From the NCBI RefSeq assembly GCF_013364355.1, contig NZ_CP054931.1, positions 2,170,001-2,234,000 on the forward strand: 64,000 nucleotides of DNA. The letters run 5' to 3'. This document shows positions 1 through 64,000 of this stretch, one piece after another. This stretch comes from Stenotrophomonas sp. NA06056. GTDB taxonomy: Bacteria; Pseudomonadota; Gammaproteobacteria; Xanthomonadales; Xanthomonadaceae. The translations under genes were made by a program, and so were the position numbers. The notes under the pieces were generated by a model. The model was not told where the DNA came from. It saw nothing but the letters and a program-made list of their open reading frames with translations, and did no database searches. Each line of letters starts with the position of its first letter. The first letter of the stretch is position 1.

Positions 1-302
1 CGCCGGCAAAGCTGGCCGTGCAGCAGAACGCATTGCAGAGCAGCCTGCGTGATGTGGCACGCGCCGCCGAGCGGATGATCGATTCGCGTGCGGCCGGTGG
101 CGCGCAGTTGAAGGCGCTGGACAATGCCGCCGACATGCGCGAAGCCAACGGCGTGACGCTGAAGACCACGCTGTCGCAGATGCGCGACGTGGACTACGCC
201 GATGCGATGAGCCAGTACCAGCTGGAAAGCACGGCGCTGCAGGCGGCGCAGACGCTGTTCTCGCAGATGCAGTCGATGTCGCTGTTCAACAAGATCCGCT
301 GA
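1..302 (+). CDS. flgL: FlgL, hook-filament junction protein (C-terminal part only)
   Basis: The reading frame is open from the window edge (first full codon at base 3) and ends at TGA 300-302, so only about the last 99 residues are present. The sequence is the helical C-terminal region of a flagellin-like hook-associated protein; it contains MRDVDYADAMSQYQ and ends LFNKIR, both typical of FlgL (HAP3). FlgL joins the hook, through FlgK, to the flagellin filament, and its C-terminal helices form the D0/D1 core. Its position just before the flagellin genes fits the usual flgBCDEFGHIJKL-fliC order. The N-terminus lies outside the window. A rho-independent terminator follows within 30 bases, so this closes the upstream flg operon. 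Confidence 0.9.
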   Translation, partial: PAKLAVQQNALQSSLRDVARAAERMIDSRAAGGAQLKALDNAADMREANGVTLKTTLSQMRDVDYADAMSQYQLESTALQAAQTLFSQMQSMSLFNKIR

Positions 303-328
303 TTCCACGCGCCAGCGCTGGAACCGAA

Positions 329-358
329 GGCCGCGATGCCAAGCATCGCGGCCTTTTT
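329..358 (+). terminator. Rho-independent terminator of the flgL operon
   Basis: An 11-bp perfect stem (GGCCGCGATGC, 329-339, pairing with 343-353) with a 3-base loop is followed by five T (354-358). It separates flgL from the flagellin transcription unit. Confidence 0.9.
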
Positions 359-546
359 CGTTTGCGGCCGTCGCGGCGCCCGCCAGGCATGGCCCGGCGC
401 TTCAGACCGTCGTTCAGCTTGGCCGCCAGCCGCCGATACCCCTTCCAGCGCTGGCCGGGCCCTGCCCGGCCGCCCTTCCTGGGGCAACGCAAACCCCGGA
501 AAAACAGCCTTCCCGCACGAATTACGGTGTCAACGGAATTCCCGGC

Positions 547-573
547 TAAAGGTTGTTGACAAAGCGCCGTTAT
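547..573 (+). promoter_or_regulatory. Sigma-28 (FliA) promoter for the flagellin genes
   Basis: TAAA (547-550), 15 bases, then GCCGTTAT (566-573). This matches the flagellar sigma-28 consensus TAAA-N15-GCCGATAA at all but two positions with exact spacing. The start ATG is 95 bases downstream, leaving a leader of about 90 nt. No similar motif precedes the second or third flagellin gene. The rest of the gap 303-667, apart from the terminator, shows nothing recognisable. Confidence 0.85.
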
Positions 574-667
574 TCATTTGGCAACGGCGAAGCACACAGC
601 CAAACAAAAAAACAGGCGGCGCTTCGTTTCTTTCACCAACGGGTTCCACATAAGAGGAGACGACCCC

Positions 668-1888
668 ATGGCACAGGTAATCAACACCAATACGATGTCA
701 CTCAACGCTCAGCGCAACCTGAGCACGAGCGGCAACTCGCTGGCCACCACCATCCAGCGCCTGTCGTCCGGTCTGCGCATCAACAGCGCGAAGGACGACG
801 CCGCCGGCCTGGCGATCTCGGAGCGCTTCAGCACCCAGATCCGCGGCCTGGACGTGGCCATCCGCAACGCCAACGACGGTATCTCGCTGTCCCAGGTCGC
901 CGAGGGTTCGCTGAGCGAAGTCGGCAACAACCTCCAGCGCATCCGCGAGCTGGCCGTGCAGTCCTCCAACGCCACCAACTCCTCCAGCGACCGCAAGGCG
1001 CTGCAGGCCGAAGTGACGCAGCTGGTCTCGGAAGTGGACCGCGTGGCCAAGCAGGCCGACTTCAACGGCACCAAGCTGCTGGACGGCAGCTTCACCAGCC
1101 AGCTGTTCCAGGTGGGCGCCAACGCTGGCCAGGCCATCGCCATCAACAGCGTGGTCAACGCCAAGGCCGATTCGCTGGGCGCGGCGAGCTTCGCCAACGG
1201 TTACACCGGCACCGCGCTGGCAGCCGACAAGGCCACCGCCGATACCACCTTCTCACAGCTGCAGGTCGTGGTCACCCCGCCGGGTGGCACCGCAACGTCG
1301 GTCAACATCGGCGACATCTCGGTGAAGTCCGGTGAGTCGATCAGCGCCGCGACCGCGGCTGCGATCAACAACAAGCTGGGTGAAACCGGCGTGGTCGCTT
1401 CGGTCAATGCGGGTGTCATCAGCCTGGCCTCGGTCAAGGATGGGCAGACCTTCTCACTGGCAGCCGCCGGCCCGGCCTCCACGGTCCCCGGTGCGGTCGT
1501 CACCGACCTGGCCAACATCGGCCTGACCCAGAGCAGCACCAATGGCGGCACCCTCACCGGCGTCACCAGCAGCTTCGTCAAGGATCTTGATGTCACCACC
1601 GCCGTTGGCGCCCAGAAGGCCCTGTCGATCGTCGACAAGGCGCTGGAGTCGGTCAACAGCGTGCGCGCCGACCTCGGCGCCATCCAGAACCGCTTCACCT
1701 CGGTGGTCGCCAACCTGCAGACCTCCTCGGAGAACCTGTCCGCATCGCGCAGCCGCATCCGCGATACCGACTTCGCCAAGGAAACCGCCGAGCTGACCCG
1801 CACCCAGATCCTGCAGCAGGCCGGTACGGCCATGCTGGCCCAGGCCAACCAGGTACCGCAGAACGTGCTCAGCCTGTTGCAGCGCTGA
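668..1888 (+). CDS. fliC1: Flagellin 1
   Basis: Structural filament protein of 406 residues. The start is ATG 668 (MAQVINTNTMSLNAQRNL), preceded by AAGAGGAGA (652-660); the frame is open further upstream to 578, but that stretch overlaps the sigma-28 promoter region and lacks flagellin sequence. The conserved D0/D1 N-terminal helices (about 1-170) and C-terminal helices (about 300-406, ending in VLSLLQR) flank a variable, Ala/Thr/Ser/Gly-rich outer domain. It is the most divergent of the three flagellins here: it has STQIRGLDVA and LSEVGNNLQRIRELAVQ where the other two have GTQIRGTDVA and LTEIGNNLQRVRELSVQ. Export is by the flagellar type III system and folding is presumably chaperoned by FliS. 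Confidence 0.95.
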   Translation: MAQVINTNTMSLNAQRNLSTSGNSLATTIQRLSSGLRINSAKDDAAGLAISERFSTQIRGLDVAIRNANDGISLSQVAEGSLSEVGNNLQRIRELAVQSSNATNSSSDRKALQAEVTQLVSEVDRVAKQADFNGTKLLDGSFTSQLFQVGANAGQAIAINSVVNAKADSLGAASFANGYTGTALAADKATADTTFSQLQVVVTPPGGTATSVNIGDISVKSGESISAATAAAINNKLGETGVVASVNAGVISLASVKDGQTFSLAAAGPASTVPGAVVTDLANIGLTQSSTNGGTLTGVTSSFVKDLDVTTAVGAQKALSIVDKALESVNSVRADLGAIQNRFTSVVANLQTSSENLSASRSRIRDTDFAKETAELTRTQILQQAGTAMLAQANQVPQNVLSLLQR

Positions 1889-1895
1889 CATGAGC

Positions 1896-1919
1896 CGCCC
1901 CCGGGGCACGTCGGGGGCG
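1896..1919 (+). terminator. Hairpin between flagellin 1 and flagellin 2
   Basis: An 8-bp GC stem (1896-1903 with 1912-1919) lies just after the fliC1 stop, without a T run. It is more likely an mRNA 3'-end stabiliser or attenuator than a full terminator, because fliC2 has no visible promoter of its own. Confidence 0.45.
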
Positions 1920-1960
1920 TCTAACCCAACTCACGTGCAACCGCTCAAGGACCTCTCCTC

Positions 1961-3157
1961 ATGGCACAAGTAATCAACACCAACACGATGTCGTTGAATG
2001 CTCAGCGTAACCTGAGCACCAGCGGCAGCTCGCTGGCCACCACCATCCAGCGCCTGTCCTCCGGTTCGCGCATCAACAGTGCCAAGGACGATGCGGCCGG
2101 TCTGGCCATCTCCGAGCGTTTCGGCACCCAGATCCGCGGTACCGACGTGGCCATCCGCAATGCCAACGACGGCATTTCGCTGGCCCAGGTCGCCGAAGGT
2201 TCGCTGACCGAAATCGGCAACAACCTGCAGCGCGTCCGTGAGCTGTCGGTGCAGGCCTCCAACGCCACCAACTCCGCCAGCGACCGCAAGGCGCTGCAGG
2301 CCGAAGTGACCCAGCTGGTCAGCGAAATCGACCGCGTGGCCAAGCAGTCGGACTTCAACGGCACCAAGCTGCTGGACGGTTCGTTCTCCAGCCAGCTGTT
2401 CCAGGTCGGCGCCAATGCGGGCCAGGCCATCGCCATCGACAAGACCATCGACGCCAAGGCCAATGCCCTGGGCGGTGCGCAGTTCGCCAGCGGCAAGGTT
2501 GCCATCGCCGCTGCCGGCAGCGCCACCGCCGACATCGCCCTGACCGGCCTGAGCATCACCGACAGCAAGGGCGCCAAGGTCGACTTCGCTGACCTGACCG
2601 TCAAGAGCGCTGGCAGCGTCGCCGCTACCGGCACCGCCGCTGCCACGGCACTGGCTGCTCATATCAACGCCAAGATCGGTGAAACCGGCGTGCTGGCCGA
2701 AGTCGATGCCGCAGGCACCGGCCTCACCCTGAGCTCGGTCAAGGACAGCGTCGACAAGGACGGTGCCTACAAGGGCTTCACCGTCGCCGCTACCGGCGCG
2801 ACCTACACCGACGACGTGACCGCGCCGGCAGCTCCGGCCAAGAAGTTCGCCGACAAGATCGACGTGTCCACCGTGAAGGGTGCACAGCAGGCAATGGAAG
2901 TGGTCGACAAGGCCCTGGGTGCGATCAACAGCACCCGCGCCGACCTCGGCGCCGTCCAGAACCGCTTCACCTCGGTGGTTGCCAACCTGCAGACCTCTTC
3001 GGAGAACCTGTCGGCGTCGCGCAGCCGCATCAAGGACACCGATTTCGCCAAGGAAACCGCTGAGCTGACCCGCACCCAGATCCTGCAGCAGGCCGGTACG
3101 GCCATGCTGGCCCAGGCCAACCAGGTGCCGCAGGGCGTGCTCAGCCTGCTGCGCTGA
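1961..3157 (+). CDS. fliC2: Flagellin 2
   Basis: Flagellin of 398 residues starting MAQVINTNTMSLNAQRNL, 72 bases after fliC1; AAGGA lies about 8 bases before the ATG. The N-terminal 170 or so and C-terminal 90 or so residues are almost identical to flagellin 3, also at synonymous sites, while residues from about 175 to 290 form a different variable domain. It ends VPQGVLSLLR. No sigma-28 motif is visible in the gap before it, so it is probably co-transcribed with fliC1. It forms part of the external filament. Confidence 0.95.
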   Translation: MAQVINTNTMSLNAQRNLSTSGSSLATTIQRLSSGSRINSAKDDAAGLAISERFGTQIRGTDVAIRNANDGISLAQVAEGSLTEIGNNLQRVRELSVQASNATNSASDRKALQAEVTQLVSEIDRVAKQSDFNGTKLLDGSFSSQLFQVGANAGQAIAIDKTIDAKANALGGAQFASGKVAIAAAGSATADIALTGLSITDSKGAKVDFADLTVKSAGSVAATGTAAATALAAHINAKIGETGVLAEVDAAGTGLTLSSVKDSVDKDGAYKGFTVAATGATYTDDVTAPAAPAKKFADKIDVSTVKGAQQAMEVVDKALGAINSTRADLGAVQNRFTSVVANLQTSSENLSASRSRIKDTDFAKETAELTRTQILQQAGTAMLAQANQVPQGVLSLLR

Positions 3158-3176
3158 TCCGCTCTCTGATCGATCA

Positions 3177-3203
3177 CCGGGCGCCGGCTGAGGCCGCGCC
3201 CGG
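3177..3203 (+). terminator. Hairpin between flagellin 2 and flagellin 3
   Basis: CCGGGCGC (3177-3184) pairs with GCGCCCGG (3196-3203), followed by TTTCT. The T run is short, so partial termination or transcript stabilisation is as likely as full termination. Confidence 0.5.
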
Positions 3204-3243
3204 TTTCTGAAACACGTTCCACCTTCGCCAAAGGAAAAGCACC

Positions 3244-4461
3244 ATGGCACAAGTCATCAACACCAATACGATGTCCCTGAACGCTCAGCGCAACCTGAGC
3301 ACCAGCGGCAGCTCCCTGGCCACCACCATCCAGCGCTTGTCCTCCGGTTCGCGCATCAACAGCGCCAAGGACGATGCGGCCGGTCTGGCCATCTCCGAGC
3401 GTTTCGGTACGCAGATCCGCGGTACCGACGTGGCCATCCGCAATGCCAACGACGGCATCTCGCTGGCCCAGGTCGCCGAAGGTTCGCTGACCGAAATCGG
3501 CAACAACCTGCAGCGCGTCCGCGAGCTGTCGGTGCAGGCCTCCAACGCCACCAACTCCGCCAGCGACCGCAAGGCGCTGCAGGCCGAAGTGACCCAGCTG
3601 GTCAGCGAAATCGACCGCGTGGCCAAGCAGTCGGACTTCAACGGCACCAAGCTGCTGGACGGCTCGTTCTCCAGCCAGCTGTTCCAGGTCGGCGCCAATG
3701 CGGGCCAGGCCATCGCCATCGACAAGACCATCGACGCCAAGGCCAATGCCCTGGGCGGTGCGCAGTTCGATGCCGTGTCCTTCACCGTGGCCGCTCCGGC
3801 TGACGGCGCGACCGGCCTGAAGGTTGCCGGCATGACCATCACCAACGCCTCCGGCGCTGCGGTGGCCATCGATGGCATCGATGTCGCTGCCCAGGGTGGT
3901 GCCGACGGCACCAAGACCCAGGACGCGGCCACCAAGGCCATGGTCGCTGCCATCAACGCCAAGATCGGCGAGACCGGCGTGCTGGCCGAGATCGATACCG
4001 CCGGCGGCGGCAAGATCAACCTGAGCTCGGTCAAGGACAGCGTCGACAAGAACGGCGCCTTCCTCGGCATCGCCGTGGAAACCGGCACCTGGACCGGCGC
4101 CACCGGCCCGGCCGACATCGCTGCCAGCACCACCGCAGTGGCCAAGAGCTTTGCCGACAAGATCGACGTGTCCACCGTGAAGGGTGCACAGCAGGCAATG
4201 GAAGTGGTCGACAAGGCCCTGGGTGCGATCAACAGCACCCGCGCCGACCTCGGTGCGATCCAGAACCGCTTCACCTCGGTGGTTGCCAACCTGCAGACCT
4301 CTTCGGAGAACCTGTCGGCGTCGCGCAGCCGCATCAAGGACACCGATTTCGCCAAGGAAACCGCTGAGCTGACCCGCACCCAGATCCTGCAGCAGGCCGG
4401 TACGGCCATGCTGGCCCAGGCCAACCAGGTGCCGCAGGGCGTGCTCAGCCTGCTGCGCTGA
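3244..4461 (+). CDS. fliC3: Flagellin 3
   Basis: Flagellin of 405 residues, ATG 3244, with AAAGGAAAAG just upstream. The terminal regions are near copies of those in flagellin 2 (identical MAQVINTNTMSLNAQRNLS start and VPQGVLSLLR end); the central domain (about residues 178-305) is distinct and contains ITNASGAAVAIDG and a Trp-containing segment. Strong terminator-like hairpins follow, so the three genes look like one transcription unit. Which flagellin dominates the filament cannot be told from the sequence. Confidence 0.95.
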   Translation: MAQVINTNTMSLNAQRNLSTSGSSLATTIQRLSSGSRINSAKDDAAGLAISERFGTQIRGTDVAIRNANDGISLAQVAEGSLTEIGNNLQRVRELSVQASNATNSASDRKALQAEVTQLVSEIDRVAKQSDFNGTKLLDGSFSSQLFQVGANAGQAIAIDKTIDAKANALGGAQFDAVSFTVAAPADGATGLKVAGMTITNASGAAVAIDGIDVAAQGGADGTKTQDAATKAMVAAINAKIGETGVLAEIDTAGGGKINLSSVKDSVDKNGAFLGIAVETGTWTGATGPADIAASTTAVAKSFADKIDVSTVKGAQQAMEVVDKALGAINSTRADLGAIQNRFTSVVANLQTSSENLSASRSRIKDTDFAKETAELTRTQILQQAGTAMLAQANQVPQGVLSLLR

Positions 4462-4477
4462 TCCACGGCAAGAAGGC

Positions 4478-4511
4478 GCCGCTACCGTCGGCTTGAACCG
4501 ACGGTAGCGGC
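4478..4511 (+). terminator. Strong hairpin after flagellin 3
   Basis: A perfect 14-bp stem (GCCGCTACCGTCGG, 4478-4491, with 4498-4511) and a 6-base loop sits 16 bases after the fliC3 stop, without a T run. It probably protects the 3' end of the flagellin mRNA or assists termination. Confidence 0.65.
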
Positions 4512-4675
4512 AACCCGACAGCCACGGCGTACACAGGTGCGGGCTATGCCCGGCCCGGGAAACGTCCCGAACCGGCTTGGCATCGCCCGCCTCTGCGGAC
4601 CTCTCTTTCAGCGTTGTGCATTTTGACTGTACGTACCGGGCGGCTTCGTCTCCCCCCGATTGTCAGTAGCCTGAT

Positions 4676-4704
4676 CCCTCCCCTGCATTGGGGGAGGGTT
4701 TTTT
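4676..4704 (+). terminator. Rho-independent terminator before fliD
   Basis: CCCTCCCC (4676-4683) pairs with GGGGAGGG (4691-4698), followed by six T (4699-4704). It lies upstream of the fliD sigma-54 promoter, so it ends the flagellin unit and insulates fliD. The stretch 4512-4675 shows no gene. Confidence 0.85.
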
Positions 4705-4792
4705 ACAGACCCCCGGCAGCCCGCGGTGAACCCACCCGCACCCTGCCCCAGATCTCCTGCAACCGGCGTGCCAGAACCGCCCCTGCGGCCAG

Positions 4793-4808
4793 TGGCACGG
4801 CACATGCA
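4793..4808 (+). promoter_or_regulatory. Sigma-54 promoter of fliD
   Basis: TGGCACG, 4 bases, ATGCA: the -24 GG (4794-4795) and -12 GC (4806-4807) have canonical spacing, with one mismatch to TGGCACG-N4-TTGCA. It predicts a leader of about 85 nt before the GTG start of fliD. Confidence 0.85.
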
Positions 4809-4904
4809 TCAACGAAGTCCTCAAGACCCAGCGGCGCAGGCCGCTATTTTCGTTGACGACGGGCCGCCGCACGACGGCCAGGCCCGTATACCAGGAGAAA
4901 CGAC

Positions 4905-6323
4905 GTGGCAGACTTTGGATACGGTGGCATTGGCTCAGGCCTGGATATTTCCAGCATCGTCAACCAGCTGGTCGCGGCTGACCGCAAGCCGGCCGACAAT
5001 GCGCTGAACCTGCAGCAGTCCAAGACCAAGATGCAGCTGTCGTCGATCGGCACGGTCACCTCGGCCTTCGACAAGCTGAAGACCGCACTGACCGCGCTGA
5101 AGGCCACCACCGCCTTCGACACCCGCACCGTTACCGCCACCGGCAAGGCCGGCCCCAACAACGCCAATGACGTGCTGACGGCGTCCGTGGCGCTGTACGA
5201 CGTAGGCACCACCAAGGCCGCCGCGTCCAACGGCACGCATCTGGTCGAGGTGAAGAACCTGGCGTCGGCGCACAAGCTGATCGCCGACACCTCGGTACCC
5301 AAGACCGACACCTTCGGTGCCGGAACCTTGACGCTGACCGTTGGCGTGGGCGACAAGGCCAAGACCATGAACATCGAGGTCGAAGCCGGCGACACACTGA
5401 CCACGGTGCGCAACAAGATCGATGCCGCCGGACGCAAGGAGGGCGTGCAGGCCACGCTGATCAGTTCCGGCGACAACCAGTACCTGTCCATCGCCCAGGA
5501 AAAGACCGGCGCGGCCAGTGCCATCAAACTGGAGTACGGCGGCAGTGATCCGAAGCTCGGCGCCCTGGTTGGCAGCCTGAAGGAAAACACCCCGGCAAAG
5601 GACGCCCTGCTGACCATCGATGGCGTGGAGGTGACCAGCGCCAGCAACACCGTGGCCGATGCCGTGCCGGGCCTGACCCTGAACCTGAAGGAACAGGGCA
5701 AGAGCACGGTCGTCATCAGCACCGACACGACCGCGGCGACCAAAGTGATGCAGGAGTTCGTCACCGCCTACAACGCGGCGCTGGCGGCGATCAACACCGA
5801 GACCAAGTACGACCTCAAGACCAAGGAAGCCTCCTCGCTGACCGGTGACGCGCAGATGCGCGGCGCGGCCAGCCAGCTGCGCTCGGTGATGAGCGCCGTG
5901 CTGAAGAACCTGTCGGCAGACGGCCTTGATCCCAAGACGCTGGGCCTGCAGACCCGGGGCTTCCCCAACGCCGATGGCAGCCTGGTGCTGGACACCACCA
6001 AGTTCGCTGCCGCGCTCGGCAGCCAGCCGGAAAAGATCCGCCAGGCGATCACCGGCGACAAGGGCGGTGCCGGCGAACTGTTCACCATGGTCGATGGCTA
6101 TGTGAGCACCACGGTCGGCAAGGAAGGCGCGTTCGTGGCGCGCACCAAGAGCCTGAACAACACGCTGACCGACATCGACAAGCGTCGCAAGGCGCTGGAC
6201 GTGCGCATGACCGGTGTGGAAGCGCGCTACAAGAAACAGTTCCTGGCGCTGGACAGCCTGATGGGCAAGCTCAGCCAGAGCAGCAGTGCGCTGTCGCAGC
6301 AGCTGGCCCAGTTGAACCGCTGA
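4905..6323 (+). CDS. fliD: FliD, filament cap protein (HAP2)
   Basis: Cap protein of 472 residues at the filament tip that promotes flagellin assembly. The start is GTG 4905 (MADFGYGGIGSGLDISSIV) with AGGAG about 8 bases upstream. The N-terminal part (about 1-100) carries the FliD_N pattern GSGLDISSIVNQL followed by heptad-like helices; the C-terminal part (about 235-460) is the FliD_C region ending in a coiled-coil-like helix rich in Ser/Gln/Leu (SQSSSALSQQLAQLNR). Length fits the family. Expression should be sigma-54 dependent, earlier than flagellin. FliT-type and FliS chaperones are encoded immediately downstream. Confidence 0.95.
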   Translation: MADFGYGGIGSGLDISSIVNQLVAADRKPADNALNLQQSKTKMQLSSIGTVTSAFDKLKTALTALKATTAFDTRTVTATGKAGPNNANDVLTASVALYDVGTTKAAASNGTHLVEVKNLASAHKLIADTSVPKTDTFGAGTLTLTVGVGDKAKTMNIEVEAGDTLTTVRNKIDAAGRKEGVQATLISSGDNQYLSIAQEKTGAASAIKLEYGGSDPKLGALVGSLKENTPAKDALLTIDGVEVTSASNTVADAVPGLTLNLKEQGKSTVVISTDTTAATKVMQEFVTAYNAALAAINTETKYDLKTKEASSLTGDAQMRGAASQLRSVMSAVLKNLSADGLDPKTLGLQTRGFPNADGSLVLDTTKFAAALGSQPEKIRQAITGDKGGAGELFTMVDGYVSTTVGKEGAFVARTKSLNNTLTDIDKRRKALDVRMTGVEARYKKQFLALDSLMGKLSQSSSALSQQLAQLNR

Positions 6324-6341
6324 GGAAACACGCACGGCGCT

Positions 6342-6368
6342 CAAGTTTGGCGCCGTACGCACCGATAA
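6342..6368 (+). promoter_or_regulatory. Sigma-28 promoter of fliS
   Basis: CAAG (6342-6345), 15 bases, then ACCGATAA (6361-6368), which is 7 of 8 in the -10 element. Read as TCAA (6341-6344), the spacer is 16. It would give fliS and the genes behind it late expression together with flagellin. Confidence 0.7.
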
Positions 6369-6452
6369 CGGACGCAACAGCAATCATCGCAGTGCCGGCG
6401 TCAACGGTCCCTCCGACCGCACCCCGGCACCCCGCGCAAGGGAGAATCACGA

Positions 6453-6869
6453 ATGTACGGTTCCAGCCGTCAGTACGCCGAGCAATACCGCCAGGTGGGT
6501 GTGACCAGTGCGGTCGCCGATGCCGATCCGCACAAACTGGTGGCGCTGCTGCTGTCCGGCGCACTGGAGCGCGTGCGCCGTGCACAGGCCACCCTCGATC
6601 AAGGCGACCAGGCCGGCAAGGGCAAGGCGATCGGCGAAGCATGCGCGATCGTCGCCCACCTCAACGGCTCGCTGGACCATGAAGCCGGCGGCGAGATCGC
6701 CGGCAACCTGTCGGCGCTGTACGACTACCTGCTGCAGCGCCTGACCGAGGCGAACCTGCACAACGACCGCGCTGCGCTGGACGAATCGCTGCAGCTGCTG
6801 GGCGAGATCGACGGTGCCTGGAATGCCATCCCGCACGAGCAGCGCCGTCCTGCGGCGGTGGCGCCATGA
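6453..6869 (+). CDS. fliS: FliS, flagellin export chaperone
   Basis: Cytoplasmic chaperone of 138 residues that binds the flagellin C-terminus and prevents premature polymerisation. It shows the all-helical FliS pattern: a Tyr-rich start (MYGSSRQYAEQYRQV), a DPHKLVALLLSGALERV helix and an LYDYLLQRLTEANLHND segment, all typical of the family. AAGGGAGAA lies before the ATG. The last four bases overlap the next gene (ATGA), which indicates translational coupling with the FliT-like protein. Confidence 0.93.
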   Translation: MYGSSRQYAEQYRQVGVTSAVADADPHKLVALLLSGALERVRRAQATLDQGDQAGKGKAIGEACAIVAHLNGSLDHEAGGEIAGNLSALYDYLLQRLTEANLHNDRAALDESLQLLGEIDGAWNAIPHEQRRPAAVAP

Positions 6870-7159
6870 GCCTGCTTGAACTCAACGCGCAGCTGGATGC
6901 CTTCGAGAAGGCACTTGAGGAAGAAGCCTTTGAACAGGCCGACAGCCTTCTGGATGGCCATGACAGCACCCTGCACTCGCTGCTGAGCCAGCCGTTGGGC
7001 AGCGCCGACCACGCACCCTTGTCGGCCCTGCTGGAGCGCCAGCAGAGCCTGCTTGGCCTGCTGCGGCAGCGTCGCGATGCGGTATCGGTGCAGCTGCAGG
7101 ATGGCCGCCGCTCCCTTCGCGCCGCGCGTGCTTACCTGCAGGCAGAATCGCTGGCATGA
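6866..7159 (+). CDS. FliT-like flagellar chaperone (putative)
   Basis: A small acidic helical protein of 97 residues with a Leu/Glu-rich N-terminal helix and a second helical hairpin (LLERQQSLLGLLRQRRDAV). It overlaps fliS and the next gene by ATGA at both ends, so it belongs to a tightly coupled fliS-fliT type operon. Size, fold prediction and position match FliT, the chaperone of FliD, but sequence conservation in this family is low, so the call rests mainly on context. Confidence 0.65.
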   Translation: MSLLELNAQLDAFEKALEEEAFEQADSLLDGHDSTLHSLLSQPLGSADHAPLSALLERQQSLLGLLRQRRDAVSVQLQDGRRSLRAARAYLQAESLA

Positions 7160-7734
7160 CCCTCCTGCCGACCACGTCCCTGCATCACCCTGCCGAAAGC
7201 GAGCTGTTCGACGAAACACTCAGCTGCGAACTGGCCTTGCCGGCCGAGTTCCAGGCCGGCAGTGCAGTGGGCCGCACCAGCAGCGCCGAAGGCCTGCTGC
7301 GCAGCCTGGCCCTGGTCGAAGACAGCCGCATTGACGAACACGAAGAACGCAGCGAAGCCAGCCTGCAGCTGCAGCGGCTGGAGGCCAAAGTGGACCTGAC
7401 CATGGTCCTGCTCGGCCGCCTGATCCGCCAGCAGGGCCAGGAGCCGACGCTGCGCCCGGTACGCTGGTCGCGCCGCGGCATCCGCCTGCAACTGGGTCCA
7501 CGCAGCGGCAGCCTGCCCGGTCAGGCCGGCGTGGTCCGCCTGCAGCCCAGCGACTGGCTTCCCGACCATATCGACCTGCCGGTGGAAGTCATTGCCGAAG
7601 CGGCCGATGGTGGCGGTGGCCACTACTTGTGGCTGCGCTTCCATCGCCTCGGCGACGGCCTGGAAATGGCGATGGAACGGCATCTGTTCCGGCTGCATCG
7701 GCGGCAGGTGGCCGAGGCCCGCCGCGCACGCTGA
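7156..7734 (+). CDS. Atypical PilZ-like protein encoded with fliS-fliT
   Basis: A cytoplasmic protein of 192 residues with no signal peptide or membrane segment. A helical, heptad-like middle (about residues 50-95, EERSEASLQLQRLEAKVDLTMVLLGRL) precedes a beta-rich C-terminal half with RWSRRGIRLQL and LPVEVIAEAADG, resembling a PilZ barrel. The canonical c-di-GMP residues (RxxxR and D/NxSxxG) are not clearly present; the RRGIRL segment occupies the place of the NxSxxGI strand. It is therefore probably an atypical PilZ protein that may not bind c-di-GMP by itself. The ATGA overlap ties it to the chaperone operon. Confidence 0.6.
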   Translation: MTLLPTTSLHHPAESELFDETLSCELALPAEFQAGSAVGRTSSAEGLLRSLALVEDSRIDEHEERSEASLQLQRLEAKVDLTMVLLGRLIRQQGQEPTLRPVRWSRRGIRLQLGPRSGSLPGQAGVVRLQPSDWLPDHIDLPVEVIAEAADGGGGHYLWLRFHRLGDGLEMAMERHLFRLHRRQVAEARRAR

Positions 7735-7819
7735 AATCTGCCACCATGCAGACGGACGGACGGCCCTTGGCGCGCCCGTTCAGCTAAGTTAAGGTGGTCC
7801 CCCCTCCCCAACCTCCAGC

Positions 7820-8458
7820 GTGCCTGTGCGAGTTCTCATCGTCGACGATCACACCCTGGTTCGCGCCGGCTTGGCGCGGCTGCTGCAGGGGTTTGCCGAC
7901 GTGCAGCTCGTCGCCGAGGCCAGCAATGCCGAACAGGCACTGCAGATGGCCCTGCTGCATGCGCCGGACGTGGTGTTGATGGACCTGTCGCTGCCCGGCC
8001 GGACCGGCCTGGAAGCGCTGAGCGACATCCGCCTGCGCGCACCCGGCACGCGCATCGTGATGATGACCATGCACGATGACGCCGCCCATGTGCGCGATGC
8101 GCTCGATCGTGGTGCGGTCGGTTTCGTGGTGAAGGATGCCGCGCCGCAGGAACTGGAACTGGCGCTGCGTGCCGCGCATGCCGGCCAGGTATTCCTGAGC
8201 CCGCAGATCTCGGCCAAGATGCTGGCGCCGATGCTTGGGCGCGAAAAGCCGACCGGCATTGCCGCGCTGTCGCCGCGCCAGCGCGAGATCCTTCGCCGCA
8301 TCGGCAAGGGCGAGAGCAACAAGGAAATCGCCGCCGACCTGGGCATCAGCGTCAAGACGGTGGAAACCCATCGCGCACGCATGATGGAATCGCTGGGCTG
8401 CCGTCGCGCCAATGATCTGCTGCTGCTGGCTGCGCGCCACCAGCACGAGCTGGAATGA
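7820..8458 (+). CDS. NarL/LuxR-type response regulator
   Basis: Two-domain regulator of 212 residues. The receiver (about 3-120) has the acidic pair in VLIVDDHTLVRAG, the phospho-acceptor Asp in VVLMDLSLPG and the switch Lys in GFVVKDA. The C-terminal HTH_LuxR domain (about 145-205) reads LSPRQREILRRIGKGESNKEIA followed by VKTVETHRARMMESLG. The start is GTG 7820 with an ordinary MPVRVLIVDDH N-terminus; no strong ribosome site is visible. It lies directly before rpoN in a regulatory block of the flagellar island, so a role in motility control is likely. No partner histidine kinase is in the window. Confidence 0.85.
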   Translation: MPVRVLIVDDHTLVRAGLARLLQGFADVQLVAEASNAEQALQMALLHAPDVVLMDLSLPGRTGLEALSDIRLRAPGTRIVMMTMHDDAAHVRDALDRGAVGFVVKDAAPQELELALRAAHAGQVFLSPQISAKMLAPMLGREKPTGIAALSPRQREILRRIGKGESNKEIAADLGISVKTVETHRARMMESLGCRRANDLLLLAARHQHELE

Positions 8459-8613
8459 CCTCCACTCGCCGCGGGTGACGCCGCGGTGCCGCGCGCAGGA
8501 CGGGCGACGAAATACCGTCACCCACACGCACCCCGACGGGATTCCGTGCCACTGGCGCGAACAGCCACCTCGGCGACCGACCACGAATCAACGATTTAGC
8601 GAGCGGGATCGTC

Positions 8614-8640
8614 AAATTCCCGCGTCCGTGTAGGGAATTT
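8614..8640 (+). promoter_or_regulatory. Inverted repeat upstream of rpoN (possible operator)
   Basis: AAATTCCC (8614-8621) and GGGAATTT (8633-8640) form a perfect 8-bp inverted repeat with an 11-base spacer, in an AT-richer patch of the 300-base gap 8459-8758; a third GGGAAT copy follows at about 8655-8660. The arrangement suggests a dimeric regulator site 120 bases before rpoN. No sigma-54 or sigma-28 motif was seen in this gap. Confidence 0.45.
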
Positions 8641-8758
8641 CCTTACACGCTGTCGGGAATGCCACCAATCCCCTCAGGAACCCCCCGATTCCGCCCTTGC
8701 AGGATCAAAAGCAAGATGTGTTCCACAAGGCGTCGGGGAGCGGCGCCGGGGAACTGCA

Positions 8759-10168
8759 ATGAAGGCTTCACTTTCGACCCAGCTGGGCCAACAGCTTCAC
8801 CTCACCCCGCAGTTGCTGCAGTCGATCCGACTGCTGCAGCTGGACGGCCTGCACCTGGAGCAGGAAATCCAGCGCCTGCTGGATTCCAACCCGCTGCTGG
8901 AAATCGAAGACGCCGAAGCACCCGCCGCTGACGCCACCGATGCAGCCAGCACCACGATCGATACGGCCGCGTTCGACGAGCTGCCCGAATCCTCGATGTG
9001 GGATGTGTCTGGCGCCAACTGGCAGGACGGCGACGACGACCGCATGGCACGCATTGCCGCCGGCGAATCGACCGACCCACAGCTGCGCGTGCTGCAGCGC
9101 CTGGCGCTGGACCTGGACGAGCGCGAACTGGCGGTGGCCGCCTTCTGGCTGGAACACTGCGACGATGCAGGTTACCTGCAGGCACCGCTGGCGCAGTTGC
9201 AGTTGCTGGCCAGCGCGCAGTTCGATATCGATGGCAACGGCGTTGAAGCCATCCGTCAGCACCTGCTGCAGGGCGAGCCGGCCGGCATGGCCGCGCAGGA
9301 CCTGCGCGAATCGCTGCTGGCCCAGCTGTGCAGCCTGCACGGCGTAGTGCCGGCCCGGCATCTGGCTGCGCGCATTCTCGAGGGCGCACTGGATGCCCTG
9401 GCCGCACATGACTACCCCGCCCTCGCCCGCCAGCACGACGCCGAGATCGAGGACGTACGCGAAGCGGTTCGCCTGATCCTGTCGCTGCAGCCGCGCCCGG
9501 GCGACAGCCTGCTGCCCGAACGCAATGCGGTGGTGGTGCCGGATGTGGTCGCCTGGCACGGCGACGATCAGTGGAAAGTGGCGCTGAACCCGGCCACCAG
9601 CCGCCGGGTGTCGATCAACAGCCAGTACGAACAAGCCCTGACCGACAGTGGCGATGCCGCCCCGGCACTGCGCGAGATGCTGCAGGAGGCGCGCTGGTTC
9701 AGCCGCGGCCTGTCGATGCGCTACGACACCCTGCTGCGCACCGCGCGGGTGATCGTCGAGCGCCAGGCGGCCTTCCTGGTACGTGGCGAGGAAGCCATGG
9801 CGCCGCTGACCCTGAAGGAAGTGGCCGAGGAAATCGGCATGCACGAATCCACCGTTTCGCGCATCACCACCGGCAAGTACCTGCAGACCCCGCGCGGCAC
9901 CTTCGAGCTCAAACACTTCTTCGCGGTGCGCCTGGAAGGGGCCAGCGTGTCCGGACAGGCGGTCAAGGCCATGGTCCGTCGCCTGATCGACGCCGAACCC
10001 GCCGGCCGCCCGCTGGCGGACGAGGCCATCGCCGGCCTGCTGTCCCGCCAGGGGGTGAACATTGCCCGTCGAACCGTCGCAAAATACCGCGAACAACTGG
10101 ACATCGCCCCGGCCCGTGAACGGCGCCGGGTCAACGCCAGGCAACCGCAGCTGGCCCGGGTGGGCTGA
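8759..10168 (+). CDS. rpoN2: RNA polymerase sigma-54 factor (flagellar-island copy)
   Basis: Sigma-54 of 469 residues. Region I is Gln/Leu-rich (STQLGQQLHLTPQLLQSIRLLQL), followed by an acidic region II, the core-binding domain (about 90-290), the HTH region (about 345-380, GMHESTVSRITTGKYLQTPRG) and the RpoN box ARRTVAKYRE (about 436-445). GGGGAA lies before ATG 8759. Xanthomonadaceae usually carry a second rpoN elsewhere; the copy next to fleQ is the one tied to flagellar genes, hence the symbol. Four sigma-54 promoters in this window are its obvious targets, together with FleQ. Confidence 0.95.
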   Translation: MKASLSTQLGQQLHLTPQLLQSIRLLQLDGLHLEQEIQRLLDSNPLLEIEDAEAPAADATDAASTTIDTAAFDELPESSMWDVSGANWQDGDDDRMARIAAGESTDPQLRVLQRLALDLDERELAVAAFWLEHCDDAGYLQAPLAQLQLLASAQFDIDGNGVEAIRQHLLQGEPAGMAAQDLRESLLAQLCSLHGVVPARHLAARILEGALDALAAHDYPALARQHDAEIEDVREAVRLILSLQPRPGDSLLPERNAVVVPDVVAWHGDDQWKVALNPATSRRVSINSQYEQALTDSGDAAPALREMLQEARWFSRGLSMRYDTLLRTARVIVERQAAFLVRGEEAMAPLTLKEVAEEIGMHESTVSRITTGKYLQTPRGTFELKHFFAVRLEGASVSGQAVKAMVRRLIDAEPAGRPLADEAIAGLLSRQGVNIARRTVAKYREQLDIAPARERRRVNARQPQLARVG

Positions 10169-10182
10169 AAAGGATGTTGGAC

Positions 10183-10556
10183 ATGAACAAGCTCACAGTT
10201 CTGTTGGTCGATGACCACGAGGGCTTCATCAACGCGGCGATGCGCCACTTCCGCAAGATCGACTGGCTGCAGATCGTCGGCAGCGCCGGCAACGGCCTGG
10301 AAGCGATCGAACGCTCGGAAAGCCTGCGCCCGCAGGTGGTGCTGATGGATCTGGCGATGCCGGAAATGGGCGGCCTGCAGGCCACCCGTCTGATCAAGTC
10401 GCAGGATGATGCGCCCTACATCGTGATCGCCAGCCACTTCGATGACGTCGAGCATCGCGAACACGCGCTGCGCGCCGGTGCCGACAATTTCGTCAGCAAG
10501 CTGTCCTACATCCAGGAAGTCATGCCGATCCTGGAAGGCCTCAGGGAGGATCGGTC

Positions 10557-10560
<4 letters not shown>
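10183..10560 (+). CDS. Single-domain response regulator between rpoN and fleQ
   Basis: A receiver-only protein of about 125 residues: VLLVDDHEGFINAAMRHF, the acceptor Asp in VVLMDLAMPEMGG, and Lys in NFVSKLSY. It has no output domain. ATG 10183 is preferred over ATG 10174 because AAGGA (10170-10174) sits 8 bases before it but overlaps the earlier ATG. It lies 14 bases after rpoN and overlaps fleQ by GTGA, so the three are one operon. It may supply the phospho-receiver function that FleQ's own N-terminal domain lacks; this is inference. Confidence 0.85.
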
Positions 10561-12062
<1,502 letters not shown>

Positions 12063-12090
12063 CCCGCGTTGCCAGCACGAAGGGGGCACG

Positions 12091-12114
12091 AACGCCTGGG
12101 CTTGCCCGGGCGTT
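12091..12114 (+). terminator. Terminator hairpin after fleQ
   Basis: An 11-bp stem with one G-T pair (AACGCCTGGGC, 12091-12101, with 12104-12114) and a 2-base loop, followed by GGTGTTT. It closes the rpoN-fleQ operon. Confidence 0.65.
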
Positions 12115-12238
12115 GGTGTTTCTGGGGGTGTTACCGGGCTGCCGCCCGGCACCCGCAGAGGCAACGGCCGAAGCAACGGCAACAGCTGACTTCCTGCGCG
12201 ATGCGCGGGTGGGTCTGCAGCAGCGGCCGGATTGCTCA

Positions 12239-12261
12239 GTAGATCCACGCCATGCGTGGAT
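12239..12261 (+). repeat. SMAG-type palindromic repeat (GTAG head, ATCCACGC stem)
   Basis: GTAG followed by ATCCACGC-CATG-GCGTGGAT, the commonest palindromic unit of this window, also found at 26634, 26682 and 46436-46582. The gap 12063-12366 holds this unit and the fleQ terminator; nothing else was recognised there. Confidence 0.8.
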
Positions 12262-12366
12262 GACGGATGACGGCACGAAGAACGGCTCGCTGCTTTTGCA
12301 TGTTTTCCTACAGACAACGCAGCTGCATTGCGCAGCATGGCAGGAACATCCCAACGAGGTTCCGCC

Positions 12367-12783
12367 ATGCGTCGCCTGACTCTGCTCACCGCCCTGCTCT
12401 GCCCGGCCCTGGCCACGGCCGCCGACTGCACCCTGCCCGCCACGCTGGACCAGCGCCAGTTCACCAACCTCAGCGATCCGCTGTACGCGCCCGACAACCC
12501 CAACGCCGGACGCATGGTGCAGGTCAGCTTCGCCGGCAACCAGTACGTCCTGGACATCCTGGGAACCGACCTGCGCATCGGCGGCAGCTATCGCTACCAG
12601 CGCCTGGCCCCGCACGTGGCGGAAATCCGGATGAGCGAAAACCATCCGGCCGGACCCGCCCACTACACGCTGCTGCTGACCTGCCAGACCGACCGCCAGG
12701 GCCGCTTCATCTACACCCAGCACAACGGCCCCATCGCACCACGCCAGCGCCAGAATTCCGGCCGGTGGACCCTGCAGCCCTAG
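12367..12783 (+). CDS. Small exported protein of unknown function
   Basis: 138 residues from ATG 12367, chosen because a typical signal peptide starts there (MRRLTLLTALLCPALATAA, cut expected after ATA or TAA); the frame is open to 12328 but without signal-like sequence. The mature part of about 118 residues has two Cys (one right after the cleavage site, one in LLTCQTD) that could form a disulfide in the periplasm. No domain recognised. It stands alone between the fleQ terminator and a repeat-rich gap, so it is not part of the flagellar operons by arrangement. Confidence 0.7.
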   Translation: MRRLTLLTALLCPALATAADCTLPATLDQRQFTNLSDPLYAPDNPNAGRMVQVSFAGNQYVLDILGTDLRIGGSYRYQRLAPHVAEIRMSENHPAGPAHYTLLLTCQTDRQGRFIYTQHNGPIAPRQRQNSGRWTLQP

Positions 12784-12820
12784 GCCAGAAAACCGACGCC
12801 GGTTAAATGGCGCGAACAGC

Positions 12821-12874
12821 GTGCCGACCAACGGTCGGCACCCACCACAACAGCGGCCAACGGTCGGCACCCAC
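12821..12874 (+). repeat. GTGCC-GGCAC palindrome with CCCACCA tails
   Basis: GTGCCGACCAACGGTCGGCAC (two arms of 8 bases) is followed by CCCACCA, then a second partial copy (ACGGTCGGCACCCACCA). The same layout with A-T in place of G-C pairs occurs at 19911-19982, so the family is defined by pairing as well as by sequence. Confidence 0.65.
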
Positions 12875-12915
12875 CATCAGCAGCAGGTTCCGACAGATCG
12901 CGGAAATCTGTCGAA

Positions 12916-13017
12916 GGCGGGGTGGGTCCGGTGGCGGGGGTGTCCGCGGCATGGATGCCGCGGCCAAGCCCCCATGGATGGGTTTACGGCGTCCCCCGCC
13001 ACCGGACCCACCCCGCC
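12916..13017. repeat. Long palindrome, copy A: 25-bp arms around a 52-base core
   Basis: Arms 12916-12940 and 12993-13017 are perfectly complementary over 25 bases. The 52-base core (12941-12992) folds into two smaller hairpins, CCGCGGCAT/ATGCCGCGG and CCCAT/ATGGG, and ends TTTACGGCGT. The same core, with different arms, occurs at 50273-50376 (inverted) and 50553-50652. It fills most of the 414-base gap before fliE. Confidence 0.9.
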
Positions 13018-13037
13018 CCCCGACGGAATGCAGGTTT

Positions 13038-13061
13038 TTGACGTTGACGTTGACGTTGACG
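13038..13061 (+). repeat. Hexanucleotide tandem repeat TTGACG x4
   Basis: Four perfect copies of TTGACG lie 75 bases before the fliE sigma-54 promoter, in non-coding DNA. Copy number may vary by slippage. Confidence 0.85.
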
Positions 13062-13135
13062 TCGATTCGGCAGGTGCAGGGCGCAGCCCTGCCCAACACC
13101 CCCAACCCTCACGTCACTGAACCGATCAGCGATTT

Positions 13136-13151
13136 CGGCACGGCACTTGCA
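13136..13151 (+). promoter_or_regulatory. Sigma-54 promoter of the fliE operon
   Basis: CGGCACG, 4 bases, TTGCA, with GG (13137-13138) and GC (13149-13150) in canonical spacing; only the first base differs from the consensus. It drives fliEFGHIJK. Confidence 0.9.
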
Positions 13152-13197
13152 CTAGCTCCAGCAGACACCCCCATCCCTGTTTCTGGAACCGTTGCAG

Positions 13198-13563
13198 ATG
13201 TCCCACTCCGTCACTTCGATCCTTTCCCAGATCCGCTCCTACCAGACCCAGGTGGGACAGCCCGCGCTCAACCCGCTGGCCGAAGCGCCGCGTAGCAATG
13301 CCCTGCCGGGCACGGTGCTGGATGCGCCGCAGGTCCAGCCTGCCAGCTTCACCGAAACCCTGCGCGGCGCCATCGCCGGCGTCAACGATGCGCAACAGAA
13401 ATCCGGCGCGCTGGCCAAAGCCTTCGAACTGGGTGAACCCGGCGCCGACCTGGCCAAGGTGATGGTCGCCTCGCAGCAGTCCCAGATCGCCTTCCGCGCC
13501 ACCGTGGAAGTCCGTAACCGTCTCGTCCAGGCCTACCAGGACGTGATGAACATGCCGCTGTAA
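13198..13563 (+). CDS. fliE: FliE, MS-ring to rod adaptor
   Basis: 121 residues from ATG 13198 (MSHSVTSILSQIRSYQ); a TTG two codons earlier is possible but less likely. The C-terminal half matches the family: VMVASQQSQIAFRATVEVRNRLVQAYQDVMNMPL. FliE links the FliF ring to the proximal rod FlgB and is the first protein exported. It is first gene of the sigma-54 operon; fliF follows after 12 bases. Confidence 0.93.
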   Translation: MSHSVTSILSQIRSYQTQVGQPALNPLAEAPRSNALPGTVLDAPQVQPASFTETLRGAIAGVNDAQQKSGALAKAFELGEPGADLAKVMVASQQSQIAFRATVEVRNRLVQAYQDVMNMPL

Positions 13564-13575
13564 GGATAGAACCGC

Positions 13576-15222
13576 ATGGCCCTGTCGCTCTCCAAGGAAT
13601 CCCTGAACGCCGAAAAAGCGGGCCAGTGGTTCGATCGGCTGCAAAGCCTGCAGATCACCCGTCGGCTCGGACTGATGGCGATGATCGCCGTGGCCGTGGC
13701 GGCCGGGCTGTTCGTGTTCTTCTGGTCGCAGAAGCCGGGCATGGTGCCGCTGTATACCGGCCTGGACCAGAAGGCCACCGCTGAAGCGACCGACCTGCTG
13801 CGTGCCGCACAGATTCCGTTCCAGCTGGACCCGGCCACCGGTGGCATCACCGTGCCGGAAAAGAACCTGCACGATGCCCGCCTGAAACTGGCGGGCTCGG
13901 GCCTGACCGACAGCGGCAAGCTCGGCTTTGAACTGATGGAGCGCGACCCCGGTTTCGGTGTCAGCCAGTTCGTGGAAAGCGCGCGCTACCAGCATTCGCT
14001 GGAAACCGAACTGTCGCGCACCATCAACACGTTGCGCCCGGTGCGCGATTCGCGCGTGCACCTGGCCATTCCCAAGCCCAGTGCCTTCACCCGCCAGCGT
14101 GACGTGGCCAGTGCCTCGGTCACCCTGGAACTGCGTGGCGGCCAACAGCTGGAACGCAGTCAGGTCGATGCCATCGTGCACATGGTCGCGGCCAGCATTC
14201 CGGACCTGGCCCCCGAGCGCGTGACCGTGGTCGACCAGAGCGGTCGCATGCTCAGCGTCAGCGACCCGAACAGCGAGGCAGCAGTCAACGCCGCCCAGTT
14301 CGAACAGGTGCGCCGCCAGGAAACCTCGTTCAACCAGCGCATCCGCGAACTGCTGGAACCGATGACCGGCCCCGGTCGGGTGAATCCGGAAGTCAGCGTC
14401 GACATGGACTTCTCGGTGACCGAAGAGGCGCGCGAACTCTACAACGGTGAACCGCAGAAGCTGCGCAGCGAGCAGATGAGCGAGAACACCAGCAGCACAC
14501 CGGGCCCGCAGGGCGTGCCGGGCGCGACCAGCAACAGTCCGCCGGGCCAGCAGGCCGCACCTGCCACCGCGCAGACTCCGACCGAAAGCAGCAAGAACGC
14601 GACCCGCAACTACGAGCTGGACCGTACCCTGCAGCACACGCGCCAGCCGGCTGGCCGCATCAAGCGCGTGTCGGTGGCGGTGCTGGTGGACAACGTGCCG
14701 CGCGCCGGCGCCAACGGCAAGGTTGCACCGCAGCCGCTGTCGGCCGCCGAACTGACCCGGGTCGAAGCGCTGGTCAAGCAGGCCGTCGGCTTCAATGCCG
14801 AGCGCGGCGACACCGTGTCGGTGATGAATGCCCCGTTCGTGCGTGACACCACGCCGGTGGAAGGCCCCGCCTGGTGGGAACTGCCGTGGGTGCACGATGC
14901 CGGCCGCATGCTGCTGGGTGCGCTGGTGGTGATGGCACTGCTGTTCGGCGTGCTGCGCCCGGCACTGCGTGGCATCACCGGCCAGAACAGCAAGAACGAA
15001 GAACTGGCGCTGGAGCCGCATACCGCGGACGTGCAGCTGGTCGATGACGATGGCACCCCGCTGCCGGCGCTGGGCGCCGACCGGGCAAGCCTGGGCGGGC
15101 CGGAAGCATTGGCCTTGCCGGTGGATTCATATGAGGAACGACTGCGGATGGCCCGTGAAGCCGTGAAGACCGACTCCAAGCGCGTGGCCCAGGTGGTCAA
15201 GGGCTGGGTGGCCAATGACTGA
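13576..15222 (+). CDS. fliF: FliF, MS-ring protein
   Basis: Inner-membrane ring protein of 548 residues. The first membrane segment is at about 33-54 (LGLMAMIAVAVAAGLFVFFWS); the YscJ/FliF-type ring-building domains follow (about 60-300), then an unstructured Pro/Gly/Gln-rich linker (about 305-345), and the second membrane segment (about 440-462, MLLGALVVMALLFGVL). The cytoplasmic tail ends in RVAQVVKGWVAND, the FliG-binding helix. The stop overlaps the start of fliG by 8 bases. Confidence 0.96.
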   Translation: MALSLSKESLNAEKAGQWFDRLQSLQITRRLGLMAMIAVAVAAGLFVFFWSQKPGMVPLYTGLDQKATAEATDLLRAAQIPFQLDPATGGITVPEKNLHDARLKLAGSGLTDSGKLGFELMERDPGFGVSQFVESARYQHSLETELSRTINTLRPVRDSRVHLAIPKPSAFTRQRDVASASVTLELRGGQQLERSQVDAIVHMVAASIPDLAPERVTVVDQSGRMLSVSDPNSEAAVNAAQFEQVRRQETSFNQRIRELLEPMTGPGRVNPEVSVDMDFSVTEEARELYNGEPQKLRSEQMSENTSSTPGPQGVPGATSNSPPGQQAAPATAQTPTESSKNATRNYELDRTLQHTRQPAGRIKRVSVAVLVDNVPRAGANGKVAPQPLSAAELTRVEALVKQAVGFNAERGDTVSVMNAPFVRDTTPVEGPAWWELPWVHDAGRMLLGALVVMALLFGVLRPALRGITGQNSKNEELALEPHTADVQLVDDDGTPLPALGADRASLGGPEALALPVDSYEERLRMAREAVKTDSKRVAQVVKGWVAND

Positions 15223-16219
15223 GGTCGTCCCCCTGACCGGCGTGCAGCGCGCTGCCGTCCTGCTGCTGTCGCTGGGTGAACTGGACGCAGCCGAAGTGCT
15301 GCGCCACATGGAACCGAAGGAGGTGCAGAAAATCGGCATCGCCATGGCCACCATGTCCGACATCACCCGCGAACAGGTGGAACGGGTGATGGACCAGTTC
15401 AGCCAGGAACTGGGCTCGAAGACGTCACTGGGCGTGGGCTCGGACGACTACATCCGCAACATGCTGGTGCAGGCGCTGGGCAGCGAGAAGGCCGGCAACC
15501 TGATCGACCGCATCCTGCTGGGCCGCAATACCACCGGCCTGGATGCACTGAAGTGGATGGACCCGCGCGCGGTGGCCGACCTGGTACGCAACGAGCATCC
15601 GCAGATCATCGCGATCGTGATGGCGCACCTGGAAACCGACCAGGCCGCCGACGCGCTGAAGCTGCTGCCCGACCGCACCCGCGTGGACGTACTGCTGCGC
15701 ATCGCCACCCTCGACGGCATTCCGCCCAATGCGCTGAACGAACTCAATGAGATCATGGAACGGCAGTTCGCCGGCAACCAGAACCTGAAGTCGTCCAACA
15801 TCGGCGGCGTGCAGTGCGCGGCCAACATCCTCAACTTCATGGACAGCGGCCAGGACCAGGCGATCCTGGGTGAAATCGCACGCATCGATGCACCGCTGAG
15901 TGGCCGCATCCAGGACCTGATGTTCGTGTTCGACGACCTGGTGGACCTGGACGACCGCGAGATGCAGCTGGTCCTGCGCGAGGTCAGTGGCGAACGCCTG
16001 GGCCTGGCCCTGCGCGGCGCCGACATCAAGGTGCGCGACAAGATCACCCGCAACATGTCCCAGCGCGCGGCCGAGATCCTGCTGGAAGACATGGAAGCGC
16101 GCGGCCCGGTACGCCTGTCCGACGTGGAAGTGGCGCAGCGCGAGATCTTGGCCATCGTCAAGCGCATGGCCGATGAAGGCACCGTCACCATCGGTGGCAG
16201 CGCGGAGGCGATGCTGTGA
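15215..16219 (+). CDS. fliG: FliG, motor switch protein
   Basis: Rotor protein of 334 residues. It has an N-terminal FliF-binding domain (about 1-95), a middle domain with the EHPQ motif (NEHPQIIAIV, about 129-137) that contacts FliM, and a C-terminal domain with the charged torque helix (about 270-300, LRGADIKVRDKITRNMSQRAAEILLEDM) facing the stator. Length is standard. It overlaps fliF at its start and fliH at its end (GTGA). Confidence 0.96.
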   Translation: MTEVVPLTGVQRAAVLLLSLGELDAAEVLRHMEPKEVQKIGIAMATMSDITREQVERVMDQFSQELGSKTSLGVGSDDYIRNMLVQALGSEKAGNLIDRILLGRNTTGLDALKWMDPRAVADLVRNEHPQIIAIVMAHLETDQAADALKLLPDRTRVDVLLRIATLDGIPPNALNELNEIMERQFAGNQNLKSSNIGGVQCAANILNFMDSGQDQAILGEIARIDAPLSGRIQDLMFVFDDLVDLDDREMQLVLREVSGERLGLALRGADIKVRDKITRNMSQRAAEILLEDMEARGPVRLSDVEVAQREILAIVKRMADEGTVTIGGSAEAML

Positions 16220-16857
16220 GCAACGTCGTGCGCTGGCTTGCCCCGGACCTGCTGGCCCAGCCCGAACCCGTGCTGGACCGCGAGGAGGCCTTCGAACTCA
16301 CCGAGCCGGACCCTGAGCATGAGCCGGAGCCGCCGCTGCAGCTGCCCACCCTGGAAGAAATCCAGGCGATCCAGGACAGCGCCGAGAAGGAAGGTTTCGA
16401 CCACGGCCATGCCGACGGCTTCAGCCAGGGCCAGGCCGAGGTACGCCGGCTGGTCGCACAGATCGAGGGCATCCTCGACAACTTCGGGCGGCCACTGGCG
16501 CGTCTGGAAAACGAAGTGGTCGGCGCGCTCGGCGAGCTGGCGGTACGCATTGCCGGTGCGCTGGTAGGCCGTGCCTACGAGGCTGATCCGGCGCTGCTGG
16601 GGCAACTGGTCGGCGAGGCGATCGACGCTGTCGGCGGCAGCAACCGCGAAGTGGAAGTACGCCTGCATCCGGATGACATCACCGCCCTCGCCCCGTTGTT
16701 GACCCTGACGCCGCAGCAGCGGCTGGTGCCTGACACCAGCCTGGGCCGTGGCGACCTGCGCGTGCATGCCGAGGCAGTACGCATCGACGGAACGCTGGAA
16801 GCCCGCCTGCGCGGCGCACTGGATGCTGTGATCCGCCAGACCGGAGCCATCGCATGA
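16216..16857 (+). CDS. fliH: FliH, export ATPase regulator
   Basis: 213 residues, GTG start overlapping the fliG stop. It has an acidic N-terminal stretch rich in Glu/Pro (about 15-45), a helical stalk (ALGELAVRIAGALVGRAY) and a C-terminal FliH/HrpE-type domain (about 110-213, VEVRLHPDDI). It forms a dimer that holds FliI at the export gate. The ATGA overlap with fliI supports stoichiometric expression. Confidence 0.9.
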   Translation: MSNVVRWLAPDLLAQPEPVLDREEAFELTEPDPEHEPEPPLQLPTLEEIQAIQDSAEKEGFDHGHADGFSQGQAEVRRLVAQIEGILDNFGRPLARLENEVVGALGELAVRIAGALVGRAYEADPALLGQLVGEAIDAVGGSNREVEVRLHPDDITALAPLLTLTPQQRLVPDTSLGRGDLRVHAEAVRIDGTLEARLRGALDAVIRQTGAIA

Positions 16858-18254
16858 ACACCGACACCGTGTCGCCGTCTTCGCCGCCGGCCGACTGGGC
16901 CGTTGCCCGCAACCTGCGCCTGGCCAACCGTCTCGACGGCCTGAAGGTCGACACCGCGCACGGTCGCGGGCTGATCCGCGAAGGCGTGCTGCGCCGGGCG
17001 GTCGGACTGACGCTCGAGGCGGTCGGCTGCGAAGCGCCGCTGGGTGCCAGCTGCAAGGTGGAAGTGGTCGACGGCGGCTGGGTCGATGCCGAAGTAGTCG
17101 GTTTTGCCGGCGAACGCACCTACCTGATGCCCAGCGCCGAACTGCATGGCCTGCTGCCGAATGCACGGGTGGTGCCGTCGGCCCGACGTGGCGGCGTGGA
17201 AGTGGGCGAAGGTCTGCTTGGCCGCGTCATCGACAGCGATGGCGTGCCGCTGGACGGCAAGGGTCCGATCCGCGCTGAAGGCCACGTCGGCATGGCTGGC
17301 GTATCGATCAATCCGCTGGCACGCGAGCCGATCACCCAGCCACTGGACGTGGGCGTGCGCGCGATCAATGCGCTGCTGCCGATCGGCCGTGGCCAGCGTG
17401 TCGGCCTGTTCGCCGGCTCCGGCGTCGGCAAGTCGACGCTGCTGGGCATGATGACCCGCTACACCGCGGCCGACGTGATCGTGGTTGGCCTGATCGGTGA
17501 ACGTGGCCGCGAAGTGCGCGATTTCGTTGAAAGCACCCTGGGCGAGGAAGGCCTGCGTCGCGCGGTGGTGGTGGCCAGTCCGGCCGACCGGCCGCCGCTG
17601 GCACGTCTGCATGGCGCCTACCGCGCCACCGCCATCGCCGAGTGGTTCCGCGACCAGGGCCTGAACGTGCTGCTGCTGATGGATTCGCTGACCCGCTTCG
17701 CCCAGGCGCAGCGCGAGATCGGCCTGTCGGTGGGTGAGCCGCCCACGACCCGCGGCTATCCGCCATCGGTGTTCGCCAAGCTGCCGGCGCTGGTCGAACG
17801 CGCCGGCAACGGCGCCAAGGGCCGCGGTTCGATCACCGCCTTCTACACCGTGCTCACCGAAGGCGACGATCCACAGGACCCGATCGCCGACGCCGCGCGC
17901 GCGATTCTCGACGGCCACATCCTGCTCTCGCGCCGCGTGGCCGACAGCGGCCTGTACCCGGCCATCGACGTGGAATCGTCGGTCAGCCGCGTGGTCACGG
18001 AAATCGCCGATGAACCGTGGCGCCTGCGCATCCGCAAGCTGAAACGACTGGTCTCGGCATACTCGGCCAACCGCGACCTGATCGCCATCGGCGCCTATCA
18101 GCGCGGCAACGACGCCGCGACCGATGAGGCGCTTGAGCGTTGGCCGGAAATCATGGAATTCCTCGGCCAGGATGTTGCCAAGGCCGCAGATCTACCGCAC
18201 AGCCAGGCGGCGTTGCAGCGCCTGGTGGAACAAGAGAATGAGAGGCTGACATGA
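16854..18254 (+). CDS. fliI: FliI, flagellar export ATPase
   Basis: 466 residues, F1-beta-like. The P-loop is GLFAGSGVGKST (about 184-195), Walker B LLLMDSLTRFAQAQ (about 272-285), and the family signature PPTTRGYPPSVFAKLP follows. It energises unfolding and export of rod, hook and filament subunits with FliH and FliJ. ATGA overlaps link it to fliH and fliJ. Confidence 0.96.
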   Translation: MNTDTVSPSSPPADWAVARNLRLANRLDGLKVDTAHGRGLIREGVLRRAVGLTLEAVGCEAPLGASCKVEVVDGGWVDAEVVGFAGERTYLMPSAELHGLLPNARVVPSARRGGVEVGEGLLGRVIDSDGVPLDGKGPIRAEGHVGMAGVSINPLAREPITQPLDVGVRAINALLPIGRGQRVGLFAGSGVGKSTLLGMMTRYTAADVIVVGLIGERGREVRDFVESTLGEEGLRRAVVVASPADRPPLARLHGAYRATAIAEWFRDQGLNVLLLMDSLTRFAQAQREIGLSVGEPPTTRGYPPSVFAKLPALVERAGNGAKGRGSITAFYTVLTEGDDPQDPIADAARAILDGHILLSRRVADSGLYPAIDVESSVSRVVTEIADEPWRLRIRKLKRLVSAYSANRDLIAIGAYQRGNDAATDEALERWPEIMEFLGQDVAKAADLPHSQAALQRLVEQENERLT

Positions 18255-18733
18255 TCCAGTCCAAGCGCATCGATCCGCTGCTGAAGCGGGCCCAGGAACA
18301 CGAAGATGCAGTCGCCCGCGACCTGGCCGAACGCCAGACCGTGCTCGACACCCATCTGTCGCGCCTGGATGAACTGCGTCGCTACGCCGAGGAGTACGCC
18401 TCGCAGCAGATGGCCGACGCGCAGATGGCCGCGACCAGCCCGGCGCAGCTGTTGAACCGGCGTGCATTCCTGGACCGGCTGGACAGCGCGGTGGAACAGC
18501 AGCAGCAGACCGTCAACGGCAACCGCGAAAAGGTCGAAGCCGAGCGCGCGCGCCTGATCCTGGCCAGCCGTGACAAGGCAGTGCTGGAACAGCTGGCCGC
18601 CAGCTACCGCGCGCAGGAAAAGGTGGTGACCGACCGCCGTGACCAGCGCGAGATGGACGACATCGGCGCACGCCGTGCGCGTCTGGCGCAGACCGAAGAC
18701 CAGGATGATGGCGAGCAGGGAGGCGGCTCGTGA
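18251..18733 (+). CDS. fliJ: FliJ, export ATPase stalk/chaperone escort
   Basis: 160 residues, almost entirely helical and charged, forming an antiparallel coiled coil as expected for FliJ (LKRAQEHEDAVARDLAERQ start, LARTEDQDDG-type acidic tail). It is gamma-like for the FliI hexamer and escorts chaperones. Sequence conservation is low, but size, coiled-coil character and position between fliI and fliK are decisive. Confidence 0.9.
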   Translation: MIQSKRIDPLLKRAQEHEDAVARDLAERQTVLDTHLSRLDELRRYAEEYASQQMADAQMAATSPAQLLNRRAFLDRLDSAVEQQQQTVNGNREKVEAERARLILASRDKAVLEQLAASYRAQEKVVTDRRDQREMDDIGARRARLAQTEDQDDGEQGGGS

Positions 18734-19905
18734 TGCCCTCCCCCCTGAGCAGCAACGCCAGCGCACCGACACCGGGCGGTAGTGGCAATGCCGCCAGTGC
18801 ACGCACCTCAAGCAGTGATTCGGGCAAGGATTTTGGCAGGATGCTGCAGGGCGGCAGCGCATCCACACGCAATGCCAGCGCCGCGGGCACCGCCAGCACG
18901 GGCAGCAGCCCGGCGAAACCGGGCGACGCAACGTCCACCTCCGATGGCAAGCAGGACACGTCGACGACGCGGCCGGGCGACGGCGAAACAGCCGCCACGG
19001 ACGCCACGGCATCGACGCCTGCTGCACCGGCAACACCCGCAACCGCCGGCGACGAGGACACCCCGCCCAGCACGGACGACGCACCCTGGCCGCCACTGGG
19101 TCTGGCCGGACTGATGCTGGCCGTGCCCACCGGCGTCGATCCGGTAGCCGTGGTGCCGACGCCGACAGCCAGCGACGCCGAGGCTGGCGCGCTGCCCACG
19201 GCCGCCACGGCACTTCCGGCCGCCGCAGTGGCGGCCAACGCAGCACAAGGTGCGGCAGCGCCAGCCGCCAACGCATCGGCATCCGCTGCCGGCGACGGTG
19301 AAGCCAGCGGCCTGCCGTTGCCCGAGCTGGTGCTGGGTGGCAAGGCGTTGGATCGTGCCGATGACGGTGACAGCCTGCAGATCGGCGACCGCGCACCGCC
19401 GGCGCCGCTGCAGCCCCCGCTGCCCGCCGCCCTGCAGGACCTGAAGGCCGCACTGGCCAGCAATGCCGTCTTCAATGGCGAACCCACACCGAAGCCGGTG
19501 CTGGGCGACGATGGCTTCGACCAGGCCATCGGCGCGCGCATCGGCTGGCTGGCGGACCAGAAGATCGGCCATGCCCATATCCGCCTCAATCCGGAAGACC
19601 TCGGCCCGGTGGACGTGCGCCTGCAGATGAACGGCGACAAGGTCCATGCCAGCTTCAGCAGCCCGCATGTCGATGTCCGCCAGGCGCTGGAAAGCAGCCT
19701 GCCGCGCCTGCGTGAACTGCTCGGCGAGCAGGGCTTCCAGCTGGCGCATGCCGATGTCGGCCAGCAGCACAGTGGTGACGGCAATCCGGGCAGCCAGGCC
19801 ACCGGTGGCGGTCGCGGCGGTGACGGAGAACCGTCACTGGGCGATACCACGGTATCGGCGTCGCAGTTGATCCGCCAGCGCGGGTTGCTGGACGCGTACG
19901 CCTGA
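18730..19905 (+). CDS. fliK: FliK, hook-length control protein
   Basis: 391 residues. About the first 230 are low-complexity Ala/Thr/Pro/Ser, as expected for the exported ruler part. The conserved C-terminal domain (about 265-350) contains KIGHAHIRLNPEDLGPVDVRLQ and the pattern VRQALESSLPRLRELLGEQG, which acts on FlhB to switch export specificity. The start is GTG 18730 overlapping the fliJ stop; ATG 18733 is equally possible. It is the last gene of the fliE operon; repeats follow. Confidence 0.93.
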   Translation: MMPSPLSSNASAPTPGGSGNAASARTSSSDSGKDFGRMLQGGSASTRNASAAGTASTGSSPAKPGDATSTSDGKQDTSTTRPGDGETAATDATASTPAAPATPATAGDEDTPPSTDDAPWPPLGLAGLMLAVPTGVDPVAVVPTPTASDAEAGALPTAATALPAAAVAANAAQGAAAPAANASASAAGDGEASGLPLPELVLGGKALDRADDGDSLQIGDRAPPAPLQPPLPAALQDLKAALASNAVFNGEPTPKPVLGDDGFDQAIGARIGWLADQKIGHAHIRLNPEDLGPVDVRLQMNGDKVHASFSSPHVDVRQALESSLPRLRELLGEQGFQLAHADVGQQHSGDGNPGSQATGGGRGGDGEPSLGDTTVSASQLIRQRGLLDAYA

Positions 19906-19910
19906 CAGGC

Positions 19911-19982
19911 GTGCCAACCAAGGTTGGCACCCACCAGAGCAGGACGGTTGGCACCCACCAGAACACACGGTTGGCACCCACC
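19911..19982 (+). repeat. GTGCC-GGCAC palindrome with CCCACC tails
   Basis: GTGCCAACCAAGGTTGGCAC is followed by three GGTTGGCACCCACC units. Together with 12821-12874 it forms one family, with A-T here replacing G-C pairs there. It directly follows the fliK stop. Confidence 0.65.
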
Positions 19983-19985
19983 TGG

Positions 19986-20045
19986 GTAGCGCCGGGCCAT
20001 GCCCGGCGGATACCCGACATTCCGCCGGGCATGGCCCGGCGCTAC
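19986..20045. repeat. Inverted pair of SMAG-type repeats
   Basis: GTAG-GCCGGGC-CAT-GCCCGGC (19986-20008) and its reverse (20023-20045, ending CTAC) face each other over a 14-base spacer, so the whole can fold as one long hairpin. It may terminate the fliE operon before the fliL promoter. Confidence 0.8.
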
Positions 20046-20093
20046 CGATATCAACACCCGACGGAATTCCGTCGCCCCCCTCCCCGACCGCTC

Positions 20094-20109
20094 CGGCACG
20101 CCCCTTGCA
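20094..20109 (+). promoter_or_regulatory. Sigma-54 promoter of the fliL operon
   Basis: CGGCACG, 4 bases, TTGCA, with GG (20095-20096) and GC (20107-20108) at canonical spacing; near-identical to the fliE promoter. It drives fliLMNOPQR. Confidence 0.9.
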
Positions 20110-20144
20110 TATCCCGGTGAAGCAACCCTCAGGAGCTTCACCCC

Positions 20145-20660
20145 GTGGCCGCAGCCGCTGACAAAACCAAGAAGACCGCCGACAAGGACAAGACCGCCAA
20201 GCCGCGTAGTCCGATCCTGATCACCGCCCTGGTCGCTGTACTGGCCGCCGGCGCCGCCGGTGGCGGGGTGTGGTTCTTCACCCAGTCCAAGCACGAAGAC
20301 AAGACCGCGCAGGCACCGAAGAAGACCACCACCCCGGCTCCGGCCCAGTACTTCGCGCTGGAACCGGCGTTCGTGGTCAACCTCAACGGCTCGATCGACG
20401 GCCCGCGCTACCTGCAGGTGGAAGTGCAACTGATGACCCGGGATCCCGCCGCGCTGGAAGCGATCAAGACCCATGCCCCGGCCATCCGCGCACGCCTGCT
20501 GATGCTGTTCTCGCAGGTCAGCCCACAGCAGATCGCCGACATCGCCGGCAAGCAGAAGCTGCAGGCCGATTCGCTGGCCGAAGTGCAGAAGGTGCTGAAG
20601 GCCGAGACCGGCAGCAACGGTGCCGACGACCTGCTGTTCACCAGCTTCGTGACCCAGTAA
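20145..20660 (+). CDS. fliL: FliL, stator-associated basal body protein
   Basis: 171 residues, GTG start with AGGAG upstream. A Lys-rich cytoplasmic tail (about 1-24) is followed by one membrane segment (about 26-45, ILITALVAVLAAGAAGGGVWFF) and a periplasmic FliL domain (about 65-171) with YFALEPAFVVNL and GPRYLQVEVQLM. It surrounds and supports the stator. First gene of its sigma-54 operon. Confidence 0.93.
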   Translation: MAAAADKTKKTADKDKTAKPRSPILITALVAVLAAGAAGGGVWFFTQSKHEDKTAQAPKKTTTPAPAQYFALEPAFVVNLNGSIDGPRYLQVEVQLMTRDPAALEAIKTHAPAIRARLLMLFSQVSPQQIADIAGKQKLQADSLAEVQKVLKAETGSNGADDLLFTSFVTQ

Positions 20661-20670
20661 GGGCTCCCCG

Positions 20671-21675
20671 ATGAATGACCTGCTGTCCCAGGATGAGATC
20701 GATGCCCTGTTGCATGGCGTGGACAGCGGCGCGGTCGAAACCGAGCCGGACGCCCCCAGTGGCGAAGCACGCTCCTACGATTTCGCCAGCCAGGACCGCA
20801 TCATCCGCGGTCGCATGCCCACGTTGGAAATGGTCCACGAGCGCTTCGCGCGCCTGTGGCGGATCGGCCTGTTCAATCTGATCCGGCGTTCGGCCGAACT
20901 GTCCGTGCGCGGCATCGAGCTGATCAAGTTCAACGACTACATGCATTCGCTGTATGTGCCGACCAACCTGAACCTGATCCGTTTCAAGCCACTGCGCGGC
21001 ACCGGCCTGATCGTGTTCGAGCCAACCCTGGTGTTCGCCATCGTCGACAACTTCTTCGGGGGTGACGGGCGCTATCCGACGCGCATCGAAGGTCGCGAGT
21101 TCACCGCCACCGAAATGCGGGTGATCCACCTGCTGCTGAAGCAGACCTTCGCCGACCTGCGCGAAGCCTGGGCACCGGTGATGGACGTGGACTTCGAGTA
21201 CATCAACTCGGAGATCAACCCGCACTTCGCCAACATCGTGACGCCGCGCGAATACGTGGTGGTGTGCCGCCTGCATGTCGAACTCGACGGCGGTGGCGGC
21301 GACATCCACGTGACCCTGCCGTACTCGATGCTGGAGCCGATCCGCGAACTGCTCGACGCCGGCATCCAGAGCGACCGCAACGACCGCGACGAAAGCTGGG
21401 GCCGCACCCTGCGCGAGCAGCTCAACGTGGCCGAAGTCACCCTGTCCAGCGTGCTGGCCAGCAAGCGCATGACCCTGCGCGACCTGACCCAGCTGAAGGT
21501 CGGCGACATCCTGCCGATCGACCTCAGCCCACAGGTGCCGCTGTGCGTGGAGAACATCCCGGTGTTCACCGGTGAGTTCGGCGTCGCCAACGGCATGAAC
21601 GCCGTAAAGATCACCGCTACCCATCCGCCGGGCACCCGTCCGCGCGTACCCGTCATCCAGGAAGACCCGCAATGA
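20671..21675 (+). CDS. fliM: FliM, motor switch protein
   Basis: 334 residues. The N-terminal peptide LLSQDEIDALLHGV is the site that binds phosphorylated CheY. The middle CheC-like domain (about 45-230) and the C-terminal SpoA domain (about 250-325, VTLSSVLASKRMTLRDL) bind FliG and FliN. Similar peptides occur twice in the CheA encoded at 34399. It overlaps fliN by ATGA. Confidence 0.96.
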   Translation: MNDLLSQDEIDALLHGVDSGAVETEPDAPSGEARSYDFASQDRIIRGRMPTLEMVHERFARLWRIGLFNLIRRSAELSVRGIELIKFNDYMHSLYVPTNLNLIRFKPLRGTGLIVFEPTLVFAIVDNFFGGDGRYPTRIEGREFTATEMRVIHLLLKQTFADLREAWAPVMDVDFEYINSEINPHFANIVTPREYVVVCRLHVELDGGGGDIHVTLPYSMLEPIRELLDAGIQSDRNDRDESWGRTLREQLNVAEVTLSSVLASKRMTLRDLTQLKVGDILPIDLSPQVPLCVENIPVFTGEFGVANGMNAVKITATHPPGTRPRVPVIQEDPQ

Positions 21676-22007
21676 ACGATATCGACGCCCTCGAACCGAC
21701 CCCGGCACAGTTCACCAACCTGCAGGCCGATGAGGCGACCGGCCCGGATTTGAACCTGGACGTGATCCTCGACGTGCCGGTGACCTTGTCGCTGGAAGTC
21801 GGCCGCGCCCGCCTGCCGATCCGCAACCTGCTGCAGCTCAACCAGGGTTCGGTGGTCGAGCTGGAGCGTGGTGCTGGTGAATCGCTGGATGTGTTCGTCA
21901 ACGGCACGCTGATCGCCCACGGCGAAGTGGTTGTGATCAACGACCGCTTCGGCGTGCGCCTGACCGATGTGGTCAGCCCCAGCGAGCGGATCCGGAGACT
22001 GCGTTGA
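21672..22007 (+). CDS. fliN: FliN, motor switch C-ring protein
   Basis: 111 residues. The SpoA domain (about 30-108) shows the signature DVPVTLSLEVGRARLPIRNLLQL, GSVVELERGAGE and ALIAHGEVVVINDRFGVRLT-type pattern. It builds the base of the C-ring and docks FliH. It overlaps the next gene through TTGA. Confidence 0.95.
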   Translation: MNDIDALEPTPAQFTNLQADEATGPDLNLDVILDVPVTLSLEVGRARLPIRNLLQLNQGSVVELERGAGESLDVFVNGTLIAHGEVVVINDRFGVRLTDVVSPSERIRRLR

Positions 22008-22411
22008 GCCTGCTCGCCGCCACCACGTTGGCCGTCGCCAAGACGGCCCCGCAGATCGGCCAGCATGCGCCGGCCGCACCGAGCCTGTTCGGTGCGGTGC
22101 TGGCCCTGCTGGCCGTGCTGGCCCTGGTCATCGGCCTGGGCTGGCTGCTCAAGCGGCTGCCCGGCAGCGGCTTCCGCCCGGCCGAGGGCATGAAGCTGGT
22201 GGCGAGCCTGAATGTCGGTGCCAAGGAACGCGTGGTGGTGGTCGAGGTCAATGGGCAGCAACTGCTGCTGGGCGTGACCGCAGGCGGCATCAACGCCCTG
22301 CATACCCTGCCCGAACCACTGCCACCGCCCGCGCCGGTACGCGTACCCGATCTGAAGAACCTGCCGAATTTCGCCCAGCTGCTGCAACAGCGGCTGCGCA
22401 AGGACCCCTGA
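22004..22411 (+). CDS. fliO: FliO, export gate assembly protein
   Basis: 135 residues with a TTG start overlapping the fliN stop. One membrane segment (about 28-48, LLAVLALVIGLGWLLKRL) is followed by a cytoplasmic domain with VVVVEVNGQQLLLGVTAGGI, the family hallmark. FliO helps assemble the FliP-FliR gate. It is the least conserved gate gene, but position between fliN and fliP is diagnostic. Confidence 0.9.
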   Translation: MSLLAATTLAVAKTAPQIGQHAPAAPSLFGAVLALLAVLALVIGLGWLLKRLPGSGFRPAEGMKLVASLNVGAKERVVVVEVNGQQLLLGVTAGGINALHTLPEPLPPPAPVRVPDLKNLPNFAQLLQQRLRKDP

Positions 22412-22412
22412 C

Positions 22413-23192
22413 ATGCGTCTGACCCGCTCCCGTCTTGCCACCCTGCTGCCGTGGCTGACCCTGATCGCCCTGTGCCTGCTGCCTGCGTTGGCGTTCGCCG
22501 CCCCGGGCGCGCCGACCACGCCGCTGCCTGACATCAACGTTGGCAAGATCGGCGGTGCGCCGGTCAGCCTGCCGCTGCAGACGCTGCTGCTGATGACGGC
22601 GATCACACTGATCCCGTCGATGCTGCTGGTGCTGACCTCCTTCACCCGCATCATCATCGTGCTGGGCCTGCTGCGGCAGGCACTGGGCACCGGCCAGACG
22701 CCGTCCAACCAGGTGCTGCTGGGCCTGGCGCTGTTCCTCACCGCGATGATCATGCTGCCGACCTGGGACAAGGCCTGGAGCACCGGCATGGCGCCCTACC
22801 TCAATGGCGAGATCGACTTCCAGACCGCCTGGACGCTGACTACCACGCCACTGCGCGCCTTCATGCTGGCGCAGATCCGCGAGACCGACCTGATGACCTT
22901 CGCCGGCATCGCCGGGCACGGCACCTACGCCAGCCCCGATGCGATTCCGTTCCCGGTGCTGGTCGCTTCGTTCGTCACCAGCGAACTGAAGACCGCCTTC
23001 GAGATCGGCTTCCTCATCTTCATCCCGTTCGTGATCATCGATCTGGTCGTGGCCAGTGTGCTGATGTCGATGGGCATGATGATGCTGTCGCCGATGCTGG
23101 TCTCTGCGCCATTCAAGATCCTGCTGTTCGTGCTGGTCGACGGCTGGGTGCTGACCGTCGGCACGCTGGCGGCGAGCTTCAATCCGGCCTGA
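22413..23192 (+). CDS. fliP: FliP, export gate protein
   Basis: 259 residues with a cleavable signal peptide (to about residue 30) and then four membrane segments. Family signatures are present: LVLTSFTRIIIVLGLLRQALGT and GNEFETAFEIGF-like ELKTAFEIGFLIFIPFVIIDL. AAGGA lies upstream of ATG 22413. It forms the core of the export channel. Confidence 0.96.
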   Translation: MRLTRSRLATLLPWLTLIALCLLPALAFAAPGAPTTPLPDINVGKIGGAPVSLPLQTLLLMTAITLIPSMLLVLTSFTRIIIVLGLLRQALGTGQTPSNQVLLGLALFLTAMIMLPTWDKAWSTGMAPYLNGEIDFQTAWTLTTTPLRAFMLAQIRETDLMTFAGIAGHGTYASPDAIPFPVLVASFVTSELKTAFEIGFLIFIPFVIIDLVVASVLMSMGMMMLSPMLVSAPFKILLFVLVDGWVLTVGTLAASFNPA

Positions 23193-23232
23193 CAGACGCG
23201 ACGCCGGATAGTGCCGGCCGCCGCATTGACCA

Positions 23233-23256
23233 CCGCCGGACGTGGCCCGGCGCTAC
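23233..23256 (-). repeat. Degenerate SMAG-type repeat inside the fli operon
   Basis: CCGCCGGACGTGGCCCGGCGCTAC resembles the unit at 20023-20045 with two or three changes; a partial partner (TAGTGCCGGCCGCC, about 23209-23222) precedes it. It separates fliP and fliQ, which are otherwise co-oriented and close. Confidence 0.55.
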
Positions 23257-23269
23257 CAATGGAACCCTG

Positions 23270-23539
23270 ATGTCCCCCGAACTTGCCCTGACCGAACTGC
23301 GTGGCGGCCTGATCACCGTGCTGTGGGTGGCCGGCCCACTGCTGCTGACCGTACTGGTGGTCGGCGTTGTGGTGGGCGTGGTGCAGGCTGCGACCCAGCT
23401 CAACGAACCCACCATCGCCTTCGTTGCCAAGGCTGCCGCCCTCACCGCCGTGCTGTTCGCACTGGGCAGCCTGTTGATCGGCCATCTGGTCGAGTTCACC
23501 ACGCTGCTGTTCCAGCGCATACCGCACCTGATCGGCTAG
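23270..23539 (+). CDS. fliQ: FliQ, export gate protein
   Basis: 89 residues with two membrane segments (about 15-38 and 52-72) and the family pattern GVVQAATQLNEPTIAFVAKAA. It is a gate subunit beside FliP and FliR. GGAA precedes the ATG. Confidence 0.95.
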   Translation: MSPELALTELRGGLITVLWVAGPLLLTVLVVGVVVGVVQAATQLNEPTIAFVAKAAALTAVLFALGSLLIGHLVEFTTLLFQRIPHLIG

Positions 23540-23555
23540 ACGGACGCGCACGAAG

Positions 23556-24347
23556 ATGGACGCCGCCACCCAGATGGCTGCCGACGGCCTGAATGCCTTC
23601 GGCATGATCGGCACCGTGTTGTGGACCATGCTGCGCATCGGCGCGGTGGCCATGGCAATGCCGATGATCGGGACCCGCGCCGTGCCTGCCCGGGTGCGCG
23701 TGATGCTGGCCGGCACCCTGGCCATCGCACTGGCACCCTTGCTGCCACCGGTACCGGACTGGACCGGCTTCGACGCCGCCACCGTACTGACCATCGCCCG
23801 CGAGCTGGCGATCGGCGTGGCCATCGGCTTCATGCTGCGGCTGGTGTTCGAGGCCGGCGCCATGGCCGGCGAACTGGTCGCCCAAGGCACCGGCCTGGCG
23901 TTTGCGCAGATGAGCGACCCGCTGCGCGGCGGCACCTCCGGTGTCATCGGCCAGTGGTTCTATCTGTTGTTCGGGCTGCTGTTCTTCACCGCCAACGGCC
24001 ATCTGGCGTTGATCTCGCTGGTGGTGGACAGCTACCGCGCCCTGCCCATCGGCGCACCGCTGCCCGACCCGCATGCCTTCTTCAGCATCGCCCCGACCTT
24101 CCTGCTGACTGTGCTGCGTGGGGCGCTGACCCTGGCCATCCCGCTGACCGTGGCGATGCTGGCGGTGAACCTGGCCTTCGGCGTGCTGGCCCGCGCCGCG
24201 CCGGCACTGAACCCGATCCAGCTGGGCCTGCCGGTCTCGCTGCTGCTGGGCCTCTTCCTGCTGACCCTGCTGGTGGGCGAAATGGGCCCGCCGGTGCAGC
24301 GCCTGTTCGATGCCGCTTTCGAGGCTGCCGGTGCAGTGACCCGCTGA
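23556..24347 (+). CDS. fliR: FliR, export gate protein
   Basis: 263 residues, about six membrane segments, with RIGAVAMAMPMIGTRAVPARVRV and the conserved GELVAQGTGLAFAQM stretch. It completes the FliPQR gate. It is the last gene of the fliL operon. Confidence 0.95.
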   Translation: MDAATQMAADGLNAFGMIGTVLWTMLRIGAVAMAMPMIGTRAVPARVRVMLAGTLAIALAPLLPPVPDWTGFDAATVLTIARELAIGVAIGFMLRLVFEAGAMAGELVAQGTGLAFAQMSDPLRGGTSGVIGQWFYLLFGLLFFTANGHLALISLVVDSYRALPIGAPLPDPHAFFSIAPTFLLTVLRGALTLAIPLTVAMLAVNLAFGVLARAAPALNPIQLGLPVSLLLGLFLLTLLVGEMGPPVQRLFDAAFEAAGAVTR

Positions 24348-24510
24348 CGCGGTCGTCACGTTTTGCTGCTTGCCGTCCCCCCCGGTGCCCGCGTTACAGT
24401 GAATGGGCAGCGACCGGGGGGACGCTGCAACCGGCGGCCCCAGGGTCGCTTGCCTTACGCATGCCCCACCGTAGTTTTTCCGTTGACAGGCAGGTCCGGG
24501 AGACTGACGA

Positions 24511-26637
24511 ATGCTGGAAGGCACGTACAACCCGTGGCTGGTGGCCACCTCATTGCTGGTTGCAGTGATGGCGTCCTACACCGCGCTGGCGATGGCCGGG
24601 CGCACCGTCACCGCGCCCGGCAAGGGCGCGACCTGGTGGTGGCGACTGGGCGGCGGATTTGCGATGGGGCTGGGCATCTGGTCGATGCACTTCATCGGCA
24701 TGCTCGCCTTCGACCTGCCCATTCCGTTGGGCTACGACCTGCCCATCACCCTGCTGTCGCTGGCACTGGCGATCGGCTCATCGGTGTTCGCGCTGTGGCT
24801 GGTATCGCTGCGCACCCTGCCCCATCCACGCTTGGCCGGCGGGGCACTGCTGATGGGCAGCGGCATCGCCAGCATGCATTACGTGGGCATGGCCGCGATG
24901 CGCATGCGACCGGGCATCGACTACCAGCCGGTGTGGCTGCTGCTGTCGCTGCTGGTTGCGGTGGCCGCGTCGTGGACCGCGCTGTACGTGGCCTTCCGCC
25001 TGCGCGCGCAGCACACCCGCATCGGCGACCGCCTGGCCGCCGCCGGCCTGCTCGGCCTGGCCATCGTCGGCATGCACTACACCGGCATGGCCGCCGCACG
25101 CTTTCCCGATGGCAGCGTCTGCGGTGCGGCAGTGGGCGATGGCCTGCAGAACAACTGGCTGGCGATGCTGGTGGTGGTGCTGACCGTGGCGATCCTGGCG
25201 GTGGTGCTGGTGGTGTCCTGGCTGGACCAGCGGGTGGAGGCGCAGCTGCTGCGCCTGCGCAATTCGCTGCTCAGCACGTCGCTGACCGACGCCCAGCAGG
25301 AACTGACCCAGGCCGCGCTGCACGACCCGCTCACCCGCCTGCCGAACCGGCTGCTGCTGCAGCGGCGCATCGTGCAGGCACTGGCCGAGGCCGAACAGGG
25401 CGGCAGCCGCTTCGCGGTGATGTTCATGGACCTGGATGGCTTCAAGCAGGTCAACGATGCCTATGGCCACCAGGCCGGTGACGCGCTGCTGGTGGCGGTG
25501 GCCGAACGCACCCGCCAGCTGCTGCGACCGCACGATCTGCTGGCACGGCTGGGCGGCGACGAATTCGTGCTGGTGGTGCGCATCGAGCACGATGAAGACC
25601 TGCCGACCCTGGCCCGGCGCATCCTGCAGGCGGTGGGCAGCGGCCCGCTGCTGCCGGACAACGAGCTGCAGGTGACCGCCAGCATCGGCATCGCGATCTG
25701 TCCCGACCATGCGGCCAGCGAACGCCAGCTGATGGCCTTCGCCGATGCCGCGATGTACCAGGCCAAGGAGTCCGGCCGCAACGCTTTCGTGCTGTTTGCC
25801 GACTGGATGAACGACAGCGCCGAGCAGCAGTTCCGCCTTCTGGCCGACCTGCGTCGGGCGATCGGCAGCGAGCAGCTGTTCCTGCATTACCAGCCGAAGA
25901 TCCGTGTGGCCACCCAGAAAGTGGCCGGCGCCGAGGCGCTGATCCGCTGGCGCCACCCGGAACAGGGCCTGATTCCGCCCGACCGCTTCATCCGCCTGGC
26001 CGAGCGCAGTGGTGCGATCAACGAAATCGGCCGCTGGGCGCTTGACCAGGCCTGCCAGCAGCTGCGCCACTGGCACGATGCTGGCCATGACAGCTGGACG
26101 ATGTCGGTGAACCTGTCGCCGGTGCAGTTCAGTTCGCCGCACCTGTTGCAGGACGTCCGCGAGGTGATCGAGCGCTACGCGATCGCCCCGCGCAATCTGG
26201 TACTGGAGATCACCGAAAGCACGGTGATGCGCGATACCGACACCAGCCTGCGCCTGCTGCAGAGCTTCTCCGCGCTGGGCGTGGGCATCTCGATCGATGA
26301 TTTCGGTACCGGTTACTCCAGCCTGCTGTACCTCAAGCGCCTGCCCGCCACCGAGATCAAGATCGACCATGCGTTCGTGCGCGACCTGGAACACAGCGCC
26401 GAAGACGTGGTGATCGTGTCGGCCATCGTTGCGCTGGGCCATGCGTTGGACATGGACATCGTGGCCGAGGGCGTGGAGACCGCGGCGCAGCGCGCCTATC
26501 TGGAACGCCTGGGCTGCGACTACCTGCAGGGCTTCCTGTTGGGCCGGCCAGTGGACGCGGCCCGTTTCATGCAGCTGCACGACCTGCCGCGGCCACGGGT
26601 GGAAATGGCCAGCGGGCCGCCCCGCAACCCCCAGTAG
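24511..26637 (+). CDS. MHYT-GGDEF-EAL c-di-GMP enzyme
   Basis: 708 residues. The N-terminal MHYT sensor (about 1-245) has seven predicted membrane segments and three motif copies: MHFIG (about 59), MHYVG (about 122) and MHYTG (about 188), a domain thought to bind copper and sense a diatomic gas. The GGDEF domain (about 265-430) has an intact GGDEF at about 349-353. The EAL domain (about 440-695) has intact AEALIRW and DDFGTGYSSL motifs, so both synthesis and breakdown of c-di-GMP look possible. It lies between fliR and flhB in a separate unit; TTGACA at 24483 is a possible -35, but no flagellar promoter motif was found. Its stop codon lies inside a SMAG repeat. Likely role: setting c-di-GMP for FleQ, YcgR or the PilZ protein. 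Confidence 0.93.
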   Translation: MLEGTYNPWLVATSLLVAVMASYTALAMAGRTVTAPGKGATWWWRLGGGFAMGLGIWSMHFIGMLAFDLPIPLGYDLPITLLSLALAIGSSVFALWLVSLRTLPHPRLAGGALLMGSGIASMHYVGMAAMRMRPGIDYQPVWLLLSLLVAVAASWTALYVAFRLRAQHTRIGDRLAAAGLLGLAIVGMHYTGMAAARFPDGSVCGAAVGDGLQNNWLAMLVVVLTVAILAVVLVVSWLDQRVEAQLLRLRNSLLSTSLTDAQQELTQAALHDPLTRLPNRLLLQRRIVQALAEAEQGGSRFAVMFMDLDGFKQVNDAYGHQAGDALLVAVAERTRQLLRPHDLLARLGGDEFVLVVRIEHDEDLPTLARRILQAVGSGPLLPDNELQVTASIGIAICPDHAASERQLMAFADAAMYQAKESGRNAFVLFADWMNDSAEQQFRLLADLRRAIGSEQLFLHYQPKIRVATQKVAGAEALIRWRHPEQGLIPPDRFIRLAERSGAINEIGRWALDQACQQLRHWHDAGHDSWTMSVNLSPVQFSSPHLLQDVREVIERYAIAPRNLVLEITESTVMRDTDTSLRLLQSFSALGVGISIDDFGTGYSSLLYLKRLPATEIKIDHAFVRDLEHSAEDVVIVSAIVALGHALDMDIVAEGVETAAQRAYLERLGCDYLQGFLLGRPVDAARFMQLHDLPRPRVEMASGPPRNPQ

Positions 26638-26656
26638 ATCCACGCCATGCGTGGAT
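26634..26656 (+). repeat. SMAG-type repeat containing the stop codon of the upstream gene
   Basis: GTAG-ATCCACGC-CAT-GCGTGGAT; the TAG of the GTAG head (26635-26637) is the stop codon of the MHYT-GGDEF-EAL gene. A second copy follows at 26682. Confidence 0.85.
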
Positions 26657-26681
26657 TGCCCTTCCCGCCGAGCCAAACCCC

Positions 26682-26704
26682 GTAGATCCACGCCATGCGT
26701 GGAT
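26682..26704 (+). repeat. SMAG-type repeat, second copy before flhB
   Basis: Identical in its 23 bases to the unit at 26634-26656, in the same direction, 48 bases further on. The flhB sigma-54 promoter begins 18 bases downstream. Confidence 0.85.
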
Positions 26705-26721
26705 GTCCCGCGCCGCCGTCA

Positions 26722-26737
26722 CGGAACGGTTCTTGCA
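26722..26737 (+). promoter_or_regulatory. Sigma-54 promoter of flhB
   Basis: CGGAACG, 4 bases, TTGCA, with GG (26723-26724) and GC (26735-26736) at canonical spacing; two mismatches in the -24 element. The flhB ATG is 34 bases downstream. Confidence 0.75.
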
Positions 26738-26770
26738 CGCACCCCGGCATCCCCTGCTGCAGTGCCTGTG

Positions 26771-27901
26771 ATGTCCGAGAACGAATCGGCCGGCGAAAAG
26801 ACCGAACAACCGACAGAAAAACGCCTGCGCGACGCCCGCGAACAGGGCAACCTGCCGCGCTCGCGTGAACTGGGCACGGCCGCCGTGTTCGGCGCCGGGG
26901 TGATCGCGGTGATGGCCATGAGTGGCTCGATGGCCAGCGGGGCCAGCGCCTGGATGCGCCACGCACTCAGCCCCGAACAGAGCCTGCGCCAGCACCCGAA
27001 GGCCCTGTTCGGTCACTTCGGCGACCTGCTGCTGCAGCTGATGTGGGTGATCGCCCCGTTGGTGCTGGTCTGCCTGCTGGCCAGTTTCCTGGCGCCGGTA
27101 GTGATGGGCGGCCTGCGCTGGTCGGCCAAGGCGATGATGCCCGACATCAACCGCATGAACCCGATGAGCGGACTCAAGCGCCTGTACGGCCCGGAAGCCG
27201 TCGCCGAGTTCATCAAGTCGCTGCTGCGCGTGGCCTTCGTCGGCGTCGCCGCCGGCATGGTCGTCTGGACCAGCTTCAACACCCTGCGCGGGCTGATCCA
27301 CCAGCCGCTGGAAACCGCCATCGGCGATGGCCTGGGTTTCACCCTGCGGCTGCTGCTGGCCACCGCCGGCGCGATGCTGGTGCTGGCCGCCATCGACGCC
27401 CCGTACCAGCGCTGGAACTGGATGCGCAAGCTGAAGATGACCCGTGAAGAGCTGCGCCGGGAGATGAAGGAGAGTGAAGGCAGCCCGGAAGTGAAGGGCC
27501 GCATCCGCCAGCTGCAGCAGCAGATGGCCAACCGCCGGATGATGGAAGCGGTACCCACCGCCGATGTGGTGGTGGTCAACCCGACCCACTATGCGGTGGC
27601 GCTGAAGTACGAAGGTGGGGCCATGAATGCGCCCACCGTGGTCGCCCTGGGCGTGGATGAAACCGCCCTGCGCATCCGTGAAGTGGCCGACGGCAACAAG
27701 GTCGCCATCGTCTCTGCCCCGCCTTTGGCACGCGCCTTGTATCGGGAAGGCCAACTCGGCAAGGAAATCCCCGTGAGACTGTATTCAGCCGTCGCCCAGG
27801 TCCTCTCTTACGTCTACCAGCTGCGCAGCTGGCGGACCGGCCCGATGCCGTCCACGCCACACATCCAGGTCGATGAATTCGGCAACGGGGGCCGCCCATG
27901 A
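26771..27901 (+). CDS. flhB: FlhB, export gate and substrate-specificity switch
   Basis: 376 residues from ATG 26771 (MSENESAGEKTEQPTEKRLRD), the family start; the frame is open far upstream but contains the two SMAG repeats and the sigma-54 promoter. Four membrane segments lie within about 30-215. The cytoplasmic domain has the self-cleavage site NPTH (N270-P271), followed by YAVALKYEGG. It works with FliK to switch from hook to filament export. ATGA overlaps flhA. Confidence 0.95.
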   Translation: MSENESAGEKTEQPTEKRLRDAREQGNLPRSRELGTAAVFGAGVIAVMAMSGSMASGASAWMRHALSPEQSLRQHPKALFGHFGDLLLQLMWVIAPLVLVCLLASFLAPVVMGGLRWSAKAMMPDINRMNPMSGLKRLYGPEAVAEFIKSLLRVAFVGVAAGMVVWTSFNTLRGLIHQPLETAIGDGLGFTLRLLLATAGAMLVLAAIDAPYQRWNWMRKLKMTREELRREMKESEGSPEVKGRIRQLQQQMANRRMMEAVPTADVVVVNPTHYAVALKYEGGAMNAPTVVALGVDETALRIREVADGNKVAIVSAPPLARALYREGQLGKEIPVRLYSAVAQVLSYVYQLRSWRTGPMPSTPHIQVDEFGNGGRP

Positions 27902-30000
27902 GCGCCCAGGCATCCAGCTTCAATACCCGCCGCGCGCTTGAAATGATCCGCCAGGGTCTTGGCGCGCCGCTGATCGTGCTGGCCCTGCTGGCCATGGTCG
28001 TGGTGCCGCTGGCCGCGCCGGTGCTCGATGCGCTTTTCACCTTCAACATCGCCATCTCGCTGATGGTGCTGCTGGCGGTGGTCTACGTGAAGCGCCCGCT
28101 GGACTTCACCATCTTCCCGATCGTGCTGCTGATCACCACCATGCTGCGGCTGGCGCTGAACGTGGCCTCCACCCGCGTCATCCTGCTGAACGGCCAGAAC
28201 GGCCACGACGCGGCCGGCAAGGTGATCGCCGCGTTCGGTGAATTCGTGATCGGCGGCAACTATGCCGTCGGCATCGTGGTGTTCGCGATCCTGACCATCA
28301 TCAACTTCGTGGTCATCACCAAGGGCGCCGGCCGCGTCTCGGAAGTGACCGCGCGCTTCATCCTGGACGCCATGCCCGGCAAGCAGATGGCGATCGACGC
28401 CGATCTCAACGCCGGTTTGCTGACGCGCGAGGAAGCCAAGCTGCGCCGCGAAGAGGTCCGCGAGGAAGCCGACTTCTACGGCGCGATGGACGGCGCCAGC
28501 AAGTTCATCCGTGGCGATGCGATCGCCGGCATCCTGATCCTGTTCATCAACATGCTCGGCGGCCTGGCCGTCGGCGTGCTGCAGCATGGCATGCCGTTCG
28601 GCGATGCAGCGGCCACCTACACCCTGCTGTCGATCGGTGACGGCCTGGTGGCGCAGCTGCCGGCGCTGCTGGTGTCCAGCGCGGTGGCGATGCTGGTTAC
28701 CCGTGCTTCGCGTTCGCAGGACATGGCGCAGGCGATGACCGGCCAGGTGTTCGGCCAGTACCGTGCACTGGCGATCACCGCCGGCATCCTCGGCGTGGTC
28801 GGCCTGGTGCCGGGCATGCCCAACGTCGCTTTCCTGACGCTGGCGGCGATCCTCGGCTTCATCGCCTGGAAGGTCTACCGCAAGGGCCTGGTGCCAGCGC
28901 AGGCCGACACGGCGGCGGGCGAAACCAACGCACTGAACGCGCTGGGCCGCCCCGCTGCTCCCGCACCCACTGCTGAATTGAGCTGGGACGAGCTGCGCCC
29001 GGTCGATCCGCTGGGCCTGGAAGTGGGCTATCGATTGATTTCGCTGGTCGACAGCAACCAGGGCGGCGAGCTGATGCCGCGCATCAAGGGCGTGCGCCGC
29101 AAGCTGACCCAGGACGTCGGCTTCCTGATTCCGTCGGTCCACATCCGCGACAACCTCGAACTGCCGGCCAACGGCTACCGGGTACTGGTGCATGGCGTGC
29201 CGGTGGCCACCGCCGAGATCCATCCCGACCGCGAACTGGCGCTGGACCCTGGAAGTGCGCTCGGTCCGCTGGAAGGCATTGCCGGCAAGGACCCCGCCTT
29301 CGGCCTGGATGCAACCTGGATCCAGCCGCACCAGCGCGCCCAGGCCGAAACCCTGGGCTACACCGTGGTCGACCCGGCGACGGTGGTGGCCACCCACCTT
29401 TCGCACCTGATCCGCGAGCACGCACCGGAACTGCTCGGCCACGAGGAAGTGCAGCACCTGCTGGCCAACCTGGCCAAGAGTGCGCCCAAGCTCGTCGAAG
29501 ATCTGACGCCGAAGGCGCTGCCGCTGTCGGCGGTGGTGCGCGTGCTGCAGAACCTGCTGGTCGAGCGCATTCCGATCCGCCAGCTGCGCAAGATCGCCGA
29601 AGCACTGGTCGAGCACGCCCCGCACAGCCAGGACCCGGCCACGCTGACCGCTGCAGTGCGCACCGCGCTGGGCCGTTTCATCGTGCAGGAGATCGCCGGA
29701 ATGTCGGCGGAGCTGCCGGTGTTCACCCTCAACCCGCAATTGGAACGTGTCTTGCAGGAGTCCACGCAGGGCAACGGCGCCGCGCTGGAACCCGGACTCG
29801 CTGAGCGACTGCACCAGAGCCTGGCCGAATGTGTCAGCAAGCAGGAAGCCCGCAACGAGCCCGCGGTCGTGCTGGTACCAGGCCCGGTGCGCGCCGCGCT
29901 GGCCCGCCTGGTCCGCCACAGCGTTCCGTCGCTGTCGGTCCTGGCGTACAGCGAGGTGCCGGAGGACAAGCGCCTGAAGCTGGTTGGAACGATCAGCTGA
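27898..30000 (+). CDS. flhA: FlhA, export gate protein
   Basis: 700 residues, with eight membrane segments in about the first 330 and the family signature (LRLALNVASTRVIL and the region KGAGRVSEVTARFILDAMPGKQMAIDAD). The cytoplasmic domain (about 360-700) docks chaperone-substrate complexes; NGYRVLVHGVPVATAEI marks it. Length is standard. Confidence 0.97.
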   Translation: MSAQASSFNTRRALEMIRQGLGAPLIVLALLAMVVVPLAAPVLDALFTFNIAISLMVLLAVVYVKRPLDFTIFPIVLLITTMLRLALNVASTRVILLNGQNGHDAAGKVIAAFGEFVIGGNYAVGIVVFAILTIINFVVITKGAGRVSEVTARFILDAMPGKQMAIDADLNAGLLTREEAKLRREEVREEADFYGAMDGASKFIRGDAIAGILILFINMLGGLAVGVLQHGMPFGDAAATYTLLSIGDGLVAQLPALLVSSAVAMLVTRASRSQDMAQAMTGQVFGQYRALAITAGILGVVGLVPGMPNVAFLTLAAILGFIAWKVYRKGLVPAQADTAAGETNALNALGRPAAPAPTAELSWDELRPVDPLGLEVGYRLISLVDSNQGGELMPRIKGVRRKLTQDVGFLIPSVHIRDNLELPANGYRVLVHGVPVATAEIHPDRELALDPGSALGPLEGIAGKDPAFGLDATWIQPHQRAQAETLGYTVVDPATVVATHLSHLIREHAPELLGHEEVQHLLANLAKSAPKLVEDLTPKALPLSAVVRVLQNLLVERIPIRQLRKIAEALVEHAPHSQDPATLTAAVRTALGRFIVQEIAGMSAELPVFTLNPQLERVLQESTQGNGAALEPGLAERLHQSLAECVSKQEARNEPAVVLVPGPVRAALARLVRHSVPSLSVLAYSEVPEDKRLKLVGTIS

Positions 30001-30079
30001 CGCCGCCCTGCAAAGCGCCAGAAAACAGACACCACTTTCAAACACCCGCAACAGACAGATTCCAAGGGGAACCCGAACC

Positions 30080-31765
30080 GTGCAGACCACCGACCACCCG
30101 CGTTCTCCGACCGCCACTCCGCCGACTTCGTCCCGTGACCACAGCATGAAAATCAAACGATTCGTCGCCGCCGACATGCGCTCGGCCATGAACCTGGTGC
30201 GCAAGGAACATGGTCCTGACGCCGTGATCCTGTCCAACCGCCGGATCGAGGAAGGCATCGAGATCGTGGCTGCCGCCAACTACGATGAGAGCGCCGTGCA
30301 GCGCGCCCTGGAAGCCTCGCGTCGCGACGTGGCACCGCCGCCCGCGCCGAAGCCGCGCACCGCCGCCGATGCGGTGATCGCCGCCGTCACCCGCCGTCGC
30401 AGCAGCACCCCGGCACCGGAGCCGGTGGCAGCCACCACGTCGGCCGTCGCCGCCCTCGCCCGCGCCGCTGTCGGCGCGACCGGCCGCACCCTGGACAGCG
30501 CCGACGAGATCGTGCCGACCCGCGGCAGCACTGGCTTCGCTGCTACGCTGGCGCGTGCCGCCGTCAATGAATCGACGCTGCCGGAACAGATCTTCGCCCC
30601 GTTCGCCGACGCCATCGTGGCGCCCTCGCCGGCTGCGGCCGCGCCGGTGAACCGCGCCCGCTTCCAGATCGATCCGCCGCTGGAAGACAGCGCGCAAATG
30701 TCGGCAGTGTCGCCGCCGCCGTTGCCGGTCGCCCTCCAGGCCGCCGTCACGCCCGAAGACGAAGCCCCCCATGCGCCGGTTGCCGTGCAGCCGACAGAGC
30801 TTGTGCCCGCACCGCTGCCGACCCTGGCGCCGGCACCGGCGCTGACCCTGGTCGCCGACGACGCCGAAATCCGCCACCTGCGCCAGGAAGTGGCCGGTAT
30901 GCGCCAGGTGATCGAGCGCGAGATGAACCGCTTCACCGACGAGCGCCTGCGCGGCTGCCCGGTGCGCGCCACTGCGCTGGACCTGATGGACGAGTACGGC
31001 TTCGACGCTGGCATCGCCCGCGACGTGGCCATGCAGATTCCGTTGGAGACCGAAGCCCATCGTGGCCGCGGCCTGATGCTGGGGTTGATCTCGCGCAAGC
31101 TGCCGATCGCCCCGGTCGATCCGATGGAAGAAGGCGGTGTGATCGCCCTGGTCGGCCCGACCGGCGCCGGCAAGACCACCACCATCGCCAAGCTGGCCTC
31201 GCGCTTCGCTGAAGCCCATGCGGCCCGCGATGTCGCCCTGGTCACCACCGATACGATGCGCATCGGCGCCCGTGAACAGCTGTACGGCTACGGCCGCCAG
31301 CTCGGCATCGCGGTGCACGAGGCCAACAGCGGCACCGACCTGGACCAGCTGCTGGAGCGATTGAAGGACTACAAGCTGGTGCTGATCGACACCGCCGGCC
31401 TGGGCCCGCGCGACCGTGCGCTGGCCGCCCAGCTGCAGTGGCTGCGCGCCGCCCGCCAGGTGCGCACCCTGCTGGTGCTGCCGGCCAACACCAGCTTCGG
31501 TGACATGGACGAGGTGGTCCGCCGCTTCGGCGCAGCCAACCTGCAGGGCCTGGTACTGAGCAAGCTGGACGAGACCGGCCGCTTCGGCAACGCCCTGTCG
31601 GTGGCGGTGGACCACAAGCTGCCGATCACCTGGGTGACCGATGGCCAGGACGTCCCGGACGACCTGCACCGGGCCAGTGCAGCCAATCTTGTACTTCGCC
31701 TTGAAGATTTGCGCCGCGCGGCCGATATGCCCTGCAACCCGGAGTTGAACCATGCCGTCGCGTGA
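30080..31765 (+). CDS. flhF: FlhF, SRP-type GTPase for polar flagellum placement
   Basis: 561 residues from GTG 30080, chosen because AAGGGGA ends 9 bases before it; the core starts at ATG 30146 (MKIKRFVAADMRSAMNLVRKE), which lacks a ribosome site but would give the family-typical N-terminus. A long Ala/Pro-rich basic-domain linker (about 90-260) precedes the NG domain: P-loop GPTGAGKTTT (about 359), then TTDTMRIGAREQL, DTAGLGPRD and LSKLDETGRFGNALS. It sets pole and number of flagella together with FlhG, encoded next with a 14-base overlap. Confidence 0.93.
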   Translation: MQTTDHPRSPTATPPTSSRDHSMKIKRFVAADMRSAMNLVRKEHGPDAVILSNRRIEEGIEIVAAANYDESAVQRALEASRRDVAPPPAPKPRTAADAVIAAVTRRRSSTPAPEPVAATTSAVAALARAAVGATGRTLDSADEIVPTRGSTGFAATLARAAVNESTLPEQIFAPFADAIVAPSPAAAAPVNRARFQIDPPLEDSAQMSAVSPPPLPVALQAAVTPEDEAPHAPVAVQPTELVPAPLPTLAPAPALTLVADDAEIRHLRQEVAGMRQVIEREMNRFTDERLRGCPVRATALDLMDEYGFDAGIARDVAMQIPLETEAHRGRGLMLGLISRKLPIAPVDPMEEGGVIALVGPTGAGKTTTIAKLASRFAEAHAARDVALVTTDTMRIGAREQLYGYGRQLGIAVHEANSGTDLDQLLERLKDYKLVLIDTAGLGPRDRALAAQLQWLRAARQVRTLLVLPANTSFGDMDEVVRRFGAANLQGLVLSKLDETGRFGNALSVAVDHKLPITWVTDGQDVPDDLHRASAANLVLRLEDLRRAADMPCNPELNHAVA

Positions 31766-32639
31766 GTACGCCAAGCTGACCACCACCTTCCCGCTGACGG
31801 CGACCCGCAGCGAGCCGCTCGGCCCTGTGCGCACGATTGCCGTGACCGGCGGCAAGGGCGGCGTCGGCAAGACCAACGTGTCGGCCAACCTGGCCGTGGC
31901 GCTTGCCGGCATGGGCAAACGCACCCTGTTGCTGGATGCCGACCTCGGCCTGGCCAACATCGACGTGATCCTCGGCCTGAACCCCACCAATACCCTGGCC
32001 GACCTGGTCGCTGGCCGCTGCAGCCTGGATGACGTGATCATCGAAGGCCCGAACGGCGTACTGGTGGTCCCGGCCGCGTCCGGTCGCCGGCACATGGCCG
32101 AGCTGGCCCCGGCCGAGCACGTGGGCCTGGTCAACGTGTTCTCCGAACTGGAACGCGAGCTGGACATCATGGTGGTGGACACCGCCGCCGGCATCAACGA
32201 TGGCGTGCTGACCTTCTGCCAGGCCGCGCAGGACACCGTGGTCGTGGTCTGCGATGAACCGGCCTCGATCACCGACGCCTACGCCCTGATCAAGGTGCTG
32301 TCGCGCGAACGTGGCGTGGACCGCATCCAGGTGGTGGCCAACATGGTGCGCGACCCCAACGAAGGCCGCGTGCTGTACGAGAAGCTGACCCGCGTCTGCG
32401 AGAAATTCCTCGCCGATGTCTCGCTGAACTACCTCGGCTGCGTGCCGCAGGACGACTGGCTGCGCCTGTCGGTGCAGCGCCAGCAGCCCGTGGTGAAGGC
32501 CTATCCGTCCAGCCCGTCGGCACTGGCGATCACCGAGATCGCCCGCCGCACCGCCCGCTGGCAGGCACCCACCGAGCCGCGCGGTGGCGTCGAGTTCTTC
32601 CTCGAACGCATCATCAAGCAGCGTGGGGTGGCCGCATGA
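31752..32639 (+). CDS. flhG: FlhG (FleN/YlxH), MinD-like ATPase that limits flagellar number
   Basis: 295 residues. The deviant Walker A motif is TGGKGGVGKTNVSANLAVAL (about 33-52), the DADLGLANIDVILGL segment is typical, and VVDTAAGIND is the Walker B region. In polar flagellates it restrains FleQ and counters FlhF. ATGA overlaps fliA, so placement control and sigma-28 are expressed together. Confidence 0.94.
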   Translation: MPSREYAKLTTTFPLTATRSEPLGPVRTIAVTGGKGGVGKTNVSANLAVALAGMGKRTLLLDADLGLANIDVILGLNPTNTLADLVAGRCSLDDVIIEGPNGVLVVPAASGRRHMAELAPAEHVGLVNVFSELERELDIMVVDTAAGINDGVLTFCQAAQDTVVVVCDEPASITDAYALIKVLSRERGVDRIQVVANMVRDPNEGRVLYEKLTRVCEKFLADVSLNYLGCVPQDDWLRLSVQRQQPVVKAYPSSPSALAITEIARRTARWQAPTEPRGGVEFFLERIIKQRGVAA

Positions 32640-33379
32640 AAGGCGCCGCCCAGTACAGAGAGGTCCAGCGCACGGCGGCCAATGAGGTCATCGCCCAGCA
32701 CTCGGACCTGGTGCGGCGCATCGCCCACCATCTGGCCGCACGTCTGCCGGCCAGCGTTGAAGTGGACGACCTGATCCAGGCCGGCATGATGGGCCTGATC
32801 GAAGCGTCGCGCAGCTACGACGCCGATCAGGGCGCTTCGTTCGAGACCTACGCCTCGATCCGCATCCGCGGCTCGATGATCGATGAGATCCGTCGTGGCG
32901 ACTGGGTACCGCGTTCGGTGCACCGCCGTGCCCGCGACGCTGCTGCCACCATCCGCCGCCTGGAGCAGAGCACCGGTCGCGCCGCCAGCGCCACCGAAGT
33001 GGCTGCCGCGATGGAGATGCCGCTGCCCGAGTACCTGCGCCTGATGGAAGATGCCTCGCGCGGCCAGGTGCTGAGCCTGGAATCACGCATTGAAGACCAG
33101 GGCGAGCTCGACACCGTCGCCCAGGGCGGCCCGACCCCGCAGCAGGTGCTGGAACGCGGCGAGTTCGGTCGTGAGCTGGGCAACGCCATCGGCCACCTGC
33201 CCGAGCGCGAACAGCTGGTGCTGTCGCTCTACTACGAGCAGGAACTGAATTTGAAAGAGATCGGCGCAGTGCTCGGCGTGAGCGAGTCGCGGGTCTGCCA
33301 GATCCACGGCCAGGCGGTCCTGCGCCTGCGTGGCCGACTGAAGATTTTCGAGGCGGCCGACGCCGGCCTCGAGAGCTGA
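32636..33379 (+). CDS. fliA: FliA, flagellar sigma-28 factor
   Basis: 247 residues. Region 2 has [18 protein letters not shown] (about 45-62) and [23 protein letters not shown]; region 3 has [10 protein letters not shown]; region 4 has the [25 protein letters not shown] (about 205-226). Its targets are the sigma-28 motifs listed elsewhere in this window. The anti-sigma gene flgM is not in the window. Confidence 0.97.
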
Positions 33380-33398
33380 TCAACAAAGGAACTCTGCT

Positions 33399-33791
33399 TT
33401 GAACAAGAACATGCGCATCCTGATCGTCGACGACTTCTCGACCATGCGTCGTATCGTCAAGAACCTGCTGGGCGATCTGGGCTTCACCAATACCGCCGAA
33501 GCCGAGGACGGGCATGCCGCGCTGTCGTTGCTGCAGAGCCAGCCGTTCGATTTCGTGGTCACCGACTGGAACATGCCGGTGATGACCGGCATCGAACTGC
33601 TCAAGGCGATCCGTGCCGATGCCAAGCTGAAGACCCTGCCGGTGCTGATGGTGACGGCCGAAGCCAAGCGCGAGCAGATCATCGAAGCGGCGCAGAACGG
33701 CGTTAACGGTTACATCATCAAGCCGTTCACCGCACAGACGCTGGAAGAGAAGCTCGGCAAGATCTTCGAACGCCTGGCGGCCAGCGCTTGA
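33399..33791 (+). CDS. cheY: CheY, chemotaxis response regulator
   Basis: 130 residues. TTG 33399 is preferred as start because AAAGGA lies 8 bases upstream and the family N-terminus ([18 protein letters not shown]) begins there. The acceptor is D56 in [12 protein letters not shown]; the Thr in LMVTAEA and Lys in YIIKPFT complete the active site. Phosphorylated CheY binds FliM to change rotation. It touches cheZ (TGATG). Confidence 0.95.
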
Positions 33792-34396
33792 TGGACACCA
33801 CGGTCGACAAGAGCGCCCTTGCCCTGCGCCTGCAGGAAGCCCTGGACGCACTGGAATCCGGTGACGAGGCTGCCTGGCGCCAGCGCATCGACGGCCTGGT
33901 CGCGCTGCGTACCCAGCCGATGATGAGCGGCCTTTCGCGGCTGGCCCGCGAACTGGGCCAGGCGCTGGGCGAACTGCCGACCGTGCCCGATGAAGCCGGC
34001 GAGCTGGACGATGCCTGCGCGCGCCTGGACCACGTGGTGGCGATGACCGAACAGGCCACCCACCGCACCCTGGACCTGGCAGAAGAGTGCCGCAGCCTGA
34101 CCGAACAGCTGCGCGCCGATGGCCTGCAGCCGGGCCAGGACGTGCAGCTCGACCGCATCCGCCACAACCTCACCGAGATCGCCCTGACCCAGAGTTACCA
34201 GGACCTGACCGGACAGATCATCCGCCGCGTGGTCGGCATCGTGCGCCGCGTGCATGAGGGTTTCGGCGCGCTCGGCCTGCCGCCGGAACAGCATCGCACC
34301 GACCCGGAACTGGCCGGGCCGGCACTGAAGGGGCTGGACCGCCATGCGGTCTCGCAGAACGACGCCGACGACCTGTTGTCGGATCTGGGGCTGTAA
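33791..34396 (+). CDS. cheZ: CheZ, CheY-P phosphatase
   Basis: 201 residues, mainly helical. The catalytic Gln is in QDLTGQIIRRVV (Q142, with D138), and the C-terminal helix NDADDLLSDLGL is the CheY-binding peptide. ATG 33791 overlaps the cheY stop by one base. CheZ resets the signal quickly. Confidence 0.95.
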   Translation: MDTTVDKSALALRLQEALDALESGDEAAWRQRIDGLVALRTQPMMSGLSRLARELGQALGELPTVPDEAGELDDACARLDHVVAMTEQATHRTLDLAEECRSLTEQLRADGLQPGQDVQLDRIRHNLTEIALTQSYQDLTGQIIRRVVGIVRRVHEGFGALGLPPEQHRTDPELAGPALKGLDRHAVSQNDADDLLSDLGL

Positions 34397-34398
34397 CC

Positions 34399-36237
34399 AT
34401 GGGCGCGGTAGCCGACGACATCACTGCCGATTTCATCATCGAGGCCCAGGAAATCCTGGATCGCCTCGGCGAACAGCTGGTGTCGCTGGAACAGGCACCG
34501 CAGGACAATGACCAGCTCAACGCGGTGTTCCGTGGCTACCACACGCTGAAAGGCGGCGCTGGATTCCTCGGCATCACCGCGATGGTCGAACTGTGCCACG
34601 CCGCCGAAGAGGCGCTGGGCGCCGCGCGCGCCGGCCAGGCCGTATTGCAGGCCCATCACTTCGATGCCGCCCAGCAATCGCTGGACTACCTGCAGTCGAT
34701 GCTTGACGCGGTGTCTTCAGGCACCGAGCCGGGCTTTGCCCCACCCGAACTGGTCGCCCAGTTCGATGTGCATGGCGGTGGCGCAGCAGCGCCATCGGCC
34801 GCGGCGCCGAGTACCGGCGGGAGTGACCTGATCACCGACGACGAATTCGAGGCCCTGCTCGACCAGCTGCACGGCGGCAAGGCGCCGGCACCCGTGGCGG
34901 CGGCGAAGAAGGCCGACGACATGATCAGCGAGGACGAGTTCGAGGCATTGCTCGATCAGCTGCATGGCGGCGCCGCCCCGGGCAGCAACCCCACCGCAGC
35001 GATTGTCGCCGTACCGGCACCACGACCGACGCCCGCGCCGGCCGCACCAGTCGCCAAGCCGGCGCCCAACAAGCCCGTCGCCGAAGCCGAACACACCGTG
35101 CGCGTGGATACCAAGCGCCTGGATGCCATCGTCAACCTGATCGGCGAACTGGTGCTGTCACGAAACCGGCTGAAGACGCTGCGCACCCGCCTGCGCGATG
35201 AAGAGCTGGACCGCGCGGTGTCGACGCTGGATATCGCCACCGCACGCTTGCAGTCGGCAGTGATGCGCACCCGCATGCAGCCGGTCGGCAAGGTGTTCTC
35301 GCGCTTCCCGAAGGTGGCGCGCGACGTTGCGCGTTCGCTGAAGAAGGAAGTGGATCTGGAGCTGATCGGCGCCGAGACCGAGCTTGACCGCAACCTGGTC
35401 GAAGCACTGGCCGATCCGCTGGTGCACCTGGTCCGCAACGCCATCGACCATGGCGTGGAAATGCCTGACCTGCGCGAAGCGCAGGGCAAGCCGCGGATGG
35501 GCCACGTGCGCCTGTCGGCACAGCAGGAAGGCGACTACGTCAGCATCGAAGTGCAGGACGACGGTGCAGGCATCGATCCGGAGAAGCTGCGTGCCAAGGC
35601 GCGCGAGAAGGGCCTGATCGATCCGGAAGCCGCTGCCCGCCTGAGCAGTGAGGAATGCCTGCACCTGGTGTTCCTGCCGGGGTTCTCGACCAAACAGCAG
35701 GTGACCGATATCTCCGGCCGCGGCGTCGGCATGGACGTGGTGCAGTCACGCATCCGCGAGCTGAGCGGGCAGATCCAGATCCAGTCGGAACTGGGCCGCG
35801 GCAGCCGCTTCATGATCCGCGTACCGCTGACCCTGGCGATCCTGCCGACCCTGCTGGTGCAGGCCGGCGAAGACGTCTACGCGCTGCCGCTGGCCCGTGT
35901 GATGGAAGTGCTGCATGCACCGCGCACCTCGCTGGGCTGGTTCGACGGCCGCGCCGTGCTTGACCGCCGCTCGCACACGCTGGCGCTGGTCGATCTGCGG
36001 CAATGGCTGGATGTGACGCCGGCCGCCTCGCCCCTGCTGACCATCGTCGTGCTGCAGGCCGGTGAGGCACGCTTCGGGCTGGTGGTGGACCAGGTGCGCG
36101 GGCGCGAGGAAGTGGTCATCAAACCGCTGCCGAAAGCCCTGCGCGGCCTGCGCGGTTATGCCGGTGCAACCTTGATCGGCGATGGTCGCATGGCGTTGAT
36201 CCTGGACGTGGACGGGCTGCGCAGCCCACACGACTGA
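34399..36237 (+). CDS. cheA: CheA, chemotaxis histidine kinase 1
   Basis: 612 residues. The Hpt domain (about 8-110) has the phospho-acceptor H48 in YHTLKGGAGF. There is no P2 domain of the E. coli type; instead the linker (about 135-230) carries two near-identical peptides, DDEFEALLDQLHGG at about 147 and EDEFEALLDQLHGG at about 177, which resemble FliM's CheY-binding peptide. Then come dimerisation (about 235-300), the ATPase (about 300-470; HLVRNAIDHG, DDGAGID, GRGVGMDVV) and the CheW-like domain (about 475-612). It directly follows cheZ, so cheYZA is one unit. Confidence 0.95.
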   Translation: MGAVADDITADFIIEAQEILDRLGEQLVSLEQAPQDNDQLNAVFRGYHTLKGGAGFLGITAMVELCHAAEEALGAARAGQAVLQAHHFDAAQQSLDYLQSMLDAVSSGTEPGFAPPELVAQFDVHGGGAAAPSAAAPSTGGSDLITDDEFEALLDQLHGGKAPAPVAAAKKADDMISEDEFEALLDQLHGGAAPGSNPTAAIVAVPAPRPTPAPAAPVAKPAPNKPVAEAEHTVRVDTKRLDAIVNLIGELVLSRNRLKTLRTRLRDEELDRAVSTLDIATARLQSAVMRTRMQPVGKVFSRFPKVARDVARSLKKEVDLELIGAETELDRNLVEALADPLVHLVRNAIDHGVEMPDLREAQGKPRMGHVRLSAQQEGDYVSIEVQDDGAGIDPEKLRAKAREKGLIDPEAAARLSSEECLHLVFLPGFSTKQQVTDISGRGVGMDVVQSRIRELSGQIQIQSELGRGSRFMIRVPLTLAILPTLLVQAGEDVYALPLARVMEVLHAPRTSLGWFDGRAVLDRRSHTLALVDLRQWLDVTPAASPLLTIVVLQAGEARFGLVVDQVRGREEVVIKPLPKALRGLRGYAGATLIGDGRMALILDVDGLRSPHD

Positions 36238-36264
36238 CCCGATTGCTGAACCCGACATGCAACA

Positions 36265-36284
36265 GCGCCGGGCCATGCCCGGCA
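36265..36284 (+). repeat. Single SMAG-like palindrome after cheA
   Basis: GCGCCGGGCCATGCCCGGC, the same stem as at 19986-20045 but without the GTAG head. It lies 28 bases after the cheA stop and may end that transcript. Confidence 0.6.
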
Positions 36285-36295
36285 ACAGAAAAAAC

Positions 36296-36311
36296 TGTGA
36301 ACTCCGTTACA
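36296..36311 (+). promoter_or_regulatory. CRP/Clp-like site before motC
   Basis: TGTGA, 6 bases, TTACA: 9 of 10 positions of the TGTGA-N6-TCACA consensus of CRP-family regulators (Clp in Xanthomonadaceae). It ends 18 bases before the -35 of the motC sigma-28 promoter. The same CTGTGAACTCC sequence occurs twice before the chemoreceptor at 43165. Confidence 0.55.
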
Positions 36312-36329
36312 CCAGAATCTCCCGGTGTC

Positions 36330-36356
36330 TCAAGTCCCATTCATACAAGCCGATAC
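36330..36356 (+). promoter_or_regulatory. Sigma-28 promoter of motC
   Basis: TCAA (36330-36333), 15 bases, GCCGATAC (36349-36356). The motC ATG is at 36364, only 7 bases after the -10 element, so the transcript would have almost no leader. Confidence 0.85.
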
Positions 36357-36363
36357 CGGACCC

Positions 36364-37104
36364 ATGGATAGACTCAGCCTCATTGGACTTTTCCTCGCCC
36401 TGGCCTCACTGGTCGGTGGCAGCATCCTCAAGGGCGCCGGCCTGGCGTCGTTGTGGTCGCCTGCGGCGTTTGTGATCGTGATCGTGGGTACCGTGGCGGC
36501 CATCCTGCTGCATACCGCGCCGGCGGTGTTCAAGCATGCGTTCAAGATCGTGCGCTGGGTCGTGCGGCCGCCGCACAGCGACCGTCGCGAACTGATCCAG
36601 CAGATCGTGGAATGGAGCAACATCGCCCGCCGCCAGGGCCTGCTGGGCCTGGAATCGCAGGTGGAAGCGCAGCGTGATCCGTTCCTGCGCAAGGGTCTGC
36701 AACTGCTGGTGGACGGCGTGGAACCCGAATCGATCCGGCACATGCTGGAAATCGAACTGGGCAGCCAGGAACACCAGGACCAGGCCGGCGCCAAGGTATT
36801 TGAAGCCATGGGCATCTATGCGCCCACGCTGGGCATCATCGGCGCCGTGCTGGGCCTGATCGCGGTGATGAAGAACCTGGCCGACCCCAGCAAGCTGGGC
36901 CACGGCATCGCCGCTGCGTTCACCGCCACCATCTACGGCATCGCCTCGGCCAACCTGCTGTTCCTGCCAATCGCGGCCAAGCTGAAGGGCGTGATCGCCC
37001 ACAACTCGCGCGACCGCGAAATGGTGATCGAAGGCCTGATCTCGATCGCCCAGGGCGAGAACCCGCGCAACATCGAAACCAACCTCTCCGGCTTCCTGCA
37101 CTGA
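36364..37104 (+). CDS. motC: MotC (MotA-type) flagellar stator protein
   Basis: 246 residues from ATG 36364 (MDRLSLIGLFLALASLVGG), which matches the start of MotC/PomA-type proteins; a GTG frame extension to 36325 would run through the promoter and is rejected. Four membrane segments (about 3-24, 30-50, 150-172, 182-205), with a cytoplasmic loop between segments 2 and 3 that contacts FliG. With MotD it forms the proton channel that drives rotation. It is followed one base later by motD. Confidence 0.93.
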   Translation: MDRLSLIGLFLALASLVGGSILKGAGLASLWSPAAFVIVIVGTVAAILLHTAPAVFKHAFKIVRWVVRPPHSDRRELIQQIVEWSNIARRQGLLGLESQVEAQRDPFLRKGLQLLVDGVEPESIRHMLEIELGSQEHQDQAGAKVFEAMGIYAPTLGIIGAVLGLIAVMKNLADPSKLGHGIAAAFTATIYGIASANLLFLPIAAKLKGVIAHNSRDREMVIEGLISIAQGENPRNIETNLSGFLH

Positions 37105-37105
37105 C

Positions 37106-38119
37106 ATGGCCCGCCGCAAGCACCACGAAGAGCACGCCAACCACGAAGCATGGGCGATACCCTATGCCGACCTGATGACGCTGCTGCTCGCCTTCTTCGT
37201 GGTCATGTACGCCATCTCCTCGGTCAACGAGGGCAAGTACCGGATCATGGCCGACGCCCTCACCGATGCCTTCGGTGGTGCACCGCGTACCATCAACCCC
37301 GTGCAGGTCGGCAACAAGCAGGTACAGGGCGGCGGCTGGGACAGCCCGTCGGTGATCAAATCGGGCACCAAGATCGGGCCCTCCGCCCCGGCGCCGTCGC
37401 ACGACCCCACCCTGCTGCCGGCGATGGCCTCGCAGATGCGCATGCCGGTGTCGGTACACAACCAGGAGCAGATCGCGCGTGCCGAGCGCCAGCTCAACAG
37501 CATCGCCGACCGCCTGACTGCTGCACTGGCGCCACTGATCGACCGCGGCATGATCAGCGTGCGCCGCACCGAACTGTGGATCGAAGTCGAGATCAACAGC
37601 GACATTCTGTTCCCGACCGGCTCGGCAGCGCTGGATGTGCATGCCCGCGACACCCTGGCCAGCCTGGCCGGCGTGCTGCGCGACGTACCCAACAGCGTGC
37701 GCGTTGAAGGCCACACCGACAACGTGCCGATCGCCACCGCCACCTTCCCGTCCAACTGGGAACTGTCGGCCGGGCGCGCGGCCAGCGTGGTGCATCTGTT
37801 TGCCGACCAGGGGCTGCAGCCGTCGCGGCTGGCGATGGTCGGCTATGGTCAGTTCCGCCCACGCGAAGAGAACGACAGCGCGCAGGGCCGCAATCGCAAC
37901 CGGCGGGTGATGGTCATCATCCTGGCCGACACCAGTCATTCGGTGGACCCGCTGGGCGAACGCCTGAACGCAGCCACCAGCGCCACCCGAGGCGCCAGCG
38001 AACAGGCCGCCGCCGCGCCGGCCAGCACCCCCACTTCCCCCATCGCACCGGTGCAGTTGCCACCGGTGCCGGCTGGCAGCCGTGTCGGCGCCGCCGTTCC
38101 CCCGGCAATGAAGGAGTAA
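37106..38119 (+). CDS. motD: MotD (MotB-type) flagellar stator protein
   Basis: 337 residues. One membrane segment (about 16-38, WAIPYADLMTLLLAFFVVMYA) carries the proton-accepting D22; a plug-like helix and linker follow. The OmpA-like peptidoglycan-binding domain (about 155-270) contains VEGHTDNVPI and NWELSAGRAASVV. The last 60 residues are Ala/Pro/Ser-rich. Its pairing with MotC suggests the MotCD stator; a second MotAB set, if present, is outside the window. Confidence 0.94.
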   Translation: MARRKHHEEHANHEAWAIPYADLMTLLLAFFVVMYAISSVNEGKYRIMADALTDAFGGAPRTINPVQVGNKQVQGGGWDSPSVIKSGTKIGPSAPAPSHDPTLLPAMASQMRMPVSVHNQEQIARAERQLNSIADRLTAALAPLIDRGMISVRRTELWIEVEINSDILFPTGSAALDVHARDTLASLAGVLRDVPNSVRVEGHTDNVPIATATFPSNWELSAGRAASVVHLFADQGLQPSRLAMVGYGQFRPREENDSAQGRNRNRRVMVIILADTSHSVDPLGERLNAATSATRGASEQAAAAPASTPTSPIAPVQLPPVPAGSRVGAAVPPAMKE

Positions 38120-38123
38120 TCCG

Positions 38124-38906
38124 ATGCGCATCTGGGCAGTCGCCAACCAGAAGGGCGGAGTCGGCAAGACCACCACCACCCTCGCCCTCGGTCGCGGCCT
38201 GGCCGCGCTCGGCCACCGCGTTCTGCTGATCGATCTCGATCCGCATGCCTCGTTGACCCGCGCCTTCGGCGTTCCGATCGAGCCGGCACCGGCCGGCGTG
38301 CTGGAACTGTTCGGCGCCCCCCCAGCCGACCTGTCCACGCTCAGCCACGCCAGCACCACCGGCGGGCTCGACTACGTGTGCGCGCAGGCCTCGCTGGCCA
38401 CGCTGGAGCGACGCAGCGCCAACCAGCCGGGCCTCGGCCTGGCACTGCAGAACGCCCTCGCCCGCCACCAGGGCCAGCACGACTACATCCTGCTGGACTG
38501 CGCACCAACGCTGGGCCTGCTGATGATCAACGCGCTGGCCGCGGCTGATCGCCTGATCATCCCCACCCAGGCCGAGCCATTGGCTTTGCATGGCCTGGAT
38601 GGCATGGTCCGGACCGGCGAGATGGTCGAGCGTTCGCGCCGCCGCCCGCTGCCGATCTCGATCCTGCCGACGTTGTTCGACCGCCGCACCCGTACCGGCA
38701 ACGAATCGCTGCGCGCGATGCAGGACCGTCACGCAAGCCGCGTCTGGGAAGATGCGATTCCGATCGACACCCGCATCAGCAACGCGGCCGGCCTGACCCT
38801 GCCCAGCATCGGCGAGGACTACCCCGGACGTGGACTGGCGGCCTATCGGCGCGCGTTGAACTGGATCCTCGGTGAGGACGCACGCGCCCTGGAGCAGGCG
38901 GCATGA
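38124..38906 (+). CDS. parC: ParC, ParA-type ATPase for polar chemotaxis arrays
   Basis: 260 residues. Deviant Walker A NQKGGVGKTTTTLALGRGLA (about 8-27), then LLIDLDPHASLTRAFG and YILLDCAPTLGLL. It belongs to the ParA/Soj family, and its place directly before a CheW-domain protein and after motCD is that of ParC in Pseudomonas and Vibrio, which directs chemotaxis arrays to the pole. No parB or parS was seen, which argues against plasmid or chromosome partition. GGAG precedes the ATG; ATGA overlaps parP. Confidence 0.88.
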   Translation: MRIWAVANQKGGVGKTTTTLALGRGLAALGHRVLLIDLDPHASLTRAFGVPIEPAPAGVLELFGAPPADLSTLSHASTTGGLDYVCAQASLATLERRSANQPGLGLALQNALARHQGQHDYILLDCAPTLGLLMINALAAADRLIIPTQAEPLALHGLDGMVRTGEMVERSRRRPLPISILPTLFDRRTRTGNESLRAMQDRHASRVWEDAIPIDTRISNAAGLTLPSIGEDYPGRGLAAYRRALNWILGEDARALEQAA

Positions 38907-40000
38907 ACACCACCGGCATGCTGGACGACTACCTGGACGAACTGCTCGGCGACATTGCCGTCGCACCGGTTGCCAGCGATGCCGCACCGCGCCCGGCGAG
39001 CGCGGCGGCTGACGCCGAGCGTGAGCCGACCTGGGATGATCTGCCGGCTGAAGTGATCTACGAAACCGACACCCTCGCAGCCGCACCGGCCAGCGACGAC
39101 GCGACCCTCGAGGCCGCCTTCGACGCCGCTGCCACACCGGCCGCCGATGCAGAACGCGAGCCCACCTGGGACGATCTGCCCGCTGAAGTGGTCTACGAAA
39201 CCGATACCGTCGCGGTCGCCAGCCCTGTCGCACCGCCTGGGCCGGAACCCACCTGGGATGACCTGCCGGACGAAGTGATCTACGAAACCGACGCTGCCGA
39301 CAGCCTTGCGCACACCGACAGCCCCGGACTGCAGGCCGCGTTCGAGGCCGCCGCCGACGGCGAGGTGGTTCCCGCCTTGGCCCCGCCGGCAGTGACCAAG
39401 GTTGCAGCACGCCCCGAGCCGGCACCGATGCCGTCGATGGCCCGTGTCGCCGTCGCGCCGCCGCCACGGGTCGCAGTGGACACCCCATCCAGCAACCGCC
39501 CTGGAACCTGGCAGGAGCTGCAGGCGCAGGCGCACCAGCCCGCCAGCAGCCCGCATCCGCAGAACCGTCGCGCCGGCGAACGTACGTCGCGTTGGCTGCG
39601 CCTGCGTTGCGGCACCCAGGCCTACGCGCTGGAACTGCTGAAGGTGCAGGAAGTGGTGCTGCCGGTGCCGTTGCTGCCCTTGCGCGGTACCGCCCCGGAA
39701 ATGCTTGGCATCATGAACCTGCGTGGCCAGGTGGTGCCGGTGATGGATCTCGGCCTGCATCTGGGCGCGGCCTCCGCCGAGGATGACGCGCAGACCCGCA
39801 TCGTCGTGCTCGAAGAGAACGGCGAGACCCTGGGCCTGCGTGTGTCGGCCGTGGAGGACGTCGCCAACCTGACTGACTCGCAGATCGAACCGCCCGATAC
39901 CGCGCGTATCTGTCAGATCTCCAATGAACTGTTCCGCGGCGTGGCCCGCATCAGCCAGCGGCCGATGATCCTGCTCGACGCCACGCAACTGTTGGGGTGA
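38903..40000 (+). CDS. parP: ParP, CheW-domain partner of ParC
   Basis: 365 residues. The N-terminal part has three copies of EPTWDDLPAEVIYETD (about 41-57, 86-102, 115-130, the second with VVYETD, the third with LPDEVIYETD), the first two spaced 45 residues apart and alternating with EAAFDAA-like segments; this is followed by a disordered Pro/Ala linker (about 150-225). The C-terminal CheW-like domain (about 228-362) has YALELLKVQEVVLP and LGIMNLRGQVVPVMDLG. In Vibrio and Pseudomonas ParP ties CheA to ParC at the pole. The triple repeat is probably the ParC- or array-binding region. Confidence 0.87.
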   Translation: MNTTGMLDDYLDELLGDIAVAPVASDAAPRPASAAADAEREPTWDDLPAEVIYETDTLAAAPASDDATLEAAFDAAATPAADAEREPTWDDLPAEVVYETDTVAVASPVAPPGPEPTWDDLPDEVIYETDAADSLAHTDSPGLQAAFEAAADGEVVPALAPPAVTKVAARPEPAPMPSMARVAVAPPPRVAVDTPSSNRPGTWQELQAQAHQPASSPHPQNRRAGERTSRWLRLRCGTQAYALELLKVQEVVLPVPLLPLRGTAPEMLGIMNLRGQVVPVMDLGLHLGAASAEDDAQTRIVVLEENGETLGLRVSAVEDVANLTDSQIEPPDTARICQISNELFRGVARISQRPMILLDATQLLG

Positions 40001-40021
40001 ATCGGCGCTCCGCGCCGATTC
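39999..40021 (+). terminator. Hairpin at the end of parP
   Basis: GAATCGGCGC (39999-40008) pairs perfectly with GCGCCGATTC (40012-40021) over a 3-base loop. It starts within the parP stop codon and ends 6 bases before the next sigma-28 promoter. No T run. Confidence 0.65.
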
Positions 40022-40027
40022 CGACCC

Positions 40028-40054
40028 TAAAGAACCGCCCTGCGGTGCCGTTAT
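40028..40054 (+). promoter_or_regulatory. Sigma-28 promoter of the STAS-cheY-cheA operon
   Basis: TAAA (40028-40031), 15 bases, GCCGTTAT (40047-40054): the same two elements as the flagellin promoter. The predicted leader is about 25 nt, with GGAG before ATG 40085. Confidence 0.85.
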
Positions 40055-40084
40055 GAATGCTGGAACCGTTTGTCCGGAGCAACG

Positions 40085-40393
40085 ATGAGCACTGTCGAAC
40101 TGGGTGAGGATCTCGGCATCGAGAGCAGCACCGAGCTCAAGAACCGCCTTTCGCCCTTGGTGGCGGAAGCAGGCGAGCTGACCCTGGATGCAAGCCAGGT
40201 CGGTCGCATCCACACCGCCAGCGTGCAGGTGCTGTGTGCCTTCGTGCAGGCCCGCCGCGAGGCAGGCCTGGGCACCGGCTTCCACGGTTGCACTGCAACC
40301 TTCCGTGACGCTGCACGCCTGTTGGGCGTCACCCAGGCCCTGGGCCTGGACGTACCCCATGACAACCTGAAATCTGTGGAGAACGCTGCATGA
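40085..40393 (+). CDS. STAS-domain protein in the second cheA operon
   Basis: 102 residues from ATG 40085, preferred over the earlier TTG at 40070 because GGAG lies 6 bases before it. One STAS domain with the LTLDASQVGRIHTASVQVLCAF strand-helix, where Thr-Ala-Ser occupies the position of the phospho-Ser of anti-anti-sigma proteins. Small STAS proteins of this kind occur next to cheY and cheA in Xanthomonadaceae; the exact role is unknown. ATGA overlaps the next cheY. Confidence 0.8.
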   Translation: MSTVELGEDLGIESSTELKNRLSPLVAEAGELTLDASQVGRIHTASVQVLCAFVQARREAGLGTGFHGCTATFRDAARLLGVTQALGLDVPHDNLKSVENAA

Positions 40394-40755
40394 GCGCACG
40401 TATCTTGGTGGTGGACGATTCGGCGTCGATGCGCCAGATGGTTTCCTTCGCCCTCACCTCGGCCGGTTTTGCCGTCGAAGAAGCTGAAGACGGCGCTGTC
40501 GCGCTCGGACGTGCCAAGGGCCAGCGCTTCAATGCGGTGGTCACCGACGTCAACATGCCGAACATGGACGGCATCGCGCTGATCCGCGAGCTGCGCCAGC
40601 TGCCCGACTACAAGTTCACGCCGATGCTGATGCTGACCACCGAATCGGCCGCGGACAAGAAGTCCGAAGGCAAGGCCGCCGGCGCCACCGGCTGGCTGGT
40701 CAAGCCGTTCAATCCCGAACAGCTGGTCGCCACCGTGCAGAAAGTGCTGGGCTGA
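40390..40755 (+). CDS. CheY-type response regulator 2
   Basis: 121 residues, single receiver: VVDDSASMRQMVSFAL, acceptor D53 in VVTDVNMPNMDG, Thr in LMLTTES, Lys in GWLVKPF. It resembles CheY proteins encoded with non-motor or second CheA sets, which often act as phosphate sinks or in adaptation. Between the STAS gene and cheA2. Confidence 0.93.
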   Translation: MSARILVVDDSASMRQMVSFALTSAGFAVEEAEDGAVALGRAKGQRFNAVVTDVNMPNMDGIALIRELRQLPDYKFTPMLMLTTESAADKKSEGKAAGATGWLVKPFNPEQLVATVQKVLG

Positions 40756-40800
40756 TCGCCCCGCACTGCTCCCCTTCTTCGCTTCCGGATCGCCACTGCC

Positions 40801-42780
40801 ATGAGCATGGACCTGCAACGCTTCCACGCCACTTTCTTCGAGGAGAGCCGCGAAGGCCTCGACGCCATGGAGGCTGGCCTGCTGGCCCTGGAATCGGGGC
40901 AACAGGATGCGGAGATCATCAACTCGGTGTTCCGTGCCGCCCACTCCATCAAGGGTGGTGCCGGCACGTTCGGCTTCGATGCCATCGCCGGGCTGACCCA
41001 CGTGCTGGAGACGCTGCTGGATGAGCTGCGTGCTGGCAAGCGCGCACTGGAGGGCAACGCCGTCGATGCGATGCTGTCGTCGGTGGACGTGCTGCGTGCG
41101 CTGTTGCGCGAGGCCGAACACGGCCAGCCCGCCGATCCCGCAGCCGTTGCCGCGGTGAAGGCGCGCCTGGAATCAGTGCTGTCTGGTCAAGCGCCTGCCG
41201 CTGCCGCACCTGTCGCCGCCAGCAAGGCCGACGACACGCCGGAAGCCTGGCAGATCGGCTTCACCCCGGCACCGTCGCTGTTCATGAGCGGCAACGACCC
41301 GCTGCGCATCATCCGCGAGCTGGAACACCTGGGGTCGCTGCAGGTGGCCGCACGCATGGATCGCCTGCCCGGCTTTGCCCAGCTTGACCCGCTCGAAGCC
41401 CACCTTGCGTGGGACCTGGGCCTGGTCGGCAAGGTGCCGCGCAGCAAGATCGAAGACACCTTCGCCTGGGTGCTGGACGACTGCGAACTGGATATCCGTC
41501 CGGCCGCGCCGCCGAGCCTGGCCACGCAGGCACCAGCTGCCGCACCGGTGGCTGCCGCCGCGCCTGCCACTGCAGCACCGGCTGCCGGTACCGGCGCCAG
41601 CCAGGAAGCGGAAACCTCCATCCGCGTCAGTGTCGACAAGGTCGATGCGTTGATCAACCTGGTGGGTGAGCTGGTCATCACCCAGGCCATGCTCAAGCAG
41701 GTCTCTCACGCGCTGGACCCGGTCCATGCCGAGAGCCTGTTCGCAGGCCTGGATCAGCTTGAACGCAATACCCGCGACCTGCAGGAAGCCGTGATCGGCG
41801 TGCGCATGCTGCCGGTCGATGCGGTGTTCCGCCGCTTCCCGCGCCTGGTCCGCGACCTGTCCGGCCGCCTCGGCAAGCACGTGCGGCTGCGCACGATCGG
41901 TGAGGGCACCGAGCTGGACAAGGGTCTGATCGAGAAGATCGCCGATCCACTGGTGCACCTGGTCCGCAACTCCATCGACCACGGCCTGGAAATGCCGGAC
42001 GTGCGTCGCGAGGCCGGCAAGGACGAAACCGGCACGATCACCCTGGCAGCCTCGCACCAGGGCGGTCATATCGTCATCGAAGTCAGCGACGACGGCCGCG
42101 GCCTGAACCGCGAGAAGATCCTGGCCAAGGCGCACGAACGCGGCCTGGCCGTGCCGGACAACCCGACCGATTCGCAGGTCTGGGACCTGATCTTCCAGCC
42201 CGGCTTCTCCACTGCTGATGCGGTCACCGACCTGTCCGGCCGTGGCGTGGGCATGGACGTGGTCCGCCGCAACATCCAGGCGCTCGGTGGCGAGGTGCAG
42301 ATTGAAAGTGGCCTCGGCACCGGCACCCGTACGCTGATCCGGCTGCCATTGACCCTGGCCATCCTCGACGGCATGACCGTGGCGGTGGCCGGCGAAACCC
42401 TGATCCTGCCGCTGGCCTACGTGCTTGAAGCGCTGCAGCCGCAGCCGGACGACATCCGCAGCATGGCCGGCGAAGGCCGCGTGTTGCGCGTGCGTGGTGA
42501 ATACCTGCCGATCCTGTCGCTGAGCGAATACTACGGCTACGGGCAGCGTGCACCCGGCAGTGAATCGCTGGTGGTCGTGGTTGAAGGCGATGGCCAGAAG
42601 ATCGCGCTGGAAGTGGACGAACTGGTCGGCCAGCAGCAGGTCGTGGTGAAGAACATCGAGAACAACTATCGCCGCATCGGCGGCGTCTCCGGCGCCACCA
42701 TCCTCGGTGACGGCCGCGTCGCCCTGATCGTCGACATCGGCGGCCTGGTGCGTTCACTGCGGGTGCCGCAGGCCGCCTGA
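40801..42780 (+). CDS. CheA, chemotaxis histidine kinase 2
   Basis: 659 residues. Hpt with acceptor H48 (AAHSIKGGAGTF), a divergent middle domain (about 140-240) that may bind CheY, dimerisation (about 275-340), ATPase (about 340-525; HLVRNSIDHG, DDGRGLN, GRGVGMDVV) and CheW-like domain (about 530-659). It differs from the CheA at 34399 in its linker and lacks the FliM-like peptides. With cheW, cheR, cheD and cheB downstream it probably forms the receptor-linked core of this region. A classic terminator follows. Confidence 0.94.
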   Translation: MSMDLQRFHATFFEESREGLDAMEAGLLALESGQQDAEIINSVFRAAHSIKGGAGTFGFDAIAGLTHVLETLLDELRAGKRALEGNAVDAMLSSVDVLRALLREAEHGQPADPAAVAAVKARLESVLSGQAPAAAAPVAASKADDTPEAWQIGFTPAPSLFMSGNDPLRIIRELEHLGSLQVAARMDRLPGFAQLDPLEAHLAWDLGLVGKVPRSKIEDTFAWVLDDCELDIRPAAPPSLATQAPAAAPVAAAAPATAAPAAGTGASQEAETSIRVSVDKVDALINLVGELVITQAMLKQVSHALDPVHAESLFAGLDQLERNTRDLQEAVIGVRMLPVDAVFRRFPRLVRDLSGRLGKHVRLRTIGEGTELDKGLIEKIADPLVHLVRNSIDHGLEMPDVRREAGKDETGTITLAASHQGGHIVIEVSDDGRGLNREKILAKAHERGLAVPDNPTDSQVWDLIFQPGFSTADAVTDLSGRGVGMDVVRRNIQALGGEVQIESGLGTGTRTLIRLPLTLAILDGMTVAVAGETLILPLAYVLEALQPQPDDIRSMAGEGRVLRVRGEYLPILSLSEYYGYGQRAPGSESLVVVVEGDGQKIALEVDELVGQQQVVVKNIENNYRRIGGVSGATILGDGRVALIVDIGGLVRSLRVPQAA

Positions 42781-42803
42781 GCCACTGCATGCGCTGTGCC
42801 TGA

Positions 42804-42832
42804 CCGCCGCCCTTCGGGGCGGCGGTTTTCGT
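42804..42832 (+). terminator. Rho-independent terminator after cheA2
   Basis: A 9-bp stem (CCGCCGCCC, 42804-42812, with 42817-42825) capped by a TTCG tetraloop and followed by TTTTCGTTT. Confidence 0.95.
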
Positions 42833-42888
42833 TTGCGCGGGTGCACAGCGACCTTCCCGCCCGGGCCCGGCAGGGCGGCGCGGCGCAC

Positions 42889-43025
42889 TGTGAACTCCGT
42901 CAACGCACTCTGTGAACTCCATCGTCCGCATGGTTTCGCCTGAAACCACGATGTCGATGCGAAAACCGTGTCATAGCGCGCTTTCCGTTGCATCACCCTA
43001 CGCCATCGAATGTGACACAGGTCCA
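42889..43025 (+). promoter_or_regulatory. Three TGTGA half-sites upstream of the first chemoreceptor
   Basis: CTGTGAACTCC occurs at 42888 and again at 42910 (22 bases apart, two helical turns), and TGTGACACAGG at 43011, abutting the sigma-28 -35 element. The second halves match TCACA only poorly. They resemble CRP/Clp sites, and the first two share their sequence with the better site before motC. The rest of the gap 42833-43164 shows nothing else. Confidence 0.4.
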
Positions 43026-43052
43026 TAAAGTCCGTCGCACAGGCGCCGCTAT
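43026..43052 (+). promoter_or_regulatory. Sigma-28 promoter of the first chemoreceptor
   Basis: TAAA (43026-43029), 15 bases, GCCGCTAT (43045-43052). The leader would be about 105 nt. Confidence 0.85.
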
Positions 43053-43164
43053 TTCGACATGACGGCAGTCACCGAACCCCCACCCGGCACGACCGTTCCC
43101 TCCTGCAACGACCTTTTGCCTGCGGTTTCGCCGCCGGCATTCTGCCCACCTTGGAGCACCCTGC

Positions 43165-45411
43165 ATGAAGTGGTTCCACGATCTGCCCATCGCCCGCAAG
43201 CTGGCTGTGGGATTCACCCTGACCACCCTGATGACCGTCGTGCTGGGTGCCTTCGCCCTGGTCCGCCTGTCCGAAGCCAACGCGCAGCTCAGCGCGATGG
43301 CGTCCAACGATATTCCGTCGGTGCAGTACCTCGGCGAAGTGCGTTCGCAGCTGGGTGAATTCCGCACCTACGAACTGGCCCAGCTGAGCATGCTGGACCA
43401 GCCGGAGAAGGTGGCCGACTACAACAAGCGCATGAACGACACCGCCAAGGTGGTGCGCGAACAGCTGGCGGCCTACGCCGCGCTTCCGGCCGGGGCCAAG
43501 GAGCGCGCGCTGTACCAGGCCGTGCAGGCCGACGTCGATGGCTACTTCGCCGCCAATACCAAACTGCGCGAAGCCGCCACCGCCGGCGATGGCGAGGTGG
43601 CCCGGCAGATTTCCGACGACCAGTCACGCCCGCTGCGCCGCAAGGCCTTCGAAGACCTCAAGGCACTGGGCGCCTACAGCAGCTCGCTGATGCAGGGCAA
43701 GATCGACGACGCCAACGCAACCCACCGCAACAGCATGCTGGCCATCATCGCCGCCATCGTACTGCTGGTCGTGGTCGCCGCTACCCTGGCCGTGGTCATC
43801 TCGCGCGCCGTGGTCGGCCCGCTGGGCAAGGCTGTGCATGCCATCCAGGCCGTCGCCCGCGGCGATCTCAGCGTCACCACCCAGGCCACTGGCAAGGATG
43901 AAGCGGGGCGCATGCTGGCAGCCACCGCCGAGATGACCGCGATGCTGCGTCGCTTCTCCGAGCAGACCCAGCTGATGGCACAGATGCATGCCGGCCCCGA
44001 TATCAGCCACCGCATCCCGGAAGACTTCCCGGGTGTCTATGGCCAGCTCGCCGGCGGCATCAACACGGTGATCTTCGAACACCTCGATGCGATCCGCGAT
44101 GCCATCGACGTCCTCAACCAGTACGCCACCGGCAACCTCGCCCCAGACGCACGCCGGTTGCCGGGAAGCCGCGCGATCCTGCACGAATCGATGGATGCGG
44201 CCAAGGCCAGCCTGCTGGCGATCAACACGCAGATCCAGCAGTTGGCGTCGGCCGCTGCCGCCGGCGATTTCAGCCAGCGCGGCGACGCCCAGCGCTTCGA
44301 TCACGATTTCCGCCTGATGATCGAGCAGCTGAACAGCATGATGCAGGTCGCCGACGGCAACCTGGGCCAGCTGTCGCAGCTGCTGCAGGCCATCGCCGCA
44401 GGCGACCTGACCGCACGCATGGACGGCCAGTTCCACGGCGTGTTCGCCCGCATGCGCGATGATGCCAACACCACGGTCACCCAGCTGACCCAGATCGTGA
44501 GCCAGATCCAGGCCAGCACCTCGAGCATCACCCTGGCCGCAGGCGAAATCGCCTCGGGCAACAGCGACCTGTCGCGCCGGACCGAACAGCAGGCTGCGAA
44601 CCTGGAAGAAACCGCCGCTTCGATGGAGGAGCTGACCTCGACCGTGCGCCAGAACGCCGAGCATGCGCGCCAAGCCAACCAGCTCGCCATCGGCGCACAT
44701 GGGGTGGCCTCGCAGGGTGGCGAAGTGGTCGGTCAGGTGGTCACCACCATGTCGGCCATCGAAGCGTCCTCGAAGAAGATCGCCGAGATCATCTCGGTCA
44801 TCGACGGCATCGCCTTCCAGACCAACATCCTGGCGCTGAACGCCGCGGTCGAAGCCGCCCGCGCCGGTGAACAGGGCCGCGGTTTCGCCGTTGTCGCCAG
44901 CGAAGTGCGCACCCTCGCCCAGCGCTCGGCCGCCGCCGCCAAGGAGATCAAGGGCCTGATCGACGAATCGGTCGGCAAGGTTGCCGAAGGCTCCAGCCTG
45001 GTCCATCAGGCCGGCAGCACCATGGGCGAGATCGTCGCCTCGGTGCAGCGCGTCACCGACATCATGGCCGAGATTTCTGCCGCCTCGCAGGAACAGTCCG
45101 CCGGCATCGAGCAGGTCAACCAGACCGTGGTGCAGATGGACGAAACCACCCAGCAGAACGCCGCGCTGGTGGAAGAAGCCACGGCTGCAGCGCGGGCGAT
45201 GGAAGACCAGGCCGTGCAGCTGGGCGAAGCGGTTGCACGCTTCCGCCTGGCCGCACCCAGCGCAGGCAGTGCGATGCCGCGCGCAGCGATGACCACCGCA
45301 AGCAGCACCTCGCGCAAAGCGGCGCCCGCACCCACCGCCACGCCATCGCGCGCGCGCAAGCCTGTTGCGCAGCCGGTGCTGGCCGGCGACGGCGACTGGC
45401 AGGAGTTCTGA
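43165..45411 (+). CDS. Methyl-accepting chemotaxis protein 1 (four-helix-bundle sensor)
   Basis: 748 residues. Membrane segments at about 12-33 and 192-213 enclose a periplasmic helical sensor of about 155 residues, 4HB type. HAMP (about 215-265) is followed by further HAMP-like repeats (two GDxxxR-type units, [15 protein letters not shown] and [11 protein letters not shown]). The signalling domain (about 440-700) has the hairpin tip [37 protein letters not shown]. It ends GDWQEF, an analogue of the NWETF pentapeptide that binds CheR and CheB. GGAG precedes ATG 43165. The ligand is unknown. Confidence 0.93.
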
Positions 45412-45420
45412 TCGCAGCAC

Positions 45421-45443
45421 CGGGGTGGCGCCACGCCACCCCG
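45421..45443 (+). terminator. Hairpin after the first chemoreceptor
   Basis: CGGGGTGGCG (45421-45430) pairs perfectly with CGCCACCCCG (45434-45443); no T run. A single CCGGGCCATGCCCGG palindrome follows at about 45463-45477. Confidence 0.7.
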
Positions 45444-45542
45444 TCATCAGACAGGGAGTGCCGGGCCATGCCCGGCCCCAGCGTCGCGCTTGCCTGGCGG
45501 CGCCCGCCATGGCACAACGGGGCAATCGAGCACGTTCGGTGC

Positions 45543-45569
45543 TACATAAATCCGCAACGCAGCCGATAC
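45543..45569 (+). promoter_or_regulatory. Sigma-28 promoter of the ycgR-like gene
   Basis: TACA (45543-45546), 15 bases, GCCGATAC (45562-45569). The -35 has one mismatch; the -10 equals that of motC. ATG 45625 follows after 55 bases. Confidence 0.75.
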
Positions 45570-45624
45570 TGCTTTAGAGCCACCCGCCCACACGCGTTGG
45601 CGCCCGCCCCTGACCACAGATTCC

Positions 45625-46398
45625 ATGTCCGACGGCCACGACACTGCACCGCCCGAAGTCCATGCGGCCGACGCCGCCGACGATCGCTTTCTGGTCCGCA
45701 ATCCTCGCCAGGTGCGGCAGCTGCTGCGTTCACTGATCGACCAGCGATCACTGATCAACGCCCACATCGACGGCCGTGATCGCTCTTTCCCAACCGCCCT
45801 GCTCGAACTGGACGACGACGAAGACATCCTGCTGCTCGATGGCAGCCCGCAGGAAGCCTCCAACCGCGCCGCCGAACAGGCAGACCATCTGCTGTGCTTC
45901 GCCCAGCTGGAACGGGTGATGGTGCGTTTCCGCCTGCACGACCTGCAGCGCGTGGACAACGAAGGCCATGTCGCCTTCCGCGCACCATTCCCCGAGGAGC
46001 TGGTGCACCTGCAACGGCGTGAGATGTACCGGCTGGAGACCCCCATCACCGATTCACCGCAGTTGCTGCTGCCACCGGGCGAGGCCCAGGCCGAAGCCCT
46101 GTCGATGCGGGTGGTGGACATCAGTGGCGGCGGCCTGGCGGTGACCGTACCGACCGACTGCGCCATCTTCAGCCTGCAGCAGCGCTACCGGGCACAGCTG
46201 TCCATGCCTGATGGCCCGGACCTGCACATCGGACTCGTGGTCTGCAACCTCCTGCCGCAGCGCCTGCCCAACGGCACCGAGGTCAAGCGCGTCGGCATGC
46301 GCTTCGACGAGCTGCCACGCGGCGGCGACAGCGCCATCCAGCGCTACATCTTCCGCATCGACCGCCAGCGCAAGGCACGCCGCAACGGCGAGCTCTGA
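45625..46398 (+). CDS. ycgR: YcgR-like flagellar brake protein (PilZ)
   Basis: 257 residues. The N-terminal YcgR domain (about 20-125) is followed by a PilZ domain (about 128-245) with both c-di-GMP motifs intact: [11 protein letters not shown] (RxxxR) and [11 protein letters not shown] (DxSxxG). In enteric bacteria YcgR with bound c-di-GMP slows the motor at MotA/FliG. The sigma-28 promoter makes it a late flagellar gene. The tail is basic ([14 protein letters not shown]). Confidence 0.92.
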
Positions 46399-46435
46399 CA
46401 TCTGCCGGCCAGCAGCCGGCACCGCCTATCCCAGA

Positions 46436-46582
46436 TGGATCCACGCCATGCGTGGATACGCCCCCGGTAGTCCACGCCATGCGTGGATACGCCTCGGTAG
46501 ATCCACGCCATGCGTGGATACGCCCCGGTAGATCCACGCCATGCGTGGATACGCCCCCGGTAGATCCACGCCATGCGTGGAT
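46436..46582 (+). repeat. Array of five SMAG-type palindromes before cheW
   Basis: Five direct copies of the ATCCACGC-CAT-GCGTGGAT palindrome, with cores at 46439, 46471, 46501, 46532 and 46564 and a period of about 31 bases. Four have the GTAG head; the first has GATG. Spacers are 8-10 bases and almost identical (ACGCCCCCG type). The last unit ends 7 bases before the cheW -35 element. It is not a CRISPR: the spacers are too short and not unique. Confidence 0.9.
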
Positions 46583-46589
46583 GGATGCC

Positions 46590-46616
46590 TAAAGTCCCCC
46601 ACCACGGGGCCGATAT
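46590..46616 (+). promoter_or_regulatory. Sigma-28 promoter of cheW
   Basis: TAAA (46590-46593), 15 bases, GCCGATAT (46609-46616): 11 of 12 consensus positions. The leader is about 40 nt. Confidence 0.9.
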
Positions 46617-46658
46617 CGAGCCTGACACCGGCACTTCCGGCAGAACCAGGACCCCTCG

Positions 46659-47150
46659 ATGAACGACAAGAACAGCTCCGCCGCCGGCGCCGATGGCGAA
46701 TTCCTCAGCTTCACCCTCGGCGCCGAGCACTACGGCGTTGACATCCTCAAGGTGCAGGAAATCCGCGGCTACGACGCCGTCACCCGCGTCCCCGATGCCC
46801 CGGACTACATCAAGGGTGTCATCAACCTGCGCGGCACCATCGTGCCGGTGATCGACCTGCGCCTGAAGCTGCGCCTGGAAGACGCTCGCTACGACGCCTT
46901 CACCGTGATGATCGTGCTCAACGTGGAGGACCGCGTGGTTGGCATCGTTGTCGACAGCGTCTCCGACGTGATCCCGCTGTCGGCCGAGCAGATCCGCCCG
47001 ACCCCGGAATTCGGCGCAGCCGTTGATACCCGTTTCATCTCCGGCATCGGCACCCACGATGACCGCATGCTGATCCTGCTCGATATCGAAACCCTGCTGG
47101 ACAGCGCCGACATGGGCCAGACCAACATCGTCGAAGACGCCGCCGCCTGA
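46659..47150 (+). CDS. cheW: CheW, receptor-kinase coupling protein
   Basis: 163 residues. The CheW domain (about 12-150) has [18 protein letters not shown] and [18 protein letters not shown]. It links CheA to chemoreceptors. It stands between ycgR and the small exported protein, with its own promoter. Confidence 0.95.
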
Positions 47151-47287
47151 ACAAACGGACCTTCTTCACGTTTCTGTTACGCGGCCCTTCAGTTCCCCCC
47201 ATCCACGCCGATAGGGGGACAGAAGCCGGTCGCGCAGGAACGCGCCAAGGCCGGATCCACCCTCACCATCCCCGGAGAATCACCCCG

Positions 47288-47671
47288 ATGAAGTCCCTGC
47301 TTGCGTTCGTTTCGGCTGCCGTCCTGGCCACCACCGCTTCCTCCGCCTTCGCGCAGTCGGCCGAGATGATTCCGCCGGAGATGGCACCGCGCGCCGTCGG
47401 CAAGGACGGCATGGTCTGCGGCAAGGTCGAAAAGGCCCGCTTCGCAGAAGGCTCCGAAGGCCAGCCGACCTTCCTGTACATGGGCGGCGCCTTCCCGCGC
47501 CACACCTTCTCGGCGCGTATCGCCGGCGAGAACCGCGGCAAGTTCTCCTTCCCGCTGGAAACCCTGGAAGGCAAGACCGTGTGCGTGATCGGCAAGATCC
47601 AGCGCGACGCTTCGCGCGCGGAAATCGAAGTCAGCTCGCCGTCCAGCCTGAAGCTGGCCAACATCAAGTAA
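47288..47671 (+). CDS. Small exported protein, possible OB fold
   Basis: 127 residues. A signal peptide (MKSLLAFVSAAVLATTASSAFA, cut after AFA) precedes about 105 mature residues with several beta strands and two Cys (GMVCGKVE and KTVCVIGKI) that could pair in the periplasm. The strand pattern, with the end KIQRDASRAEIEVSSP, suggests a small OB-like barrel, which is a weak inference. Its location between cheW and a chemoreceptor gene may be chance. A weak sigma-28-like motif lies at 47188-47214 (TTCA, 15 bases, GCCGATAG). Confidence 0.7.
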   Translation: MKSLLAFVSAAVLATTASSAFAQSAEMIPPEMAPRAVGKDGMVCGKVEKARFAEGSEGQPTFLYMGGAFPRHTFSARIAGENRGKFSFPLETLEGKTVCVIGKIQRDASRAEIEVSSPSSLKLANIK

Positions 47672-47769
47672 TCCGCTGTCCGTCAGACCGCGCCGGCCAG
47701 CGTGCCGGCGTGGCTGTTGCAACCGGGCCCTGCGCCCGGCCGCGTCTGCCTTAGGAGATCGCAACGCCC

Positions 47770-50139
47770 ATGCCGTGGATCAACAACCTGAAACTGATGC
47801 CGAAGCTCATGCTGACCTTCGGTGTCCTCTTGCTGGTGATGCTGCTGCAGGGCATCGTCGCCTATCGTGGCCTGCATTCGCTGAACAACGTGACCACCGA
47901 GCTGGCCGGTTCTCGCATGGAGAGCATCCGCATGGCCGGCGAGATGCGCGGCATGCTTGGCGAGTACCGCAACAGCGCCTACCAGCAGCTGATCCGCGCC
48001 AGCGACGACGTCAAGGCCGACGCCCGCAAGCAAGCGGTCGAGCTGCGTACCAGCATGGACACGTCGATCAAGGACTATCCGAAGCTTGTCGACAACGCAC
48101 AGCAGAAGAAGCTGTTCGACACCTTCGCCAAGGACTGGAAGGATGCGCTGGCTTCCTACGACAGCGTCACCGAGATGCTGGAGCTGGACCTGCCCGACGA
48201 TGCGATCGACACCTTCGTCGGCGAAACCCGCACCAAGCACCGCAAGGCTGGCGCCGCGCTCGAAGCGCTGATCGCCGAGGACAACCGCCTCGCCCGCGCC
48301 TCGCGCGACGAAGCTGCCTCCACCTACTCCGCCTCGGCCGTACTGACGGTCATCGCCCTGCTCGGCGGTGCCGCGCTCGGCCTGGTGCTGGTGTGGCTGT
48401 TCGCCCGCGCCTTGGTCGGCAGCGTGCGTGGCGCCGTCTCGGTGGCCAACGACGTCGCCGGTGGCAAGCTTGATGGTCACATCGACGTCAGCCGCCAGGA
48501 CGAAGTCGGCGAGCTGATGCAGGCCATGCAGCGCATGCAGCGCGACCTGCGTGAGCGCACCGAAACCGACCAGGCCATCGCCCGCGAGAACCTGCGCATC
48601 CGCACCGCGCTGGATTACAGCTCGACCGGCGTCTACCTGACCGATCCCAACAACACCATCGTCTACAGCAACCGCGCCCTGCAGCAGACCCTGGCCCAGT
48701 ACCAGGACGAGCTGCGCCGCGACCTGCCCGACTTCGACGTCCACGCCTCGCTGGTCGGCAAGCCGGTCACCGTGCTCGAGCACCGTGGCGAGATGGACAA
48801 CACCCTGCTGGCCAACCTCAAGCAGCATGGCGTGGCCCGCCGCCCGATGCAGTATGGCGACGCCCAGTTCGCCCAGGTCGTGTCGACCATCCGCAATGAA
48901 GACGGCGACACCGTCGGCTACGTGGTGGAATGGCGCGACCGCACCCAGGAAGCGCAGGTCGAGGCAGAAGTGGCACGGGTGATCGCCCAGGCCGCCGCTG
49001 GCGACCTGTCCGGCCGTATCGACGCCAACGACAAGGAAGGCTTCTTCCTGCAGCTGGCCCAGCAGATCAACGGCCTGCTGGACGCCAACTCGGGCAGCAT
49101 CGAACAGATCTCCGGCCTGCTCGCCGCGCTGTCGCAGGGTGACCTGACCGTGCGCATGCATGGCGACTACCAGGGCGTGTTCGCCCGCATGCGTGATGAT
49201 GCCAACGCCACCGCCGCACAGCTGAGCGAGATCGTCACCCGCATCAAGCAGTCCAGCCGCGCGATCAGCTCGGCCGCCGGTGAAATCGCCTCCGGCAACA
49301 GCGACCTGTCGCGCCGTACCGAACAGCAGGCTGCCAACCTGGAAGAAACCGCTGCCTCGATGGAGGAACTGACCTCCACCGTGCGCCAGAACGCCGAACA
49401 CGCCCGCCAGGCCAACCAGCTCGCCATCGGCGCGCACGGCGTGGCCTCGCAGGGCGGCGAAGTGGTCGGCCAGGTGGTCACCACGATGTCGGCCATCCAG
49501 GCCTCGTCGAAGAAGATCGCCGAAATCATCTCGGTCATCGACGGCATCGCCTTCCAGACCAACATCCTGGCGCTGAACGCCGCGGTGGAAGCCGCGCGTG
49601 CCGGCGAACAGGGCCGTGGTTTCGCCGTGGTCGCCAGCGAAGTGCGCACCCTCGCCCAGCGCTCGGCTGCAGCGGCCAAGGAAATCAAGGGCCTGATCGA
49701 CGACTCCGTCGGCAAGGTCAATGACGGCTCGGCGCTGGTGCACAAGGCCGGCGCCACCATGGGCGAGATCGTCGCCTCGGTGCAGCGCGTGACCGACATC
49801 ATGGCCGAGATCTCCGCTGCCTCGCAGGAACAGTCGGCCGGCATCGAGCAGGTCAACCAGACCGTGGTGCAGATGGACGAAACCACCCAGCAGAATGCCG
49901 CGCTGGTGGAAGAAGCCACTGCTGCCGCACGGGCAATGGAAGAGCAGGCCGGCCACCTGAGCGAGGCGGTGTCGATCTTTGTGGTCGACGAAGCCGAAGT
50001 CGTGGTCGCCGCGCGCACGCCGGCACCGCGTGCCGCAGCACCGGCAGCTCCGGCTCCGGTGGCACCGCCGGCCCGACGCGTCAGCGGCGGTCGCCCGGCA
50101 GTGACCGAACTGGCCGATGGAGACTGGCAGGAATTCTGA
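47770..50139 (+). CDS. Methyl-accepting chemotaxis protein 2 (with cytoplasmic PAS)
   Basis: 789 residues, AGGAG before ATG 47770. Membrane segments at about 12-32 and 190-212 enclose a four-helix-type sensor. HAMP (about 213-265) is followed by a PAS-like domain (about 275-390; [22 protein letters not shown]), so it may sense both periplasmic and internal cues. Another HAMP-like unit (about 395-500) leads to the signalling domain, almost identical to that of the other two receptors, and to the end GDWQEF. No sigma-28 promoter was found directly upstream. Confidence 0.93.
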
Positions 50140-50164
50140 TTCCTGCCCGACCTGGAGCATGAAG

Positions 50165-50197
50165 ACGCCCCGGCCCTGCGCTGGGGCGTTTTCGTTT
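50165..50197 (+). terminator. Rho-independent terminator after the second chemoreceptor
   Basis: ACGCCCC (50165-50171) pairs with GGGGCGT (50183-50189), followed by TTTCGTTT. Confidence 0.85.
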
Positions 50198-50272
50198 ACG
50201 GAATATCTGGTTGTCCAGCCAACGGCGAAGCCCCTCGGGGTGGTCGCGGAAAGCGCCAGGCCGTTGAGGATT

Positions 50273-50376
50273 GGCCGGGAGGGTGGGTTGCGCAGGGGCC
50301 GCCGTGAATACGTCCTTGTAGGCTCGGGCGCGCCATCCATGGCGCTTACGCCCCTGCGCAGCCCACCCTCCCGGCC
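50273..50376. repeat. Long palindrome, copy B: 26-bp arms around a 52-base core
   Basis: Arms 50273-50298 and 50351-50376 are complementary over 26 bases with one G-T pair. The 52-base core (50299-50350), read on the - strand, aligns without gaps with copies A and C: it shares GCGCCATGGATGGCGC, GAGCC and ACGGCG, and the second inner hairpin has TAC/GTA where the others have CCC/GGG. It is inverted relative to copy C, 177 bases away. Confidence 0.9.
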
Positions 50377-50454
50377 ACAGACAGTTTCCGTGCGCGATCC
50401 ACCCCGGATTGAAGAAAGAAAAGCAAAGAGCAAAGCCACAGCTGCAGCGCTTCC

Positions 50455-50495
50455 GGGGTCAGATCCGTTTTCCGCAGGAAAACGGATCTGACCCC
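50455..50495. repeat. 19-bp perfect inverted repeat (GGGGTCAGATCC type)
   Basis: GGGGTCAGATCCGTTTTCC, 3 bases, and its exact reverse complement. It resembles the REP sequences widespread in Xanthomonadaceae. It lies between palindromes B and C. Confidence 0.85.
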
Positions 50496-50552
50496 TCTTT
50501 CCACTTGGAAACCCAACGCTCTTGCCGTCCGACACTGGAATGCTGGATGAGT

Positions 50553-50652
50553 CGTGCGGGCATGGGCTGGCGGGACCGTTGGCGCCATGGATGGCGCCAT
50601 CGAGCCCCCATGGATGGGTTTACGGCGTGTCCCGCCAGCCCATGCCCGCACG
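50553..50652. repeat. Long palindrome, copy C: 24-bp arms around a 52-base core
   Basis: Arms 50553-50576 and 50629-50652 are perfectly complementary over 24 bases. The core (50577-50628) matches copy A in its last 24 bases (GCCCCCATGGATGGG then TTTACGGCGT), while the first inner hairpin differs with matched changes (GGCGCCAT/ATGGCGCC against GCGGCAT/ATGCCGC). The rest of the 730-base gap 50140-50869 holds a terminator, copy B, the 19-bp repeat and a sigma-28 promoter; no gene. Confidence 0.9.
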
Positions 50653-50775
50653 GCTCCTTCTCAACACTGCAGAGCCGACCAATCGCCGTTGCTGTTGTCG
50701 TTGCTTCAAAGCCTGCCGCAGGCAGCGCCGCAGCCGCCGCTGCAAGGAAACCTGAATACGTTCGAACACCCCGCC

Positions 50776-50802
50776 TCAATCCCCCGCCCCCGCGGCCGAT
50801 AA
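50776..50802 (+). promoter_or_regulatory. Sigma-28 promoter of the third chemoreceptor
   Basis: TCAA (50776-50779), 15 bases, GCCGATAA (50795-50802), with a perfect -10 element. Probably also transcribes cheR, cheD and cheB. Confidence 0.9.
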
Positions 50803-50869
50803 CGGTCATGTCACCGCTGCTCCCGCTCAGCACCGGCGGCTCCACCCACCACGACCCGGGTCCTGCTCG

Positions 50870-53134
50870 ATGAATCTCCTGCATCGCTGGCAACACTACT
50901 TCAGCAATCTCTCCGTCCGACGCAAGCTCAATCTGCTCACGCTGCTGATCGCGCTCGGCGTGATCGCGCTCTCGGTGATCGCTGCCCGCATGCAGTACCT
51001 GGACCTGACCGATACCCGCAAGTCTTCGCTGAAGACCCAGGTCGAGCTGAGCTACGGCATCCTCGACCACTACCACCGCCTCGCCGGATCCGGTGAACTC
51101 AGCGAAGACGCCGCCAAGGCCGCCGCACTGCAGGCGCTGGAAGTCATGCGCGCGCAGAACGACACCTATTACTACAACATCTACGACACCGGCTATCACG
51201 TGCTCATGCACCCGTTCCGCAAGGATCTGGTGGGCAAGGACATGAAGGATTTCCGTACTGCCGATGGCGTTCGCATCTACTACGACCAGATCGAGGCGGC
51301 CAAGGCCGGCGGCGGGTTCGTGGCCTATCGCTGGGCCAAGCCCGGCGAGAAGGGCGAGGTCGAAAAGGTGGCCTACGCCGGCCTGTTCAAGCCCTGGAAC
51401 TGGGTGGTCAGCAGCGGCGTCTACATGGACGACGTGCAGCAGCAGGCACTGGTCTTCACCGCCGTCATGACCCTGGCCGGCGGCGTGCTGGTGCTGATCG
51501 TGCTCGCATTGAGCTGGGTCATCGGCAACCGCATCGCACGACCGCTGAAGCAGGCCACCGCTGTGGCCGAAGGCATCGCCAGCGGCAAGCTGGACAGCCA
51601 TATCGGTCCGCAGCCGCACGACGAAACCGGTCGCCTGCTCGAAGCCATGTCGCGCATGCAGCAGCAGCTGCACGCGGTCATCAGCGGCCAGCGCGAGATG
51701 GCACGCCGCCACGACGGCGGTGAGCTCAGCTACCGCATCGACGCCAGCACCTTCCCCGGCGAGTACGGGCTGATGGTGCAGGAAACCAACGCCCTGGTCG
51801 GCGGCCACGTGCAGACCCTGCACGATGTGCTGAACGTCGTGCAGCAGTACGCCGTCGGCGACCTCAGCGCCGACATCGCCCGCTACCCGGGCGAAAAGGC
51901 GGCGATGACCACCACCGTCGACACCGTCAAGGCCAACCTCGGCCGCATCAATGCCGAGATCAAGCAGCTGGCCAGCGCCGCAGCCGCGGGCGACTTCAGC
52001 CAGCGCGGCGACGCCCAGCGCTTCGATCACGATTTCCGCACCATGCTGGAAAACCTCAACGCCATGATGGCGGTCAGTGATGAGAACCTCGGCAAGCTCT
52101 CGCAGCTGCTGTCGTCCATCGCCGACGGCGACCTGACCGCACGCATGCACGGTGACTACCAGGGCGTGTTCGCGCGCATGCGTGACGATGCCAACGCCAC
52201 GGTCAGCCAGCTCACCCAGATCGTTGGCCAGATCCAGCTCAGCGCCTCCAGCATCACCCTGTCGGCCGGCGAGATCGCCTCGGGCAACAGTGATTTGTCG
52301 CGCCGCACCGAGCAACAGGCGGCCAACCTGGAAGAAACCGCCGCCTCGATGGAGGAGCTGACCTCCACCGTGCGCCAGAACGCTGAACACGCGCGCCAGG
52401 CCAACCAGCTCGCTATCGGCGCGCATGGCGTGGCCTCGCAGGGCGGCAGCGTCGTTGGCCAGGTGGTCACTACGATGTCGGCCATCGAAGCGTCCTCGAA
52501 GAAGATCGCCGAGATCATCTCGGTCATCGACGGCATCGCCTTCCAGACCAACATCCTGGCGCTGAACGCGGCAGTCGAAGCCGCCCGTGCCGGCGAACAG
52601 GGCCGAGGCTTCGCCGTGGTCGCCAGCGAGGTGCGCACCCTCGCCCAGCGCTCGGCCGCCGCCGCCAAGGAGATCAAGAGCCTGATCGACGAATCGGTCG
52701 GCAAGGTCGCCGAAGGCTCCAGCCTGGTGCACCAGGCTGGCAGCACCATGGGCGAGATCGTCGCGTCGGTGCAGCGCGTGACCGACATCATGGCCGAGAT
52801 TTCTGCTGCCTCGCAGGAGCAGTCCGCCGGCATCGAGCAGGTCAACCAGACCGTGGTGCAGATGGACGAAACCACCCAGCAGAACGCCGCGCTGGTGGAA
52901 GAAGCCACGGCGGCAGCACGGGCGATGGAAGACCAGGCTGCGCAGCTTGCCGATGCCGTGGCGATCTTCCGACTCGACAACCAGGTCGCTGTCGCAGTGA
53001 AGGCGGTGACTGCCAAGGTCGCGCCGAAGGTTGCCAGCGCCGCGCCTTCGCGGCCGTTGTCGACGCCCGCACCGATCCGCCGTACCCACTCCAGCACCGT
53101 CGTCTCCAACGACGGCGACTGGCAGGAATTCTGA
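50870..53134 (+). CDS. Methyl-accepting chemotaxis protein 3 (single Cache sensor)
   Basis: 754 residues. Membrane segments at about 20-42 and 188-212 flank a single-Cache (sCache_2 type) sensor: [27 protein letters not shown] and the strand [18 protein letters not shown] are typical. HAMP and HAMP-like repeats follow (about 214-450), then a signalling domain nearly identical to the other two receptors and the tail GDWQEF. Such Cache domains often bind small organic acids. cheR follows after 32 bases. Confidence 0.94.
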
Positions 53135-53139
53135 TCCTT

Positions 53140-53159
53140 GCGGCGGCTCAGGCCGCCGC
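53140..53159 (+). other. Hairpin between the third chemoreceptor and cheR
   Basis: GCGGCGGC (53140-53147), TCAG, GCCGCCGC (53152-53159); no T run. It probably lowers or stabilises cheR expression relative to the receptor rather than ending transcription. Confidence 0.5.
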
Positions 53160-53166
53160 CCCGCCG

Positions 53167-54036
53167 ATGGACACGTCACCCGTGCAGAGCCCTACCCCCA
53201 TCGTCAGCGGTACACGCGAATTCGAGTTCGCCGACCGTGATTTCCGCCGCGTCTGCGACCTGATCTACCAGCGCGTGGGCATCGCTCTCGCCCCGGCCAA
53301 GCGCGACATGGTGTATGGACGCCTGTCGCGCCGGCTGCGCACGCTGGGCATGCGCAGCTTCCAGCAGTACCTGGACCACCTGGAACAGGGCGATGGTGAC
53401 GAGTGGCAGGCATTCACCAATGCGCTGACCACCAATCTCACTGCGTTCTTCCGCGAGCCGCACCATTTCGACAAGCTGCGCGAGGAGCTGCAGCAGCGCA
53501 ACGGCCGTGGCCCGCTGCTGCTGTGGTCATGCGCTGCCTCCACCGGTGAGGAGCCTTACTCGATGGCGATCACCGCCTGCGAAGCGTTCGGTACCCTGAA
53601 ACCACCGGTGCGCATCGTCGCCACCGACGTAGACACCCAGGTGCTGGCCACCGCCGGGCGCGGTGTCTACAACATCGATCGTGTCGCCGGCCTTGATCCG
53701 GACCTGCGTCGACGCTACTTCCAGCGCGGCAGTGGCCCCAACGAAGGCCAGTGCCGCGTACTGCCGGCGCTGCGCGAGCTGATCGAGTTCCGCCCGCTCA
53801 ACCTGCTGGCGCCGCGCTACGACGTCGGCGGCCCGTTCGATGCGCTGTTCTGCCGCAACGTGATGATCTACTTCGACAAGCCGACCCAGCGCGCGATTCT
53901 CGGCCGTCTGGTCAACCATCTGGCCGACGACGGCCTGCTCTACACCGGCCACTCGGAGAACTACCTGCACGCCGCCGACCTGATCCAGCCCTGCGGTCGT
54001 ACCCTGTATCGACGCGCGCAGGGAGCCGGCGCATGA
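53167..54036 (+). CDS. cheR: CheR, chemoreceptor methyltransferase
   Basis: 289 residues. The N-terminal helical domain (about 15-85) is followed by the SAM-binding domain (about 95-285) with [33 protein letters not shown] and [18 protein letters not shown]. It methylates receptor Glu residues; the GDWQEF tails of the three receptors can tether it. ATGA overlaps cheD. Confidence 0.96.
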
Positions 54037-54629
54037 ATGCATCGCTGCGCACCGATGATGTGATGCGCTACCAGGACGCACGCTTCAAGACCATCGCCGC
54101 CAAGCTGCTGCCGACCCAGTACCTGGTGGTGGATGACACCACTGCGCTGACCACAACGCTTGGCTCCTGCGTGGCGGCATGCCTGCGCGACCCGGTGCTG
54201 AAGATCGGTGGCATGAACCACTTCCTGCTTCCTGAAGGCAACGCTGGCGATGGCGCGCCCGCACGTTACGGCAGCTATGCAATGGAACTGCTGATCAACG
54301 ACATGCTCAAGCGTGGTGCGCACCGCAAGCGCATCGAGGCCAAGGTGTTCGGCGGCGCCAACGTGCTGAAAGGCTTCACCAGCAACCCGGTGGGTACGCG
54401 CAACGCCGAGTTCGTGCGCCAGTACCTGCAGGCCGAGCACATCCCGATCCTGGCCGAAGATCTGTGCGGCATCCATCCGCGCAAGATCTGGTTCTTCGCC
54501 GATACCGGCCGCGTCGTCGTACAGCGCCTGCCGCACGCCCACGAAGCGGAAGTGGCCGCGACCGAATCGGCCGTGCGCGCACGCCTGTCCAAGGCCCCGG
54601 TCACCGGTGGCGTGGAGCTGTTCGAATGA
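54033..54629 (+). CDS. cheD: CheD, chemoreceptor glutamine deamidase
   Basis: 198 residues from ATG 54033, which overlaps the cheR stop. The catalytic Cys is in [12 protein letters not shown] (about 46) and the His in GGMNHFLLP (about 62). It deamidates receptor Gln and may interact with adaptation proteins. ATGA overlaps cheB. Confidence 0.95.
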
Positions 54630-55699
54630 CCCTGACCGGCAACGCCCCCTGCCGGGTCCTGATCGTCGACGATTCCGCCGTCGTACGGCAGATGCTTACC
54701 GAAATCCTGTCCAGCGATCCGGCCATCGACGTGGTCGGCACCGCGGCCGATCCGCTGCTGGCCCGCGAGAAGATCAAACGCCTGGCCCCGGACGTGATCA
54801 CCCTGGACGTGGAAATGCCGCGCATGGATGGCCTGGCGTTCCTGGAAAACCTGATGCGCCTGCATCCGCTACCGGTGGTGATGATCTCCTCGCTGACCGA
54901 GCGCGGTGCCGACACCACCCTGCAGGCGCTGGGCCTGGGCGCGGTGGATTTCGTCTCCAAGCCCAAGCTCGATGTGGCCCGTGGCCTGCAGGCCTATGCC
55001 GATGAAATCATCGCCAAGGTGAAGATGGCTGCGCGCTCGCGGGTGCGCCCACTGGTGCGCGTGGCCACACCGAAACTCACGCTGGACGCCGCCCCTGCCC
55101 TGCGTCCGGCAGCAACGCAGTTCCGCACCACGGATCGTCTGATCGCCATCGGCTCGTCGGCCGGTGGTACCGAAGCACTGCGCGTGGTGCTGGAAGGCAT
55201 GCCCGCCGATGGTCCCGCGGTGGTGATGACCCAGCACCTGCCGGCCAGTTTCAGCACCGCCTTCGCCGAGCGCCTGGACCGCCATTCGGCGATGGCCGTG
55301 CGCGAAGCCAGCGATGGTGAAGCCGTGCTTCCCGGCCACGCTTACCTGCCACCGGGCGGCAAGCATCTGCGGATCATCCGCGACGGTGCGCGCTGGCGCT
55401 GCCGTGTGGATGACGGCCCTGCAGTCAACCGGCACAAACCGGCAGTGGACGTGCTGTTCCGTTCGGTGGCGCAGGCCGCCGGCGGCAATGCCATCGGCGC
55501 CATCCTCACCGGCATGGGCGATGACGGCGCACGTGGCCTGCTGGAAATGCGCCAGGCGGGCGCGCCCACCCTGGTGCAGGACGAAGCGACCAGCGTGGTC
55601 TGGGGCATGCCGGGTGCCGCGTTCAAGCTCGGCGCCGCCGAGGAACAGGTGCCGCTGGAACGCATTGCCGAGCGTCTGCTGGCACTGGCCCGAGGCTGA
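54626..55699 (+). CDS. cheB: CheB, chemoreceptor methylesterase
   Basis: 357 residues from ATG 54626. The receiver (about 8-125) has D61 in [11 protein letters not shown]; the esterase domain (about 165-355) has the catalytic Ser in [10 protein letters not shown] (about 178), His in TQHLPASFS (about 204) and Asp in [10 protein letters not shown] (about 299). It opposes CheR. It is the last gene of the chemotaxis region. Confidence 0.96.
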
Positions 55700-55791
55700 C
55701 CGTCCACCGCATCGCACCGCCTCATCCTGTCTTTCAAACGCCGGCCCCGGAAGGGTCGGCATGGCTGTTTTGTTTCTCAAGGAGCTTGACC

Positions 55792-57375
55792 ATGGCCCCG
55801 CGCCGTATCCCCACCCGAACGCCACTACTGGCTGCCGCGCTGTTGGCCCCGCTGATGGCCGCCGCCGATGGGCTGCCGTCATCGCCGCAGGCCACGCCGA
55901 CCGCTGCCCCCGCCACCGATGGTGCCGCAGCTTGGACCGAGCGCGTCCAGATCCAGAGCGGTCCGGATACCGGATCGCAGCGTGTGCACGCACCGGATGT
56001 AGCACTGCGCATCGTTACCCCCGATGACAGCGAGGCGCTCACCCCCAAGGGGCTGGCACTGCTCTTCAGCGGCAATGAGCCGGACTACTTCCGGCGCAAC
56101 ACCCTGCCCGGCAGCATCGTCGAGAGCCAGGCCAGCCCCGCCATCACCCTCATGCCGTCGGTGGCCAAGGCACTGGTGGGCGGCTACTTCAGGCACTTCC
56201 CCGACGCTGTCCCCAAACAAGTCAGCACCCTTCGCTTCAGCGCAGACAGATGGGCCCTGGTGCACCAGGGCAATACGCGCAAGGATCCCCTCTACCGCCT
56301 CAATCACTCCAGCACCATCCAGCAGCGCCGAGCCGACGGCACGCTGGCGGAAATCATCAGCTGCAATGACAGCGACAACCGGGCGACTCTGGACGCATGG
56401 CAAGCCGATGATTACGCGCGGCTCAAGGCGGCCGCGCAGATGATCACGATGAAATGCATCGAGAAGCTGGTCAAGAGAATCCCCGCGATGTATCCGCGCC
56501 CGTTGGCAGGTGGAGATCTTACGGCCTACGCCGACGGCGCCGCGCCGCCGGCACGGGTGCGCATCTACGCCGCCCTGGGGCGGACCACCACCCTGTACAC
56601 CGATGCCGCCTGCCGCGAAGACTACCGCGACAGGATCGACGTCAAGTACAACAACGCCGGCGACAAGGGCGTGCTCGGCATCCCCGTCACGGAAACCCTG
56701 CGCAGCAAGGAGAACGAGCGCTTCTCCATGCTCAGCTACCAGGAATACGAAGTACCCGGTGGCAAGCCGCTGATCTTCGAGGCCCGCTTCGATGCAAGCA
56801 GTCGCTTGTACTGCGACGGCAAGCTGTCTGGCCAGTTCGTTGCCAGGCCGGGCCAGGACTATGAAGTGGAATTTGAAGTGGCCGACAAGATGTGCCGGCT
56901 GCATATCCGCCAGGTGCATGCCGACGGCAGCATGACACCGCAGCAGGCACGGGCGACCCCCACCATTTGTGAGGGCACCCGCGCGCCGGTGCGCATCGAG
57001 CCACGCCAGGACATGCAGGTACTGCTGTTCAGCCCTGGCCAACTGCAGATCCAGGATGCCAACCAGAGCAGCGCGCCGAAGCAGCTGAGCGACGATGCGG
57101 GCAGCAGCGAGGCACTGCAGCAGCTGCTGCAGCAGGCCAGCGGCACACCCGGCACGCGCTTGTGCGTGGTGCTACCGGCCACGGACTACAGCAGCGTCCT
57201 GCACGATGCCGTGCGCCAACGCGTGCTGGATGCACCGCAGGTATTGCCCAGCCTGTGGGAGGAAACGGCAACGCTGAACCAGCGCCGCAATGCCGCCGCC
57301 AATGCCCCGGTCGACATCGCCGCTGCGGTCACCCATTGCAAGGCGTTCCCGATCAAGGAATTCGCGGCGCACTGA
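55792..57375 (+). CDS. Exported protein of unknown function, paralogue 1
   Basis: 527 residues from ATG 55792, 7 bases after AAGGAG (55779-55784); a TTG at 55786 is too close to that site. A signal peptide (PRRIPTRTPLLAAALLAPLMAAA) is followed by a region (about 40-235) shared with the next protein: ALDAWQADDYARLKAAAQM with Cys and VKRIPAMYP. The C-terminal half (about 240-527), with several Cys, has no counterpart there and no recognised domain. It follows cheB by about 90 bases; a hairpin-like GCCGGCCCC/GGGTCGGC lies in between, so it is probably a separate unit. Confidence 0.75.
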   Translation: MAPRRIPTRTPLLAAALLAPLMAAADGLPSSPQATPTAAPATDGAAAWTERVQIQSGPDTGSQRVHAPDVALRIVTPDDSEALTPKGLALLFSGNEPDYFRRNTLPGSIVESQASPAITLMPSVAKALVGGYFRHFPDAVPKQVSTLRFSADRWALVHQGNTRKDPLYRLNHSSTIQQRRADGTLAEIISCNDSDNRATLDAWQADDYARLKAAAQMITMKCIEKLVKRIPAMYPRPLAGGDLTAYADGAAPPARVRIYAALGRTTTLYTDAACREDYRDRIDVKYNNAGDKGVLGIPVTETLRSKENERFSMLSYQEYEVPGGKPLIFEARFDASSRLYCDGKLSGQFVARPGQDYEVEFEVADKMCRLHIRQVHADGSMTPQQARATPTICEGTRAPVRIEPRQDMQVLLFSPGQLQIQDANQSSAPKQLSDDAGSSEALQQLLQQASGTPGTRLCVVLPATDYSSVLHDAVRQRVLDAPQVLPSLWEETATLNQRRNAAANAPVDIAAAVTHCKAFPIKEFAAH

Positions 57376-57465
57376 GCTATTGCCCGCTGGCCCACGACGG
57401 TCAGCAGGCTTCAACCACCAGGGTGCGTCCTGCACCTCATTCCCGCTTTTCCAAGGAGTTCCACC

Positions 57466-58401
57466 GTGGCATTACGCCCAACCTGCCTCACCGCCGCGAT
57501 CGCGGCCAGTCTGCTGCTGGCTCCCTCGGCCCATGCCAGCGACGAAACTCCCGTGCCCACGCCCGTCGCCGCCGCTGCGGTCACGAGTGAAGGATCATCC
57601 GATCCGGCAACGGACGCCACGCCCGTAACCGACGGCGTCGAGGCAGCACCGGCAGCGGTTTCCGCGGCCGAACCCGCTGCCGCGGATGTCGCAGCGGCGA
57701 CGACGCCCGCGCTGGACTACAGCAGCCTGCAGCGCATCAAGATCACGTCCGGGCTGGGGGTTGGTCCCAACGGCAATCGTTTGGGCGATCCCGTGCTGCG
57801 CCTGGTGATGCGTGCCGACACCGCTGCCGTCACCGTAGCCAAAGTCGGGCTGTCTGCGCTGGCGTTCGTCACTGGCGTGGGTGACATCGGCACCAGCAAC
57901 AGCTTCAGCAAGAACAACGTGCGCGGCGAAAACATCGGCGCCGTGCCCAGTCCGTCGTACGGACTGTTGCCCAGCATGATCCGCGAACAACTGGCGATCT
58001 ACTTCGCGGCCCATCCCGGCGCCATTCCCAGTGATGAGCGCACGGTCGAAGCCAGCGCCGGTCAGTGGTCGCTGGTGTACCAGAAGCTCAGTGATGCCGA
58101 CACGCCGTATGAGCTGCGCCACGACGCCACCATCGGCTTCCCGGTGGTGCGCAAGCTGTTCCGCAGCGCCAGTGGCGGCCAGGGCGTGCACTGCCAGGAC
58201 GAAGCACGGGTTGCCCCGTTGCAGGAATGGCAGGCCGACGACTACGCCAAGGCCAAAGCGGCTTCGCGTGAGTTTGCCGACGCCTGCATTGCACGTTTCG
58301 TGGCTGAGCTGCCGCGCCTGTTCCCTGACCATGGCGTGTTGCCGCAGCCTGCGGAGCAAGCCGAGCTCCCGGCAGAAGCACCCGCCGCTACCGAGGCCTG
58401 A
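57466..58401 (+). CDS. Exported protein of unknown function, paralogue 2
   Basis: 311 residues, GTG start with AAGGAG upstream. A signal peptide (MALRPTCLTAAIAASLLLAPSAHA) and an Ala/Pro/Thr-rich linker (to about 80) precede a domain (about 85-295) shared with the preceding gene: QRIKITSGLG, VLRLVMR, a middle portion on ...YFAAHPGAIP, then LQEWQADDYAKAKAASREFADACIARFVAELPRLFP. The tandem paralogues share order and signal type. Function unknown; periplasmic location inferred. Confidence 0.75.
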   Translation: MALRPTCLTAAIAASLLLAPSAHASDETPVPTPVAAAAVTSEGSSDPATDATPVTDGVEAAPAAVSAAEPAAADVAAATTPALDYSSLQRIKITSGLGVGPNGNRLGDPVLRLVMRADTAAVTVAKVGLSALAFVTGVGDIGTSNSFSKNNVRGENIGAVPSPSYGLLPSMIREQLAIYFAAHPGAIPSDERTVEASAGQWSLVYQKLSDADTPYELRHDATIGFPVVRKLFRSASGGQGVHCQDEARVAPLQEWQADDYAKAKAASREFADACIARFVAELPRLFPDHGVLPQPAEQAELPAEAPAATEA

Positions 58402-58423
58402 GTCAAGGCACACCTGCACCTTG

Positions 58424-58490
58424 GTAGTGCCGGCCGCTGGCCGGCAGCACTCCTGACCCCGCGCATCTGCCGGCCAGCGGCCGGCACTAC
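58424..58490. repeat. Inverted pair of SMAG-type repeats between convergent genes
   Basis: GTAG-TGCCGGC-CGCT-GGCCGGCA (58424-58446) faces its reverse (58468-58490, ending CACTAC) across 21 bases. Situated between the convergent genes ending at 58401 and 58577, it could terminate both. Confidence 0.85.
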
Positions 58491-58576
58491 CGCATCAGGC
58501 AGCGCCCCTCCCGGCCACATCCCGGTGCAGCTCGACCTGGACCAAATCCATCGGGCCTGCCGCTGCAATATGCGCT

Positions 58577-59320
58577 TCACGGTTGCTTGAAGCTCACCGG
58601 GATCCGGACGTGCCCCGGCACCGGCACGCCATTCTTCCTGGCGGCGGTGTACGTCCATTTCTTCACTGCCATCAGTGCCGCCTCATCCAGCACGGCCCAG
58701 CCGCTGCTTGTTTCCACGACGGCATCAGCAAGCGTGCCGTCGGCGGCCACGTGGCACACCACGATCACCTCGCCCTGCAAACCGTCCCGATAGGCCTGGC
58801 CCGGATAGATCGGGGCCTTGCCGTATCGCGATGACAGGTCCAGCGCCGCCGGGCCGTCCTGCGGCTCGACTGCAGCTTGCCCGGTAGCGGCTGTCGTCGG
58901 CACCGGCTCGCACGCCACCAAGCAGAACGACACCGGCAACCGCATCACGCCGGCCACCCGTTCGCCGTCGCGCACGGCCGCCTGATAGTCCCAGCGTTGG
59001 CTCGCCTTGACGTAGGCCGCATCGATGGCCTCCCAGCCGCTGCTTTCGATCACCTTCGTCGATGTCCACTCGCCCCGCGCATCCACATGCATTTCCAGCA
59101 GCAGTGACTTCCTGCCCGGGGGAACCTTCTTGTATACCGCCGCCGGGAACCATGCGGGGTTGTTCGCCATTGAACTGATGCCCACCGTCGGTGGATCTTC
59201 ATAGGCGGCTGCGACGGATGCCACGCACAACAGTGCGACACCGGCCATCGATCTCACGAGCGCACGGAATGAACGACAGCGAACGGCGTCGGAGAGGGTC
59301 GGCACAGCAACGGGGCGCAT
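58577..59320 (-). CDS. Exported protein with two TonB-like domains
   Basis: 247 residues. The start is the ATG at 59320 (MRPVAVPTLSDAV), with GGAG a few bases before it; a start at 59356 lacks this. A signal or anchor segment (about 24-43, MAGVALLCVASVAAAY) is followed by two TonB C-terminal-like repeats: VDARGEWTSTKVIESSGWEAIDAAYVKA (about 85-150) and VAADGTLADAVVETSSGWAVLDEAALMA (about 170-240). It lacks the Pro-rich span of true TonB and has no exbB/exbD nearby. Its role is unknown; possibly a periplasmic TonB-family accessory. Confidence 0.8.
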   Translation of the reverse strand: MRPVAVPTLSDAVRCRSFRALVRSMAGVALLCVASVAAAYEDPPTVGISSMANNPAWFPAAVYKKVPPGRKSLLLEMHVDARGEWTSTKVIESSGWEAIDAAYVKASQRWDYQAAVRDGERVAGVMRLPVSFCLVACEPVPTTAATGQAAVEPQDGPAALDLSSRYGKAPIYPGQAYRDGLQGEVIVVCHVAADGTLADAVVETSSGWAVLDEAALMAVKKWTYTAARKNGVPVPGHVRIPVSFKQP

Positions 59321-59423
59321 GGAATGCTCCGGACGGACAGCCCGATAGCAGAACATGAACGCGGAAACGTGTCACCCATCGGTCAGGCCAGGTGATGCGT
59401 GGAAGACGATGCAGCAAACAGAA

Positions 59424-59447
59424 AACCCCCGGCTTGCACCGGGGGTT
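59424..59447 (-). terminator. Terminator of acnB
   Basis: AACCCCCGG (59424-59432) pairs with CCGGGGGTT (59439-59447); on the - strand it is followed by TTTTC, giving a rho-independent terminator 40 bases after the acnB stop. Confidence 0.85.
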
Positions 59448-59463
59448 CTTCGTTTCAACGGGC

Positions 59464-59486
59464 TGCCGGCCAGCGGCCGGCACTAC
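59464..59486 (-). repeat. Single SMAG-type repeat after acnB
   Basis: TGCCGGCCAGCGGCCGGCACTAC: same unit as 58468-58490. It begins 2 bases after the acnB stop codon. Confidence 0.8.
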
Positions 59487-59488
59487 CC

Positions 59489-62080
59489 TCAGGCAGCGAC
59501 CGTCTTGGCCACGTCCTGGTATTCCTCGATCTGGTCGAAGTTCATGTAGCGGTAGATCTCCGCGCCGCTGGCGGCGATCACGCCCACATCGGCCATGTAC
59601 TCTTCCTTGGTCGGGATGCGGCCCAGACGCGAGCAGATCGCAGCCAGTTCGGCCGAACCCAGGTACACGTTGGTGTTGCGGCCCAGACGGTTCGGGAAGT
59701 TGCGGGTCGAGGTCGACATCGCGGTGGAGCCTTCGCGGATCTGCGCCTGGTTGCCCATGCACAGCGAGCAGCCCGGCATTTCCATGCGTGCGCCGGTGGC
59801 GCCGAAGGTGCCGTACACGCCTTCCTTGGTCAGCTCGGACGCATCCATCTTGGTCGGCGGTGCCACCCACAGGCGGGTCGGCAGGTCGCGCTTGCCTTCC
59901 AGCAGCTTCGCAGCGGCACGGAAGTGACCGATGTTGGTCATGCACGAACCGATGAACACTTCGTCGATCTTGGCGCCAGCGACTTCGGACAGGGTCTTCA
60001 CGTCGTCCGGGTCGTTCGGGCAGGCCACGATCGGCTCGTGGATGTCGGCCAGGTCGATCTCGATGACGGCGGCGTACTCGGCGTCGGCATCCGGCTCCAG
60101 CAGTTCCGGGTTGGCCAGCCACGCTTCCATCTTCTCGATACGGCGCTGCAGCGAACGCGGATCCTGGTAGCCCTCGGCAATCATCCACTTCAGCAGGGTG
60201 ATGTTGCTGGTCAGATACTCGATGATCGGTTCCTTGTTCAGGCGCACCGAGCAACCGGCCGCCGAACGCTCGGCCGAGGCATCGGACAGTTCGAACGCCT
60301 GTTCGACCTTCAGTTCCGGCAGGCCTTCGATTTCCAGGATGCGACCGGAGAAGATGTTCTTCTTGCCGGCCTTGGCCACAGTCAGCAGGCCCGACTTGAT
60401 GGCGTACAGCGGGATCGCGTTGACCAGGTCACGCAGGGTCACGCCCGGCTGCATCTTGCCCTTGAAGCGCACCAGCACCGATTCCGGCATGTCCAGCGGC
60501 ATCACGCCGGTGGCAGCGGCGAAGGCGACCAGGCCCGAACCGGCCGGGAACGAAATGCCCACCGGGAAACGGGTGTGCGAGTCGCCACCGGTACCGACGG
60601 TGTCCGGCAGCAGCATGCGGTTCAGCCAGCTGTGGATCACGCCGTCGCCCGGGCGCAGCGAGATGCCGCCACGGGTGGAGATGAATTCCGGCAGGGTGTG
60701 GTGGGTCTTCACGTCCACCGGCTTCGGGTAGGCGGCGGTGTGGCAGAACGACTGCATCACCAGGTCGGCCGAGAAGCCCAGGCAAGCCAGGTCCTTCAGC
60801 TCGTCGCGGGTCATCGGGCCGGTGGTGTCCTGCGAGCCGACCGAGGTCATCTTCGGTTCGCAGTAGGTGCCCGGGCGCATGCCCTGGCCTTCGGCCAGGC
60901 CACAGGCGCGGCCGACCATCTTCTGCGCCAGCGAGAAGCCCTTGCCGGTGTCGACCGGCTGCACTGGCAGGCGGAACAGATCGGTCGGGGCCAGGCCCAG
61001 CGCTTCACGCGCCTTGCCGGTCAGGCCGCGGCCGATGATCAGCGGAATGCGGCCACCGGCGCGCACTTCGTCGAACAGCACGTCGGACTTGACCTGGAAC
61101 TCGGCGATCACTTCACCGTTCTTCAGCGCCTTGCCGTCGTACGGACGCAGCTCGACGACATCGCCGTGCTCCATCTTCGACACGTCCAGCTCGATCGGCA
61201 GCGCGCCGGCATCTTCCATGGTGTTGTAGAAGATCGGAGCGATCTTCGAGCCCAGGCAGACGCCACCGGCGCGCTTGTTCGGGATGAAGGGAATGTCATC
61301 GCCGGTCCACCACAGCACGCTGTTGGTGGCCGACTTGCGCGAGGAACCAGTGCCGACCACGTCGCCGACGTAGGCCACCAGATGGCCCTTGTCCTTCAGG
61401 TCGAGGATCTGCTGGATCGGGCCGCGCTTGCCGTCTTCTTCCGGGGTGAACGGCGCATCGTCGCGCTTGTTCTTCAGCATCGCCAGGGCGTGCATCGGGA
61501 TATCCGGGCGGGTGGTCGCGTCCGGCGCCGGCGACAGGTCGTCGGTGTTGGTTTCGCCCGGCACCTTGAACACGGTGACGGTAAGGCTCTGCGGCACTTC
61601 CGGGTTGCTGGTGAACCACTCCGCATCGGCCCAGCTCTGCAGCACGGACTGGGCGTTGGCGTTGCCGGCCTTGGCCTTTTCCTGCACGTCATGGAAGGCA
61701 TCGAACACCAGCAGGGTCTTCTTCAGGCCGTTGGCGGCGATGGTGCCGACGCTGGCGTCGTCCAGCAGCTGCACCAGCGGAGCGACGTTGTAGCCGCCGA
61801 GCATGGTGCCCAGCAGTTCGGTGGCGCGCTCGCGGCTGATCAGCGGGTTCTGCTCGCTGCCCAGCGCGATCGCGGCCAGGTACGAGGCCTTGACCTTGGC
61901 AGCGTCATCGACGCCGGCCGGTACGCGGTGGGTCAGCAGGTCGAGCAGGAACTCGGCCTCTCCCTGCGGCGGGTTCTTCAGCAGTTCGATGACATCGGCC
62001 GTCTGCTGCGCGGTCAGCGGCAGGGGCGGGATGCCAAGCGCAGCGCGCTCGGCGACGTGGTGGCGGTAGGCTTCCAACAT
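59489..62080 (-). CDS. acnB: Aconitate hydratase B
   Basis: 863 residues; AcnB catalyses citrate-isocitrate interconversion in the TCA cycle. The N-terminal HEAT-like domain ([22 protein letters not shown]) and the swivel domain typical of AcnB precede the catalytic domains. The [4Fe-4S] ligands are in [12 protein letters not shown] (about 708) and PGCSLCMGN (about 769-772). GGGAG lies before the ATG. Length matches E. coli AcnB. The antitoxin-toxin pair lies upstream in the same direction. Confidence 0.97.
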
Positions 62081-62119
62081 GACAACTCCCGGGTAATGCG
62101 TAGGTTGAAAAAAATGGGC

Positions 62120-62521
62120 TCAGGCTTGCGGCACGATCAGCTTCAGGCCCTTGAAGTAGTCGCGGTAAAACGTATCGTTCCAGGTGATCAGGCCATCGCA
62201 CTGCAGCAGTGCGTGAGCGCCGACCATGAATTCGTCCAGGCTGCGGCGGCTGCCGCTGCGTTGGCGGTGGCGCCGGTGCATTTCACCGGCGCGCAATGCG
62301 GACTTGGCCTCCATCGGATTGAAGTGCACGCCCATTTCCTCCAGCGCTTCAAGCACTTCGGCACCTCCGCGCAACGAAGCGCAGACCTCCGCCAAGGTGG
62401 CGCCGCACACCACCACGCGGCCACCGACCAGGCTCTGCCGCAGCATCGCCTCGACCGCGTCGGCCTGCGGGCCATTGCTGAGCAGTTCGACCAGCACCGG
62501 TGAATCGACGGCGATCATCAC
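62120..62521 (-). CDS. vapC: PIN-domain toxin, VapC type
   Basis: 133 residues, probable GTG start at 62521 (or the ATG next to it at 62518). PIN ribonuclease pattern: Asp in IAVDSPVLVELL, Glu in GATLAEVCASL, Asp in SLDEFMVGAHAL and TWNDTFYRDYF, giving the acidic active site. It likely cuts tRNA or mRNA when not bound by the antitoxin encoded just upstream (3 bases apart). Located between acnB and acnA. Confidence 0.85.
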   Translation of the reverse strand: MMIAVDSPVLVELLSNGPQADAVEAMLRQSLVGGRVVVCGATLAEVCASLRGGAEVLEALEEMGVHFNPMEAKSALRAGEMHRRHRQRSGSRRSLDEFMVGAHALLQCDGLITWNDTFYRDYFKGLKLIVPQA

Positions 62522-62524
62522 GGC

Positions 62525-62749
62525 TTATTCCTCGTCCCGCACCGCGCGCACGGCGGCCTCGGAAGATTCGAATCCATCCAGCGCGAACTTGCCGCGGGCG
62601 CGTGAGATCGCATCGTCCACGCTCTTGCGCAGGATGATGCGGCTGCCATCCAGCTCGACCTTCAGCAAGGTGCCCTTGGTCAGGCCCAGCGCGTCGCGCA
62701 CGGCTTTGGGAAGGGTGATCTGCCCGCGTTCTGCAACAGTGGCTTCCAT
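62525..62749 (-). CDS. vapB: AbrB/VapB-type antitoxin
   Basis: 74 residues from ATG 62749 (MEATVAERGQITLPKAVRDALGL), with GGAGG 8 bases upstream; a longer start at 62773 is less likely. The AbrB/SpoVT DNA-binding domain (about 1-45) has the ITLPKAVRDALGLTKGTLL pattern; the C-terminal acidic part binds the toxin. Such proteins autoregulate, and a palindrome overlaps the promoter upstream. Confidence 0.85.
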   Translation of the reverse strand: MEATVAERGQITLPKAVRDALGLTKGTLLKVELDGSRIILRKSVDDAISRARGKFALDGFESSEAAVRAVRDEE

Positions 62750-62766
62750 CGGTAGGCCCTCCAGAG

Positions 62767-62787
62767 TATGCACAAATTATACATACT
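62767..62787 (-). promoter_or_regulatory. Promoter and operator of the toxin-antitoxin operon
   Basis: On the - strand, TATAAT (62776-62781) lies within the imperfect palindrome GTATG...CATAC; a further GCATAC half-site is at 62795-62800. This AT-rich block stands out against the GC-rich surroundings and is the likely autoregulatory site. No good -35 was found. Beyond it, 62801-63048 shows nothing except the acnA ribosome site. Confidence 0.6.
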
Positions 62788-63048
62788 TCCCCGGGCATAC
62801 TTCCACCCTGAACCGGACAGGCGAACCGTCAGCCCCTGCCTCGCAAAGGATCGGCCACAAACGTGACATACGCCATACACCTTCCTCTGTAGTCTTGAAC
62901 CGATGCCGCAGGCCGGACCCGGCCAGGTGAATCCATTCAGTTACGGGTTCATACTGGGACGACCGGGGCCGCAAGGCCTGCGGCGACCGCAAGCAGGCCC
63001 GTCCATGTACGGGCCACTGCAAGCCATCCGCAACAGGAGTCATCCCGC

Positions 63049-64000
<952 letters not shown>

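Follow-up and report, generated by a model that had tools for sequence, protein, structure and literature searches.

The TwoAYGGAY motif (RF01731) was described by Weinberg et al. in 2010 from the human gut, gamma-Proteobacteria and Clostridiales, and was considered there a probable RNA that is probably not cis-regulatory (PMC2864571); its present type in Rfam is cis-reg. CsrA binding was later proposed for the motif in the RMfam paper, which also describes its external stem as poorly conserved (PMC4333381), and a further account notes two equal loops of unequal stability (PMC11661157). So far RF01731 has counted as a candidate RNA whose function is unknown. In the literature searched, where subscription papers were mostly outside the scope and sources were covered in part, no description of TwoAYGGAY as a high-copy repeat was found, and words from the core of the elements studied here returned chance matches only.

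Two further groups of described systems are relevant to this locus. CsrA/RsmA proteins have a published binding motif, CANGGANG (PMC6849547), and a CsrA dimer is reported to bridge GGA sites that lie 10–63 nt apart, with an optimum above 18 nt, while the ligands obtained by SELEX mostly have four pairs or fewer (PMC7652899). RsmU of Xanthomonas is an RsmA-binding sRNA that is cut from a 3′ UTR (PMC7694677). Among dispersed palindromes, REP elements are 20–40 bp long and carry a GTAG or CGTC tag (PMC3733652), and YPAL elements are ~168 bp long and lie at or beside dyad symmetry (PMC2229807). Ysr224 (RF02770), a Yersinia sRNA, is listed among the 20 most prevalent sRNAs in one review in which all copies per strain were counted (PMC9029176).

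Results

Three palindromes in the window

An earlier note on this DNA, made from the letters of the window (the whole stretch of 64,000 nucleotides analysed here), had claimed three palindromic elements, A, B and C, with variable arms around a constant core. The three elements are real, as their arms and their matches to a model of the family (R1, described below) confirm (Table 1). The extent given for A stands, whereas B is one base and C four bases longer on each side than had been stated. An inverted-repeat search of the window resolves arms of 25 nt that are 100% complementary in A, and arms of 28 nt that are 96% complementary in both B (50272–50299/50350–50377) and C. With B read on the minus strand, the 52-nt cores align without gaps in the strand-corrected alignment, as claimed, and the paired changes GGCAT/ATGCC versus GCCAT/ATGGC and CCC/GGG versus TAC/GTA are present in the sequence. 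What the note missed is the CsrA-type sequence shared by both loops, the divergent pairing of B with C and the existing family name.

Table 1. Positions of the palindromic elements and their loops in the window
Feature	Position	Strand	Description
Element A	12916-13017	+	arms 12916-12940 / 12993-13017; core 12941-12992; model R1 113.8 bits
A hairpin 1 loop	12951-12956	+	ATGGAT, C-G closing pair
A hairpin 2 loop	12974-12979	+	ATGGAT, C-G closing pair
Element B	50272-50377	-	5′ arm 50351-50377, 3′ arm 50272-50298; core 50299-50350; R1 106.4 bits
B hairpin 1 loop	50335-50340	-	minus-strand ATGGAT
B hairpin 2 loop	50312-50317	-	minus-strand AAGGAC
Element C	50549-50656	+	arms 50549-50576 / 50629-50656; core 50577-50628; R1 120.9 bits
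C hairpin 1 loop	50587-50592	+	ATGGAT
C hairpin 2 loop	50610-50615	+	ATGGAT
B-C centre	50378-50548	.	B+C, 1 of the genome's 50 divergent (-,+) pairs

Element A lies between an ORF at 12328–12783, which has no Pfam match, and fliE (Pfam FliE, E 2e-27), with a gene for a FleQ-type regulator farther upstream of the site, and B and C are flanked by two chemotaxis receptor genes. Because the family is distributed genome-wide, this flagellar and chemotaxis setting is not a special location. When the window was searched with R1 and filters off, A, B and C were found, followed by their own opposite strands at 37–43 bits; two unrelated palindromes at 19984 and 58420 score 35–38 bits. The window also contains perfect inverted repeats unrelated to the family at 19985–20046 (10-nt loop), 58423–58491 (19-nt loop) and 50455–50495 (3-nt loop), the last of which sits between B and C.

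A high-copy family that matches TwoAYGGAY

The family is well beyond chance expectation: the core pattern, with up to three mismatches, occurs 120 times in the genome versus once for the reversed pattern. Model R1 was built from the strand-corrected alignment of 23 copies, and in the host genome (4,519,894 bp) all 150 candidates scored, of 4,218, match it with at least 90.7 bits. The 79 stretches around candidates hold 162 matches of 90 bits or more, a lower bound for this genome; the next best match has 49.3 bits, and matches below 90 bits are mostly opposite strands of the same copies. The description of a dispersed family with variable arms and a constant core is therefore borne out, and the model search proposed in the note yields at least 162 copies with covariation rather than three copies alone.

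A whole-genome search with RF01731 at E up to 10 returned 15 matches, 14 of them on copies of this family. Two copies exceed the curated cut-off of 43 bits (46.1 and 45.4 bits) and 12 family matches fall below it; C scores 35.7 bits, below the cut-off, and A and B have no match in this search. In other genomes, a permissive Rfam scan places loci L200 (44.0 bits) and L289 (44.7 bits) above the cut-off. At the default threshold, Rfam reports nothing in the window, and the default scan misses RF01731 even in L282, L283 and L200, whose scores exceed its cut-off. The repeat goes largely unannotated, because the standard scan fails to report most of its copies. The earlier note gave no family name and had accepted that a match to one would count against novelty; RF01731 is such a match, with two copies in this genome above the curated cut-off. 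The two AYGGAY terminal loops on an enclosing stem that define TwoAYGGAY are present here as ANGGAN, and the palindromes are very probably TwoAYGGAY or a close sub-family of it.

Fold, covariation and loop sequence

The fold is a three-way junction in which a 26-bp outer stem of free sequence encloses the 52-nt core with its two hairpins. Hairpin 1 has up to 7 bp, and the 3 bp of hairpin 2 stand on a GCC/GGC base with a bulge of 5 nt (TTYAC or CTTGC). In the 23 copies from the host genome, aligned with MAFFT and with the structure specified by us, 96.5% of cells are paired and covariation is 0.625 versus 0.139 for shuffled controls, with none of 500 shuffles reaching 0.625 and slid controls at 0.097 or less. 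For other genera, 65 copies from 52 loci were aligned against the model and hence lean towards it; 98.2% of cells are paired and covariation is 0.951 versus 0.193 shuffled and at most 0.155 slid. Arm sequences differ widely between genera. The claim that compensatory changes reflect selection on folding is thus supported.

Both loops have the form C-ANGGAN-G in 206 of 215 copies (147/150 from the host genome and 59/65 from others), and in all 206 copies with both loops intact the spacing from GGA to GGA is 20 nt, which falls within the published bridging range for a CsrA dimer. The loop of hairpin 1 is ATGGAT in 144 of the 150 host copies. In the loop of hairpin 2 the A, G, G and A are present in 150 of 150 and positions 2 and 6 vary, often giving AGGGAC or AAGGAT, hence ANGGAN and not strict AYGGAY. 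This conservation, with positions 2 and 6 alone free, is that of the published motif CANGGANG. The searches are biased towards intact loops, but variation confined to these two positions is not something that they impose. The copies have the sequence features expected of a CsrA/RsmA-binding RNA: a GGA in the loop, the sequence CANGGANG and two sites at a distance that a dimer could span. The sequence TACANGGANGTA is found in 37 of 150 host copies and 26 of 65 others, and the exact SELEX consensus RUACARGGAUGU in none of the former and three of the latter. The G+C-rich stem of hairpin 1, at 6–7 bp, is unlike most SELEX ligands and counts against CsrA binding.

One strand is constrained

A G-U pair is tolerated in RNA, and the same site on the opposite strand is an A-C mismatch. 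Within the arms, the ratio of G-U to A-C is 91:16 in 152 distinct host copies, 38:6 in 46 copies from related species and 113:25 in 119 copies from other loci, all of these elements having been chosen for the presence of both loops. With arm-distinct elements counted once each, 36 have more G-U, 5 have more A-C and 44 are ties (p 8e-7). Among elements antisense to both neighbouring genes the excess persists (26 vs 5, with 34 ties), so that mutation linked to the transcription of the neighbours is no explanation. The excess of G-U, seen in 36 of 41 informative elements, thus identifies the GGA strand as the strand selected to fold. Hairpin 1 of the host copies has the opposite trend (2 G-U vs 14 A-C), a reversal attributed to one core type whose outer pairs are open, and in divergent gene contexts the ratio is 8:7 over 20 elements versus 197:34 elsewhere (p 0.005).

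The constraint is on one strand, for which RNA is the simplest carrier; single-stranded DNA would give the same pattern of wobbles. The earlier claim of selection on folding "in DNA or in RNA" accordingly narrows to folding of a single strand, the GGA strand, most simply as RNA. We consider it probable that the GGA strand acts as RNA.

Arrangement and gene context

A simple home-made gene finder predicts no overlap with a gene for any of the 62 single copies in the host genome or for 48 of its 50 pair regions; in other genomes, with a cruder finder trained on each locus, an overlap of more than 25 nt with a predicted gene is seen for 20 of 119 elements. All 50 close pairs in the host genome are divergent, minus then plus, and 121–255 bp apart except for one at 485 bp, and 15 of 17 close pairs in other loci are arranged likewise. 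Genome G123 (61 of 112 copies) has 15 of 24 close neighbours divergent, partly in tandem arrays, and the single close pair of genome G124 (54 of 61 copies) is on the same strand. The 162 host copies have a conserved 5′ flank (~CGGAAAYCTGTC, with a small dyad in some), and T-rich, hexamer-like repeats follow on the 3′ side; a common flank was not seen in other genera. The possibility that divergent pairs hold a promoter at their centre was considered and rejected: the 5′ flank in the host genome scores above its mirror, but so does the reverse strand, and the flank is lower in G+C. In other loci the promoter score does not differ between the 5′ flank and its mirror.

Single copies between tandem genes are in sense in 14 cases and antisense in 18 in the host genome, and tandem contexts in other loci give 17 and 17, so that there is no bias for the sense strand in either set. 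Convergent contexts are commonest (22 of 62 host singles and 38 of 76 placed elements elsewhere) and divergent contexts rarest, as would be expected of a transcription terminator or a stabilizer of mRNA 3′ ends in which the stem alone matters, and the stem is very stable, with −81 to −91 kcal mol−1 for the GGA strands of A, B and C. However, the U-tract of a terminator is missing: TTTT within 15 nt of the 3′ end is found in 2 of 159 host and 6 of 115 other elements, which does not exceed the counts for the mirror direction (4 and 7). A terminator would also leave the conserved loops, their fixed spacing and the strand-specific wobbles at antisense sites unexplained, and we regard this alternative as unlikely.

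Spread, csrA and REP-type transposases

The family is widely spread in Gammaproteobacteria. At E 1e-5, R1 matches 64 of 369 genomes and 56 of 271 genera in a sample of the class, although 11 of these 64, with a best E above 1e-12, are doubtful because unrelated palindromes in the window reach 35–38 bits. A sample of the family gave matches in 76 of 247 genomes, from 17 of 54 genera. In a phylum sample of 398 genomes, whose share outside the class is not given, the 28 with a match at E 1e-8 all belong to this class. A scan with the core pattern returned, among the 80 matches listed of at least 120, Marinobacter, Microbulbifer, Halopseudomonas, Rheinheimera, Stenotrophomonas maltophilia, Luteimonas, Lysobacter, Arenimonas and others. 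Within the genus, 36 further genomes were scored; nine have no match and several have at least 63 scored copies.

A csrA gene (PF02599) is found in 313 of the 369 class genomes and in 59 of the 64 positive for the element (lists read by eye); of the five positives without csrA, four are 67–88% complete and one (G496) is 98% complete. As csrA is common in the class in any case, its association with the element is weak, with a Fisher p of 0.084, or 0.016 in complete genomes (52/53 vs 228/261), uncorrected for relatedness, and this counts against the CsrA reading. A stronger association, likewise uncorrected, is seen for a REP-type transposase (NF047646, E 1e-10), present in 225 of the 369 genomes and in 53 of 64 positives versus 172 of 305 negatives (p 6e-5). 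This favours the chief alternative, a mobile palindrome of the REP/MITE kind whose folded DNA strand would be the substrate of a RAYT-like HUH or other transposase, the loops serving as recognition site and the RNA having no function. Such a palindrome would agree with the high copy number and dispersal of the family, and its single-stranded DNA would show the same strand-specific wobbles. However, 11 of the 64 positives (four of them doubtful carriers) have no NF047646 match at E 1e-10, so that the transposase is not required today, and the tie to RAYT genes that the earlier note suggested looking for is possible but not necessary.

Replication gives this alternative further but inconsistent support. 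In the host genome the GGA strand is co-directional with replication in 44 of 62 single copies (p 0.0013), whereas in G124 the bias is reversed (7:18 and 19:10; 54 of 61 copies) and in G549 there is none (35 of 103 copies). The origin was placed by eye in these comparisons, from dnaA-like first genes (host genome, G124 and G123) or sampled GC skew (G549). As a general rule, a replication-strand effect through single-stranded DNA of the lagging strand was rejected on the reversal in G124 and its absence in G549. A mobile DNA palindrome also leaves unexplained why the loops are identical to the CsrA motif down to its two free positions. We consider it a possible reading, though a clearly less probable one than CsrA binding.

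Evolution at fixed sites

The fliE site was compared in 30 loci from 30 genomes of the genus, the host included. Twenty loci have a scored copy, and 19 of these 20 keep both loops; the 20 contain 15 distinct cores within nearly constant arms, which looks like gene conversion between copies. Two loci (L239, L242) are without the element, two (L250, L251) show no trace of it, L228 has lost hairpin 1, L232 has a foreign insert in the core, and in the remaining loci the site is truncated or degraded where the contig ends. Of the 30 loci read at the B/C site, some of them truncated by the end of a contig, a strict loop pattern detects both copies in 11, a single copy in 12 and neither in 7; with the model, L277 and L280 also have two copies. 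Loss of the element can leave a half-element behind (L256, L276). In L266 an element is broken by an apparent insertion-sequence end with a transposase gene, as judged by eye. At the fliE site, the draft contigs L229, L233, L234, L238 and L247 end in or directly beside the element; the palindrome thus probably breaks short-read assemblies, so that copies in draft genomes are undercounted.

G+C-rich multi-hairpin sequences lie inside copies of relatives, at or near a loop, in hairpin 1 (L264, L269) and in the core or hairpin 2 (L257, L232), and a second mobile palindrome may target the loops of the element. Recombination sites of the folded-strand kind, such as attC, also combine asymmetry of the folded strand with arms that are paired yet free in sequence, and the structured sequences inside relatives' copies could be viewed as inserted at such a site. 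In the palindromes, however, conservation is found in the loop region rather than at the ends of the stem. Furthermore, C has no match in plasmid or phage collections, the L200 copy none in plasmid or E. coli collections and two core patterns none in viral contigs, each of these searches using a single sequence or pattern that would miss copies with other arms. A recombination site is therefore a very improbable explanation.

Discussion

The family behaves as a genomic repeat and a structured RNA together. We favor the interpretation, with a probability of roughly 0.6, that it is a repeat scattered through the genome and that RNA from its GGA strand binds a dimer of the global regulator CsrA. 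The main points against CsrA binding are the absence of a sense-strand bias, of a promoter signal beyond composition and of a U-tract, and the match of Ysr224 to the opposite strand. How could such a repeat function? We hypothesize that the GGA strand would be transcribed and that one CsrA/RsmA dimer would bridge both loops, with the outer stem merely isolating the core, which would leave its sequence free. The copies may jointly titrate CsrA, or may bring CsrA to the transcripts that carry them. New copies would arise rarely, existing copies would swap cores through gene conversion, and copies would be lost by deletion of the hairpin.

The family name and the proposal of CsrA binding are already known (PMC4333381). 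What is new is the number of copies and with it the scale of the family, its REP-like life, a constraint specific to one strand and the exact distance between the two GGAs. If the GGA-strand RNA binds CsrA, genomes of this kind would have hundreds of extra CsrA sites, which matters for models of CsrA titration; if it is not a CsrA-binding RNA, the same data indicate an unrecognised, strand-specific mobile palindrome. A more tentative idea, on which we would not yet rely, is that a spreading repeat serves as a CsrA decoy whose copy number, from none found to more than 160 among congeners, would tune CsrA and replace or supplement sRNAs of the CsrB/RsmZ type. Since copy number differs greatly among close species, this idea is testable.

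Several known systems share part of this design. With REP elements, REPINs, YPAL and RU-2 the palindromes have in common many intergenic palindromic copies, a likeness taken, for YPAL and RU-2, from published descriptions. Unlike REP elements, the palindromes are ~105 bp long with two inner hairpins, well outside the REP size, and a flank profile of the 162 copies shows no GTAG or CGTC tag beside the stem. CsrB, RsmX/Y/Z and RsmU, the RNAs that sequester CsrA/RsmA, likewise present GGA in loops and several sites for a dimer; they are single genes with multiple sites, whereas here a repeat offers two sites per copy and binding is predicted. The Ysr224 model aligns with the reverse complement of the core, that is, with the opposite strand, and reaches 33–39 bits on the better copies versus a cut-off of 70; what has been counted there as a highly prevalent sRNA may thus be the palindrome repeat itself. 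TwoAYGGAY differs in that hairpin 2 is longer in the Rfam model and that two of at least 162 copies here score above its cut-off. It shares with the palindromes, in the alignment, the two hairpins with AYGGAY-type loops, the CAAG linker and UUUAC-CGG after hairpin 2, as well as the poor conservation of the external stem described for the motif (PMC4333381).
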